From an uncultured Pelagibacteraceae bacterium (GTDB lineage Bacteria > Pseudomonadota > Alphaproteobacteria > Pelagibacterales > Pelagibacteraceae): a stretch of 64,000 nt of DNA. Below the pieces are notes generated by a model. It made no database searches and was not told where the DNA came from. It was given only the letters and a program-made list of their open reading frames with translations. This document shows, piece by piece, positions 1 through 64,000 of this stretch. Position 1 is the stretch's first letter. Every line of letters starts with the position of its first letter. Position numbers and translations under genes: made by a program. Where the stretch lies: the NCBI GenBank assembly GCA_902567685.1, contig CACFNH010000001.1, positions 186,001 through 250,000 of the forward strand, given 5' to 3'.

Positions 1-1
1 C

Positions 2-1708
2 AAAGGCCATCTTGTTCGGGAAATAGATGCTCTAGATGGAGTCATGGGAGTAGTGGCTGATAAATCGGGAATTCAATTTAGATTATTAAACAGAAGCAGA
101 GGACCAGCTGTAAGAGGACCACGAACTCAATCTGATAGGGCTTTATATAAAAAATACATGCAAGAAATTTTGTTAAACTATAAGAATTTAACAGTTATTG
201 CAGATCCGGTTGTTAAATTTATTTTTAAGGATGGCGAAGTTAAAGGATTCATTTGTATAAGTGGAAAAGAAATTAAATGTAAAAAATTAATATTAACAAC
301 TGGTACTTTTTTAAATGGCTTAATTCATATTGGAGAAACACAAATACCAGCTGGTAGATATGATGAAAAACCATCTACTGGTTTAAGTGAACAATTAGAA
401 AAATTTAACATAAAGATTGGAAGATTAAAAACGGGAACTCCTCCTCGATTAGATGGATCTACTATTAATTATGATAGTTTAGAGATGCAAGATGCAGATG
501 ATGAGCCTCACTTCTTTTCATCTTTAACAAAAGAGTTGATAAACAAGCAAATTTCATGTGGCGTTACCTACACAAATAATGAGGTTCATAAAATTATCAG
601 CGATAACATATCAAGAAGTGCTATGTATTCAGGAAACATTAAGGGTGTAGGACCGAGGTATTGTCCTGCTATAGAAGATAAGATAGTGAAGTTTAAAGAA
701 AAACAAAAGCATCAAATCTTCTTAGAGCCAGAGGGATTAAAGGACAATACTGTTTACCCAAATGGTATATCTACTTCACTTCCAGAAGAGGTACAGCTCA
801 AAATACTATCTAAAATCAAGGGTTTAGAGACTGTTAAAATGAAAAGAGCTGGCTACGCAATTGAATATGATTATGTGGACCCTAGAGAGCTAAAACCAAC
901 CTTGGAGACAAAAAAAATAAAATCACTTTTTTTAGCGGGACAAATAAATGGAACTACCGGGTATGAGGAGGCAGCAGCACAAGGACTTATTGCAGGAGTA
1001 AATGCTGCTTTAAAAATTAAAAGTGAGAACGAATTTATTTTAGATAGATCTGAGTCATATATAGGAGTGATGATAGATGATCTAATTACAAAAGGAGTTT
1101 CTGAGCCCTATCGAATGTTTACTTCTAGAGCAGAATATAGACTCTCTTTAAGAGCAGATAATGCTGATCAAAGATTAACTCCGTTTGGAATTAAAATTAA
1201 TTTAGTAAAAAAAAATCGAGAAGAGAACTTTCTAGACAAACAAAGAAAACTAATACAGGTGACAGATGCTTTAAAAGGCAACCTAATTTCTCCTAATGCA
1301 GCAGCGAAGCATTCCATAAAAATTGCTAAGGATGGAGTCAAAAGATCAGGACTAGAAGTTTTATCATTAAAAAATGTAAATTTAGATAAATTAAGAACAA
1401 TATGGGCTAATATACCCCAATATGGAGTATCCATAGATAAGCAGGTTGAAATAGACGCTCATTATGCTGGCTATTTGATTAGACAGTCTCATGATATAAA
1501 AGCTTTTAAAAAGGATGAAGGTTTAAAGATACCTGAGGCAATTGAATATGACTCATTTAGCGGTCTTTCAAATGAAATTAAATCTAAATTAAACAAGATC
1601 AGACCAAAGACCTTAGGGCAAGCACTTAGAATAGATGGAGTTACTCCTGCAGCTGCAATAATACTTCTTGGATACATTAAAAAGTCAAAAGTAAGAAAAT
1701 CCGCCTAA
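2..1708 (+). CDS. mnmG: tRNA uridine-5-carboxymethylaminomethyl(34) synthesis enzyme MnmG (5' truncated by window edge)
   Basis: The frame stays open upstream of the listed start to base 2 ([41 protein letters not shown]...). MnmG/GidA motifs [11 protein letters not shown] and [18 protein letters not shown]; followed directly by rsmG. Confidence 0.97.
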
Positions 1709-2337
1709 TGAGTGTGGATGAGGTTAAAGAAATCCTATTAAAAAATCTCAAATTTACATTAGAGGACATAAAAAAACTTCATCAATTCCAAGATGAACTT
1801 ATAAAATACAACAATAAATATAATCTTATCTCAAAATCAACTGAAAATCAGATATGGACCAGACATATACTAGATTCAGCCCAATTAGTTAATTTTATTG
1901 ATTTCAATAAGCCACATTCGTTATCAGATTTAGGTACTGGCGCTGGATTTCCCGGTATTATCTTGTCTATATATAATAAAAATAACAAGTTTCACGTGAA
2001 ACTGTATGAAAAATCACCTGTAAAATGTGATTTTATAAGTAAAATAAAGGATAAATTAAATATAAGGTTCAACCTGTACGCGAATGATTATCAATCTCAT
2101 AAAATAGATAGTAATTATATAGTCTGTAGGGCATTTAAAAAACTCCCTGAATTATTGAGAATTTCACGTGAAATAGTAAGAAAATCGCATAAATTAATTA
2201 TTTTGAAAGGAAAGAGTGCACAGGAAGAGGTTAAAAATCTTTCAAAAGAGCTAATTTATAAGTATAGATTGGAAAAAAGCATTAGCAATAATGAATTAGG
2301 AATACTTATAGTCGACGTTATTAAAAAAAGTGAATAG
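1708..2337 (+). CDS. rsmG: 16S rRNA (guanine(527)-N7)-methyltransferase RsmG
   Basis: SDLGTGAGFPGIILSI SAM-binding motif; TAATG coupling with mnmG; precedes parAB. Confidence 0.95.
   Translation: MSVDEVKEILLKNLKFTLEDIKKLHQFQDELIKYNNKYNLISKSTENQIWTRHILDSAQLVNFIDFNKPHSLSDLGTGAGFPGIILSIYNKNNKFHVKLYEKSPVKCDFISKIKDKLNIRFNLYANDYQSHKIDSNYIVCRAFKKLPELLRISREIVRKSHKLIILKGKSAQEEVKNLSKELIYKYRLEKSISNNELGILIVDVIKKSE
1988..2003. promoter_or_regulatory. parS-like centromere site 1 (AGTTTCACGTGAAACT)
   Basis: Perfect 16-bp palindrome whose core GTTTCACGTGAAAC matches the parS consensus TGTTTCACGTGAAACA. It lies inside rsmG, about 330 bp upstream of parA. Confidence 0.9.
2161..2174. promoter_or_regulatory. 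parS-like centromere site 2 (ATTTCACGTGAAAT)
   Basis: Perfect 14-bp palindrome sharing the TTTCACGTGAAA core with site 1; also inside rsmG. Confidence 0.8.
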
Positions 2338-3130
2338 ATCAATACTTTCAGTAATAAATCAAAAGGGTGGAGTAGGTAAAACTACTACAGTAATAAATTT
2401 AGCAACTGCTTTGGCTCAAAAAGGAAAAAAAATATTAGTGGTTGATCTAGATCCTCAAGGAAATGCAACTACTGGACTTGGAAAATCTAATAATGATGAA
2501 GAGAAAAATATCTACAATCTTCTTATAGGAAAGATGTCAATTCAAGATGTAATACAGACAAGTAATATTAAAGGTTTAGATCTAATTGGATCAAATGTCA
2601 ATTTATCGGGCCTAGAAGTAGAAACTGCTAACGATGGAGAAAGGGCTTTTATTTTAAAAAAGATATTAAAAAATGAAAAAGATGATTTGCTATTAAAGTA
2701 TGAAAATATTTTTATAGATTGTCCTCCCTCCCTTAGTCTTTTAACCATAATGTCATTAGTAGCAGCAGATGAATTATTGGTACCCCTTCAGACAGAATTT
2801 TTTGCCTTAGAGGGTATTACTCAATTGGTAAAAACCATAGAGAGAATTAAAATTAATCTTAACACTGAACTTAAGATTAGAGGAATTTTACTAACGATGT
2901 TTGATAAAAGAAACAAATTATCTTCACAAGTTGACGATGAAGCTAGAAAATATTTTAAAGAAAAAGTTTATCGGACTGTAATACCTAGAAATGTCAGACT
3001 ATCAGAGGCACCATCTCATGGAATGCCGTGTGTAATTTATGATAAAAACTGCTTAGGCAGCAAATCATATTTTAATTTAGCAGATGAATTTTTAAATCAA
3101 AAAAATTTAAATACCGAAGGTAGATTATGA
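2330..3130 (+). CDS. parA: ParA family chromosome partitioning ATPase
   Basis: NQKGGVGKTTTVINLATALA deviant Walker A; GTG start overlapping the rsmG end. Confidence 0.97.
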   Translation: MNRSILSVINQKGGVGKTTTVINLATALAQKGKKILVVDLDPQGNATTGLGKSNNDEEKNIYNLLIGKMSIQDVIQTSNIKGLDLIGSNVNLSGLEVETANDGERAFILKKILKNEKDDLLLKYENIFIDCPPSLSLLTIMSLVAADELLVPLQTEFFALEGITQLVKTIERIKINLNTELKIRGILLTMFDKRNKLSSQVDDEARKYFKEKVYRTVIPRNVRLSEAPSHGMPCVIYDKNCLGSKSYFNLADEFLNQKNLNTEGRL

Positions 3131-3996
3131 TCAAAACAACTAAAAAAGGACTTGGTAAAGGTTTATCAGCATTATTTGGAGACTCTAATGAAAAACCAAA
3201 AGCTGCGAAGCAGAGAGAGGATGACAAAAACATACAAAAAATGGCTCTAATAGGGGATTTAAATCGTAATCCTTACCAACCTAGAACTAAATTTGATGAA
3301 GACAAAATAAATGAGCTTTCAAAATCTATAAAACAAAATGGATTGATCCAGCCCATTGCTGTTAGAGAGGATAAGACCGATCCAGGAAGATATGAAATTG
3401 TTGCTGGAGAAAGAAGATGGTTGGCTGCTCAAAAGGCAGGTTTGCATCAAGTTCCAATTGTCGTTTTAAAACTTAACGATAGTGAAACCTTAGAGGTAGC
3501 TATTGTAGAAAATGTTCAAAGAGAAAATCTTAATCCTATTGAGGAAGCCAAAGGATATGCAAGATTGAATAAAGAATTTGGATATGATCATGATAAAATC
3601 TCAAAATTTATTTCTAAAAGCAGAAGCCATGTTAGTAATACTTTAAGACTACTATCTCTTCCAAAAGATGTTATTTCAATGTTAGAAGAGGGTTTATTAT
3701 TAGCAGGTCAAGCGAGACCATTAATTGGTTTATCAAATGCTTCACAGATAGCAGAAGATATTATTAAAAAAAGATTAACTTCCAGACAAGTTGAAAGCCT
3801 TTCTAAGATTAGTAAAAGTCCTTACAAACTTGAGAAGCAAATTGATTCTAACATTGCTGAAGTTCAACGGCTTATAGAAAATAATTTAGGGCTTAAAGTA
3901 AATATAACTAACCGAAAAAATAATTCTGGTAAAATAACTGTTGAATATAAAAATCTTGAACAATTTGATTTAATTTCAAAGCTACTTAGGCAGTAA
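3127..3996 (+). CDS. parB: ParB/Spo0J family partition protein
   Basis: GLGKGLSALFGD N-terminus, NPYQPRTKFDE, GERRWLAAQKAGL, ENVQRENLNPIEEA ParB motifs. Confidence 0.97.
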   Translation: MIKTTKKGLGKGLSALFGDSNEKPKAAKQREDDKNIQKMALIGDLNRNPYQPRTKFDEDKINELSKSIKQNGLIQPIAVREDKTDPGRYEIVAGERRWLAAQKAGLHQVPIVVLKLNDSETLEVAIVENVQRENLNPIEEAKGYARLNKEFGYDHDKISKFISKSRSHVSNTLRLLSLPKDVISMLEEGLLLAGQARPLIGLSNASQIAEDIIKKRLTSRQVESLSKISKSPYKLEKQIDSNIAEVQRLIENNLGLKVNITNRKNNSGKITVEYKNLEQFDLISKLLRQ

Positions 3997-4990
3997 TAGA
4001 TGCGCGATTGCAAATACTTATAAGTAAATTCTTTATAAGTACATCATTTCTTATTACTGAATTTTTTTTCATTATCAATTCAACTTTTGCAATTTTATTT
4101 AATGTATTTTCTAAATTTTTATTGTTCCACTTTTTTAATTGTTGAATATAGATTGGTTTATCCTTCCAAAAAACCTTTGTTTTCAATACATCTAGAGCGA
4201 CTTCGTAATCTTTGGTTTCTTTATTAATATTTTGAATTTCTATCAATTTTACTACTCTGTTTGTCAAATTATTTAAGTAAAACATGAAATCTTCTTGTAA
4301 AAATTGAATTTCACTTAATAGACGGTTTACCTTTAGCTTGTCCCCAATAAGTGATGCATCTCTTATTTCATTAAAGTCTCGATTAAATTTTATATTTAAT
4401 AATTCTTCCAATTCTTTTATAGAAATAACCTTTTCTGAAAAAAAACTTTTAATTTTAATTAATTCATTGTTAATAGTTTTTCTGTCATGACTAGAATTCG
4501 ATATGATCAACGATACAATATTAGGAGAGAGACCCTTATAACCTTTCAACTTATAATTTATGTAATTGGCCAATGTTCTTTCAGTATCTTTATAACATGG
4601 TATTATTCCCAGATCTTGGTTTTTTTCAAAGAGATTTCTAATTTTTGATTTTTTTTCTAAGATAGGAGAAAAAATGTAAATACTTATATCTTCTTTTTTA
4701 TTTTCCGTACTTTCTTTAATTTGTCCAAAACTTTTATCAGTTATTTCATGTAGAAAAATTATTTTTTTTGTGTTGAACAAGGAAGAATTATTTATATGCT
4801 GAGATAAAATATTTTTATCTTTAAGCATTTCTTCTTGAAACAGAATAATTACCTCAGATTCCTTATTTTTCATTTTTATCTGGTCTTTTATATCGTCTTT
4901 TATTCCATCATTTTCTCCATATAAAAGTACATATTTATATGGCTCTAATAGAGCAATATTATTTTCAATCATAAAGCTTTTTAAGATCAT
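3986..4990 (-). CDS. holA: DNA polymerase III subunit delta
   Basis: HolA-like architecture (YLLYGENDGIKDDIK N-terminus) and position next to lptE and leuS. Confidence 0.85.
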   Translation of the reverse strand: MILKSFMIENNIALLEPYKYVLLYGENDGIKDDIKDQIKMKNKESEVIILFQEEMLKDKNILSQHINNSSLFNTKKIIFLHEITDKSFGQIKESTENKKEDISIYIFSPILEKKSKIRNLFEKNQDLGIIPCYKDTERTLANYINYKLKGYKGLSPNIVSLIISNSSHDRKTINNELIKIKSFFSEKVISIKELEELLNIKFNRDFNEIRDASLIGDKLKVNRLLSEIQFLQEDFMFYLNNLTNRVVKLIEIQNINKETKDYEVALDVLKTKVFWKDKPIYIQQLKKWNNKNLENTLNKIAKVELIMKKNSVIRNDVLIKNLLISICNRASITA

Positions 4991-5464
4991 TTAATTTTTC
5001 AAATATATAGATAAAAAATTTATTATATCTTCTGTTATTGTTTCTGCCAGATTTTCTAAAGTTCTTTTTTCATTAGATAATGTATCAGAATGATTATTGG
5101 CAACACTATAACTGTTTGATTTCATAAATTTTTTTTCTATTTTTTTGGAATTCTTGACGTTAATCACAGTCAAATCTACATCTAAAACTAATTTATAACT
5201 TGTTATTTTGCCTGATATATTTTTATCTTTTATCTCTTTTTTTTTATTGATTAATAAATTAATATCAATCGTTCTTTCTGCTGCAGATGATGAATTTAGT
5301 AAAATTTCATTTTTTATAAGGTAGCCTATTCTTTTGTCACCACTTAACTTAATTTGTTGAACAAAATAACTTTTTTGTTTCAGTAGATTTGTAGATTTAT
5401 ATCCACACGCAGAAAAGCTCATTAAAAAAACTAATAATGAAACTGTTGTAATTTTTATTTTCAT
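4991..5464 (-). CDS. lptE: LPS assembly lipoprotein LptE
   Basis: Lipoprotein signal with lipobox Cys (LMSFSACGYKS); between leuS and holA, the conserved order. Confidence 0.8.
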   Translation of the reverse strand: MKIKITTVSLLVFLMSFSACGYKSTNLLKQKSYFVQQIKLSGDKRIGYLIKNEILLNSSSAAERTIDINLLINKKKEIKDKNISGKITSYKLVLDVDLTVINVKNSKKIEKKFMKSNSYSVANNHSDTLSNEKRTLENLAETITEDIINFLSIYLKN

Positions 5465-5476
5465 AAATTAAAAATT

Positions 5477-8008
5477 TTATTTTACAAGATAGTTTATAAT
5501 CTTATCCTTTACAAAAATAATTCTCATTATTTTCTTATTTGTTAGAATTTTTCTTATTTTTTCACTTTTTTTAGTTATAGATACTACTTTTTCTTCTTTT
5601 AAGCTTTTTTCTATTTCTATCACTTCTCTTGTTTTTCCATTTATTTGAATAGCAATTTTAGTTTTTTGTTTCTTTAAAGAATCTTTTCTTATTTCTGGCC
5701 ACGTTTCAATTTTAGACACACCTAACTTTTCTAGACATTCATTAGCGAGATGAGGAGTAAAGGGAATTAAAATGCTCATAAAATTTGATAGATTGTTTTT
5801 CAAACAAGTATTGCTTACTTTTTGGTTCATATATTTATTAATCAAATGATAAATCTCATAAACGTTAGCAACAGCAACATTTAGTTGAAAGTTTTCAATT
5901 AAATTAGTTATTTTTAAAATGTAATTATTAAAAAGATTATTAAATTCATCTTCAGTTTCTTTACTGATATTTTTCACATCAGAACGACCTAATATTCCCA
6001 AGTTTAAATTCCATATTTTTTGTAGAAATTTATATGCTGCGTTAACTCCCTGGTTAGACCATTGAACATCTTTATCTGGTGGACTGTCAGATAAAATGAA
6101 CCATCTTACAGCATCAGCTCCGTAAATTTTAATCATACTTTCAGGGTCTATTATATTTTTTTTTGATTTTGACATTGCTTCCGATGCCCCAACTACTATT
6201 TTTGTTTTTGTTATTTTGTGAATGACATTTCCTGATTTGTCTTTCTCAACTTCTTCGGGAGAAACCCATTTATTATTTACGTCTTTGTAAGTTTCATGAC
6301 AAACCATGCCCTGAGTAAACAAACCTTTAAATGGTTCTGAGTCTTTTACTTTATTGTTCGTCAATTTAACTGCTTTCATAAAAAAACGTGAATATAATAG
6401 GTGTAAAATAGCATGTTCTACGCCACCTATGTATTGGTCAACGGGCATCCAATAATTAAGCTTATTAATATCAAATGGTCCTTCCTTAAAATTTGGTGAA
6501 CAAAATCTCATAAAGTACCAAGATGAATCTACAAAAGTGTCCAAAGTATCAGTTTCCCTAGTTAGCTCTTTTCCATCTATTTTAATTTCCTTCCATTTTT
6601 TTGCGCTGTCTAGAGGATTACCTTTACAATTTAAATCAATATTTTCTGGCAGTCGTACTGGAAGATCTTTTTTTGGAATAGGAAAAATGTTCCCTTTTTT
6701 GTCGTGGGCCATAGGTATAGGGCAACCCCAATATCTTTGTCTGGATACACCCCAGTCTTTTAATCTAAAGTTAATTTTTTTTTTGCCTAACTTCCTTTTT
6801 TCAAGAATTTCTATTGTTTTAACAATAGACTCTTCTGGAACTTTAAAGTCATTTAAAAACTTAGAATTAATTACTATTCCAGGTCCAGTGTACGCTTCTT
6901 TATGAACTTTAAAATTGTCATTTTTATCTAATGGTTTGACTACAGTTTTAACTTTTAAATTGTATTTGTTTGCAAAATCCAAATCTCTTTGATCATGTGC
7001 TGGACAACCAAAAACAGCTCCAAAACCATAATCCATTAAAACAAAATTCGCAAAATATACTGGAACTTTCTCATTTTCATCAAGTGGATTAATAGCAAAC
7101 AAGTTAGTTTTAAACCCAATTTTTTCTCCTTGAGCAATAGACTCTTCAGTAGTGCCTGTTTTTGAACATTCGTCTTTAAATTTTTTAAATTCAGGATTTT
7201 TTATAAAATGTTTAGATACAGAATGATCAACAGAAAGCGCTAAAAAAGAAAATCCAAATAAAGTATCTGGCCTTGTGGTGAAGCACTTAATTGTATCTAT
7301 AGGTAAATCACCTTCTATTTTAAAGTCAATTTCGCAACCAAAAGATTTACCTATCCAATTTTTCTGCATAGTTTTTACTTTATTTGGCCAGTTTTTCAAT
7401 TCACTTAAGTCTTCAAGAAGTTCCTCTGAGAATTTAGAAATATTGAAGAACCATTGAGATAATTTTTTTCTTTGAACTGTTGCATTTGATCTCCATCCTT
7501 TCCCATCAATAACTTGTTCATTTGCAAGCACTGTTTGCTCAACAGGATCCCAATTTACATAAGTTTCTTTTCTAGAAACTAGTCCTAAATTATAAAAATC
7601 TATAAATAATTCTTGTTGATGTTTGTAATATTTTTCATCACAAGTTGAAATCTCTAGGTCCCAATCTATTGAAAGACCCAACATCTTTAACTGTCTTTTC
7701 ATTTCTGTAATGTTTTTTTCAGTCCATTTTTTTGGATCTAAATTGTTCTCTCTAGCAGCATTTTCAGCTGGAAGTCCAAATGCATCCCAACCCATAGGAT
7801 GTAAAACATTGTATCCTTTCATAGATTTGTAGCGAGCTACTACATCGCCAATGGTATAATTCCTCACATGACCCATGTGAATTTTTCCAGAAGGGTATGG
7901 AAACATTTCTAGACAATAAAATTTTTTTTTAGAATCTTTATAATTTTTTTTTTTCAGCCAAGACTTTTGCCATTTTTTTTCAATTAAATGAAAATTGACT
8001 CTTTCCAT
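5477..8008 (-). CDS. leuS: Leucyl-tRNA synthetase
   Basis: [20 protein letters not shown] (HIGH region), AMSKSKKN (KMSKS). Confidence 0.98.
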
Positions 8009-8018
8009 TGTGGTAAAG

Positions 8019-8585
8019 TTATTTTTTCTTTTTTTTCTCTTTGCTTTCTTTATCTAGCAAAGCTGCTTTTTTTATAATTGATACTTTTAGCTCTTCCTCA
8101 ATTTTTGAACTAATTTTTTTGACAACACATTTAGTAGCTGTAGAACATAATTTTCTATGAACTATGATACTTAGACTGTTACTTTGAATTTCATTAGATA
8201 AAAATCTAACAGAAATTTTTATAGATTCATTCTGACTTGTTTGATCGCTGTACCAATCTGAAATAATAACACCACCAGAATAGTCAACCGTTGTTAGTGG
8301 TAAGAAATCTAAAATGTCCAATGTAGCTCTCCACATAGGATTTGAACTGCTAAATTCGTAACTAGTTTTTCCGCCTTTACCTATATCTTTAAGAGATATA
8401 CCTCTTCCCTCTTTAAGGTTTTTTAAGGCTCTTTCTTTTCCCTGCACAGGTACTTTTCTAGAATCAACTGGTTTGTAGATACCGCATTCATTTAACAAAA
8501 GCAGTAAACTGGTCAAAATAACTGTAATTTTTAGAGTTTTTGACATCTTTTTAAGAAAATTAACTAACAATATTCTTAATGTCAT
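8019..8585 (-). CDS. DUF3576-like lipoprotein
   Basis: Signal/lipobox-like N-terminus (start probably at the internal [22 protein letters not shown]). Body contains [33 protein letters not shown]; adjacent to leuS. Confidence 0.75.
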
Positions 8586-8676
8586 GAATTTGCAATTTTA
8601 TTGATGTTTTTTAAGCAAATATTCCCTTAATTCCTTAGTATTTTTAAATGTGATATAAATACAACACTTAATAAAA

Positions 8677-8708
8677 AAACCCCTTATTTTCTATAATTTA
8701 AGGGGTTT
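8677..8708 (-). terminator. Rho-independent terminator-like hairpin facing left
   Basis: Perfect 10-bp stem AAACCCCTTA/TAAGGGGTTT. On the minus strand it is followed by T7 (GGGGTTTTTTTATTAAG). Confidence 0.75.
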
Positions 8709-8772
8709 GTATTGGTTAAAATTAATATATTTCATCCACGTTATATATAACAACAATTAACAAAGGAAAAAT

Positions 8773-9855
8773 ATGAAAAATATAACTAAAGTTTTGTTAT
8801 CCATATTTGCTTCTGTAGTTATCGCTAGTTCATCTTTTGCAGGTGAAGTATCTGTTACAGGTACTGCTGCAATGTCATACCACATTTCAGGTACTGACAG
8901 TTCAACTGGTAAAAATGACAACGGTAAAGCAATTGGTATAGCAAACGAAGTTGCCTTCAATGCTTCAGGCGAATTAGATAATGGCTGGGCTTGGAAATGG
9001 CAAACTGAGTTAGATTCTGGCGGAGAAGGTACTTCTGGTGCTGGTATCGATGACTCACAAGTAACTATTACAACTGACATGGGTACAATTGGAGTTTATA
9101 CTTCAGAAGGTTCATTATCTTCAGGTAAATTTGGCTGGGATGTGACTGCACACGGTGCTCCTTCTGATAACGGTATGGCTGGATCTATGGTTCATGGTGC
9201 GAACTTAGGTTCATACAACTCTATTCAGTATCACATGCCTGCAGGTTTACTTCCATTTGGAATTACAGCTAAAGCTGGTAAATCTATCGGAGATGCGTCA
9301 ATCAACAGTAAAAATGCTACTGGTGCTATAAACAATACGTCTATCACTAATGGTTCTGCTACTGTAGATAACGCATGGACAGCTGACACAGTTAGCGAAT
9401 ATACTGTTTCTGCTACTCCAATCGAAGGCCTAACATTAGTAGCTGACTATCTTGACGTTGGCTCAGTAGGTGCTTCAGCTGGTCAACAACCAGAATCAGG
9501 ACACTGGTCTGCTAAATACGTTACAGGCCCAGTTTCTGTAGGTTATGGTAGAGGATATGTTGCAGCAGCAATTGGAACTCCAGGTGCTTCAGTAACTGAA
9601 GATTTTGAAAATACAGGCGCAGCTATAGGCTTTGCAGTAAATGATAATCTTTCAGTTTCTTATGCTAGAGAACAGTCAACAAAAAGCTACACAGACACAG
9701 CAGCTAATGTTGAGTTAGAAATCACTTCTATCCAAGGTGCTTACACTATGGGTGGATTAACGATTGCTTTAGCGTTAGATGACATTGAAAACTCAGGTTA
9801 CGTTGCTAACGTAGACGAAAAAGAAACTATGTTAACGTTTACTTTTGCGTTTTAA
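8773..9855 (+). CDS. Outer membrane porin (general porin-like beta barrel)
   Basis: Signal peptide MKNITKVLLSIFASVVIASSSFA|GEVSVTG; Gly/aromatic alternating strands; C-terminal TFTFAF. Confidence 0.85.
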   Translation: MKNITKVLLSIFASVVIASSSFAGEVSVTGTAAMSYHISGTDSSTGKNDNGKAIGIANEVAFNASGELDNGWAWKWQTELDSGGEGTSGAGIDDSQVTITTDMGTIGVYTSEGSLSSGKFGWDVTAHGAPSDNGMAGSMVHGANLGSYNSIQYHMPAGLLPFGITAKAGKSIGDASINSKNATGAINNTSITNGSATVDNAWTADTVSEYTVSATPIEGLTLVADYLDVGSVGASAGQQPESGHWSAKYVTGPVSVGYGRGYVAAAIGTPGASVTEDFENTGAAIGFAVNDNLSVSYAREQSTKSYTDTAANVELEITSIQGAYTMGGLTIALALDDIENSGYVANVDEKETMLTFTFAF

Positions 9856-9871
9856 TTAGCAAATATACTAT

Positions 9872-10444
9872 TTAAAAAAGCCGGCGAATTATCGCCGGCT
9901 TTTTTTTTATTTCTGATAAAATTGCAAAAGAATTAGCTTTTACAAGTCTTAATAAATTTAAATTTTTGTTTTTGATCCCTCCAAGAGGAACTAAATCTTC
10001 TTTAAAATTTCCTTTTGTCAGGTTAAATTTTAATACTCCAAGAAATGTATGTTTATTGGGATAATCAGTTTTAAATAATCTTGATAATACTATTATTTTA
10101 CAACCTTGATTCTTTTTTTCATGAATTTCTTTTCTGTTATGAGCAGAACCAATAATTTTAAAAGAATTTTCTATAAATCTAACGTTGTAGTGCCTTTTGT
10201 TATAAGAGGAAATATACAAACCGTCTGCTTTACATTTAACAGCTGTATGTAAATTATTAGCTATATAAAATTTAATTGATCTTTTTTTACATTCATTCCT
10301 AAATCTTTTTAATTGATCAATATTTTCATGATTATTATTATTTCTATAGATAATTATAAATTTATTTCTTTTTTTTATTAAACTTAGATTTAATGTTTTT
10401 GTGTTTTCGATGTATAAATAGTAGTTATTTTTAGAAATAAACAT
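9872..10444 (-). CDS. Thiamine-phosphate synthase/TenI-like protein, degenerate
   Basis: IIGSAHNRKEIH resembles the ThiE IG.S.Hn.eE motif; LGGIKNKNLNLLRLVKANSFAILSEI resembles the C-terminal GGI...aGA.gvAvi region. ATG start chosen at 10444 rather than the listed GTG at 10453. Confidence 0.6.
   Translation of the reverse strand: MFISKNNYYLYIENTKTLNLSLIKKRNKFIIIYRNNNNHENIDQLKRFRNECKKRSIKFYIANNLHTAVKCKADGLYISSYNKRHYNVRFIENSFKIIGSAHNRKEIHEKKNQGCKIIVLSRLFKTDYPNKHTFLGVLKFNLTKGNFKEDLVPLGGIKNKNLNLLRLVKANSFAILSEIKKKPAIIRRLF
9874..9905. terminator. Bidirectional rho-independent terminator
   Basis: AAAAAAGCCGGCGA-ATTA-TCGCCGGCTTTTTT: GC-rich 8-bp stem flanked by A and T tracts, just after the porin stop. 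Confidence 0.95.
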
Positions 10445-10445
10445 T

Positions 10446-11096
10446 ATGAACACAATAGTCGATAGATTAAATAAAATAAAATCTTATATTAAGAGTCAAA
10501 ATAATAGTGAAAAAACTAATATTATTGCAGTAAGTAAAACCTTTAACCTAGAATATATTAGACCTCTAGCAGATTTCGGACACCTTCATTTTGGAGAAAA
10601 TAAAGTTCAAGAAGCCGAAAAAAAATGGAAATCTTTCATGGTTAAAAATAAAGAAATAAAACTTCATATGGTTGGAAAACTTCAATCTAACAAAGCAAAA
10701 AAAGCAGTTGAGTTATTTGACTATATACATTCATTGGATAATGAAAAATTAGCTCAAACTTTAAGTAAAGCAGAAAGTAACTTTAATAAAAATTTATATT
10801 ATTTTATTCAAGTGAATGTTGGTATGGAGAATCAAAAATCAGGAATAAGCCCTAATCAAATTAAGGAATTTTATATTTATTGTACTAAGGAGATGAAGCT
10901 TAACATTATAGGTTTGATGGCAATACCTCCAAATGATGGAGAAGAAGAAAAACATTTTAAATTTCTAAATGAGTCAAATATTTCATTAGGTCTTAAAGAT
11001 TTGAGTATAGGTATGTCTGGAGATTATAAGAAGGCATTAAATTTTAATGCTACATTTTTAAGAATAGGAACAGGAATTTTTGGAAAACGAACTTAG
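10446..11096 (+). CDS. YggS/PROSC family PLP homeostasis protein
   Basis: AVSKTF, FGENKVQEAEKKW, HMVGKLQSNKAK, LSIGMSGDYKKAL, RIGTGIFG. Confidence 0.95.
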   Translation: MNTIVDRLNKIKSYIKSQNNSEKTNIIAVSKTFNLEYIRPLADFGHLHFGENKVQEAEKKWKSFMVKNKEIKLHMVGKLQSNKAKKAVELFDYIHSLDNEKLAQTLSKAESNFNKNLYYFIQVNVGMENQKSGISPNQIKEFYIYCTKEMKLNIIGLMAIPPNDGEEEKHFKFLNESNISLGLKDLSIGMSGDYKKALNFNATFLRIGTGIFGKRT

Positions 11097-11590
11097 GAAA
11101 TAATAAGTTTAGTTTTTTTATTTATATAAGTTAATAATAATTTCATATCTTTTTTTGAAATAGCGACACATCCTTTAGTAGGGCTATAATTTTTTTTTGC
11201 AATATGAAGAAATATTGCACTCCCTTTATTTTTTATTACTGGTCTTAAATTATAATCTATTATTAAAATTACATCATAAGTATTCTCATTTTTATGAAGT
11301 TTTTCAGCACTATAGATAAAAGGAAACTTTATTAATTTATTGTAAGAATTTGAGTTTGGGTCGTCACACCAACCCATATTTTTCTTTATTGTAATTTTCT
11401 TTAAATAAGATTGTATTTTGAATATTTTATCTTTTCTATATAACAAATATTTAAATTTAAAAGCACCTTTTGGCGTACAACCATCTCCTTCCCTTTTTTT
11501 TCTTGAAATTCCTCTTTTACCAATGGCGCATTTTATCTTATAATTACCAAAGTATAATTTTTTATTTTTTAGTTTTATATGCATCATCAA
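11093..11590 (-). CDS. L,D-transpeptidase (YkuD) family protein without obvious signal peptide
   Basis: GDGCTPKGAF, GWCDDPNSNSYN, and catalytic FLHIAKKNYSPTKGCVAIS. Confidence 0.85.
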   Translation of the reverse strand: MMMHIKLKNKKLYFGNYKIKCAIGKRGISRKKREGDGCTPKGAFKFKYLLYRKDKIFKIQSYLKKITIKKNMGWCDDPNSNSYNKLIKFPFIYSAEKLHKNENTYDVILIIDYNLRPVIKNKGSAIFLHIAKKNYSPTKGCVAISKKDMKLLLTYINKKTKLIIS

Positions 11591-12217
11591 AATAATACAG
11601 TTGATATCCTTTGTATCGCTGGAAATGATTTTAGCAATTCAATCAGTGAACTTAAAGAGCATTTAAATTTTAATTTGTCTTTTTTAGAAAAGAATAAAAT
11701 TGACAACATTTATGGCAACTTTGATGCTGTTTTGATACATGAGGATGTATTAGAAGATAAAAACATCTTAAAGACTATTAGTAAAATTAGTATTACAAAA
11801 ATGTTAATTGCTAAATCTCAATATTCTCCTAGTCATAAATATGATGAAAAAATTAATTTACCTATAGATATCAATGAACTTAATAAAAAAGTGCTTGAGC
11901 TTAACATGAAAAAGAAATTTTCTTTAAACTCATCAATTCAAATAAAAGATTATATTTTAGATAAAAATGAAAAAAAAATTAAAAAAGATGATCTTTCAAT
12001 AGTTGTTACAGAAAAAGAAATTCAGTTAATAGAATTGTTATTTAATAGTAAAAAATATCTTAAAAAAAATATTATATTAAAAGAAGTTTGGAAATATGCT
12101 TCTGATGCTGATACCCATACTGTTGAAACTCATATCTATCGTTTAAGAAAAAAAATTATTGATAAATTTCAGGATAATAATTTTATTATTAATACAAAGA
12201 GTGGTTATATAATTTGA
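11579..12217 (+). CDS. OmpR/PhoB-type winged-helix response regulator with degenerate receiver
   Basis: C-terminus VVTEKEIQLIELL...ILKEVWKYASDADTHTVETHIYRLRKKI...FIINTKSGYII is a typical trans_reg_C domain. The N-terminus lacks the canonical acidic pocket and phospho-Asp. Confidence 0.82.
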   Translation: MHHQNNTVDILCIAGNDFSNSISELKEHLNFNLSFLEKNKIDNIYGNFDAVLIHEDVLEDKNILKTISKISITKMLIAKSQYSPSHKYDEKINLPIDINELNKKVLELNMKKKFSLNSSIQIKDYILDKNEKKIKKDDLSIVVTEKEIQLIELLFNSKKYLKKNIILKEVWKYASDADTHTVETHIYRLRKKIIDKFQDNNFIINTKSGYII

Positions 12218-12333
12218 AAAAAAGAAATAAAATTGCAATAGATTTGTTTACAAAAAAATACGGTAAAAGAATTGTTAAACCTAAGAAAGGTAAAGGAAGT
12301 TTTAAAAGAAAAAAAAGAGTTAATCCAATCTAG
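12214..12333 (+). CDS. Alternative ribosome-rescue factor A-like small protein (39 aa; absent from ORF track)
   Basis: TTG-initiated ORF overlapping the upstream TGA: MKKRNKIAIDLFTKKYGKRIVKPKKGKGSFKRKKRVNPI. The KKGKGSFKRK stretch resembles KKGKGSYMRK of E. coli ArfA. Confidence 0.65.
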   Translation: MKKRNKIAIDLFTKKYGKRIVKPKKGKGSFKRKKRVNPI

Positions 12334-13249
12334 CGCCAATCTTTTGAATTACTTTAGAAGACATTTCTGTTCCTTTTTCTAAACTATTTTTTAATGATAA
12401 ATTATTTATATAACCGTATAAAAAACCTGCTGCAAAAAGGTCCCCAGCACCTGTTAAGTCTACAATTTTAAGATTTTTTTTAGCTTTGCACTCAATAATT
12501 TCATTTTTTTGTATTGCCACACTTCCTTTCTCACCTCTAGTTATGACTATCAGTTTTCCAAGTTGTTTGCCAAATGTGACTACTTCCTCAAAGTTTTTAG
12601 AATTAGTTAATGATAAAATTTCTTGTTCATTTGCGAAGGTTATATCTAATTTATTTTTTACTAAATTTAAGAAATGTATTTTATGTCTATCAACACAAAA
12701 TTGATCAGATAACGACATGGCAACTTTTTTTGAATTCTTCATAGCTTTCTCGAATGCTTTTTTGGGTTCACCTTCATCCCAAAGATATCCTTCTAAAAAA
12801 GTTATTTCACTATTCTTAACAGCATTGGCATCAACATCATTTTCATTAATTTTTCCTGCAGTTCCTAAGAAAGTGCACATTGTTCTCTCAGAATCAGGAG
12901 TTATTAATATTAAACAAGTTCCAGTAGGTAATTTTTCTTTTTTCTTTGAATAAAAATAATTTACTTTTTCCCTCTTCAAACCTTCTTCATATTTATTTCC
13001 TAAGTTATCTTCACTAATTTTACCTATAAATCCTACTTTACTTCCAAGTTGAGACAATCCAACAATAGAATTTGCGACAGATCCACCTGAAATTGTTTCT
13101 TCAATTTTTAAATTAGATAATAGTTTTTTAAATTCAACTTCATTTACTAGTTTCATTGTGCTTTTTGTTAACTTATTGTTAGCCAAAAAAGAATCATCTA
13201 CTTTACAGATAACATCAACTATTGCGTTTCCAATTCCTAAAACTTTCAT
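12320..13249 (-). CDS. Adenosine kinase/PfkB-family carbohydrate kinase
   Basis: GIGNAIVDVICKVDD, GGSVANSIVGLSQLG, DLTGAGDLFAAGFLYGY. Confidence 0.9.
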   Translation of the reverse strand: MKVLGIGNAIVDVICKVDDSFLANNKLTKSTMKLVNEVEFKKLLSNLKIEETISGGSVANSIVGLSQLGSKVGFIGKISEDNLGNKYEEGLKREKVNYFYSKKKEKLPTGTCLILITPDSERTMCTFLGTAGKINENDVDANAVKNSEITFLEGYLWDEGEPKKAFEKAMKNSKKVAMSLSDQFCVDRHKIHFLNLVKNKLDITFANEQEILSLTNSKNFEEVVTFGKQLGKLIVITRGEKGSVAIQKNEIIECKAKKNLKIVDLTGAGDLFAAGFLYGYINNLSLKNSLEKGTEMSSKVIQKIGARLD

Positions 13250-13250
13250 A

Positions 13251-13904
13251 TTAAGCTTTCTTTGTTTTAACTGGTTTTTTTCGATTAGGATAACAAGTAG
13301 TACAAATTTTACAAGTTAGACCATAGCATTCTCTTGCCCTACAGTATTCTCTTCCATAATAAATTATTTGAAGATGAAGTTTGTTCCAATATTTTTTAGG
13401 AAATAACCTTTTAAGATCCTTTTCAGTTTGAATAACATTTTTACCATTGGTCAAACCCCATCTTTGAGCTAAACGATGAATATGTGTATCTACAGGAAAT
13501 GCAGCATATCCAAATCCTTGGGACATGACTACGCTTGCTGTTTTATGTCCTACACCATGTAATTCCTCTAGTTCTTTGAAATTTCCAGGCACTTTTCCTG
13601 CATGTTTTTCTACCAATTGTTTAGAGAGCAAGTATATGCTTTTGGCTTTGTTTCTAAAAAAGCCTAGTGTCTTTATTAATTTTTCAATTTTTTTTCTTCC
13701 TAATTTTACAAAATGTTCTGGCTTATTATATTTTGGATAGATTTTTTTAGTTGCTTTATTTACATTAACATCTGTTGTTTGTGCAGATAAAGCTACAGAA
13801 ACTAATAGAGTAAATAGATTTTTATGTTTTAAAGGTATAGGAGTTTTAGGATAAATTTGGTTTAAAATTTTTAATACTTTTTTTGATCTTTTAATTTCAT
13901 CCAT
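13251..13904 (-). CDS. nth: Endonuclease III
   Basis: LLVSVALSAQTTDVNVNKAT, LHGVGHKTASVVMSQ, VDTHIHRLAQRWGL, C-terminal 4Cys cluster (CRARECYGLTCKICTTCYP). Confidence 0.96.
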   Translation of the reverse strand: MDEIKRSKKVLKILNQIYPKTPIPLKHKNLFTLLVSVALSAQTTDVNVNKATKKIYPKYNKPEHFVKLGRKKIEKLIKTLGFFRNKAKSIYLLSKQLVEKHAGKVPGNFKELEELHGVGHKTASVVMSQGFGYAAFPVDTHIHRLAQRWGLTNGKNVIQTEKDLKRLFPKKYWNKLHLQIIYYGREYCRARECYGLTCKICTTCYPNRKKPVKTKKA

Positions 13905-14680
13905 TATTTAAAATTCAAGACATCTCTCATTGAATATAAACCTGGTTTTTTCCTCATTAACCATTTTGCTGCAGTTAACGCACCTTCGGAGAAAAGTGCT
14001 CTGTCAAAAGCCTCATGGTTCAAGGTAACCGCTTCTTTTCCACTGGAAAAAGAAACCTCATGTTTTCCTACAACCAATCCTTTTCTGATTGAATTAAAAT
14101 TAATTTTTTTACTATATGGAAAAGATTTTCTATTTAGGTATTTTTTTCCAATTAATTTATATAGATTTTTATTTTTTCCTACTGCTATACCTTTTCCAAG
14201 CATTAAGGCTGTTCCCGAAGGATAATCTTTTTTATTTTTATGATGAGTTTCAAAAACTTTACTTAAAAAATTGCTGTTAAGGGATCTTGAAGTTATTTCA
14301 GTCAAATACATTAATAAGTTCACACCTAAACTCATATTTCCAGCTTTTAGAATAGGTATTTTTTTAGAATATTTTTTAATTATATTTTCCTCTCTCCTAG
14401 TGAAACCTGTTGTTCCAATGACCACTCTTTTTTTTAATTTAGAAGCAATTTTCAACACTTCTAGAGTACATTTCGGAACTGTAAAATCTATTATTACATT
14501 TGTATTTTTAAATGCATATTTGTTGTTTAGACTAGGTTTGATACCCATTATTTTTTTATTTATTATTTTATTTTCAGTTATAGATACTAATTTAAAGTTT
14601 TTGTTTTTTTTTGATGTCTTAATGAGTTGTTGACCCATTCTTCCCATAAAACCAGTTACTGCTAAATTAATTTTTTTCAT
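13904..14680 (-). CDS. dapB: 4-hydroxy-tetrahydrodipicolinate reductase
   Basis: MKKINLAVTGFMGRMGQQLI, VIGTTGF, ETHHKNKKDYPSGTAL. Start set at 14680; the longer listed start overlaps another gene. Confidence 0.95.
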   Translation of the reverse strand: MKKINLAVTGFMGRMGQQLIKTSKKNKNFKLVSITENKIINKKIMGIKPSLNNKYAFKNTNVIIDFTVPKCTLEVLKIASKLKKRVVIGTTGFTRREENIIKKYSKKIPILKAGNMSLGVNLLMYLTEITSRSLNSNFLSKVFETHHKNKKDYPSGTALMLGKGIAVGKNKNLYKLIGKKYLNRKSFPYSKKINFNSIRKGLVVGKHEVSFSSGKEAVTLNHEAFDRALFSEGALTAAKWLMRKKPGLYSMRDVLNFK

Positions 14681-14847
14681 TAATATATAAGATTTATAAT
14701 TACAATAATAACAAGAACAATTATAGCCCAAATAGATAAATTTTTTAAAAATTGTTTTATCTTATTATTTGTAGATAAAAATGCTGGTAAGATTAAAATT
14801 AATACTGCAATTAAAAATATTGCAGACATTATTTGTCCAGTTTCCAT
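14680..14847 (-). CDS. Small two-TM membrane protein (55 aa; absent from ORF track)
   Basis: METGQIMSAIFLIAVLILILPAFLSTNNKIKQFLKNLSIWAIIVLVIIVIINLIY. Its stop overlaps the dapB ATG (TAATG), suggesting translational coupling. Confidence 0.65.
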   Translation of the reverse strand: METGQIMSAIFLIAVLILILPAFLSTNNKIKQFLKNLSIWAIIVLVIIVIINLIY

Positions 14848-14852
14848 TAATT

Positions 14853-15983
14853 TTATGAACCTTTCCAGAATTTTTTAGCTTTTTCAAAGAAACCTTTAAT
14901 TATAGGATTTGGTTTACTGTCTTCTATTTCTTTAAACTCTTCTAAAAGTTCTTTTTGTCTTTTAGATAATGATGTAGGAACTTCAGTTACAATTCTAATA
15001 TATAAATCTCCAAAAATATTTCTTCTTAAAATAGGCATGCCTTTACCTCTCAATCTTAGTTGCTTTCCATGTTGAGTCCCTGAAGGTATTTTGATTTTTG
15101 ATTTTCCTCCATCTATAGAAGGAACTTCTACGGTCGTACCTAACGCAGCATCAGAAAATGTTATAGGTAACTCATAATATAGATTTTCTTCAGATCTTTT
15201 AAAAATATTGTGAGAGTCTATTGATATAAATAAATACAAATCACCAGAAGTCGCACCTTTTGTTCCAGCTTCGCCTTTACCAGACAATCTAATTCTTGTT
15301 CCATCATCTACTCCTCTTGGAATTTTAACTGAAACATTTTCTTGACTTTGTATTTTTCCGTTACCGCTACAAATATTACAAGGTTTTCCTATTGTTTCAC
15401 CATATCCACTACAATTGTGACAAGTTTGTTGAATAGTAAAAAATCCCTGGTTAGATCTAATTTTTCCTTTTCCACCACAGTAGTTGCAGGTTATAGGCTT
15501 AGAACCTTTTGCTGCGCCACTCCCAGAGCAATCTTTACATTTTTTATAGGTATTATATCTGACTTTTTTTTCTAAACCTTTATATGCTTCTTCAAGGCTT
15601 ATGCTTAAGTCGTATCTTAAATCATTTCCTCTATTATTAGATCTCCTTGAAGTACTGCCAAAACTACTTCCAAAGTTATCTCCAAAAAAATCTTCAAAAA
15701 TATCTGAAAATGAAGATGAGAAATCAAAATTGCTAAAACCTTGTCCGCTACCAGCGCCTTCGAATGCTGCATGTCCGAATTGATCATAATTAGCTTTTCT
15801 CTTTTCATCAGATAAAACATGATATGCTTCACTGGCTTCTTTAAATTTTTCTTCTGAAGCTTTATTGCCTTTATTTTTATCTGGATGATATTTGAGTGCT
15901 AGTTTTCTATACGCTTTTTTTATATCTTCTTTTGATGAAGATTTATTAATACCTAAGATATCATAATAATCTCTCTTTGCCAC
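14853..15983 (-). CDS. dnaJ: Chaperone DnaJ
   Basis: J domain with HPD, G/F region, four CxxCxGxG zinc motifs. Confidence 0.98.
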   Translation of the reverse strand: MAKRDYYDILGINKSSSKEDIKKAYRKLALKYHPDKNKGNKASEEKFKEASEAYHVLSDEKRKANYDQFGHAAFEGAGSGQGFSNFDFSSSFSDIFEDFFGDNFGSSFGSTSRRSNNRGNDLRYDLSISLEEAYKGLEKKVRYNTYKKCKDCSGSGAAKGSKPITCNYCGGKGKIRSNQGFFTIQQTCHNCSGYGETIGKPCNICSGNGKIQSQENVSVKIPRGVDDGTRIRLSGKGEAGTKGATSGDLYLFISIDSHNIFKRSEENLYYELPITFSDAALGTTVEVPSIDGGKSKIKIPSGTQHGKQLRLRGKGMPILRRNIFGDLYIRIVTEVPTSLSKRQKELLEEFKEIEDSKPNPIIKGFFEKAKKFWKGS

Positions 15984-16008
15984 AGGACGTCTCCTTTTAT
16001 ATTATATC

Positions 16009-17934
16009 TTAGGCGCTTTTTTCTTTATCTTCTTTTACGTCTTCAAAATCGGCATCAACGACATTTTCTTTTCCTTTGTCATCAGATTTAGTTTTTTTTC
16101 CACTATCATTTTTATCAGGTTGTGTTTTTTGCTGACTTTTATAAACAGCCTCTCCCAACTTCATGGAAACTTGTATTAAATTTTGTGTTTTCTTTTTAAC
16201 TTCCTCATTATCAGTGCCTTTAAGAGCATTTCTTAAGTCAGATATACCCGTTTCTATGGCTTTCTTTTCTTCTGCAGAAATTTTATCACCATGTTCTTTC
16301 AAACTTTTTTCTGTTGTGTGAATAATACTGTCAGCTTGATTTCTTGCATCAACAGTATCTCTTTTCTTTTTATCAGCATCTTTATTAGCTTCCGCTTCTT
16401 TAACCATTTTTTGAATTTCTTCTTCAGACAAACCACCAGAAGCTTGGATTTGAATCTTTTGTTCTTTACCAGTTCCTTTGTCTTTTGCAGAAACATTAAC
16501 TATTCCGTTTGCATCAATATCAAAAGTTACTTCAATTTGAGGAACTCCTCTAGGGGCATTAGGTATTCCAACCAACTCAAAATTTCCTAAAACTTTGTTA
16601 TCTGCAGCCATTTCTCTTTCACCTTGCAAAACTCTTATAGAGACTGCAGGCTGATTATCTTCAGCTGTAGAAAAAACCTGACTTTTCTTAGTTGGTATAG
16701 TTGTATTTTTTTCAATTAATTTTGTTGATACTCCGCCCAAAGTTTCAATGCCTAGTGATAAAGGTGTGACATCTAAAAGCAATACATCTTTAACATCTCC
16801 TTGTAATACACCTGCTTGAATAGCAGCTCCCATAGCTACCACTTCATCAGGATTTACGCTCTTATTAGGTTCTTTACCAAAGAAATTTTTTACTGTTTCA
16901 ATAATTTTTGGCATTCTAGTCATGCCTCCAACCAGAACTACCTCATTAATTTCAGCTGCAGAAAATCCAGAATCTTTTAATGCTGTTTTGCATGGGGCTA
17001 AAGTTTTTTCTATTAAATTTTCAACTAAAGCCTCAAGTTTAGCTCTAGTAAATTTTAAATTTACATGCTTAGGACCAGTTTTATCAGCAGTTATAAAAGG
17101 AAGATTAATCTCAGTTTGTGTTGCTGAAGATAATTCTATCTTAGCTTTCTCAGCAGCTTCTTTTAATCTTTGTAAAGCAAGTTTGTCATTTTTTAAATCT
17201 ATACCGTTATCTTTTTTAAATTCTCCAATTAAGTAGTCTACAATTGCATCATCAAAATCTTCTCCACCTAAAAAAGTGTCTCCATTTGTAGATTTAACTT
17301 CAAATACTCCATCACCAATCTCTAAAATTGAAACATCAAATGTACCGCCTCCTAAATCATAAACTGCAATCTTTTTTCCACCTTTTTTGTCTAATCCATA
17401 AGCTAGTGATGCAGCTGTGGGTTCATTTATAATTCTTAAAACTTCTAGTCCTGCAATTTTACCAGCATCTTTTGTTGCTTGTCTTTGAGCATCATTAAAA
17501 TAAGCAGGCACTGTTATTACGGCTTTTGTGACCGCTTGACCTAGATATTTTTCTGCTGTTTCCTTCATTTTTTGTAAGATGAAAGCTGATATTTGTGATG
17601 GAGAATATTTTTTACCCTTTCCTTCTACCCAGGCCTCACCTTTGTCTGACTTAATAATTTTAAAAGGAACTCTTCCAATATCTTTTTTAACTGAACTGTC
17701 TTCAAAAGTTCTTCCTATAAGTCTTTTAGTAGCAAAAATAGTATTCTCTGGATTGGTTACTGCTTGCCTTTTGGCTGGCTGACCAATTAATTTTTCATCT
17801 TTATCTAAGAATGCTACAACAGAAGGAGTGGTTCTAGTTCCTTCTGCATTTTCTAAAACTTTTGCTTGAGAGCCTTCCATGACAGCTACACATGAATTAG
17901 TTGTTCCAAGATCTATTCCTATTACTCTGCTCAT
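16009..17934 (-). CDS. dnaK: Chaperone DnaK (Hsp70)
   Basis: [50 protein letters not shown]. Confidence 0.99.
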
Positions 17935-17961
17935 TATATTTTATCCTTTTATTAGCTTTTT

Positions 17962-17989
17962 ATATGGGTGTTTTTTTTTGTTCTACAAG
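17962..17989 (-). promoter_or_regulatory. Sigma-32 (RpoH)-like heat-shock promoter upstream of dnaK
   Basis: Minus strand CTTGTAG-N14-CCCATAT, close to the RpoH consensus CTTGAAA-N11-16-CCCCATNT, about 30 nt upstream of the dnaK ATG. Confidence 0.7.
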
Positions 17990-17999
17990 TCATTCCAGC

Positions 18000-18599
18000 C
18001 TATTTTTTTTCATTTTTTTCCTTATTAACTGGTACTTTTTTCTTAGAAACAGCAACAAATGAGGGTCTTAACAGTCTTTCCCCAAACATGTAACCAGGTT
18101 GCATTTCTTGCATAATGGTTCCTGGCTCCTCCTCTTCATTTTCTATTTCAAGCATTGCCTGATGAAGATTTGGATCAAATTTTTCTTTTATACATTTAAT
18201 TCTCTTAATATTATTTTTTTCAAATATGGAGATAAGATCTTTTTCAATTACTTCAATATTTTTTAAAAATTTTTCAAGATCTTTACTATTTTTTAAAACT
18301 TCATCATTTTTTATAGATACCTGTGCTCTCTGTAAGTTGTCTAATAAAGTCAATGTTTCTCTTGCAAAATTGAAGCCACCAAATTCAAAAGCTTCTTTAG
18401 TTTCTTTTTCAAATCTTCTTCTTTGATTTTCAAGTTCAGCAAGAGTTCTTAAAAGTTTATTTTCTGTTTCTTTTAACTTCTCCTCTATTGACAACCCTTT
18501 TTTATCGTTTTTTTTGGAATCTTGAGCTAACTCTTGGTTTTTTTTAACCTTATCATAACTATCATTTTTACTAGCTTTTTTATCGTTCTTAGTTTCCAT
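18000..18599 (-). CDS. grpE: Nucleotide exchange factor GrpE
   Basis: LAELENQRRRFEKETKEA, KFDPNLHQAML, QPGYMFGERLLRPSFVAVSK. Confidence 0.97.
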   Translation of the reverse strand: METKNDKKASKNDSYDKVKKNQELAQDSKKNDKKGLSIEEKLKETENKLLRTLAELENQRRRFEKETKEAFEFGGFNFARETLTLLDNLQRAQVSIKNDEVLKNSKDLEKFLKNIEVIEKDLISIFEKNNIKRIKCIKEKFDPNLHQAMLEIENEEEEPGTIMQEMQPGYMFGERLLRPSFVAVSKKKVPVNKEKNEKK

Positions 18600-18640
18600 A
18601 ACTGATATATAGGAGTAAAAAATACAATTACCAGATATAA

Positions 18641-19246
18641 ATGAAAAAAATTAAACAGATTTTAATAGGAACACATAATAAAGGAAAATTTAAAGAACTA
18701 AGCTATTTATTGCCAAGAAAACTTAAAAAAATTTCTCCATTGGAATTAAAAATAAAATCTCCAAAGGAAAGTGGAAAGAGTTTTTTAGAAAACTCTAAAT
18801 TAAAAGCAAATTATTTTTATAAAGCTTCTAAAATTCCCTCAATATCTGATGATTCAGGACTGTCAATTAGTTGTTTAAAGGGAAAACCAGGAATTTATTC
18901 TGCGAGATGGGCAAAAAAGTATGGAGGTTTTAAACAGGCAATGAAAAAAATTATTAAAATGGTTGAAGAAAAAAATAAAAATAAAAAATTTAAAAATACA
19001 AAAGCTAAGTTTGTCTGTAGCCTAACCTATCGTTTTTCAAATAGTCATATTTTTAATTCTCAAGGAGAAGTACAAGGAAATATATCTAAGAAAATTAAAG
19101 GAAAAAATGGTTTTGGATATGATCCAATTTTTATTCCAAGAAAACATTATATTACCTTTGGTCAAATGAAATGGAAAAAAAAAATTTTGATGGATCATAG
19201 ATATATTGCTTATAAAAAAATAAAAAAAAAAATTAGTATTCTATAA
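18641..19246 (+). CDS. rdgB: XTP/dITP diphosphatase (RdgB/HAM1)
   Basis: GTHNKGKFKEL, SISDDSGLSISCLKGKPGIYSARWA, GKNGFGYDPIFIP. Confidence 0.96.
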   Translation: MKKIKQILIGTHNKGKFKELSYLLPRKLKKISPLELKIKSPKESGKSFLENSKLKANYFYKASKIPSISDDSGLSISCLKGKPGIYSARWAKKYGGFKQAMKKIIKMVEEKNKNKKFKNTKAKFVCSLTYRFSNSHIFNSQGEVQGNISKKIKGKNGFGYDPIFIPRKHYITFGQMKWKKKILMDHRYIAYKKIKKKISIL

Positions 19247-20387
19247 ATTTTTTATCACCAGTTTTATATATACTTAATTTTTGTGAAACTTTTCCATCAT
19301 CAAATCTAAAAGTTCCTATTTTACCTTTTATCTCACTTTTTATGAAGAAATCGTTAATTGAATCTATTCCTTTGTTTTTTTTCCAAATATAATAAATTAA
19401 TCCTAGAGCGTCATAAGATAAAATTGTTATTTCAGAAGGATTTAGATTAAATGTTTTTTTATATTTATCATTATATCTATTAAAGTTTTTAAGATTTACT
19501 GAAGGATAATATAAGTTTTTCACAGACCTTTCATAAAATATACTTTCATCAAACCATTGGTTAACTGTTGTAAGTAAAACTTTTTCATCATCCACATCTA
19601 CAAAAGCCAAAGAAGCCAAAACACTTTTTAAACTATTTCCAAAATCAATTATGATAACAGAGTCAAAATTGATTTTCCCAAGAGTATATCTTTGTTCTAG
19701 TTTTTTTAATTCATTTATTGACTGTTCATCCTCTTTTTTTTCAAGTAATTTTTTTCTTATTTCTAAGTTCCTTTTTCTTTGAGGATAATTTGTTAATTTT
19801 TCTATTTCTCCAGTTAAAATTTTGGGGTCAGGATCATATTTAAATATTTTAAAGTTTTTTAAATTTATCTTTTTAATTCTTTTTTCAACAAAATCTTCAT
19901 ACTTATTTTTTGGATACATTATTATAGTTTTCTTTTTACCTTGCTTATTTATAAATTTTTCTAAGGCTAAAATTTGTGAGTCCAAACTTATTCCAATGCT
20001 AATTATATTCTCTCTTATTTTTGGTTCTTTATTTGATAATGAAATAAAAATTATATTCTTATATTTTTTTATTTCTTTGAAATAATCAGAGTCAACTGGA
20101 CCTATTATTATTTTAGCGCCAGTATTAATAATTTCTTTTATGGACTTGTTTAACTGTTCTTTATTATTTGATCCTGAGTCTCTAGGTATAATTATTATTT
20201 TTTTATCTCCTATTTCTTCCAAAGCTAGTTGAGTTGAAAGTAGTAATGAATTTCCCAAATTTTTGTATTCTCCAGAAAAAGGTGCCAAAAGACCAATCTT
20301 TAGTTTGTCTGTATTTTCATAACTTAAAACATTGGTATTAAAAAAAATTAATATATAAGATAAAAAAGAGATAAATATTTTAATCAT
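19233..20387 (-). CDS. Penicillin-binding protein activator (LpoA-like)/periplasmic ligand-binding fold protein
   Basis: N-terminal signal; KIGLLAPFSGEYKNLGNSLLLSTQLALEEIG; divergent from rsmI as lpoA is in enterobacteria. Confidence 0.75.
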   Translation of the reverse strand: MIKIFISFLSYILIFFNTNVLSYENTDKLKIGLLAPFSGEYKNLGNSLLLSTQLALEEIGDKKIIIIPRDSGSNNKEQLNKSIKEIINTGAKIIIGPVDSDYFKEIKKYKNIIFISLSNKEPKIRENIISIGISLDSQILALEKFINKQGKKKTIIMYPKNKYEDFVEKRIKKINLKNFKIFKYDPDPKILTGEIEKLTNYPQRKRNLEIRKKLLEKKEDEQSINELKKLEQRYTLGKINFDSVIIIDFGNSLKSVLASLAFVDVDDEKVLLTTVNQWFDESIFYERSVKNLYYPSVNLKNFNRYNDKYKKTFNLNPSEITILSYDALGLIYYIWKKNKGIDSINDFFIKSEIKGKIGTFRFDDGKVSQKLSIYKTGDKKFIEY

Positions 20388-20392
20388 TTTAA

Positions 20393-21235
20393 ATGAATTT
20401 TTTTAAACCAGGTTTATATCTTGTTTCTACTCCGATAGGAAATCTTGAAGATATAACTTTGAGATCATTAGATATTTTGAAGAATTCAGATATCATTTTA
20501 TGTGAAGATACAAGAAGATCATTAAAATTATTAAATCATTATAACATCAAAAAAAAACTAGTTCCTTATCATAAATTTAATGAAAAAAAAGAACTCAATA
20601 AAGTGATAAAATATTTAAATGAGGGCAAAATTTTGTCATTAGTATCAGATGCTGGCACTCCACTTTTATCAGATCCTGGCCTTTTACTGGTTAAGGAATG
20701 TTTAAACAGTAAGATTGGTGTCTATCCAATACCGGGACCATCTTCAATCACTGCCTCAATGAGTGTTTCTGGCTTTGAAGATAAATTTATTTTTTATGGT
20801 TTTTTGCCTAAAAAAGAAAAGGAATTAAGGAGAGTTTTGTTAAATTTAAAAGATTCTAATTTTTCAATAATCTTCTTTGTACCTGGTATTAAAATAAACT
20901 TTTATATAAAAAATTTTAAATCTTACTTTTCAGGAAGAAATTTATTAATTGCAAGAGAATTGACCAAGATTCACGAAACCTATTATAGAGAGAGCGTGGA
21001 TAAAATTAAACTATTTTCCAATCCTCTTAAGGGAGAAGTAACCATTGTAATTTCTAAAAAATATAATAAAAATGAAATAAGTTCTAATACTGATATAACA
21101 AAACAAGCTATGAAATACTTAAAAAAATATAGTTTGAAAGATGTAGTTGATTTAATTTCAAAGAAAGAAAAAGTTTCTAAAAAAAAAATCTATCAAATTT
21201 GTCTGAAAATAAAAAAACATGAAAAAAATTCTTAG
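20393..21235 (+). CDS. rsmI: 16S rRNA (cytidine(1402)-2'-O)-methyltransferase
   Basis: GLYLVSTPIGNLEDITLRSLDIL, ILCEDTRRS, SLVSDAGTPLLSDPG, PIPGPSSI. Confidence 0.97.
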   Translation: MNFFKPGLYLVSTPIGNLEDITLRSLDILKNSDIILCEDTRRSLKLLNHYNIKKKLVPYHKFNEKKELNKVIKYLNEGKILSLVSDAGTPLLSDPGLLLVKECLNSKIGVYPIPGPSSITASMSVSGFEDKFIFYGFLPKKEKELRRVLLNLKDSNFSIIFFVPGIKINFYIKNFKSYFSGRNLLIARELTKIHETYYRESVDKIKLFSNPLKGEVTIVISKKYNKNEISSNTDITKQAMKYLKKYSLKDVVDLISKKEKVSKKKIYQICLKIKKHEKNS

Positions 21236-21806
21236 TTTATTGGTAATTTTTTTGTTTTTAACTTCTTGTGGAGGTAAAAATATTGGTGGTTTTGGCAAAG
21301 GAGTAAATATTACTTTTGACCCTAGAACTGTAGGAATGCAAATTGACGATACAATAATGCAAAAAAACTTAATTGCAAGATTAACGCTAAAAGAAAAAAA
21401 GTATTTTTTATCAATTCAAGTTGAAGTTTTAGACGGAAGAATTTTTGTAACAGGAAAAGTTGATGAACCGGAGGAAAAAATTAAAATTACAAAATTAGCC
21501 TGGGAAACAAAAGGGGTTAGGTCAGTAAAAAATGCGATTCAAATAAAAGGAAAAAGTAATTTTAAAAGTACAGCTGGAGATATTGTTATAACTTCACAGC
21601 TAAAATCTGCAATGATTTTTAATAAAAAAATTAAGTCTTCAAATTACACTTTAGAAACCATAAATAAGAAAATTTACATTTTTGGTATAGCATTTGATCA
21701 AGATGAAAGAGAACAAGTAATAAAAGAAGCTAAAGAAATATACAACGTAGAAAAGGTTATACCTACAATTTATCTTGTCTCTGAATTGAGTAGAAGTAGA
21801 AATTAA
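21219..21806 (+). CDS. BON-domain lipoprotein (DolP/OsmY-like)
   Basis: Lipobox FLTSCGGK; two BON-like repeats (VEVLDGRIFVTGKVDEPEEKIKITKLAWETKGVRSVKNAI; LETINKKIYIFGIAFDQDEREQVIKEAKEIYNVEKV). Confidence 0.85.
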   Translation: MKKILSLLVIFLFLTSCGGKNIGGFGKGVNITFDPRTVGMQIDDTIMQKNLIARLTLKEKKYFLSIQVEVLDGRIFVTGKVDEPEEKIKITKLAWETKGVRSVKNAIQIKGKSNFKSTAGDIVITSQLKSAMIFNKKIKSSNYTLETINKKIYIFGIAFDQDEREQVIKEAKEIYNVEKVIPTIYLVSELSRSRN

Positions 21807-24097
21807 TTATTTTTTTTATTTTTATAGTTAATAATATTAGCAGAATAAGCTGCTACGGAAGCAAGATTCAATATGTCATTTGGAGACGATCGCAAGGGAG
21901 CAATTTCTATTGGTAAGCCCAATCCAATTAAAAGTGGCCCAATTGTTTTTGCCCCTCCGATAGTTCTCATAAGTTTGGTAGATATGGCTGCACTATGTAG
22001 AGCTGGCATTATTAAAATATTAGCATTACCTACTATTTTAGAAAATGGGTATGTTTCTTTATATTTAGGATTCAAAGCAACATCTGGCTGCATCTCTCCA
22101 TCAAAATCAAAATCAACTTTTTTATTTTTTAGAAGCTCAATTGCATCTCTAACATGTTTTGTGTTTCTAGAAGTTGGTTTGCCAAATGTAGAATGAGAAA
22201 GAAAAGCTACTTTAGGATCAAAACCAAATAATCTTGCAACTCTAACGCTTGATATTGCAATTTTAGTTAATTTTTCTGCAGAAGGGAAATCATTTACTTG
22301 CGTGTCAGCAATGAAAATAGTTTTTTTGGGTGTGATTAACATATTTAAACCAAATAAACTTTCACCAGGTCGAGGATCTACAATTTTTTTAAGACTTTCA
22401 ATTGAGGCTGCATAATGCCTTATATTTCCTGTTACCATCGCATCTGCATCTCCGCATTCAACCATTGAAGCTCCCCAAATGACACGATCGTTTCTGATTA
22501 ATCTGTCCACGTCCCTTTCTAAAAGACCTTTTCTTTGTAATTTGCTGTATAGTTTTTTAGTATATAATTCTCTTTTATCTTTGTTAGTTGAGTTGACAAT
22601 TTTGATGTTGTAATTTTCATCCAATCCAATTTCTTTTAACTGTTCTTTTACTCTTTTTTCATTTCCAATCACGATCGGAGTACCAAGGCGGCTATTTTTA
22701 TAGGCAATTGCAGCTTTTAACATATTCTCATCCTCTCCTTCAGCAAAAACTACTGTCTTAGGATTCTTTTTAATTTGAGCATTAATCCCTTGCATAATAC
22801 TCATGGAAGGATCAAGTCTATTTGTTAGTTGATCTTTATATGCTTCGATATCTTTTATTTTTTTTCTTGCTACACCACTTTTCATTGCTGCTTCAGCTAC
22901 TGCTGAAGGAATTCTACTAATTAATCTTGGATCAAAGGTTGAGGGGATAATATATTCTTTTCCGTAATGTGGTCTTTCTCCTCCGTAAGCATTTACTACT
23001 TCATCTGGAACTTCTTCTCTAGCAAGAGATGCTATAGCTTGAGCCGCTGCTATTTTCATTTCTTCGTTGATTTCTTTTGCTCTTACATCAAGAGCACCTC
23101 TAAATATATATGGGAACCCAATTAAATTATTAACTTGATTTGGATAGTCAGATCTTCCCGTAGCAACTATTGCATCCGATCTTACTTCATCTACTAACTC
23201 AGGTTTTATTTCTGGATCAGGATTGGCACAGGCAAATATGATTGGTTTTTTTGCCATAGATTTTATCATATCTTGAGTAACTGTATCTTTTGCTGACAAA
23301 CCTAAAAAAACGTCTGCTCCTTTAATTGCTTCTTTTAGAGTTCTGAGTTTCGTATCAATAGCATGTGCTGACTTAAATTGGTCAACATTATCTCTACCTT
23401 TATAAATTACACCTTTTCTATCAACCATAATTATATTTTCATTTTTTGCTCCAATACTTTTGAATAAATTGACACAAGCTAATGCTGATGCACCTGCACC
23501 ATTAACAGTAATTTTTACATTTTGAATTTTCTTTTTTGAAATATCCAAAGCATTAATTAATGCAGCAGTAGTTATTATAGCAGTGCCATGCTGATCATCA
23601 TGAAAAATTGGTATGTCCAAAGATTCTCTTAATTTTTGTTCTATTATAAAACAATCTGGTGCAGCAATATCCTCTAGATTTATTCCTCCAAAACTATTTC
23701 CAATATTTTGGATACATTTAATTATCTCATCTGAGTTTTTATTATCTATTTCAATATCAATAGCATCTATGTCCGCAAATCTTTTGAATAAAACAGCCTT
23801 ACCTTCCATGACTGGTTTCGATGCTAATGCTCCCAAATTTCCAAGTCCTAAAATTGCAGAACCATTGCTTATTACAGCCACTAAGTTTCCTTTGCTTGTA
23901 TATTCATAGGCTGCATCTGGATTTTTTGAAATTTCTTTAACAGGAACTGCGACCCCAGGAGAATATGCTAGAGAAAGGTCTCTTTTAGTTGTTAAAGATT
24001 TTGAAGAAACAATCTCAATTTTGCCAGACTTTCCTTTATTATGAAAATCTAATGCTTCTTTATCTGTATAATGATCAATTTTTGATTTTTTTGTCAT
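21803..24097 (-). CDS. maeB: NADP-dependent malic enzyme with C-terminal phosphotransacetylase-like domain
   Basis: SLAYSPGVAVPV, IPIFHDDQHGTAIITTAALINAL, C-terminal PTA region (MVTGNIRHYAASIESLKKIVDPRPGESLFGLN). Confidence 0.95.
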   Translation of the reverse strand: MTKKSKIDHYTDKEALDFHNKGKSGKIEIVSSKSLTTKRDLSLAYSPGVAVPVKEISKNPDAAYEYTSKGNLVAVISNGSAILGLGNLGALASKPVMEGKAVLFKRFADIDAIDIEIDNKNSDEIIKCIQNIGNSFGGINLEDIAAPDCFIIEQKLRESLDIPIFHDDQHGTAIITTAALINALDISKKKIQNVKITVNGAGASALACVNLFKSIGAKNENIIMVDRKGVIYKGRDNVDQFKSAHAIDTKLRTLKEAIKGADVFLGLSAKDTVTQDMIKSMAKKPIIFACANPDPEIKPELVDEVRSDAIVATGRSDYPNQVNNLIGFPYIFRGALDVRAKEINEEMKIAAAQAIASLAREEVPDEVVNAYGGERPHYGKEYIIPSTFDPRLISRIPSAVAEAAMKSGVARKKIKDIEAYKDQLTNRLDPSMSIMQGINAQIKKNPKTVVFAEGEDENMLKAAIAYKNSRLGTPIVIGNEKRVKEQLKEIGLDENYNIKIVNSTNKDKRELYTKKLYSKLQRKGLLERDVDRLIRNDRVIWGASMVECGDADAMVTGNIRHYAASIESLKKIVDPRPGESLFGLNMLITPKKTIFIADTQVNDFPSAEKLTKIAISSVRVARLFGFDPKVAFLSHSTFGKPTSRNTKHVRDAIELLKNKKVDFDFDGEMQPDVALNPKYKETYPFSKIVGNANILIMPALHSAAISTKLMRTIGGAKTIGPLLIGLGLPIEIAPLRSSPNDILNLASVAAYSANIINYKNKKNN

Positions 24098-24153
24098 TCA
24101 GTTTTTAGTATGTAATATAAATGGTATTTAATCACTAATAATTTGTCTTAATT

Positions 24154-25680
24154 ATGAATTTATTATCCTCAACATATATTTTTAGTTTTTATACCTTAAT
24201 TAGTAGGATTTTAGGTTATATCAGAGATATATTGATAGCTGCTTTTTTAGGAGCTTCAATTTTTGCAGATGCTTTTTTTGTAGCCTTTAGGATTCCAAAT
24301 ACCTTTAGAAGGTTATTTGCAGAGGGCACATTTAACGCTGCTTTTATTCCAAGTTATACATCTGAAAAAAAAAATAACGATTCTAGATCGAAAAAATTTG
24401 CTGACGATGTTCTATCTTTACTTATTCTAATATTACTCGCTATAATCCTTATTGTTGAAATTTTTACTCCATATTTTGTTTATTTAATTGCTCCTGGATT
24501 TTATGAAAATTCAGAAAAATTTGAATTAGCTGTTGATCTCGTAAGAATAACATTTCCCTTTTTATTATTTGTAAGCTTATCTTCATTTTTTTCTGGGATC
24601 TTAAACTCAAATAATAGATTTGCTGCAGCAGCAGCTGCTCCTATTGTTTTAAATATCATTTTAATATTAACTCTCTTAATTTCTTTTTCATTTAAATTAG
24701 ATTTTGCAGTCAACTTATCTTATGGTGTTACTCTTTCTGGAATTATACAATTAATATTTTTAATAATTGCAAGTAGAAAATATTATAAACCTTCAATTGC
24801 GTTTAAAACTAAAATTAATTCTAAAGTTAAATTCTTTTTAAAAAAACTTTTACCTAGTATTTTTTCTTCTGGTGTTACTCAAATTAATATTTTAGTTGGG
24901 ACAATTATAGCTTCCTTTGAGGCAGGGGCAGTTTCTTATTTATATTACGCTGACAGAATTTATCAAATCAATTTAGCAATTGCAGGAATTGCAGTTGGAA
25001 CTGTTTCTCTTCCTGCTTTATCTAAAAGTTTAAAAGTTGGAAAAATTTATGAAGCGAAAAGCATACAAAACAAATCAATAGAGTTATGTTTTTTATTTTC
25101 GATACCCGCAAGTATTGGTTTAATAATAGCCTCTAGAGAAATTGTAGATGCTCTTTTTGGATATGGTTCTTTTTCAGAAGAAAATGTAATTTTGACGGCG
25201 AAGGCTTTAAAATATTTTGGTTATGGAGTTCCTGCTTTTGCTTTAGTAAAAATTTTATCAAATTTTTTCTTTGCAAGAGATAACACAAAAACTCCATTTT
25301 ACTTATCTCTATTTAGTGTAGCTCTAAATATTGGAATAAGTATTAGTTATTTTAAAGAAGTAGGATTTATAATTATTCCAATAGCAACCTCTATATCAAC
25401 TTGGATGGCAGTGATTTTTTACTTAATTTTATTAAACAAATCTAAATTTATAATTTTAAATACTTTGCCTTTTTATAGTATTTTCAAAATTATTATTTCC
25501 ACAATAATAATGTCTTTTACTTTATATTATGGAATAGATATTTTTGAGGATAAATTAATTTATAGCAATAATTATAAGTCCATTTATCTATTAATTATGG
25601 TAAGTTTAGTAGCAACGATTTATTTAATATCTTGTTATTTATTTGGTTTATTAAAAATTAAAAATTACAAAACAAATTAA
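24154..25680 (+). CDS. murJ: Lipid II flippase MurJ
   Basis: SRILGYIRDILIAAFLGASIFADAFFVAFRIPNTFRRLFAEGTFNAAFIP. Confidence 0.97.
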   Translation: MNLLSSTYIFSFYTLISRILGYIRDILIAAFLGASIFADAFFVAFRIPNTFRRLFAEGTFNAAFIPSYTSEKKNNDSRSKKFADDVLSLLILILLAIILIVEIFTPYFVYLIAPGFYENSEKFELAVDLVRITFPFLLFVSLSSFFSGILNSNNRFAAAAAAPIVLNIILILTLLISFSFKLDFAVNLSYGVTLSGIIQLIFLIIASRKYYKPSIAFKTKINSKVKFFLKKLLPSIFSSGVTQINILVGTIIASFEAGAVSYLYYADRIYQINLAIAGIAVGTVSLPALSKSLKVGKIYEAKSIQNKSIELCFLFSIPASIGLIIASREIVDALFGYGSFSEENVILTAKALKYFGYGVPAFALVKILSNFFFARDNTKTPFYLSLFSVALNIGISISYFKEVGFIIIPIATSISTWMAVIFYLILLNKSKFIILNTLPFYSIFKIIISTIIMSFTLYYGIDIFEDKLIYSNNYKSIYLLIMVSLVATIYLISCYLFGLLKIKNYKTN

Positions 25681-25681
25681 A

Positions 25682-26689
25682 ATGAGCAATAATAAAAAAT
25701 TAGTTTTTTCTGGCGTTCAACCAACAGGAAATCTTCATTTAGGAAATTATCTTGGAGCGTTTAAGAATTTTGTTTCATTGCAAAAAGAGTCAGAATGTAT
25801 TTATTGTGTAGTAGATTTGCACGCTATAACAGTCTTTCAAGATCCTAAAAAGCTAAAAGAAAATATTCTTGAAACCACAGCTGGTTTTTTAGCATCAGGA
25901 CTAGACTCTAATAAAAGTATTATATTTAATCAGTCATCCGTAAGCGAACATGCAGAATTAGGATGGATATTAAATTGTGTGGCTCGATTAGGATGGTTAA
26001 ACAGAATGACTCAATTTAAAGATAAAGCAGGCTCTGATAAAGAAAAGGCGAGTGTAGGACTTTATATATATCCAAATCTTATGGCTGCGGATATTCTTTT
26101 ATATAAAGCAACACATGTTCCTGTTGGAGCCGACCAAAAACAGCATTTAGAATTATGTAGAGACATAGCTCAAAAATTTAATAATGATTTTAAATCAAAA
26201 AATTTTTTCCCTTTACCAGAACCTTTAATTCAAAAGAATATTTCTAGAGTAATGAGTCTAAGAGATGGTTTAAAAAAAATGAGCAAATCTGAAGAATCAG
26301 ATTATGGTAGAATAAATCTTAAAGATACTGCTGATGATATTTCAAAAAAAATTAAAAAAGCTAAAACAGATTCTTTACCAATTCCAGAAAGCGAAAAAGA
26401 ACTAGAGAAAAGACCTGAGGCACTTAACTTGCTTAATATTTATTCAGACATTACTAAAACTTCTCTAAAAAAAGTATTAGAAGAAACCAAGGGAAAGGAA
26501 TTTTCTTATTTGAAAGAAAGGCTCTCGGAAGTTTTAATTGAAACAATCTGCCCTGTTGGAAAAAAATTGAAGGAATTAACAAGTGATAAAACATATTTAG
26601 AAGAAGTTCTAAAAAAAGGTAGAGAAAAAGCATCAAAAAAGGCTGAGGAAAACCTTAAAAAGATACGTGAAATAGTAGGATTATTGTAA
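25682..26689 (+). CDS. trpS: Tryptophanyl-tRNA synthetase
   Basis: SGVQPTGNLHLGNYLGAFKNFV, VPVGADQKQHLELCRDIA, KMSKS. Confidence 0.98.
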   Translation: MSNNKKLVFSGVQPTGNLHLGNYLGAFKNFVSLQKESECIYCVVDLHAITVFQDPKKLKENILETTAGFLASGLDSNKSIIFNQSSVSEHAELGWILNCVARLGWLNRMTQFKDKAGSDKEKASVGLYIYPNLMAADILLYKATHVPVGADQKQHLELCRDIAQKFNNDFKSKNFFPLPEPLIQKNISRVMSLRDGLKKMSKSEESDYGRINLKDTADDISKKIKKAKTDSLPIPESEKELEKRPEALNLLNIYSDITKTSLKKVLEETKGKEFSYLKERLSEVLIETICPVGKKLKELTSDKTYLEEVLKKGREKASKKAEENLKKIREIVGLL

Positions 26690-26705
26690 TATATAATAAC
26701 TTGTT

Positions 26706-27254
26706 ATGATACGTACTGAACAAACACCAAACCCTGATTCATTAAAGTTTCTATCAGAAAAAACAATTTCTGAAGTAGGGATGGAAGAATTTCAAAGTAA
26801 AAATAAAAATAAAATCAATAATAATTTTATTAAAAATCTTCTTGAGGTTCAAGGGGTAGAACTAATTCTTCTTTCTGACACTTTTTTAACTGTAAAAAAA
26901 ACTAGTGAAGCTTCTTGGGATGTTCTTAAACCAACGGTAATATCCCATATTAATGATTATTTTCAAAAAAATGATAAACCAATTTTAGAAAAGAAAGAAA
27001 AAGAGAAAAAATTTAATGAGGACACAGATGAAACTGTTAAAAAAATTAAAGAAATTTTAGACAAAAAGATAAGACCTGCTGTTGCAAGAGATGGAGGAGA
27101 TATAAAATTTAAATCATTTGAAAAGGGAATTGTAAAAGTCGAACTCCAGGGTAGTTGTTCTGGTTGTCCAAGTTCATTAATGACTTTAAAACAAGGTGTT
27201 CAAAATCTTCTTTGCCACTATGTGGACGAAGTAAAATCTGTGGAAGCGCTTTAA
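26706..27254 (+). CDS. NifU-family Fe-S scaffold (Nfu)
   Basis: RTEQTPNPDSLKF N-terminal domain, RPAVARDGGDIKF, GSCSGCPSSLMTLKQGVQNLL. Confidence 0.95.
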   Translation: MIRTEQTPNPDSLKFLSEKTISEVGMEEFQSKNKNKINNNFIKNLLEVQGVELILLSDTFLTVKKTSEASWDVLKPTVISHINDYFQKNDKPILEKKEKEKKFNEDTDETVKKIKEILDKKIRPAVARDGGDIKFKSFEKGIVKVELQGSCSGCPSSLMTLKQGVQNLLCHYVDEVKSVEAL

Positions 27255-27255
27255 A

Positions 27256-28740
27256 ATGAAAAAAAATTTGAGTTATAGAGACAAATTATTAGAACTTGCT
27301 ACAATATACAGAGTTAGTGAGGTTAATAATTATACAAGAAACAAAAAATATTTAACTACTCCTCAATTAGAACATATTTTAAAAAAAAACAAAGTACCAA
27401 TACCTACGGAGATAAATAAAAGTCTTCTAGAAATTCAGGTTAAAAAGATCTCAAAACCTGTATATCAAACAGGTAATAAAATTACTGGTTTTTTTGGTTC
27501 AATAATGACAGAGTTTTTAAGATTTTTAACTTCTATTAAAAAAGCATTCATAAAATTAATACAGACCATCTTTTATGGAATTTTAAATTTAGGAACTTTA
27601 ATTAGCAAAGGAACTGTAAACTCTTTAAATTGGATTTATAATTTTAAATCCAAAGAAAAAAAAGGAAACTCGATTGTTACAGTAGGTTTGTCTTTTTCTT
27701 TCTTGGTCCTTTTAGTAATCGCAGCGTTTAATGTTGTAGATGTTTTTAAAGAAACTGAAACTAAAAAGGTTGTATTAGAGAAGAAAATAGATAAAGCTGA
27801 AGATAAAAAGATTATTCCAAAAAAAAAGAAAGAAACTAAGTCAAAAAAAACAACTGAAAAGTCTAAAAAGCCTAAGCAAAAACAGCTGGCCAAAGATTTA
27901 GAAAAGAAAAAAGAAAAAAAGGCTCAAGAAGAAGTTACAGAGTTAGTGTTACCCAATTTAAATTTAAAAACTGAAACTGTTCTAAACTTATTTGAAGATG
28001 TACAATATGATCTAAAAAAAGTAAGATTTGAAAAGAAAGTAAGACCTATTTACTTTACACAGTTTCCAAAAGATCTTGATGAAATTTCTAGCACTAAACT
28101 TAAAAAAGAGACATTCATAAAAATAATACTTCCATTGGTTGCTGCCGAAAATCAAAAAATTTTGAATGATAGATATAAACTAAGTAAAATAATTAAAAAA
28201 AGAGATGGCGCAAGAAGTGAGAAAGAAAAACTTTGGTTAAACAAAAAGTTTAGAGAATACAAAATTAAAAAAAATGATACTTTAGAACTAAGAAAAAGAA
28301 TGGATATTATTCCAATATCTATAGCTCTTGCTCAAGCTGCTAAAGAAAGTGGATGGGGAACATCAAGATTTGCCCTTGAGGGAAATGCTATATTTGGACA
28401 ATGGACTTGGACTGGAACAGGTATTGCTCCTTTAGACAGAAGTGATGAAAAAAATCATAAAATTTTGAGATTTCCTATTTTAAGAGCTTCAGTAAAAGCT
28501 TACAAAAATAATCTTAATACTCATAAAGGCTACAAAGAATTTAGAGAAAAAAGATTTAGCCTTAGAAAGAAAAAATCTAATATTTCTGGAACCAAACTTA
28601 TTCATACCCTAGATAATTATGCTGAGACAGGAAAAGAATATACAAAGATACTGAAAAAAATAATTGATCAAAATTCTTTAACTGATTTTGAAAATGTAAT
28701 ATTGGCTAATACTGTAATTAAAAAGGAATTAGATTTATAA
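27256..28740 (+). CDS. Bax-like glucosaminidase-domain protein
   Basis: IPISIALAQAAKESGWGTSRFALEGNAIFGQWTW glucosaminidase motif; TM segment and Lys-rich linker N-terminally. Confidence 0.85.
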   Translation: MKKNLSYRDKLLELATIYRVSEVNNYTRNKKYLTTPQLEHILKKNKVPIPTEINKSLLEIQVKKISKPVYQTGNKITGFFGSIMTEFLRFLTSIKKAFIKLIQTIFYGILNLGTLISKGTVNSLNWIYNFKSKEKKGNSIVTVGLSFSFLVLLVIAAFNVVDVFKETETKKVVLEKKIDKAEDKKIIPKKKKETKSKKTTEKSKKPKQKQLAKDLEKKKEKKAQEEVTELVLPNLNLKTETVLNLFEDVQYDLKKVRFEKKVRPIYFTQFPKDLDEISSTKLKKETFIKIILPLVAAENQKILNDRYKLSKIIKKRDGARSEKEKLWLNKKFREYKIKKNDTLELRKRMDIIPISIALAQAAKESGWGTSRFALEGNAIFGQWTWTGTGIAPLDRSDEKNHKILRFPILRASVKAYKNNLNTHKGYKEFREKRFSLRKKKSNISGTKLIHTLDNYAETGKEYTKILKKIIDQNSLTDFENVILANTVIKKELDL

Positions 28741-28743
28741 ATA

Positions 28744-29799
28744 TTATTTTTCAGCTATTACAAATTGCATACCTAACCATCTCCATAAACCGCTTTTATC
28801 CCTAAGAGAACAATTTATACGACCTCTTTCAGTAGTAAATTTCCCTTTCAAATTAATTTCCATTTTATGATTATTAATAAATTTTAGTTCAGATTTTTGC
28901 CATTTATTTCCTTCATTAGAATAACAATTAATTAACTTGATATTTTGCATATCATCAAAGAACTCTATACTAACTTTTGGAGGGTTGTCCTTATCATGAA
29001 TATATTTTTCTTCTGGAAGAATATTTTTATACTTCATAGGAAGAGTGTTCAATAAAGTTTGGAATCTTTTTATCTCACCATATTTTTCATTTATTGGAAA
29101 CCTTGGCAGCTCTAAAAAATCTTTTGTATCATCTGCGACCCCTGAGTGTTGACCAAAAGCAAATGAGAAATTAAGTTTTTTGACTATCTTTTTAAAATTT
29201 AAACTATATTCTCCAAATGGATAAGAAAAAAAATGAGAGTTATATCCTAAATTTTTTTTAAAAATTAATATTGATTTTTCTAAATCATCTAATATTTCCT
29301 CATTATCTCTATCAACCAAATATTCGTGAGTATGACTGTGGTTTCCAATATGAACAAAATTTTCTTTGTCTATTTCTTTTATCTGATCCCAAGACATATA
29401 ACCTTTTTTTCCTACTTCTCTGGTGCTAACAAATAATATAAAAGGTATTTTTTTAGAACTTAAAACAGGCCAAGCATTTTCATAAAAAGAAGAAAATCCA
29501 TCATCTATAGTTAGTAAAATTTTTTTACTTCCCTTATTATTTTTAAGATCATCTTCAAAGCTATTAGGATTGACAAAAATAAAACCTGCTTCTTTGATTA
29601 ATTGCAAATGTTTCTTAAAGTCGTTTAATCTTATATTAGTAGATGGATATTTATTTTCTTCAAACCGGTGATACATAAGAGCAATTATCCCATAATCATC
29701 TACAATATTTGATGAAGAGTAAGATTTGTTATAAACAAATAAAGAAATTATAAATAAAAAGATGATAAATGATTTTCTAATAATAAGTTGCACAGGCAA
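28744..29799 (-). CDS. Polysaccharide deacetylase family protein
   Basis: Signal sequence; LLTIDDGFSSFYENAWPVL, HIGNHSHTHEYL, SYPFGEYS. Confidence 0.9.
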   Translation of the reverse strand: MPVQLIIRKSFIIFLFIISLFVYNKSYSSSNIVDDYGIIALMYHRFEENKYPSTNIRLNDFKKHLQLIKEAGFIFVNPNSFEDDLKNNKGSKKILLTIDDGFSSFYENAWPVLSSKKIPFILFVSTREVGKKGYMSWDQIKEIDKENFVHIGNHSHTHEYLVDRDNEEILDDLEKSILIFKKNLGYNSHFFSYPFGEYSLNFKKIVKKLNFSFAFGQHSGVADDTKDFLELPRFPINEKYGEIKRFQTLLNTLPMKYKNILPEEKYIHDKDNPPKVSIEFFDDMQNIKLINCYSNEGNKWQKSELKFINNHKMEINLKGKFTTERGRINCSLRDKSGLWRWLGMQFVIAEK

Positions 29800-30145
29800 A
29801 AACGATTCAATTGGATTAAAGATAAATAGTAATTTTTTTATTCAAAAATTTCAAACTAATATTCAAAGCAATGAAACACTTGTTAACAAAATATTAATAT
29901 TTCTAAAAAAACACAAAACTGAGATAAATAAAGATTTTTCAATTATTGTTAATATTGGGCCTGGTAGTTTCTCTTCAGTAAGAATATCCCTAGCTGTGGC
30001 AAAAGGAATACAAGTTTCCAAGGGGGCAAGGCTTTATGGATATAAAGATTCTCTTTTAAATGAATTTAACTTGAAAAATATTGAATTTTTAATTCAAAAA
30101 AATTTGTTGGAAAATGAATTGATTAAACCAGTATATTTGAGTTAG
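29762..30145 (+). CDS. tsaB: TsaB-like tRNA t6A biosynthesis protein, shortened
   Basis: NIGPGSFSSVRISLAVAKGI is the TsaB GPGSFTGLRIG..A.KGLA motif; C-terminal PVYLS resembles the TsaB terminal P.YLR. Located upstream of fur and miaB. Confidence 0.7.
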   Translation: MINDFLIISCTGKNDSIGLKINSNFFIQKFQTNIQSNETLVNKILIFLKKHKTEINKDFSIIVNIGPGSFSSVRISLAVAKGIQVSKGARLYGYKDSLLNEFNLKNIEFLIQKNLLENELIKPVYLS

Positions 30146-30158
30146 ATTAAAGAAATTT

Positions 30159-30587
30159 ATGAGCATTATAGAAGAAAAATGTAAAGCCAAAGGTGTTAGA
30201 TTAACTGAGCAAAGACGTATAATTGCTAAAGTAATGTCGGACTCAAAGCAAACTTATGGTTCAAAAGATCATCCTGACGTTGATGAACTTCACAAAAGAG
30301 TGAGCTCTATAGATAAAAATATTAGCATTGCGACAGTTTATAGAACAGTTAAACTTTTTGAGGAGGCAGGAATAATTGAAAGACATGATTTTAAAGAAGG
30401 AAAGGCTAGGTACGAACCATTAACTGATGAACATCACGATCATTTAATTGATATTAATACTGGAGAAATTATTGAGTTTGTTGATGAAGAAATTGAAAAA
30501 TTACAAAAAAAAGTTTCTGAAAAATTGGGGTACAAACTGGTTGATCATAAATTAGAATTGTATGCCACAAAAATAAAAAAGAATTAA
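30159..30587 (+). CDS. fur: Fur family transcriptional regulator
   Basis: GVRLTEQRRIIAKVM, DVDELHKRVSSIDKNISIATVYRTVKLFEEAGII, DEHHDHLID. Confidence 0.92.
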   Translation: MSIIEEKCKAKGVRLTEQRRIIAKVMSDSKQTYGSKDHPDVDELHKRVSSIDKNISIATVYRTVKLFEEAGIIERHDFKEGKARYEPLTDEHHDHLIDINTGEIIEFVDEEIEKLQKKVSEKLGYKLVDHKLELYATKIKKN

Positions 30588-30591
30588 TATT

Positions 30592-31923
30592 TTGCCAAAA
30601 AAAATTTTCATCAAAACTTTTGGTTGTCAGATGAATGAATATGATAGTGATCGTATTCTCGACTTAGTAAAAAAAGTTGGATATTTTCCAACAAAAAACG
30701 TTTTAGAAACAGATTGTTACATTCTTAATACTTGCCACATAAGAGAAAAAGCTACAGAGAAAGTTTACGATGATATTGGGAGGATTAAAAAAAAATTTAG
30801 AGATAAAAAAAAACCTATATTGTTAATCACGGGTTGCGTTGCTCAGGCAGAAAGTAGTGAAATGCTAGAACGAAGCAAGTATATTGACGGGGTGATCGGG
30901 CCACAATCTTATCATTCAATACCAGATGTCATTAAAAAAATAGAAAATAAAAAAAATAAAGTTAACAACACAGAATTTGATGTAGTAGAAAAATTTGATA
31001 AATTAAATTCAATTCCAAATAAAAATTCAAAAATTTCCTCTTTTTTAACAATTCAAGAAGGCTGCGATAAATTTTGTCATTTTTGTGTAGTTCCATATAC
31101 AAGAGGACCGGAATATTCTAGACCCTTTCAACAAATTATATCTGAAGCAAAACAACTTATAGCCAATGGTTCAAAAGAAATAATTTTATTAGGGCAGAAT
31201 GTTAATGCTTATAATCACAAAAAATATAGATTATCTGATTTGATTAATGAATTAAACAGTTATGATGATTTATATCGTATTAGGTATACCACTTCTCATC
31301 CAAAAGACATGACAGATGATTTAATTGAAGCCCATAAAAATTGTAATAAGCTTATGCCTTTATTACATCTACCAGTTCAAAGCGGATCTTCTAAAATTTT
31401 AAAACTTATGAATCGTAAGCATAACATCGAGGAATATTTAGAAATTATTAAAAAGTTAAAGAAAAATAATGAATTCATAAAATTTTCAAGTGATTTTATC
31501 ATTGGTTATCCTGGTGAAAATGAAGATGATTTTAATAAAACATTATCTTTAATGAAAGATATTAAATTTATTAATTCATTTTCTTTTATATTTAGTCCAA
31601 GACCAGGAACTCCAGCTTCAAACTTAAAAACAGTAGACACTGAAATATCTAAAGAGCGATTAAAAATTTTTCAGAAAATATCAGACGAAATTAAAGAAGA
31701 TTATAGAAAAAAACTTATAAACAAAAAAACAGAGGTTTTATTTGAAAATAAAATGAAAAATCAAGAGAAATATTTTGGAAGAGATAAATATGGAAATTCT
31801 GTAGTGGTGGAAAGTAAAATTGATCTAACAGGAAAAAATTTAGATGTAAAAATAAATAATTTCAATAGAAGCACTTTATTTGGAGAAATTTTTTTAAATA
31901 AAAATAGAGAAGTTGCTGCGTAA
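30592..31923 (+). CDS. miaB: tRNA-2-methylthio-N6-dimethylallyladenosine synthase
   Basis: TFGCQMNEYDSDRI, TCHIREKATEKVY, IQEGCDKFCHFCVVPYTRGPE; TTG start. Confidence 0.97.
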   Translation: MPKKIFIKTFGCQMNEYDSDRILDLVKKVGYFPTKNVLETDCYILNTCHIREKATEKVYDDIGRIKKKFRDKKKPILLITGCVAQAESSEMLERSKYIDGVIGPQSYHSIPDVIKKIENKKNKVNNTEFDVVEKFDKLNSIPNKNSKISSFLTIQEGCDKFCHFCVVPYTRGPEYSRPFQQIISEAKQLIANGSKEIILLGQNVNAYNHKKYRLSDLINELNSYDDLYRIRYTTSHPKDMTDDLIEAHKNCNKLMPLLHLPVQSGSSKILKLMNRKHNIEEYLEIIKKLKKNNEFIKFSSDFIIGYPGENEDDFNKTLSLMKDIKFINSFSFIFSPRPGTPASNLKTVDTEISKERLKIFQKISDEIKEDYRKKLINKKTEVLFENKMKNQEKYFGRDKYGNSVVVESKIDLTGKNLDVKINNFNRSTLFGEIFLNKNREVAA

Positions 31924-31926
31924 ATT

Positions 31927-32931
31927 ATGTCTGAAGTTACTAAATTAAATAATATTTTCCAATCTAAAAAAATAGACAAAGAAACATTTAATATTCAAAT
32001 TTTTGATAATAAAATATTGATGGCAATAGTTGGAGAGTTTAACTCTCATCTATTAGAACTTGAAAAACTTACAAATACGAATATTTTTTTTAGAGGTAAC
32101 TCTATCACGATCAAAGGAAAAATTGATGACACAAAAAGGGTATTTGAAGCAATAAAATTTCTTATTAATAAATTTATTTTAACAAATTCTATTGAAAATA
32201 ATGATATAATTTTGTCAGTGAAGAGCGGCACATATGAAGATAGCAAGTCTAATATTCAGTCATTAAATCAGCTGATTAAGACTCCTAGAAGGTCTGTAAT
32301 GGCAAGATCTGAAAAGCAGGCTCAATACATAAAAGCGTTAAAAGAAAACGATATAACAATTGCTCTTGGTCCCGCAGGTACAGGAAAAAGTTTTCTTGCT
32401 GTATCGGTTGCAATTACAATGCTAATGGAAAAAAAAGTAGAAAAAGTTATCTTGTCCAGACCTGCAGTTGAGGCAGGAGAGAAGCTAGGATTTTTACCCG
32501 GAGATATGAAAGATAAAGTCGATCCATATTTAAGACCTTTGTATGATGCATTATATGATCTATTTGGTTTTGAAAAGATTCAAAAGAAAATAGATACTGG
32601 ACAAATAGAAATTGCACCTCTAGCATTTATGAGAGGTAGAACTCTAAAAAATTCTTTTGCTATTCTAGATGAAGCACAAAATGCTACATCCACTCAAATA
32701 AAAATGTTTTTGACAAGAATAGGTGAAAATTCTAAACTAGTTGTGAATGGAGATCCGTCTCAAATAGATTTAATCAATAAATCAAATTCAGGTTTAATAA
32801 AATCAAGAAAAATTTTAAATAAGATAAAAGAAATAAAAACAATTGAATTTGATCATAAAGATGTAGTTAGACATCCCTTAGTTTCAAAAATTATACAAGC
32901 TTATCAAAAAAATATTGATGATAAAAATTAA
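31927..32931 (+). CDS. phoH: PhoH family protein
   Basis: ALGPAGTGKSFLAVSVA Walker A, SRPAVEAGEKLGFLPGD, AILDEAQNAT. Confidence 0.96.
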   Translation: MSEVTKLNNIFQSKKIDKETFNIQIFDNKILMAIVGEFNSHLLELEKLTNTNIFFRGNSITIKGKIDDTKRVFEAIKFLINKFILTNSIENNDIILSVKSGTYEDSKSNIQSLNQLIKTPRRSVMARSEKQAQYIKALKENDITIALGPAGTGKSFLAVSVAITMLMEKKVEKVILSRPAVEAGEKLGFLPGDMKDKVDPYLRPLYDALYDLFGFEKIQKKIDTGQIEIAPLAFMRGRTLKNSFAILDEAQNATSTQIKMFLTRIGENSKLVVNGDPSQIDLINKSNSGLIKSRKILNKIKEIKTIEFDHKDVVRHPLVSKIIQAYQKNIDDKN

Positions 32932-33385
32932 TGTTCTTTTGAATAATAAAAACTGGGAAAAATTCATAAAAAATCCTGAAATCTATACTAAGAATAAAAT
33001 TAGGTTACTTAATAAAGATAATTCTTTTTTTAAGAAAAAAAACATATATTTTTCTTTACTTCTGAGTGGTAATAAAGAAATTAAAACAATTAATAAAAGA
33101 TTTAGAAAAAAAAACAAAACCACAGATGTTTTATCTTTTCCTTTCTATGAAAAAAGGGAAATCAATAATTTTTTTAAAAAAAAAATTCCATTTTATCTTG
33201 GGGACATAATTATTAATCTAGATAAAATAATAGATCAAACAAGAGATAGAAAAGATATAAGAATTCAATTTGACAAACTCTGGATTCATGGATTAGCTCA
33301 TTTGCTTGGTTATCGTCACAAATTTGATAAAGATTATAAAAAAATGAAAATAATAGAAAAAAAATTTTTCAACTTAGTAAATTAG
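32915..33385 (+). CDS. ybeY: rRNA maturation RNase YbeY
   Basis: TTDVLSFPF, LGDIIINLDKI, WIHGLAHLLGYRH. Confidence 0.95.
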   Translation: MMIKINVLLNNKNWEKFIKNPEIYTKNKIRLLNKDNSFFKKKNIYFSLLLSGNKEIKTINKRFRKKNKTTDVLSFPFYEKREINNFFKKKIPFYLGDIIINLDKIIDQTRDRKDIRIQFDKLWIHGLAHLLGYRHKFDKDYKKMKIIEKKFFNLVN

Positions 33386-34945
33386 ATGACATTAGAAAAA
33401 GTACTAAACAATAAAAATTTTGTCATTTTTATATTTCCTTTTTTATTAGGTCTTCTTTCTGTATTAAGTTTTCAACCTTTTAATTTTACACTTATAAATT
33501 TTTTTATAATACCATGTTTATTTTTAATATTAACTTACGTCAGAAAGAAATCAAAAAATATATATAGAAAAAAACCCTATATAAGAAATCTTTTTTTTAT
33601 AGGCTATTTTTTTGGAATAGGTTTTTTTCTTTCAGGAACTTATTGGATTGCTTATTCTCTTACATTTGATGAGAATTTAAATTTTTTAATACCTTTTTCA
33701 TTAATATTAATTCCTTTGCTCCTGGGGCTTTTTTTTGGTTTTATAACTTTATGTTCTGGACCTTTTTTAAGAAATGATTATTCATCATTTTTTTTATTTT
33801 GTTTGATTTTTTCTTTAATTGAATATTTAAGAGGAAATATTTTATCAGGTTTTCCTTGGAATTTATTGTCTTACTCATGGTCATGGCTATCTGAAGTAAT
33901 TCAAATATTGAATCCGATTGGTGTTTATGCTTTTAACTCGATATCAATAGCCTTTTTTTGTTCTCCAGTAATATTGTTCTTTAAAAGTAAGTATAAATAT
34001 TTAGTCTTTTTAACTTTTTCGTTAATTTATTTTTCGTTTTATATTTATGGATCTTATAAGATTAATAAAGATCAAGAGGTTATAAAAGAAACTAGCCAAA
34101 CTATTAATATTAAAATAATTTCACCTAACTTTAATATGAGATATATTCATAGTGATGAAGAAATAAAGAAAACTATTAATCAAATTATCAGATATAGCGA
34201 CCCAGATCCTAATAAGGAGACTATATTTTTATGGCCAGAAGGAATATTTGCTGGTGTTTATCTTGAAGATTTGAAAAAATTTTCAAATATTTTTAATAAA
34301 AGTTTTTCTAAAAACCACTTAATAATATTTGGAGTTAATACACAAAATAGCACAAAAGAAAAATTTTATAATAGTCTTGTAGTTATAAATAATAAATTTG
34401 AAGTACTTTATAAATATGACAAAGAAAAACTTGTTCCATTTGGTGAATTTTTACCTTTTGAATATTTTCTTGAAAAACTTGGTTTAAAAAAAATAACTTA
34501 TGGATATGGTTCTTTTTCAAAGGGAAATAAACAAAAAAACTATAAATTGAACGATTTAAATATACTTCCTTTGATATGTTATGAAATAATTTTTCCTAAA
34601 TTCATACAATCATCTGAAAAAAATACTAATTTAATTGTAAATATTTCTGAAGATGCTTGGTTCGGAAATTCCATAGGACCACACCAACATTTTGCCAAAG
34701 CTATTTTCAGATCCATTGAAAATAATACTTATTTGGCTAGGTCAGCAAATAAAGGTATCAGTGCTTTTATTAATACTAATGGTGTTGTAGTAAAAAAATT
34801 AGAACCAAATGAGGCTGGCAATATAGAACTAAATGTACCTTTAATTAACAATAATTTTAAAACCAAAAATGATTTGATATTTTTTATTCTTTTATTTACA
34901 TATACGATCATCTTTTTTTTATTTAAAAAAAAATATAATGACTGA
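33386..34945 (+). CDS. lnt: Apolipoprotein N-acyltransferase
   Basis: [68 protein letters not shown]. Confidence 0.96.
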
Positions 34946-36101
34946 TAATAATTATTTTTTTACTAGCGAATCCGTTTCCGAAGGACACCCAGATAAAGTC
35001 TGCGATCGTATTTCCGATATGGTTGTTGATACTTACTTGTCAAAAGAACCTCATGCAAGAGTTGCTTGCGAGACTCTAGCTACCACGAATAAAGTAGTTC
35101 TTGCAGGTGAAACCAGAGGACCAAAAATTAAGAATGATGAACTAATTGAAAAAATAAGAGAGTGTATAAAGGATATAGGATATGACCAAAAAGGTTTTAG
35201 TTGGAAAACAGCAAATATTGAAACACATTTGCATGAACAGTCTTCTGACATTGCAATGGGCGTTGACTCCAAAGGTAACAAAGACGAAGGAGCTGGTGAC
35301 CAGGGTATAATGTTTGGATATGCTTGTAAAGAAACTAAAGATTTAATGCCTGCGCCAATACATTTTTCACACAAAATTCTAAGACTAATGGCAGAAGATA
35401 GAAAAAAAGGAATTCTAAAGGGTATTGAACCAGATTCTAAGAGTCAAGTTACTATGTTATATGAAGATGAAAAACCAAAAAAAGTTACATCCGTAGTTAT
35501 TTCTACCCAACATTCAAAAGATATTGATCGAAAAAAAGTTAAAGATTTAGTTTATCCTTATATTGCAAAATCAATACCTAAAGAGTTGATAAATGATTTA
35601 GATGAAAAAAATGTTTATGTTAATCCTACAGGCCAATTTATTATAGGAGGACCAGATGGCGATACTGGTTTAACAGGTAGAAAAATTATTGTTGATACTT
35701 ATGGAGGAGCAGCACCTCATGGAGGAGGAGCTTTTTCGGGAAAAGATCCAACTAAAGTTGATAGATCGGCAGCCTACGTTGCAAGATATGTTGCAAAGAA
35801 TATCGTAGCATCAGGTGTTTCAGACAAGTGCTTAATTCAATTAGCCTATGCAATCGGGGTATCCGAACCCCTATCTGTTTATGTTAAACTTTCTGATAAA
35901 GATAAAAATAAAACTGAACATATCAAAAAAATTATTAAACAAAATTTTGATTTATCTCCTCGTGGAATTAGAGAGCTTTTAGGACTAAACAAACCCATAT
36001 ATCAAGTAACTTCTGCTTATGGTCATTTTGGAAGAAGCCCTTTAAATAATGGTGAATTTTCATGGGAAAAAACAGATAAAAAAGACATTTTTATAAAGTA
36101 A
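34938..36101 (+). CDS. metK: S-adenosylmethionine synthetase
   Basis: [57 protein letters not shown]. Confidence 0.99.
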
Positions 36102-36155
36102 ATCTTGAAAAAATAATAATATTTAATATAACTAAACTTACATTATTGAAATTTC

Positions 36156-36180
36156 AAAAATGGGCCCTGGCCCATTTTTT
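36156..36180. terminator. Rho-independent terminator between metK and nusA
   Basis: AAAAATGGGCCCTGGCCCATTTTTT: GC stem flanked by A and T tracts. Confidence 0.88.
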
Positions 36181-36205
36181 TTTGGAACATATAAAAAAGG
36201 AATAA

Positions 36206-37756
36206 ATGTTAAATAGAGGTTTAGATAAATTAGAATTGTTAAGAATTGTAGAGTCAGTTGCTAACGAGAAATCCATAGATAAAGAACTGGTTATTACATC
36301 TATGGAAAGTGCAATTCAAAAAGCAGCATTAACAAAATTTGGAAATGATAACTCTATAGAAGTGACAATAGATAGAGAAAGTGGAGAAATAAAAATTCAA
36401 AAATTTTTTGAAATCGTAGAAAATGTGGAAGATCCAAGTAAACAAATTACTTTAGAAGATGCAAAAAAAAATAATAAGGGTAATTCAAATCTTAAAGTCG
36501 GTGAAAAAATCTTTGAAGAATTACCTCAAATAGATTTTGGAAGAATAGCTGCACAGAGTGCCAAACAAGTTATTAGTCAAAGAGTAAAAGAAGCAGAAAA
36601 AACAAGACAATATGAAGACTTTATCGACAAAGAAGGTCAAATATTGAGTGGTATTATTAAAAGGTTAGAGTATGGAAATGTAATTATGGACCTAGGAAAA
36701 GCTGAAGGCGTAATCAAAAAAGATGAACTTATACCAAGAGAAATTTTAAAAACGGGAGATAGAGTGAAAGCTTATTGTTATGAAGTAAAAAAAGAAATAA
36801 AAGGTCACCAAATATTTTTGTCAAGAGCCCATCCTCAGTTTTTAGCAAAATTATTTTTTCAAGAAGTTCCGGAAATATATGAGGGAATAATAGAAATCAA
36901 ATCAGTAGCTAGAGATCCTGGTAGTAGAGCAAAAATATGCGTTAACTCTAAAGATAATTCTATAGACCCTGTAGGTGCTTGTGTAGGTATGAGAGGTAGT
37001 AGAGTACAAACGATTGTAAATGAATTACATGGTGAAAAAATTGACATAATAAAATGGACAGAGGACTTGCCAACATTAATTGCTGAGTCTTTATCCCCTG
37101 CAGAAATCCAAAAAGTTTTGATAGATAAAGATAGCAAAAGAATTGATGTAATTTTGACAGAAGAAAATTTAAGTAAAGCTATTGGTAGAAGAGGGCAAAA
37201 TGTAAGATTAGCTTCTAAGCTAACTAATTTTGAAATTGATATATTGACTGACAAGGAAGACTCAGAAAGAAGACAAATAGAATTTAAAGAGAAAACTGAA
37301 CTTTTAATTAAAAATCTTGAAGTAGATGAAACCCTGGGGCAACTTTTGGTTTCTGAAGGATTCCAGGGAATTGAAGAAATATCTCAAGCAAAACCTGATG
37401 ATATATCAAAAATAGAAGGTATAGACGAAGGTACTGCGGAAGAATTAATTAATAGATCAAAAGAAAATTTAATTAAAGAAAAAGAAGAAATTGGAAAAAA
37501 ACTTAAAGAACTTGGCGTTGAAGACTCTCTTATAAGTCTTAAAGGAATGACCCAGGGAATGCTTGTTATGTTGGGTCAAAGAAATATAAAAAAATTAAGT
37601 GATTTTGCTGACTTGTCCTCTGATGAATTAATTGGGGGTTTTGATGAAATTAAGGGAAAAAAAATTAGAGTGGAAGGATATTTAGAGGAATTTTCGCTTT
37701 CCAGAGAAGAGGCTGACCAATTAATTATGTCAGCTAGAGCAATAGCATACAAGTGA
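36206..37756 (+). CDS. nusA: Transcription termination/antitermination factor NusA
   Basis: S1/KH architecture, DPVGACVGMRGSRVQTIVNEL, IGRRGQNVRLASKLT. Confidence 0.97.
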   Translation: MLNRGLDKLELLRIVESVANEKSIDKELVITSMESAIQKAALTKFGNDNSIEVTIDRESGEIKIQKFFEIVENVEDPSKQITLEDAKKNNKGNSNLKVGEKIFEELPQIDFGRIAAQSAKQVISQRVKEAEKTRQYEDFIDKEGQILSGIIKRLEYGNVIMDLGKAEGVIKKDELIPREILKTGDRVKAYCYEVKKEIKGHQIFLSRAHPQFLAKLFFQEVPEIYEGIIEIKSVARDPGSRAKICVNSKDNSIDPVGACVGMRGSRVQTIVNELHGEKIDIIKWTEDLPTLIAESLSPAEIQKVLIDKDSKRIDVILTEENLSKAIGRRGQNVRLASKLTNFEIDILTDKEDSERRQIEFKEKTELLIKNLEVDETLGQLLVSEGFQGIEEISQAKPDDISKIEGIDEGTAEELINRSKENLIKEKEEIGKKLKELGVEDSLISLKGMTQGMLVMLGQRNIKKLSDFADLSSDELIGGFDEIKGKKIRVEGYLEEFSLSREEADQLIMSARAIAYK

Positions 37757-39957
37757 GGTTAAACATGGATGAAAAAAAAGAGAAAAAAAAAACTTTAACA
37801 ATATCTAAAAATTTTAGTAAGAAAGTAGACCCTACATCACTTGTTCAACAAGGAAAAAAATCTTTTTCAATAGATAAAAAAAAACCATTTAGAGGTCCAA
37901 AGAAAAATTTTCAAAACACTATTTTAAATAATAGATTTGATATTAATAAAAAAAACAAAAATGTTGCAAGAAAGTTTATAGAGCAACAAGCAAAAAAAGA
38001 CTTTATTAAAAAGGATGACAAGAAACCAAAAAAAGACAAGTTAAAGTTAAAAAGCACTTTAGACAGAAAAAATTTCAAAATGACAGTTGCTAGAGCTCTA
38101 AATGTTGAGGAAATAGAGATAAAACAAAGAAGCTTAGCATCAGTAAAAAGAGCACGTCTTAAAGAAAAAAAAAACACCACTACAACAACTGAAGAAAAGA
38201 AAGAATTTAAAAAAATTATAAGAGACGTTAAAATTTCAGATCAAATATCAATTCAAGAACTTTCAAATAGAATGGCAGAACGCTCAAGCGATATAATTAA
38301 ATTTTTGCTTAATATGAAAGTTGTAGCAACAATTAATCACGTTATTGACAAAGATACGGCTGAATATATTGTAAAAGAGTTTGGTCACAAACCAATTTTA
38401 GAAGAAACTCCTAACCTAGAAATCAGTAAAAAAGAAAGTTTAATAAAAGGAGATATTAAAAAAAGGCCTCCAGTAGTTACAATAATGGGTCATGTAGATC
38501 ACGGCAAAACTTCACTTCTAGACTCGCTGAGAGATACGAATGTTGTTTCAGGAGAACATGGAGGAATAACTCAACATATCGGAGCTTACCAAGTAAAAAC
38601 TGAGAAGAGTCAAATCATAACTTTTATAGATACCCCGGGTCATGCTGCATTTACTCAAATGAGAGCAAGAGGTTCTAAAGTTACGGATATAGTAGTTTTG
38701 GTAATTGCGGCTGATGATGGAATAAAACCTCAAACAATTGAAGCGATTCAACACTCAAAAGCTGCGAAAGTGCCAATAATTGTAGCAATAAACAAATGTG
38801 ATTTACCAAATAAAAATATCAGTAAGATAAAAAATGATCTTATGCAGTACGAATTAATAGCAGAGGATTTAAGCGGAGATACTTTGTTTGTTGAAGTTTC
38901 GGCTGCAAAAAAAACTAATCTAGATAAACTCAAAGAGGCTATTATTTTGCAGTCAGATATTTTAGACCTCAAAGCATCAATTTCAGGACCAGCTTCTGGA
39001 ACTGTATTAGAATCTAAAATTGATAAAGGCAAAGGTCCTGTATCCACAATACTTATTTCTAATGGGTTGCTTAAAAAAGGAGACTATTTTGTATGCGGTG
39101 ATACTTGGGGTAAAATAAGAGCAATTATTAATCATGAAGGAAAAAATATAGAGGAAGCTTCACCCTCTATGCCAGTGGAAATATTAGGGATGAACAATTC
39201 TGTTTATGCAGGAGCAGAATTTTTAGTAACAGAAGAAGATAAAGCTGAAGAAATTGCAGAATTTAAAAAAAGAGATGACTCTAATGGAGTAAAAAAAATA
39301 ATTACTAAAGATAAAAAAAATTTATTTGAAGATAAAAAGGATAAAGAGGAATTAAATATAATAATAAAATCTGATGTTCAAGGCTCAAGTGAAGCTTTAA
39401 AAAATGCTATAAATAAAATTGAACATGAAGAGGTTAAACCAAACATTATACTTTCAGATATTGGAATGATAAATGAGACTGATGTTTCTCTTGCTAAGGC
39501 TTCAAATGCAATTTTGTTAGGATTTAATGTTAAACCCAACAGAGAAGCTAAAAAATTAGCTGAAGATCAAAATGTTGATATTAAATATTATGATATAATT
39601 TACAAAGCTCTAGAGTCTATACAAAAAAGTTTATCTGGATTATTAGAACCAGACTTAAAAGAAAAAGTAATTGGCTCAGCTGAAATTCTAAAAATATTTA
39701 AAGTATCAAAAGCTGGAAAGATAGCTGGATCAAAAGTTCTTAGTGGAGAAGTAAAAAACAAATCCAAAGCAAGATTAATAAGAGATGGTTCCGTAGTTTA
39801 TGATGGAGAAATTTCTAGCATATTTAGAGAGAAGAATGCAGTAAAAGAGGTTAAAACAGGTTTAGAGTGCGGAATAAGCCTTAAAGACTTTATAGATTTT
39901 AAAGAAAAGGATATAATAGAATCTTATCAAGTTGATAGAATTGAAAGAGAAATTTAA
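37753..39957 (+). CDS. infB: Translation initiation factor IF-2
   Basis: RPPVVTIMGHVDHGKTSLLDSLR, ITQHIGAYQV, FIDTPGHAAFTQMRARG. Confidence 0.98.
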   Translation: MRLNMDEKKEKKKTLTISKNFSKKVDPTSLVQQGKKSFSIDKKKPFRGPKKNFQNTILNNRFDINKKNKNVARKFIEQQAKKDFIKKDDKKPKKDKLKLKSTLDRKNFKMTVARALNVEEIEIKQRSLASVKRARLKEKKNTTTTTEEKKEFKKIIRDVKISDQISIQELSNRMAERSSDIIKFLLNMKVVATINHVIDKDTAEYIVKEFGHKPILEETPNLEISKKESLIKGDIKKRPPVVTIMGHVDHGKTSLLDSLRDTNVVSGEHGGITQHIGAYQVKTEKSQIITFIDTPGHAAFTQMRARGSKVTDIVVLVIAADDGIKPQTIEAIQHSKAAKVPIIVAINKCDLPNKNISKIKNDLMQYELIAEDLSGDTLFVEVSAAKKTNLDKLKEAIILQSDILDLKASISGPASGTVLESKIDKGKGPVSTILISNGLLKKGDYFVCGDTWGKIRAIINHEGKNIEEASPSMPVEILGMNNSVYAGAEFLVTEEDKAEEIAEFKKRDDSNGVKKIITKDKKNLFEDKKDKEELNIIIKSDVQGSSEALKNAINKIEHEEVKPNIILSDIGMINETDVSLAKASNAILLGFNVKPNREAKKLAEDQNVDIKYYDIIYKALESIQKSLSGLLEPDLKEKVIGSAEILKIFKVSKAGKIAGSKVLSGEVKNKSKARLIRDGSVVYDGEISSIFREKNAVKEVKTGLECGISLKDFIDFKEKDIIESYQVDRIEREI

Positions 39958-40361
39958 TGAAAAAAGAGAAGAATTCTTCAGCTTTTAGTCAAAGGCAACT
40001 TAGAGTAGGAGAGCTGGTTAAGCAAAACCTAGGTGAAATTTTTATAAGAAATGAAGCAAAAATACCCTCTATAAACACTAAAGTAATAACGGTTACTGAA
40101 GTTAGAATGACCCCTGATTTGAAAACAGCTAGAGCATACGTGATACCTTTAGGAGGAGCGGAAATGGATAAAACAGTAAGTATATTGACTGAATTCTCTC
40201 ATCTTGTTAGAAAGGCTTTGTCAAAAAAACTTGATATTAAGTTTCTTCCCAAGCTTTCGTTTGTACAAGATACTTCTTTTGAATATGCTGAAAAAATTGA
40301 AAGATTGATTAGAAAAAATAAGAAAAATGAAAATGAAAAAGAAAAAAGAAGAGATAACTAA
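39957..40361 (+). CDS. rbfA: Ribosome-binding factor A
   Basis: SQRQLRVGELVKQNLGEIF, VTEVRMTPDLKTARAYVIPLG; after infB. Confidence 0.94.
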   Translation: MKKEKNSSAFSQRQLRVGELVKQNLGEIFIRNEAKIPSINTKVITVTEVRMTPDLKTARAYVIPLGGAEMDKTVSILTEFSHLVRKALSKKLDIKFLPKLSFVQDTSFEYAEKIERLIRKNKKNENEKEKRRDN

Positions 40362-40593
40362 GTCTTTAGCTATTAATTCCAAAGATGTTGGATCTGCAGA
40401 AGTTCAAATCGGATTATTAAGCGATAAAATAGAAAAATTATCAGATCATTTTAAAAAATTTAAAAAAGACAAACACTCAGCAATGGGATTAAATAAGTCT
40501 GTTAACAGAAGAAAAAAACTTTTAGCTTATCTTAAAAGAAAAAATCCAGAGTCATATAATAAAGTATTAAAACAATTAAATTTAAGGAAATAA
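40327..40593 (+). CDS. rpsO: 30S ribosomal protein S15
   Basis: [58 protein letters not shown]. Confidence 0.97.
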
Positions 40594-42665
40594 TGTTTAA
40601 AATTCAAAAAGAAGAATTAGAAATTAATGGAAAAAAAATAATATTAGAAACAGGAAAGATTGCAAGACAGGCAGATGGAGCTGTAATTGCAAGCTGTGGT
40701 GAAACTGTAGTAATAGCAACAGCAGTTGGCGCAAAAGAAGTAAAAGATGATCAAGATTATTTTCCTCTTTCAGTAAACTATCAAGAAAAATATTATGCTG
40801 CAGGAAAAATACCTGGAGGTTATTTTAAGAGAGAAGCTCGTCCAACTGAGGCTGAGACTTTAATTTCAAGATTAATAGATAGGCCTATAAGACCATTGTT
40901 TCCTGATGGTTTTTTAAATGAAGTGCAAGTTTTGCCAACAGTACTATCTTATGATGGAGAAAACCAACCAGATATATTATCAATCATAGCTTCCTCAGCC
41001 GCATTAGCTATTTCAGGTTTACCTTTTCAAGGGCCTATAGCAGCTAGTAGAGTTGGATTTAAAGATGGAAAATGTTTGTTAAATCCTTCACCAAAAGAGT
41101 TAGAAGAATCAAAATTAGATTTAGTAGTTGCTGGAACCAAAGATGCAGTACTTATGGTAGAGTCTGAAGCTTCAGGTTTAACAGAAAAAGAAATGTTAGA
41201 AGCAGTTAAATTTGGACATAAGAATTTTTTACCAATTATCACTGCTATAGAAAATTTAGTTAAAAAAAGTGGTAAACCTAAATGGAAAATTGAAACTTTA
41301 GACCATTCTGATGTTAAGAAAAAAATTGCTAAAGCTTTAGAAACAGATCTTAGGAAAGCATTTAAAGAAATTGACAAGAAAAAAAGGTCAACAGCTATTT
41401 TAGAAGCAGAAGCAAAATGTAAAGAAATGTTTGCAGAGGATGAAAATGTAAGTGAGAATCAGGCTAAGGCTCAACTAAAATCTATAGAGAAAGACATAGT
41501 TAGAACAGCAATATTAAAAGATAAAAAAAGAATTGACGGTAGAGGTCTGGCAGATGTAAGGCAAATTAAATGTGAGGTGGGAGTTTTACCTAGAACACAT
41601 GGATCAGCTTTATTTACCAGAGGAGAAACACAGGCTTTAGTAGTTACCACATTAGGCATGTCAGACGACGAACAAAGATTAGAAAGCTTGGATGGTATGA
41701 AAAGATCAAATTTTATGTTGCATTATAATTTTCCACCATTTTCAGTTGGGGAGTGCGGTAGAATAGGAACTGGAAGAAGAGAAATTGGCCATGGAAAATT
41801 AGCATGGCGAGCTATTAACTCATCATTACCAAAAAAAGAAAATTTTCCATATACTTTAAGAGTAGTATCTGAAATTACAGAATCAAATGGGTCATCATCT
41901 ATGGCAACAGTTTGTGGAACCTCATTATCTTTAATGGATGCAGGTGTACCCATAAAAGAACCAGTAGCAGGTATTGCAATGGGCTTGATTAAAGAGGGTG
42001 ATAATTATTCAGTATTATCAGATATTTTAGGAGATGAAGATCATCTAGGCGATATGGATTTCAAGGTGGCAGGCACCAAAAATGGAATAACATCTCTTCA
42101 AATGGATATTAAAATTACAGGTATTACATTTGAGATCATGGCAAAGGCGTTAGAGCAAGCAAAAGCAGGAAGAGAACACATTTTAGGTGAAATGAACAAG
42201 GCTTTAAAAGTTTCAAGAAAAGAATTTTCAAAACATACTCCCAAAATGGAAGTGATACAGGTTGATAAAAAGGATATAGCAACAGTTATAGGAAAAGGTG
42301 GAGCAACTATAAGAGAAATAGTAGAAACATCTGGAGCTAAAGTAGATGTAAAAGACACAGGTGAAGTAACTGTAGCAGCGCCTGATGAAGAGTCTAGAAA
42401 TAAAGCTATAGAATTTATTAAAAATTTAGTTGCAAAACCTGAAGTTGGAAAGATTTATAAAGGAAAAGTAGTTAAGATTATGGAGTTTGGTGCCTTTGTA
42501 AATTTTTTAGGAAAACAAGACGGATTAGTTCACATTTCTGAGCTTGCAGGAAAAAGAGTAGCCAAAGTTACTGATGTTGTTAAAGAAGGAGATGAAGTTT
42601 CCGTAAAAGTTTTAGGTTTTGATAGAGGAAAAGTTAAATTGTCTATTAAACAGGCTGTAGCTTAA
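40593..42665 (+). CDS. pnp: Polyribonucleotide nucleotidyltransferase
   Basis: [34 protein letters not shown] ([11 protein letters not shown]) and S1 domains. Confidence 0.99.
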
Positions 42666-42670
42666 TAAAA

Positions 42671-43303
42671 TCAAATTTTATATTCAAAATTTTGAGTTTC
42701 TTTATTTACTTGAAGTTCAACTGCACCGTTACGTAAATGAAAATTTCTAGCCATCTCTGTTAATGGAGACAACGTAACTAACCTATTCAAATGATTTGAT
42801 TTCTTTATTTTTTTAAATACTTCTTTAACAATTAATTTTCCTCCACCTTTTTTTTTAGACCAAACTGTGTAAGCAATAGCTATCTTTCCAACTTTCTGAT
42901 CTCTCAATGCACTTTGTAAATAAGCATCTTTTGTCATTAAATCTAAATCTTTAACTGTTTTAGGAATTTCATTTGTAAAACCAAAACACATAATTGCACA
43001 AATTTCATTTTTGTATTTTACACCAAAAATTCTTCGTCCATAACTTGTTCTGAATTTAATATCAAGTTCAGGTCTTACAGGATCTTCTTTTACATCACAT
43101 GACTTAAGTTCTATTAATTCCGCTCCCTTAATCCAATCAAAAAAAGTATCTATATTTTTACTTATAAGTTGCTTATTTTTTCGGATTCTTGCTTTAATTC
43201 TAGGATTAAATTTTTTAGTGTTCTTCGAATAATCTTTTGAAATATTATCTTTCAAATATTTAGCAACTAATTTTTCTCTAACATTTTTAAATATTTCTCT
43301 CAT
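42671..43303 (-). CDS. Small protein resembling the malonyl-CoA decarboxylase catalytic (GNAT-fold) region
   Basis: GGGKLIVKEVFKKIKKSNHLNRLVTLSPLTEMARNFHLRNGAVELQVN resembles the MCD landmarks GnfLIK.V, F.TLSPI and ..FHL.NGA. Confidence 0.45.
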   Translation of the reverse strand: MREIFKNVREKLVAKYLKDNISKDYSKNTKKFNPRIKARIRKNKQLISKNIDTFFDWIKGAELIELKSCDVKEDPVRPELDIKFRTSYGRRIFGVKYKNEICAIMCFGFTNEIPKTVKDLDLMTKDAYLQSALRDQKVGKIAIAYTVWSKKKGGGKLIVKEVFKKIKKSNHLNRLVTLSPLTEMARNFHLRNGAVELQVNKETQNFEYKI

Positions 43304-43390
43304 TTTTATAATATTAATTTAACTTGATAAAGTTTAAATTTTTCTTATGAAATTGTTATGATTTTATTTCAGCTATGCATTTTTTGCAGG

Positions 43391-44176
43391 TTAAGAAATA
43401 TTTTTGGGATCAGGCATCCCTGACTTATTATATCCAGCATCTACATAATGAATTTCACCCGTTACGCCTGCAGCAAGATCACTCAATAGATATAAAGCTG
43501 ATTTACCCACGTCATCAATATCAACATTTCTTTTCAAAAATGAATGATCGGCACTCCACTTATACAAAAATTTGGCATCGCCTATTGCAGATGCCGCTAA
43601 AGTTTTGATTGGACCTGCACTAATGGCATTAACTCTTATTCCTTTTGAGCCAAGATCTCTTGCTATATATTTCACGCTTGACTCTAGAGCAGCTTTACAA
43701 ACGCCCATAACGTTATAATTAGGAATTACTTTTGTGGACTCGTAAGACAAAGTTAACATACTAGAACCATTTTTCATTATTTTTGAGGCTTCTTTAGCTA
43801 TTTCAGTAAATGAGAAACAGGAAACCAACATGCTTTTAGTAAAATTTTCTCTTGAAGTATTTATGTACTCTCCACTTAATTCAGCTCTATCTGAAAAAGC
43901 AATAGCATGAACAACAAAATCAAGCTGGCCCCATTGTTTTTTTACATCTTCAAAAGTTTTTACAATGTCTTCTTTATTTTCCACGTTACAATTAATCAAG
44001 AATTTAGAATTTATAGATTCTGCTAAAGGTGTTACTCTTTTTTTTAGTGCATCTCCTAAATAGGTAAAAGCCAATTCAGCTCCATTTTCTGAAAGTTTTT
44101 TGGCTATTCCCCATGCTATGGACCTTTCATTGGCAACTCCCATTATTAATCCTTTTTTATTTTTAACTAAGCTCAT
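43391..44176 (-). CDS. fabI: Enoyl-ACP reductase FabI
   Basis: GLIMGVANERSIAWGIAKKL, SYESTKVIPNYNVMGVCKAALESSVKYIARDLG. Confidence 0.97.
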   Translation of the reverse strand: MSLVKNKKGLIMGVANERSIAWGIAKKLSENGAELAFTYLGDALKKRVTPLAESINSKFLINCNVENKEDIVKTFEDVKKQWGQLDFVVHAIAFSDRAELSGEYINTSRENFTKSMLVSCFSFTEIAKEASKIMKNGSSMLTLSYESTKVIPNYNVMGVCKAALESSVKYIARDLGSKGIRVNAISAGPIKTLAASAIGDAKFLYKWSADHSFLKRNVDIDDVGKSALYLLSDLAAGVTGEIHYVDAGYNKSGMPDPKNIS

Positions 44177-44178
44177 AA

Positions 44179-45390
44179 TTAGACCTTTTCAAAAACTAAA
44201 GTAGCGTTTGTTCCACCAAAACCAAAGCTATTAGACATTACAGAATTTAGAGTTATATTTTTTTCAACTTTAGTTACTATTGGAAATTTTTTTGCCTCTT
44301 CATCCATGTCTTTAACATTAGCAGAAGCCGCAATGAAATTATTTTTCATCATTATCAAACTGTAAATAGCTTCATGAACCGATGCCGCTCCAAGCGGATG
44401 ACCTGAAAGTGATTTTGTTGAGCTTATTTTTGGTATTTTTTCTTTAAAGGCCTCAGAAACAGCTTTTAGCTCAGTAATATCTCCTACAGGAGTTGAGGTT
44501 CCGTGGGTATTAATATAATCAATTTTATTTTTAGAAGTTTTTAAAGCCATATCCATACACCTAACTGCTCCTTCTCCAGAAGGAGCAACCATATCATTTC
44601 CGTCAGATGTAGCTCCATATCCTGTTATTTCAGCATAAATATTAGCTCCTCTAGCTTTTGCATGCTCATATTCTTCTAAAACTAGAACGCCGCCGCCACC
44701 AGCTATAACAAAACCATCTCTAGATTTATCATAAGGTCTTGAAGCTTTTCCTGGAGTATCGTTGTATTTTGAAGATAAAGCGGTCATGGCATCAAACATT
44801 GCAGTCATTGCCAAATGTAATTCATCGCTACCACCAGTAAAAACTATTTTTTGTTTTCCTAACTGGATTAGTTCCATTCCATTTCCAATACAATGCCCGC
44901 TAGTTGCACAAGCTGAACTTATTGTATAATTCACTCCTTTAATCTTAAAGGGAACTGCTAAAGTAGCTGATGCTGTACTAGCCATTGTTCTTGGAACTAC
45001 GAATGGTCCCATTTTTTTTGGATTTTTTTCCCGCGTTTTGTCTGCTGCAAGAATAACATTTTTGATTGATGGTCCGCCTGAACCCATAACTATACCGGTT
45101 AAGTTATTACTTACTTCTTTTTCAGTTAGTCCAGAGTCTTTAACTGCCTCATTCATTGCAATATAATTATATGCGGATCCATCTCCCATAAATCTCATTA
45201 TTTTTCTATCTACATGATCTTCAATTTTTATATTAGGTTTTCCATGAATATTGCTTTTTAAATTATGTTCTTTGTATTCTTCTGAAAAAGATATTCCAGA
45301 CTTACTGTTTAATAATGAATCATAAACTTCTTTTTGATTATTTCCTAAACAAGAAACTATACCTATTCCTGTAATTACAACTCTTTTCAT
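44179..45390 (-). CDS. fabB: Beta-ketoacyl-ACP synthase I
   Basis: [64 protein letters not shown]. Confidence 0.96.
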
Positions 45391-45893
45391 TGTTTAAATA
45401 ACCCCACTTTTAAATTTTCTGCAGAATATATTTCTTTTCCATCTGCTTTAAGTATACCATTAGCCAAACCTACCGTAGCTCCTTCTTTTATAAGAATTCT
45501 TTTCATGTTTATTTCATAAGTTGCCATTTTAATATTCTTTAGTACTTCTCCAGTAAATTTTACAGTATTAACACCTAAAGCTCTGCCTTTTCCAGGATTT
45601 CCTAACCAACCTAAGTAAAATCCTACTAGTTGCCACATTGCATCCAATCCTAAACATCCAGGCATAACCGAATCATCCTTAAAATGACATTCAAAAAACC
45701 ACAAACTATCTTTTATGTCCAGTTCAGCTTTAATTAATCCTTTTTTAAAAATTCCAGTATTTTCACTAATTTCCGATATTCTATCAAACATGAGCATGGG
45801 AGGAAGAGGAAGTTTGGCATTTCCAGGCCCAAAAAGTTTGCCATTTGCGCAATCAATTAATTCTTTATAGCTATAGGATGATTTTTTATTCAT
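45387..45893 (-). CDS. fabA: 3-hydroxydecanoyl-ACP dehydratase FabA
   Basis: [41 protein letters not shown]. Confidence 0.97.
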
Positions 45894-45929
45894 AAATTAA
45901 TAATGATTATTAATTTCATATAATCATTA
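45894..45929. promoter_or_regulatory. Candidate Fur/PerR-family operators in the fabA-katG divergent region
   Basis: 23-bp perfect palindrome AAATTAATAAT-G-ATTATTAATTT (45894-45916) containing a 7-1-7-like TAATAATGATTATTA. A second inverted half-pair TAATCATTA (45921-45929) has its centre 20 bp away. Confidence 0.5.
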
Positions 45930-46019
45930 GTTTAAAATTGTAGTAATTCTATGACAACGTATCTCAGTCTAAACTACTTTACAAATACTTTAGAATTATC
46001 GTAAATTAAGGCTTATTAA

Positions 46020-48248
<2,229 letters not shown>

Positions 48249-48250
48249 AC

Positions 48251-48721
48251 CTAAAGTTTTCCCCACAAACTTTCTTTTTTTACCCATCCAACATATTTAT
48301 CAACTTTAATTTTACACCATTCTTTCTCACATTTTGAAACTAAGCACAACCTTCCTTTGTCTAAAATTGCTAATGGTTTAGAATAAATAGTAGGATTTTT
48401 AAAAACTATTAGACCTTCGTCTACTGAAATAGCTGCTTTTTTTTTAGATAACTGAGATATATGAATCCAGCCACTATTATTTTCGTGATCTCTAATTTTT
48501 CTAAAGTTATCTGATTTATCTTGAATTAATACAGGTAAATACTTTTTTTTATAAAAAATTTTTATTGGATGTTTAAATGATGGGCCCTGCCTTAAATTAA
48601 CTTTTTCATTTCTTAATGTTAAAAAGTATTCTCCCTCTGAATATAAGAAGGTATTAGGCATAAATAAAAAAAACAAAATTAAAAATATTTTTATTATTTC
48701 TTTGTGCATTCTTTTATACAA
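48251..48721 (-). CDS. Exported SH3-domain protein
   Basis: Signal peptide; VNLRQGPSFKHPIK and GWIHISQLSKKK SH3-like motifs. Start may be the internal MHKEIIK. Confidence 0.85.
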   Translation of the reverse strand: MYKRMHKEIIKIFLILFFLFMPNTFLYSEGEYFLTLRNEKVNLRQGPSFKHPIKIFYKKKYLPVLIQDKSDNFRKIRDHENNSGWIHISQLSKKKAAISVDEGLIVFKNPTIYSKPLAILDKGRLCLVSKCEKEWCKIKVDKYVGWVKKESLWGKL

Positions 48722-49446
48722 TCTGGATTTTTGGGAAGTTTAACTTTTCTAAATTCAGCTTTTAAAGAATTAAAAATAAGAATTTTACCTAAAAGATTAT
48801 CTTTAACACTAAGTATAGATTTTATAACTTCATTTGCCTGTATAGTACCCGCAATACCTGCAAGAGTAGAAATAATTCCTTCTGTATCGCAGTTATCTTC
48901 CATGTTAGGAATTTCTGGCATAAAACATCTAAAACAAGGAGTTTTTTTTTTAAAATCAAATTTAAAAATTTGACCATCAAATTTATTAATAGCTGCTGAT
49001 ATCAAAATTTTTTTATTTTTTAAACAATAGTCATTGATCAAATATCTTGTTTTAAAATTATCTGTTCCATCGCAAATTATATCAAACTTATTTAAAATGC
49101 TTTCTATATTTTTTTTATTTATTTTTTCTTTGTAAACAAAAACATTAATTTTTTTATTAATACTTTTAATAATTTTTTCAGCTTGTTTTGCTTTAAATTT
49201 TCCAATATCCTTTGAGCTAAATAGAACCTGTCTATTTAAATTTGTGATATCTACTTTATCGTGGTCTACAATGCCAATATTGCCTACGCCTGAATTTGCC
49301 AAATAAAGTATCAAAGGACATCCCAGACCCCCAATGCCTACTACCAAAACTTTAGCTGAAAATATCTTCTTTTGGCCTGCTATACCAACATTTTTAAGAA
49401 TTATTTGTTTTGAAAATCTTCTTAGTTCGTTGTTACTAACTTTCAT
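48694..49446 (-). CDS. HesA/MoeB/ThiF family adenylyltransferase
   Basis: RRFSKQIILKNVGIAGQKKI, VVGIGGLGCPLILYLANSGVGNIGIVDHDKVDITNLNRQVLF, paired Cys (CFRC, CIKEC). Confidence 0.92.
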   Translation of the reverse strand: MKVSNNELRRFSKQIILKNVGIAGQKKIFSAKVLVVGIGGLGCPLILYLANSGVGNIGIVDHDKVDITNLNRQVLFSSKDIGKFKAKQAEKIIKSINKKINVFVYKEKINKKNIESILNKFDIICDGTDNFKTRYLINDYCLKNKKILISAAINKFDGQIFKFDFKKKTPCFRCFMPEIPNMEDNCDTEGIISTLAGIAGTIQANEVIKSILSVKDNLLGKILIFNSLKAEFRKVKLPKNPDCIKECTKK

Positions 49447-49889
49447 TATTTTGTTCCAGTTGAACCAAATCCTCCAGAGCCTCTAGAAGTTTTAGGCAAT
49501 TCTTCAACTTCTTCTAAATTTACTTGAATGATTGGAGCAACAACCATCTGAGCTATACGCATATTTTTCTCTACTGTAAATTCCTCTTTACTTAAATTAA
49601 TTAATATTATTTTAATTTCACCTCTATAATCTGCATCTATCGTACCAGGAGAATTTAAAACACTTATACCTTTTTTTGCAGCCAAACCAGAGCGAGGTCT
49701 TATCTGTACCTCGAACCCTTTTGGAATAGACAAAGAGAATCCTGATGGTATTAATGCTTTATCACCAGACTGAATTTTTATTTCTTTTTTAATGTTGGCA
49801 CAAATATCCATTCCAGAGGAACCGTCAGTTTCATATTTTGGGATTATAGCCTCTTCAGAGAGTTTTTTAATTAATATTTTTGTCATCAA
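49446..49889 (-). CDS. dut: dUTP diphosphatase
   Basis: [52 protein letters not shown]. Confidence 0.98.
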
Positions 49890-51090
49890 CTAAAAACTTA
49901 TCTATTATCTTATTTACAATAACAGAGGCGATATAGCTTTTCTTATTTCTTTGAATGGAGTTAATTTTACCATTCACGTCTATTAAAGAAACTTTATTAT
50001 AGTCAACATTAAAACCAGTATTTTTTTTTGATACATCATTAGCAACTATAAAGTCACAATATTTTTCTTTTAACTTGTTTAAAGAATTTTTTATTAAATT
50101 TTCTGTCTCTGCTGAAAATCCAACAACTATTTTTGGTCTTAACTTGTTATTTTTTCCAAGATAGGCAAGAATATCTATGTTTTTTTGTAGTTTTATATTA
50201 TCGAGATTTTTGTTTTTAATTTTCTCTTTTTTGAATTCTTTAGCTTTAAAATCTGAAACTGCTGCAGCACATATTGCGATATCTACAGGAAGAATTTTTT
50301 TAACTTGCTCAAACATCTGATCAGCAGTTTTTACTTTTTTTATTGTTAAGCCCTTAACAACTCTAATTTCAGAAGGTCCTGTGATCAGAGTAGTTTTAAC
50401 TCCAATTTTCGAGAGAGCCAACGCTATTTCATAACCTTGTTTTCCACTGGACTCATTAGAAATATATCTTACGGGATCTATATACTCTCTAGTAGGTCCA
50501 GATGTTACTAATGCATTTATATTTTTTTTTTTTAAAATATTTTTATTTTTAAAATAATCAACTAGATAAGAATATATTTGTCTAGGGCTTGACATTTTTC
50601 CTTCACCATATTCCCCACACGCCATCTCACCTTTTATAGGGCCTATAAATTTATAACCATATCCTACTAATGTTTTATAGTTATCCTGTGTAGCTTTATG
50701 TAACCACATTCTTACATTCATAGCTGGTACCAAAACAATATCTTTGTTTGATGCTAATATAACTGTACTAGCTAGATCTTCTGCTTTACCCAAGCTTATT
50801 TTAGTCATAAAATTTGCAGTAGTCGGCAATACTAAAATTATATCTGCCCATCTTGATAAAGAGATATGGTCAATTTCAGACTCATTATTTACGTCAAAAA
50901 TATCTTCGTAAACTTTGTTATTTGTTAAAGAAGCAATAGATAGCGGAGTCACAAAATGCTTTCCACTTTTGGTTAATATACTTTTTATTTCTACATTATT
51001 TTTTCTTAACAATCTTATAAGATCTAAAGTTTTATATGCGGATATTCCACCGCCTATTATCAGAAGAATTTTTTTATTTTTTAAAGACAT
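49867..51090 (-). CDS. coaBC: Bifunctional phosphopantothenoylcysteine decarboxylase/phosphopantothenate-cysteine ligase
   Basis: [59 protein letters not shown]. Confidence 0.97.
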
Positions 51091-51098
51091 TATTGTTA

Positions 51099-52679
51099 TT
51101 AAAATACTAATAAAATAAAAATTACAACAACTAAAACACTAATAATAATATTATTTCTTAAACTTTTTAGTTTCATTTCTTCTATTTCCAAACCCTTGTT
51201 AGGTTTAACTCCTAAATTAAGCTTTCCTTCTGCTATTAATTGTAAAGCATAGTTAGCCTTATCCATAAAATCGGGAAAATCAGGTATTCTTTTCAAAATT
51301 TCAGTAGATGTTTTTAGAGCTTTATCAATATTTGACTGTGGACTTTTGAAGTCTTTAATCCAATTTTCTAAAACTGGCTTAGATACTTTCCATATATTAG
51401 TTTCCGGATAAAGTTTTCTTGCAACCCCTTCCACAACAACCATTGTTTTTTGAAGAAGTAAAAGTTGTGTTTGAGTTGCCATATTAAATTTTTCAGTAAT
51501 TTCAAATAACTGAGATAGCAAATTGCCACCTGAAATATCTTTAATAGATTGACCAAATATTGGTTCACCTACTGATCTTAAAGCTTGAGCGAATTCTTCT
51601 TTGGATGCTTCTTTTGGGACTAAACCCGCTTGAAAATGGACTTCAGCAACTTTTACATAGTCTCTTTGGGTAAAACCGTAAAGAATTTCAGCCAAATATT
51701 TTCTATTATTTTTGTCTAATCTTCCCATTATGCCGAAATCTACTGGAACAATATTTCCCTTTTCGTCTACAAATAGATTTCCTTGATGCATGTCTCCATG
51801 AAAAAATCCATCTTTTACTGCTTGCTTTAAAAAATGTTGTATAAGATTTTTTGCTAAATTTTCTAGATCAACTCCTGATTCTCTCAATTTTTCATATTCT
51901 CTTATTGGAGTCCCATTTACTTTGTCCAAAGTTAAGACTCTTTTTGAAGTATAATTCCAGTATATTTTTGGAACATTAAAACCTTCATCATTTTTAGTAT
52001 TTTCATATAATTCATTTGCAGCTGCAGCTTCAAATCTCAAGTCCATTTCGATATTTGTAATTTCTCTCAGTAAATGAACTACTTCTACTAGTTTTAATCT
52101 TTTAGTTTTTGAAATTAGATTTTCTATTATGTAAGCCAGCAACATTAAAGCATCTAGTTCTTCATTAAATAATTTTTCTATATTTGGCCTCAAAATTTTA
52201 ATTGCTACTTCTTTTTCTTTATTATTAATTTTAATCTTTGCAGTATGAACTTGTGCTATCGAAGCAGCTGCTATTGGTTCACTTAAGTCGATAATTTCAC
52301 CAAATTGTTTTTCACCAATTTCTTTTTTAATTATATGTTTAGATAAATTAGTATCAAAGGCAGGCAATTTATCTTGAAGTTTTACCAAATCATTTGCAAG
52401 GTCTTCACCTATTATATCTGGTCTAGTTGCTAAGAATTGTCCTAGTTTAATGAAAGTTGTTCCCATACTTTCAAACGCATTACATAGTCTCTCTCCTGGT
52501 TTATTTGAAATTCCAGTTAAATTTTTTTCAGATCCAAGGGCCATCAGATTAAAAAACAATTTTATTAAAAAGGGAATATTGTAAATTTCATTTACCGTAT
52601 CAATTGCTCCAGAAGATCCTAACTTTCGAGCTATTTTTAATAGTTGAAAAATTCTTGTAAACATTTTTAAATTTTCCAA
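51099..52679 (-). CDS. ubiB: Ubiquinone biosynthesis kinase-like protein UbiB
   Basis: GTTFIKLGQFLATRPDI, PIAAASIAQVH, FFHGDMHQGNLFVDEKGNIVPVDFGIMGRLD. Confidence 0.96.
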   Translation of the reverse strand: MENLKMFTRIFQLLKIARKLGSSGAIDTVNEIYNIPFLIKLFFNLMALGSEKNLTGISNKPGERLCNAFESMGTTFIKLGQFLATRPDIIGEDLANDLVKLQDKLPAFDTNLSKHIIKKEIGEKQFGEIIDLSEPIAAASIAQVHTAKIKINNKEKEVAIKILRPNIEKLFNEELDALMLLAYIIENLISKTKRLKLVEVVHLLREITNIEMDLRFEAAAANELYENTKNDEGFNVPKIYWNYTSKRVLTLDKVNGTPIREYEKLRESGVDLENLAKNLIQHFLKQAVKDGFFHGDMHQGNLFVDEKGNIVPVDFGIMGRLDKNNRKYLAEILYGFTQRDYVKVAEVHFQAGLVPKEASKEEFAQALRSVGEPIFGQSIKDISGGNLLSQLFEITEKFNMATQTQLLLLQKTMVVVEGVARKLYPETNIWKVSKPVLENWIKDFKSPQSNIDKALKTSTEILKRIPDFPDFMDKANYALQLIAEGKLNLGVKPNKGLEIEEMKLKSLRNNIIISVLVVVIFILLVF

Positions 52680-53371
52680 CCTGAATGTATGGCTGCAATT
52701 CCACTAGATAAATTTCTGTACTCAATTTTTGAAAAGCCATGATTTTTTAATAATTGTGATAATTCTTCTTGGTTATAAAATTCTTTAATACTCTCCACTA
52801 AATATTCATATGGCATTGAACTACCTGTTACATACTTACCTACTAACGGTATGACTTTTGAGTATTCTTTATATAAGTTTTTTAATATTTCGTTTTCCAC
52901 TTTTGAAAACTCCAAACACATAAATCTTCCTCCAGTTTTTAATACTCTATTAGCCTCTTTCAAACAAAGATTAATGTCAGTAACATTTCTAATTCCAAAA
53001 CTTATTGTATAAAAATCAAACTTGTTATCTTCAAAAGGAAGATTTTCTGCAGAATGACAGAACCATTTTATATTTTTCAGACTATTTAATTTATCTTTTC
53101 CCATATTTAACATTTCTTTGTTTGGCTCTACACAGAAAATTTCACTTTTTCCTAAAGTTTTTTTAGAAAAATTTTTTGCTATATCACCTGTTCCAGAAGC
53201 AACATCTATTAATGAACTTTTAGGTTGAGGCTTCATCCAGTCTATCACGTTTTTTTTCCACAAACGGTGGATTCCTAATGAAATTATATCATTCATAAAA
53301 TCATACTTTTTATGCACCTTGTTAAAAACTGAGTTAACTAGTCCTGTTTTTTCCTGATTGTAGAAATTCAT
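52667..53371 (-). CDS. ubiE: Demethylmenaquinone/2-methoxy-6-polyprenyl-1,4-benzoquinol methylase UbiE
   Basis: YDFMNDIISLGIHRLWK, LIDVASGTGDIAKNF, FGIRNVTDINLCLKEANRVLKTGGRFMCLEFSKV. Confidence 0.97.
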   Translation of the reverse strand: MNFYNQEKTGLVNSVFNKVHKKYDFMNDIISLGIHRLWKKNVIDWMKPQPKSSLIDVASGTGDIAKNFSKKTLGKSEIFCVEPNKEMLNMGKDKLNSLKNIKWFCHSAENLPFEDNKFDFYTISFGIRNVTDINLCLKEANRVLKTGGRFMCLEFSKVENEILKNLYKEYSKVIPLVGKYVTGSSMPYEYLVESIKEFYNQEELSQLLKNHGFSKIEYRNLSSGIAAIHSGWKI

Positions 53372-53467
53372 TAAGAAATTATATGTCAGAATTACCTTAA
53401 GTTGAAGTTGTTAAAAATAGATTGAAGTTGACCCTAATATTCTAAGGATATATACACATGTAAATTT

Positions 53468-53737
53468 ATGCCAAACACAAAATCAGCAGTTAGAAGGGTG
53501 AGAAGAGTTAAAAAGCAGACCTTTGTCAATCGATTGAGAAAGAGCAAATATAAGGCTGCTATAAAACATATGGAGGAACTGATAAAAAATGGAAAAAAAG
53601 ATAAAATAAAAATATATTTTCCAAAATTTCAATCAATTCTCATGCAGGTTGCGAAATCTGGGGCAGTAAACAAAAAAACTGCTTCAAGAAAAATTTCTAA
53701 AATTTCAAAAAAAATCTCTAGCAAAAAGAGTAAATAA
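53468..53737 (+). CDS. rpsT: 30S ribosomal protein S20
   Basis: MPNTKSAVRRVRRVKKQTFVNRLRKSKYKAAIK; KSGAVNKKTASRKISKISK. Confidence 0.96.
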   Translation: MPNTKSAVRRVRRVKKQTFVNRLRKSKYKAAIKHMEELIKNGKKDKIKIYFPKFQSILMQVAKSGAVNKKTASRKISKISKKISSKKSK

Positions 53738-53956
53738 ATCAATTTTAAGTTGTTTAAATTTTTTTAAATATAATAAATTTTTTTATTATAAAACTACATA
53801 TAGATATTTGGATGGTTAAGTTGTAGCAGGTTATCATAAAAAACTTTGATTAAAAAATTTTCACAAATTCTATTTCAGCGATAAACATACAACCTAAGTC
53901 GATTTTTTTTTTGAATTTCAAAAATATTTCTTGAATAAATTAAATTTAAAAAATAA

Positions 53957-53976
53957 AAATAAATTTCAATTTATTT
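53957..53976. repeat. Perfect inverted repeat directly upstream of dnaA
   Basis: AAATAAATT-TC-AATTTATTT: 9-bp arms, 2-nt centre, ending 6 nt before the dnaA ATG. Confidence 0.7.
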
Positions 53977-53982
53977 AATTAC

Positions 53983-55377
53983 ATGGAAAAAAAATCTATT
54001 CAAACAAACAATGTTTTTGCATTAGAAGAAGAAAAAACTTTAAACTGGTCGGAAGTTCAAAGTTCTTTTGAGAAGAGTTTTGGAAAAGAAATTTACTCAA
54101 GCTGGCTAAGTAATATAACTTTATTAAAAGAATATAACGATTACTTAGTTTTAGGTGTTCCTACAAGATTTTTTAGAGATTGGATAGTATCAAGATATTT
54201 AGATAAAATTCTTAAACAAATAAAGTCTTTTAAATTAAGTTTAATTAGAATCGAATTTAAAATTTTAGAGGATAACAAGACATCTATAAATGTTAATCAT
54301 AAAACCAACGAATCTAATTCAATTCTAGAAATAAAAGACTCAGTTCTAAATTATAACCGTCTTAATCCAAATTTAAATTTTGATAATTTTATAAAAGGTT
54401 CTAGCAATGAGATAGCTTTATCATCCTCTAAAAAGGTATGCGAACAAACTTCCAGATTCAATCCTTTATATATCTATGGAGGAGTGGGTTTAGGTAAGAC
54501 ACATTTGTTGAATGCTATAGGACTTGAGCTCAAGAAAGAAACTAATGTAATGTTCATTTCGACTGAAAGATTTATGTATCACTTTATAAAATCAATTAAG
54601 AAAAATGACATGGTAAATTTTAAAGATTTTTTCAGAAAATCCTCTGTTTTTATAATTGATGATATCCAGTTTATTAGCGGCAAAGAAGGTCTCCAAGAAG
54701 AATTTTTTCATACTTTTAATAGTTTAATAGAAAAAAGTTCTCAAATAATCGTTTCTGCAGACAGACCACCAGCTAAGCTGGAAAGAGTTCAGGAGAGAAT
54801 TAAATCTAGGTTATCTGGTGGCTTGATAGTAGATATAGATAGACCAGATTTAGAATTGAAAATAAAAATTATAAAAAGAAAAATAGAAGACAACCAAAAC
54901 CAATTTGGAGAATCCTATAATATTGACGATAATGTCATTAATTTTATAGCCAATGAATGTAAAACGAATATTAGAGGGTTAATTGGTATTTTAAATAGAA
55001 TATTAACTTTTGGAAGAATACATAAGAAGCCTTTAAATATAAGTGACTGTAAAAATATATTAAAAGACGTTTTTAGCCAACAAAAAATAATTACAGTTGA
55101 TAGAATTCAAAATACAGTTTCAAATTTTTTTAACATATCTTTGAATGAAATGCTTTCACAAAGAAGATCTCGACCCCTTGCAAGGCCAAGACAAATAGCA
55201 ATGTACTTAGCAAAAAAGATGACAACGCGTTCTCTTCCAGAAATTGGCAGGCGTTTTGCTAATAGAGATCATACAACTGTAATTCATGCAGTAAAGACTA
55301 TTACAAAACTATCGCAAGAAAATGAGGAAATGAACAAAAACATAAATCAGATTACTAATCTGTTAATGAAGGAATAA
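53983..55377 (+). CDS. dnaA: Chromosomal replication initiator DnaA
   Basis: YIYGGVGLGKTHLLNAIG, VFIIDDIQFISGKEG, ARPRQIAMYLAKKMTTRSLPEIGRRFANRDHTTVIHA. Confidence 0.99.
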   Translation: MEKKSIQTNNVFALEEEKTLNWSEVQSSFEKSFGKEIYSSWLSNITLLKEYNDYLVLGVPTRFFRDWIVSRYLDKILKQIKSFKLSLIRIEFKILEDNKTSINVNHKTNESNSILEIKDSVLNYNRLNPNLNFDNFIKGSSNEIALSSSKKVCEQTSRFNPLYIYGGVGLGKTHLLNAIGLELKKETNVMFISTERFMYHFIKSIKKNDMVNFKDFFRKSSVFIIDDIQFISGKEGLQEEFFHTFNSLIEKSSQIIVSADRPPAKLERVQERIKSRLSGGLIVDIDRPDLELKIKIIKRKIEDNQNQFGESYNIDDNVINFIANECKTNIRGLIGILNRILTFGRIHKKPLNISDCKNILKDVFSQQKIITVDRIQNTVSNFFNISLNEMLSQRRSRPLARPRQIAMYLAKKMTTRSLPEIGRRFANRDHTTVIHAVKTITKLSQENEEMNKNINQITNLLMKE

Positions 55378-55382
55378 AGTAA

Positions 55383-56498
55383 ATGGAGTTCTCAATTAAA
55401 AGAGACGCATTGTTAAAATCATTAAATCTTGCACAAGGAATTATAGAGAAAAAAAACACACTTCCAATACTCTCAAATGTTTTATTACAAGTTGAAAACA
55501 ATAAGCTTTTTATTATAGCTACAGATTTAGATATAGTTTTTTATGACGAAATAGGAGAAGTCGAAATTAAACAAGAAGGAAAAACTACTACATCTGCAAC
55601 AATTTTATACGATATTCTTAGAAAAATATCTTCAAATTCAGAAGTTTATTTTAGTTTAAAAAGTGAAAACAAACTAAGTTTAAGAGCGGATAATTCAGAT
55701 TTTAACTTATTATGCCTTCCCACAGAAAATTTTCCAAACTTTGCTGATGATTTTGAAAGCAGTGAAATAATTTTAGATAAATCAAAATTTTTGTCACTTA
55801 TAAACAAAACTAAGATATCTATTTCAAATGATGATACACGTCACTATTTAAATGGAATATTTATTCATTTGACCGAGTTTCAAAATAAATCATATCTTAC
55901 AGGTGTTGCAACAGACAGTCATAGACTTTCTTCTAGCAGCATAGAAATTGAAAAAGGAAAAAAATTTTCATCTTTAATTTTACCGAAAAAAGCTGTTTAT
56001 CAACTTTCTAACTTACTTCAAGATTCTGATGAAAAAGTATTTATGCAAACTAGTGATACAAAAATTCAATTTAAAATTGGAAAAACTAAATTAGTTTCAA
56101 AAGTGATTGATGGAAAATTTCCAGATTATAGAAAAGTTGTTCCAACAAAGAATGATAAGGCATTGACAGTGTCGTCAAAAGATTTCATAGACTCCATAGA
56201 AAGAGTAGCTACTGTATCTCTAGACAGAAAAGAAGGTGTTAAATTGGTTATTAATAAAGATAAAATAAAATTATCAGTAAATAGTACTAATTCTGGCGAA
56301 GGAAATGAAATAATTAATGCAAATTATGACTCTGACGAACTAACAATAAGTTTTAATTCAAGATATCTAATAGATATTGCTTCTGAAATTGATGATAAAA
56401 ACTTAAAAATGAATTTAAAAGATTCTATTTCTCCTGTTTTAATAGAAGATAGTTCCGACAAAAACAGCTATTATGTTATAATGCCGATGAAAATCTAA
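55383..56498 (+). CDS. dnaN: DNA polymerase III subunit beta
   Basis: MEFSIKRDALLKSLNLAQGIIEKKNTLPILSNVLLQ; terminal YYVIMPMKI. Confidence 0.98.
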   Translation: MEFSIKRDALLKSLNLAQGIIEKKNTLPILSNVLLQVENNKLFIIATDLDIVFYDEIGEVEIKQEGKTTTSATILYDILRKISSNSEVYFSLKSENKLSLRADNSDFNLLCLPTENFPNFADDFESSEIILDKSKFLSLINKTKISISNDDTRHYLNGIFIHLTEFQNKSYLTGVATDSHRLSSSSIEIEKGKKFSSLILPKKAVYQLSNLLQDSDEKVFMQTSDTKIQFKIGKTKLVSKVIDGKFPDYRKVVPTKNDKALTVSSKDFIDSIERVATVSLDRKEGVKLVINKDKIKLSVNSTNSGEGNEIINANYDSDELTISFNSRYLIDIASEIDDKNLKMNLKDSISPVLIEDSSDKNSYYVIMPMKI

Positions 56499-56603
56499 CA
56501 ATACTGATTTTAACTTTTTTTTTTACATTTCAGTCCAAAAACCTTGGTAATCAAGATTAATTTAAGGTTTGTATTTAGGTTGGTTTTATATAATTGAAAA
56601 AAA

Positions 56604-56613
56604 ATGCTATAAT
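56604..56613 (+). promoter_or_regulatory. Candidate extended -10 promoter for gyrB
   Basis: aTGcTATAAT 25 nt upstream of the gyrB ATG; no clear -35. Confidence 0.4.
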
Positions 56614-56637
56614 TCATTATCTTTATTCAACAGTTAA

Positions 56638-58722
<2,085 letters not shown>

Positions 58723-58726
58723 TTTC

Positions 58727-60007
58727 ATGAATTTAAAAGAGCTCTTCAAAAAAGGAGAGAATCCGCAATTAGAAAAAAAAACTCTAACTTTTTTAAGATG
58801 GATAGCAATTATAGGTCAAGTATTTACAATTTTAGTTGTTTATTTTTTATTTAATTTTTCACTACCTATTATTCAATGTTTATTAATAGTTATTCTAGGA
58901 ATAATAACTAATATTTATTTACAATTTACTTTTAAAAAAAATGAATTAAGTAATTTAGAATCTACAATTTTTTTATTATATGATATTTTTCAACTAAGTT
59001 TATTAATATTTTTAACTGGCGGTATAAAAAATCCTTTTGTAATTTTTATAGTTATACCTGCTATTATATCTTCAACCTTACTAAGTTTAAGATCCACATT
59101 TTTTTTGGTATCTTGTTCAATCTTTTTTATAGTATTATTGACTTTTTCTCCTTTACCATTACCTCATCCAGGAAATTTACATTTTCATGTACCTGATTAC
59201 TATTTGTACTCAATACCACTAGCAGCAATTGTTGTTTTAGTTTTTTTAACTTATTTTGGCGCTAGGTTTGGTCTTGAGACAAAAAAAAGAGTAGAAGCGA
59301 TAAATAAATTAGAATTAATAATGGCAAAAGAACGTGAACTAGAGTCAATTGGCCATCAAGCTGCAGCAGCAGCACATTCGTTAGGAACTCCTCTCTCTAC
59401 TATAACTGTAATAGCAGGAGAACTTAAAAAAGAAATTCTTAAAGATTCCAAGCATTCAAAAGATGTGGATTTGCTCATAAGTCAAGCTAAAAGGTGCAGA
59501 GAAATTCTTAAGAAAATATCTTTAAATCAAATGGGTAATGACAAGTTCATTACCAATGTATCTTTCAAGATTTTATTGAGTGAAATTTCAGATTCATTCA
59601 TGCAAATTTCTGATAAAAGAATAAATTTGAATTTTAATGAATATAAAAAAGATATCTTTTTTAAAAGATCACCCGAAATTACTTATGGAATAAGAAATTT
59701 TTTCGGAAATGCGGTGAAGTACTCAAAAAATGAGATAAATATTAGCTTAATTGCTGATGACAAAAAATTAAAAATAATTATTACCGACAACGGTCCTGGT
59801 TTTCCAAAAGATATTTTAGAGAATATTGGTCAGCCATATATAGTTTCAAGTTCAGATGTTTTGAATGAAAAAAGAGGTTTGGGACTAGGAACCTTTATAG
59901 GAAAAACACTTCTTGAGAGAAGTAGGGCTTCTTTAAAATTTTCTAATTTAAAAAAAGGAGGAGCTAAAGTTGATATAAGCTGGAATATCTCTGATATTAC
60001 AACTTAA
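58727..60007 (+). CDS. regB: RegB/PrrB/ActS-family redox sensor histidine kinase
   Basis: TGGIKNPFVIF (GGxxNPF quinone motif), AAAHSLGTPLSTI H-box, QAKRCREILKKI (redox Cys position), N/G boxes. Confidence 0.92.
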   Translation: MNLKELFKKGENPQLEKKTLTFLRWIAIIGQVFTILVVYFLFNFSLPIIQCLLIVILGIITNIYLQFTFKKNELSNLESTIFLLYDIFQLSLLIFLTGGIKNPFVIFIVIPAIISSTLLSLRSTFFLVSCSIFFIVLLTFSPLPLPHPGNLHFHVPDYYLYSIPLAAIVVLVFLTYFGARFGLETKKRVEAINKLELIMAKERELESIGHQAAAAAHSLGTPLSTITVIAGELKKEILKDSKHSKDVDLLISQAKRCREILKKISLNQMGNDKFITNVSFKILLSEISDSFMQISDKRINLNFNEYKKDIFFKRSPEITYGIRNFFGNAVKYSKNEINISLIADDKKLKIIITDNGPGFPKDILENIGQPYIVSSSDVLNEKRGLGLGTFIGKTLLERSRASLKFSNLKKGGAKVDISWNISDITT

Positions 60008-60881
60008 AATTAACAAACTTATAAGAAAGTATCTTGTAAACCAATTTTGCAGCCAAAAAGTTATAACTTTGAAAACCTTTTATTGGGGATAGTTCATTAA
60101 CGTCTGCTCCAATTATTTTTGCGTATTTGGATGCAATTTTTATAATCTTTAATGTCTCATCCCAAAACAATCCTCCTGGTTCTGGAGTTCCAGTAGCTGG
60201 CATTAAACTTGAGTCAAAACCATCAACATCGAATGTAATATAAACATTTTTATTTTTTATTAATCTTTTAAAAACATTTAAATTCCATTTATGTTTATCT
60301 TTTGCCCAAAAGATATTTATTCTTTTCTTATTTTTATTTAAGTAAGTAGTTTCATTTTTAGATATATTTCTTATTCCAAAAGATATGACGTTAATGTTCT
60401 TATAGTCTAAACATCTTCTAATTGCTGAGGCATGTGAAAACTTATTTCCATTATAACTTTGTCTTAAATCTGCATGAGCATCAAAATGTAGTAAATAAAC
60501 TTTATCAAATCTTTTTACAAAAGGTTTAATGCATCCAGGAGTAATTGAATGTTCTCCCCCAAGTACCATTGGAAAAATGTTTTTTTTTAAAAGAAATTCA
60601 TTGATCTTTGAGATTTGTTCAAGAGCTTTGTTCATATTTTTTTTAATAACAAAAGGTCTTAAAGTTTTAATTCCAATTTTTTTATAAGGTTCGCAATTTA
60701 AATCCTCATCGAATAACTCAACCTGATGAGATGCTTTAATTATTTCTTTTGGTCCATTTCTTGTTCCTCCACCATAACTGACAGTTTTTTCTAATCCAAA
60801 GGGAACAACAACAGCTTTTTCTTTAAAATTAAATTTGTTTTCTATTCCTAAAAAACCTTGTTTGTTAGTTAAATAATTCAA
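59997..60881 (-). CDS. speB: Agmatinase/arginase family ureohydrolase
   Basis: LGGEHSITPG, LLHFDAHADLR, FDVDGFDSSLMPATGTPEPGG metal-binding motifs. Confidence 0.9.
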   Translation of the reverse strand: MNYLTNKQGFLGIENKFNFKEKAVVVPFGLEKTVSYGGGTRNGPKEIIKASHQVELFDEDLNCEPYKKIGIKTLRPFVIKKNMNKALEQISKINEFLLKKNIFPMVLGGEHSITPGCIKPFVKRFDKVYLLHFDAHADLRQSYNGNKFSHASAIRRCLDYKNINVISFGIRNISKNETTYLNKNKKRINIFWAKDKHKWNLNVFKRLIKNKNVYITFDVDGFDSSLMPATGTPEPGGLFWDETLKIIKIASKYAKIIGADVNELSPIKGFQSYNFLAAKLVYKILSYKFVNFKL

Positions 60882-60884
60882 TTT

Positions 60885-61931
60885 TTATCCAAATAATTTT
60901 GAGAAATTTCTTCTTTCTCTATTTTGCCAGAATTTGCGATGATAGGCATCACTTGCAATTAATGGCAATACACTTGTAGCTTCAGCAAAAACCATTTGTT
61001 CTTTAGAAATATCTACTTTTCCCCAAGAACTTGCTTCCTTTAAAGTAGAACTGCTACAAGCTCCATCTCTTGTATCTGCTACAGTTATTTGAACAGCATA
61101 TTTGTGCATATCAACTTTTTTACCTAAAAGTTCTGCACAAACAACCGTATCTTGTATAAAATTTTTAGGCACACCTCCTCCAATCATTAGAAGACCCGAC
61201 TGTTTTGATTTTAGTTTAATTTCAGTAAGCTCTCTGAATTCTCTAATTGAGTCGATTGTTATGTGTTTTTTTGGATTTTGCTCTTGGTGCATAACTAATC
61301 CAAAACCAGCCGAACTATCTGTAAAGGCAGGACAAAATATTGGAACATTGTTGTCATAGGCAGTTTCTATCAATGAGTCTTTTTTCTTTGCATTCGTTTT
61401 TAAATACTTGCCAATTTCTTTTATAAACTCTCTAGAAGTATAAGCTTTTGGTTCAAGTTTATTTGCTATATCACATATAATTTTATCGCATGCTTGAAGT
61501 TCCTCTTCGTCAATATAAGTGTCGTATATCCTGTCTATGTAGTTGTTTCTTAGAACAGTATCGTCTTGAAATTGAGAACCTTGATAATGCTTAAAGCCCA
61601 AGGCCTCAAAGAAATCCATGTCTATTATGGAGGCTCCAGTAGCTACTACAGCATCAATCATATTATATTTGATTAAGTCTGAATATAAATTCATACAACC
61701 TGCAGCTGAAGTAGAACCAGCCAATGTTAAAAAGATTGAGCAGCTCTTATCATTTAGCATTTCGTTAAATATTTTTGCTGCATTAGAAGTGTCCCTAGAA
61801 GTAAAAGACATCTTCGCCATAGAGTCTATTATTTTGCGAGCATCAAAAGATGTTATGTCTATATGCTCAACTGGTTTTTCTAAAAAAGATTTTTTGTTAT
61901 GTCCGATATTTGGACTATTTTTTGATTTCAT
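60885..61931 (-). CDS. Deoxyhypusine synthase-like protein (polyamine aminopropyl/aminobutyl transferase family)
   Basis: FLTLAGSTSAAGCMNLYSDLI, VVATGASIIDMDFFEALG, ITVADTRDGACSSSTLKEASSWGKVDISKEQMVFAEATSVLPLIASDAYH; SSWGK contains the DHS active-site lysine position. Confidence 0.88.
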   Translation of the reverse strand: MKSKNSPNIGHNKKSFLEKPVEHIDITSFDARKIIDSMAKMSFTSRDTSNAAKIFNEMLNDKSCSIFLTLAGSTSAAGCMNLYSDLIKYNMIDAVVATGASIIDMDFFEALGFKHYQGSQFQDDTVLRNNYIDRIYDTYIDEEELQACDKIICDIANKLEPKAYTSREFIKEIGKYLKTNAKKKDSLIETAYDNNVPIFCPAFTDSSAGFGLVMHQEQNPKKHITIDSIREFRELTEIKLKSKQSGLLMIGGGVPKNFIQDTVVCAELLGKKVDMHKYAVQITVADTRDGACSSSTLKEASSWGKVDISKEQMVFAEATSVLPLIASDAYHRKFWQNRERRNFSKLFG

Positions 61932-63109
61932 TAAGCGACCAAGTAATCAAACTTGTCAGAGTCCTCGTACATAGAGATGATAGGTTTGTCATGCAACTCA
62001 AATATTTCATTAGAGTAGAATCCATTAAATTTTGTTCTAAAGGTTAAAGCATAAGCTCCTAATTGGCCTAGCTCAATATAATCCCCTTCTTTAATGTTGT
62101 TAGGAAGCAAGAATGGTCCTTTCATATAATCTAAACTGTCACAAGTTGGTCCATAAAAACTAAAAGAAGTAAATTTCTTCGACTGAATTCTTCCATTAGA
62201 AATCATTTTAGATGGCAATATAAAATTAGGAACTCCTGCATCGAACAAGCTTCCATAAGTTCCATCATTAATATAAAGCTTTTGTTTTTTTCTCAAATTA
62301 ATTTTTACTATAGTTGAACCACTTTCAGCAACAAGAGCCCTTCCTGGCTCACAGATTATTTTTGGCATATTAGAAAGTTTAAGATTTTTAAGAGCTTCTT
62401 TTATTTCATCAATATAGTTTTTTAAAGGTTCTGGATTAAGATCAGGATAAACAGAAGGGAATCCGCCACCAACATTAATTACATCTGGAATTATTTTAGT
62501 CTTTTTAATTATAGACCCTATTTCTCCAATGGCTTTTGAGAATGAAATTTTGTGCATGCATTGTGATCCAACATGAAAACTAATTCCTATTTTTCTTCCA
62601 TGTTCTTTACACAATCTTACTAAACCCAAAGCTTCACTTGAAGATGCTCCAAATTTTCTAGATAGGTCTATTTCTGCATGTTCATTTGAAATTGCTATAC
62701 GAACAAATAGACATAAATCTTTTGCTTGCTTTGTTGCTTCTAATATTTTTTGAAGTTCATCTTTAGAGTCAAGAGAAAAGTGTTTTACACCTAATTCAAA
62801 ATAAGCCTGAGATATATCTTCCCGGCTTTTAACTGTATGCATAAAATATAAATTAGCATCAGGTTTTATTTTTTTTATTAGTTTAATTTCATTAATAGAG
62901 GCAACATCAAAATCTTCTATACCGTTATTAATTATATGTTTTAAAACTTTTTCGTTAGGATTTGTTTTCACAGCATAAAGAACTTTGCCTGGAAAATTTT
63001 TTTTAAAAAATCCTGTAGACCTTTTTATGGAATCTGGACGTATACAATAGACCGGATAATCCGGTTTTAGTGTGTTAACTAATTCGTTAACGTCTTTAAA
63101 TTTTCGCAT
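61931..63109 (-). CDS. Fold-type III PLP decarboxylase (ornithine/lysine decarboxylase-like)
   Basis: LYAVKTNPNEKVL PLP-lysine motif, SFHVGSQCMHKISF, NVGGGFP, CEPGRALVAESGS, YGPTCDSLDYMKG. Confidence 0.92.
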   Translation of the reverse strand: MRKFKDVNELVNTLKPDYPVYCIRPDSIKRSTGFFKKNFPGKVLYAVKTNPNEKVLKHIINNGIEDFDVASINEIKLIKKIKPDANLYFMHTVKSREDISQAYFELGVKHFSLDSKDELQKILEATKQAKDLCLFVRIAISNEHAEIDLSRKFGASSSEALGLVRLCKEHGRKIGISFHVGSQCMHKISFSKAIGEIGSIIKKTKIIPDVINVGGGFPSVYPDLNPEPLKNYIDEIKEALKNLKLSNMPKIICEPGRALVAESGSTIVKINLRKKQKLYINDGTYGSLFDAGVPNFILPSKMISNGRIQSKKFTSFSFYGPTCDSLDYMKGPFLLPNNIKEGDYIELGQLGAYALTFRTKFNGFYSNEIFELHDKPIISMYEDSDKFDYLVA

Positions 63110-63130
63110 CTCATGTGTCCCTCTTTTTGT

Positions 63131-63184
63131 TTACACAGAAAGGTTTCTAAAAAATTTTAATAAAAAAACCTTATATTTTCGCAT
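63131..63184 (-). CDS. Candidate leader peptide (17 aa) upstream of ODC-like gene
   Basis: ATG..TAA reading MRKYKVFLLKFFRNLSV, start codon in the loop of a terminator-like hairpin, 21 nt upstream of the ODC ATG. No strong Shine-Dalgarno. Confidence 0.35.
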   Translation of the reverse strand: MRKYKVFLLKFFRNLSV

Positions 63185-63192
63185 TTAAGGTT
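63167..63192 (-). terminator. Terminator-like hairpin in the ODC leader
   Basis: Minus strand AACCTTA-N12-TAAGGTT followed by T-rich TTTTTATT. Confidence 0.5.
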
Positions 63193-63248
63193 ATTTTCAC
63201 CCTATGTAAAGAAAAAAATGAGGTTAATAAGTTGCAATTTTAAAATTC

Positions 63249-63842
63249 ATGCCCACATATATCCATATGGCAAGTTCAAACACATCACCACCAACCCAAC
63301 TCAAGATAGAAAATTTTGAGGACAAGTCTCTTCTTATAGTTGACGATGACGATCCTTTGAGAAACAGGCTTTCTAGAGCTATGGAAAAGAAGGGATTCAA
63401 GACTATGGAGGCAAAAAGTGTTGAAAATGCACTAGATTTGATCAAAAAAACACCTCCTTATTTTGCTGTTATTGACCTAAGGCTAGAAGATGGAAGTGGT
63501 TTAGATGTTGTAAATGAACTTTCAAAAATCAAAAAAGACAGCAGAATCGTCATGTTAACAGGCTACGGGAATCTCCCCACGGCTGTAGCAGCTGTCAAGG
63601 CTGGAGCAATAGATTACATAGCAAAACCAGTTGATGCTGACGATGTGGAAGCCGCCTTACTCGCTAGCCCAGACTCCAAGGCAAAACCACCTGAAAACCC
63701 AATGTCGGCTGACAGAGTTAAATGGGAGCACATTCACCGTGTATTTGAATTATGCAACAGAAACGTGTCTGAGACTGCAAGAAGACTAAAAATGCACAGA
63801 AGAACACTTCAGAGAATTCTCTCAAAAAGGTCTCCTAGATAA
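63249..63842 (+). CDS. regA: RegA/PrrA/ActR-family response regulator with Fis-type HTH
   Basis: LLIVDDDDPLRNRLSRAMEKKGF, AVIDLRLEDGSGL, C-terminal VFELCNRNVSETARRLKMHRRTLQRILSKRSPR. Confidence 0.95.
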   Translation: MPTYIHMASSNTSPPTQLKIENFEDKSLLIVDDDDPLRNRLSRAMEKKGFKTMEAKSVENALDLIKKTPPYFAVIDLRLEDGSGLDVVNELSKIKKDSRIVMLTGYGNLPTAVAAVKAGAIDYIAKPVDADDVEAALLASPDSKAKPPENPMSADRVKWEHIHRVFELCNRNVSETARRLKMHRRTLQRILSKRSPR

Positions 63843-63999
63843 ATTTTCTTAGCTTAAAGATTTGTGTAGATATGGCTGTTAAAATTAAAATTTTGTAAAT
63901 TTCAATAAGTAAAAAAGGTTTGGCACCTAATTCAAAAACACTATACAAATTTACTTGTTTTCCAGAATAAAAATTTAAGTTTACCCATAACCAAAGAAG
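63835..63999 (-). CDS. Partial membrane protein, possibly BioY-like biotin transporter C-terminus
   Basis: Open minus-strand frame at the window edge: LLWLWVNLNFYSGKQVNLYSVFELGAKPFLLIEIYKILILTAISTQIFKLRKFI. LGAKPFLLIEIYKI resembles the BioY G..PFl.gD..K pattern. Confidence 0.35.
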   Translation of the reverse strand, partial: LLWLWVNLNFYSGKQVNLYSVFELGAKPFLLIEIYKILILTAISTQIFKLRKFI

Positions 64000-64000
64000 A

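Follow-up and report, generated by a model that had tools for sequence, protein, structure and literature searches.

Our results point to a Fur operator between the divergent genes fabA and katG in a SAR11 lineage that lacks Irr, a prediction that we hold with moderate confidence. The candidate site lies at 45898-45912 of the window, that is, the 64,000-nucleotide stretch of DNA that was analyzed, within a spacer of 141 bp that is 76% AT. The genome from which the window comes (G000) belongs to SAR11 (Pelagibacteraceae) and comprises 989,743 bases on 20 contigs at 82% completeness; 985 kb of it were read. On the minus strand, fabA (45387-45893; profile matches TIGR01749, 249 bits, and NF003509, 258 bits) is overlapped at its end by fabB (44179-45390; NF005935, 674 bits), and a fabI-like enoyl-ACP reductase gene (43391-44176; best model NF005078, 410 bits, under that model's cut-off) probably belongs to the same operon. 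On the plus strand, katG encodes a catalase-peroxidase (46035-48248; NF011635, 1256 bits), and the named relatives recovered with it in searches are nearly all Pelagibacteraceae. The presumed binder is encoded by fur at 30159-30587 on the plus strand (PF01475, 131 bits), which confirms an earlier suggestion, made from the sequence alone, that a fur gene lies about 15 kb away. Its best solved relatives are 5fd5, deposited as a ferric uptake regulation protein (E 1.7e-47), and 4ray, a Fur-family regulator. Two Fur-family genes were found in this 82% complete genome, the Fur gene and a Zur-like gene that adjoins a metal ABC transporter, and no irr was found.

The site is the core of a perfect 23-bp palindrome, AAATTAATAATGATTATTAATTT (45894-45916), an 11-1-11 inverted repeat that on inspection abuts the fabA start codon. 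Both the palindrome and the likeness of its core to a Fur box had been claimed in the sequence-only reading, and both descriptions hold. The core, TAATAATGATTATTA, has two mismatches to the 7-1-7 Fur box TGATAATNATTATCA (inverted heptamers TGATAAT-N-ATTATCA), with which it agrees at 12 of 14 informative positions and not exactly. As a bare palindrome, AAATTAATAATGATTATTAATTT is unremarkable for such AT-rich DNA and goes beyond chance only weakly: the 985 kb of G000 contain six perfect palindromes with arms of at least 11, three of them intergenic, including this one, and a perfect 11-1-11 palindrome is expected 0.17 times in the 28.7 kb of noncoding DNA upstream of genes that were tested. Considered as a Fur box, the site is beyond chance; noncoding sites with two or fewer mismatches to the box number six in G000 versus 1.45 expected. 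The genome holds a single copy of the exact 15-mer. A genome scan with the motif of the sequence-only reading, TAATAATNATTATTA, showed no enrichment of sites with up to one mismatch, which number six against six for the reversed control. The same reading had proposed a second, tandem element. The inverted repeat in question, TAATCATTA (45921-45929), is present and is centered 20 bp away, but it is a small 4-1-4 repeat that is not preserved in the corresponding spacer of a second genome, and no second Fur-like site at regular spacing was found.

Fur boxes elsewhere in the genus give this match its context. Exact copies of TGATAATNATTATCA occur in 108 of 169 genomes, whereas the reversed pattern occurs in 2 of 169. 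Among 30 exact boxes whose loci were inspected, most lie 8 to 60 bp upstream of a gene for a periplasmic Fe3+-binding protein, three lie upstream of an FTR1-like permease gene, and three lie about 212 bp upstream of sdhA (L282, L292, and L294), sdhA being a candidate Fur target beyond iron transport. In five loci (L281, L283, L296, L299, and L305, around 1501-1542), the Fe3+-binding-protein gene is preceded by paired exact boxes that are exactly 27 bp apart. Judged from sequence, the genus uses the 7-1-7 box as its working Fur box. Our scan agrees with a previous SAR11 survey in which every Fur box was located ahead of an Fe3+ transporter or an FTR1 permease (PMC4771312). In addition, sfuC, the P. 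ubique counterpart of the Fe3+-binding-protein gene, is upregulated 16-fold under iron limitation (PMC2864753); the classical box was not found in strain HTCC1062 (PMC3090418). G000 has a single exact box, which precedes the Fe3+-binding-protein gene, and sites with two or fewer mismatches that are common to G000 and the second genome lie at that gene, at iscR, and between fabA and katG. The site described here resembles the operators of the survey in its 15-bp inverted-repeat plan, its genus, its presumed regulator, and its nearness to a start codon. It differs in being two mismatches off the consensus and in being flanked by fabA and katG, whereas the survey targets were restricted to transport, to which it would be an exception.

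Comparison with this second genome (G140), from the same genus, strengthens the case. G140 aligns with the window through the whole spacer, at 78% over 651 bases, and also has no irr there. In both genomes the box sits 4 bp from the fabA ATG, at position 5 of the spacer. The G140 copy, CGGTAATGATTATCA, has the same score, with two mismatches that fall at other positions than in G000. The two copies differ at four bases, and at each motif position the consensus base is present in at least one of them. In simulated drift, the probability of retaining two or fewer mismatches across four substitutions was 0.006-0.010. Identity between the boxes (11/15) is not above the spacer average of 70%, so the argument for Fur rests on the retained score and not on raw conservation. 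When half-sites were permuted (150 motifs, 764 orthologue pairs), 109 of the 150 motifs had no conserved site, 41 had at least one, and 3 exceeded the real motif's three. One of these three conserved sites counts for both fabA and katG, so that they represent two independent loci; the iscR site, which lay under a mis-called gene start, was left out of the count. Overall, G140 gives the Fur box genuine, if moderate, support.

The arrangement of these genes in relatives indicates how the site may have come about. The usual order is fabA-irr-katG, with irr between the other two genes in 38 of 40 Pelagibacteraceae loci that were fetched; the two exceptions are L011 and L001, the latter being the copy from the window itself. 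The sequence-only reading had held that katG took the place of irr beside fabA, and this turns out to be the reverse of what happened. Since irr is missing from its usual position in the window, in G140, and at two more loci, katG did not displace irr; rather, irr was lost from between its neighbors. Searches of G000 and G140 with Irr proteins and models returned only a Fur-like match, at about 48-52 bits versus 128-151 bits for true Irr, and both genomes are assembled right across the locus where irr usually resides. Loss of irr alone does not bring a Fur box, however, since L011 and G005, where irr is also absent, have a different junction with one Irr-like box remaining and no Fur box. No Fur box was found at fabA in the irr-bearing loci examined in full. 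An irr-less spacer of the type described here is carried by two genomes only, a caveat to its reading as a Fur operator.

Related loci also carry a second kind of palindromic box, TTTAGAATNATTATAAA. Of 39 irr-bearing loci, 33 have it over the katG promoter with zero or one mismatch; ahead of irr it is kept less strictly (18/39 at the same stringency). Exact copies across the genus are found almost solely beside irr. From its half-sites and its place, we infer that this is the Irr box. The layout, with one copy before irr and another over the katG promoter, recalls the Irr boxes, or iron control elements, of alphaproteobacteria, and the window retains a decayed copy over its katG promoter, TTTAGAATTATCGTAAA (45989-46005, plus strand), with two mismatches to TTTAGAATNATTATAAA. 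The G140 copy also has two mismatches, and similarly mild decay is seen in 5 of the 39 irr-bearing loci. The palindrome beside fabA differs from such boxes in its half-site, in its position, and in the missing irr. In Rhodobacter sphaeroides, loss of irr raises katE catalase expression and peroxide resistance (PMC3413700). A link between Irr and catalase is therefore known, but the katE effect is considered indirect, no Irr box being involved, whereas relatives of the window carry an Irr-type box on katG itself. A literature search on irr together with fabA yielded only unrelated work among the matches listed.

On the katG tree, the irr-less state requires four changes, and neither the katG tree nor the fabB tree joins G000 with G140, for which reason we rejected a single irr loss shared by the two genomes through simple descent. 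Yet the two share a 43-bp motif on the katG side of the spacer that was found in no others among 397 genomes of the family. Recombination may thus have spread the irr-less spacer, or the two genomes may have lost irr independently. Additional copies of the spacer as a whole were sought in those 397 genomes and in viral contigs, and none were found. More broadly, the region from fabA to an SH3-domain gene (45893-48251 in the window; also L266, L268, and L269) is variable in SAR11, holding irr and katG, katG on its own, or a gene resembling Asp/Asn beta-hydroxylase (PF05118, 34 bits). For example, irr and katG are both absent from G003, G024, and G085, where the hydroxylase-like gene follows fabA. 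Close katG relatives (80% and 72% identity) were also observed on contigs labelled Gammaproteobacteria and Flammeovirgaceae (L015 and L046), reflecting either horizontal transfer or mislabelled bins.

Taken together, these observations are best explained by the following scenario. In this SAR11 lineage, irr was lost from the fabA-irr-katG arrangement, shortening the spacer, and a predicted Fur operator of the classical 7-1-7 type occupies the shortened spacer immediately before fabA. A putative fabA promoter, TTGTCA-17-TAAACT (45929-45957, minus strand), is a weak match by consensus only, with its TTGTCA identical in G140. A putative katG promoter, TTTACA-18-TAAATT (45978-46007, plus strand), is likewise weak and came from a consensus scan; it falls where conservation along the spacer is highest. 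The box lies between the presumed fabA promoter and the ATG; relative to the putative katG promoter, it is some 70 bp upstream. An operator between a promoter and the start codon is in a typical blocking position, and we accordingly propose that Fur with iron could act as a repressor of fabA-fabB-fabI. Under iron-replete conditions, iron-loaded Fur would bind the palindrome and block transcription of these genes. Fur bound there may also affect katG, over whose promoter the old Irr site survives in partly decayed form.

There are other ways to read the locus. It is possible, although we doubt it, that an AT-rich palindrome in an AT-rich spacer resembles a Fur box by chance. Five other perfect palindromes with arms of similar length are present in G000, the degenerate motif occurs no more often than its reversed control, and the identity of the box to G140 is that of the spacer at large; even the expected number of perfect palindromes in upstream DNA, given above, can be set on this side. 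Against coincidence are the equal position and score in G140 despite four substitutions, and the excess of near-matching boxes in noncoding DNA. Slightly less probable, in our estimation, is that function resides in the conserved block on the katG side (about 45950-46005) instead of in the palindrome, the block being either an operator or one half of the Irr site that was retained. This block is the best conserved part of the spacer, with 39 of 46 bases identical between G000 and G140, and within the family it is confined to these 2 of 397 genomes. Nevertheless, it leaves the kept Fur-box score beside fabA unexplained, and the palindrome and the block may both be functional.

The identity of the binder raises a separate issue. 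The sequence-only reading had described the site as Fur/PerR-like, with Fur and any Irr of the genome as proteins to test; the Fur-type assignment is upheld by the genus-wide box and the position kept in G140, and iron control as an idea finds support, but Irr and PerR as binders do not. That Irr or some other member of the Fur family (PerR or Zur, for example) binds in place of Fur seems to us improbable. Irr-type and Fur boxes are admittedly alike (TTAGAATNATTATAA versus TGATAATNATTATCA), many irr-bearing loci have Irr boxes just three mismatches from the Fur box, and an unseen gene could exist in a genome that is 82% complete. Still, irr is missing from two genomes that span its usual locus, and the G140 box fits Fur and not Irr. 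The palindrome has three mismatches to the Irr box in G000 and is outside the best three matches in G140, whose top Irr match is elsewhere, over the katG promoter. The sole other Fur-family gene found is the Zur-like one beside the transporter, and PerR models score far under cut-off on both it and the Fur gene of this 82% complete genome. With neither a PerR nor an Irr gene found in G000 at that completeness, both are disfavored as binders. More improbable again is that the palindrome works at the RNA level, as a hairpin in the leader of fabA that masks the translation start. The palindrome is directly before the ATG and folds as a 10-bp hairpin, but this hairpin is all A-U, with a folding energy of -4.4 kcal/mol (z = -0.16) that 81 of 200 shuffled sequences match, and the G140 leader folds differently. 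Being neither stable nor kept in G140, the hairpin was rejected.

Two other palindromes emerged from the comparison of these genomes. One is conserved as CTTTGAAAGTTACTTTCAAAG in G000 (C6:41629-41649), where it overlaps the called start of a lipoprotein gene, and as CTTTGAAATAATATTTCAAAG in G140 (C2:15950-15970). The other is a pair of similar intergenic sequences, AATAACTTTTAATTAAAAGTTATT in G000 (C1:62148-62171) and ATAACTTTTACTAAAAGTTAT in G140 (C1:391459-391479). Each is a possible operator.

SAR11 bacteria, which rank among the ocean's most abundant cells, possess very few regulators. We suggest, tentatively, that after the loss of irr a new operator put fabA-fabB-fabI and katG, genes that formerly sat beside Irr and its box, under the direct control of Fur. 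If so, membrane-lipid synthesis and peroxide defense would answer to free iron and not to heme status. If Fur took over a locus that is kept beside Irr elsewhere in SAR11, the spacer between fabA and katG would represent a compact natural case of the replacement of one iron regulator by another, and it would link unsaturated-lipid synthesis and catalase to the supply of iron in iron-poor seawater. SAR11 would then also have a Fur target outside iron transport.
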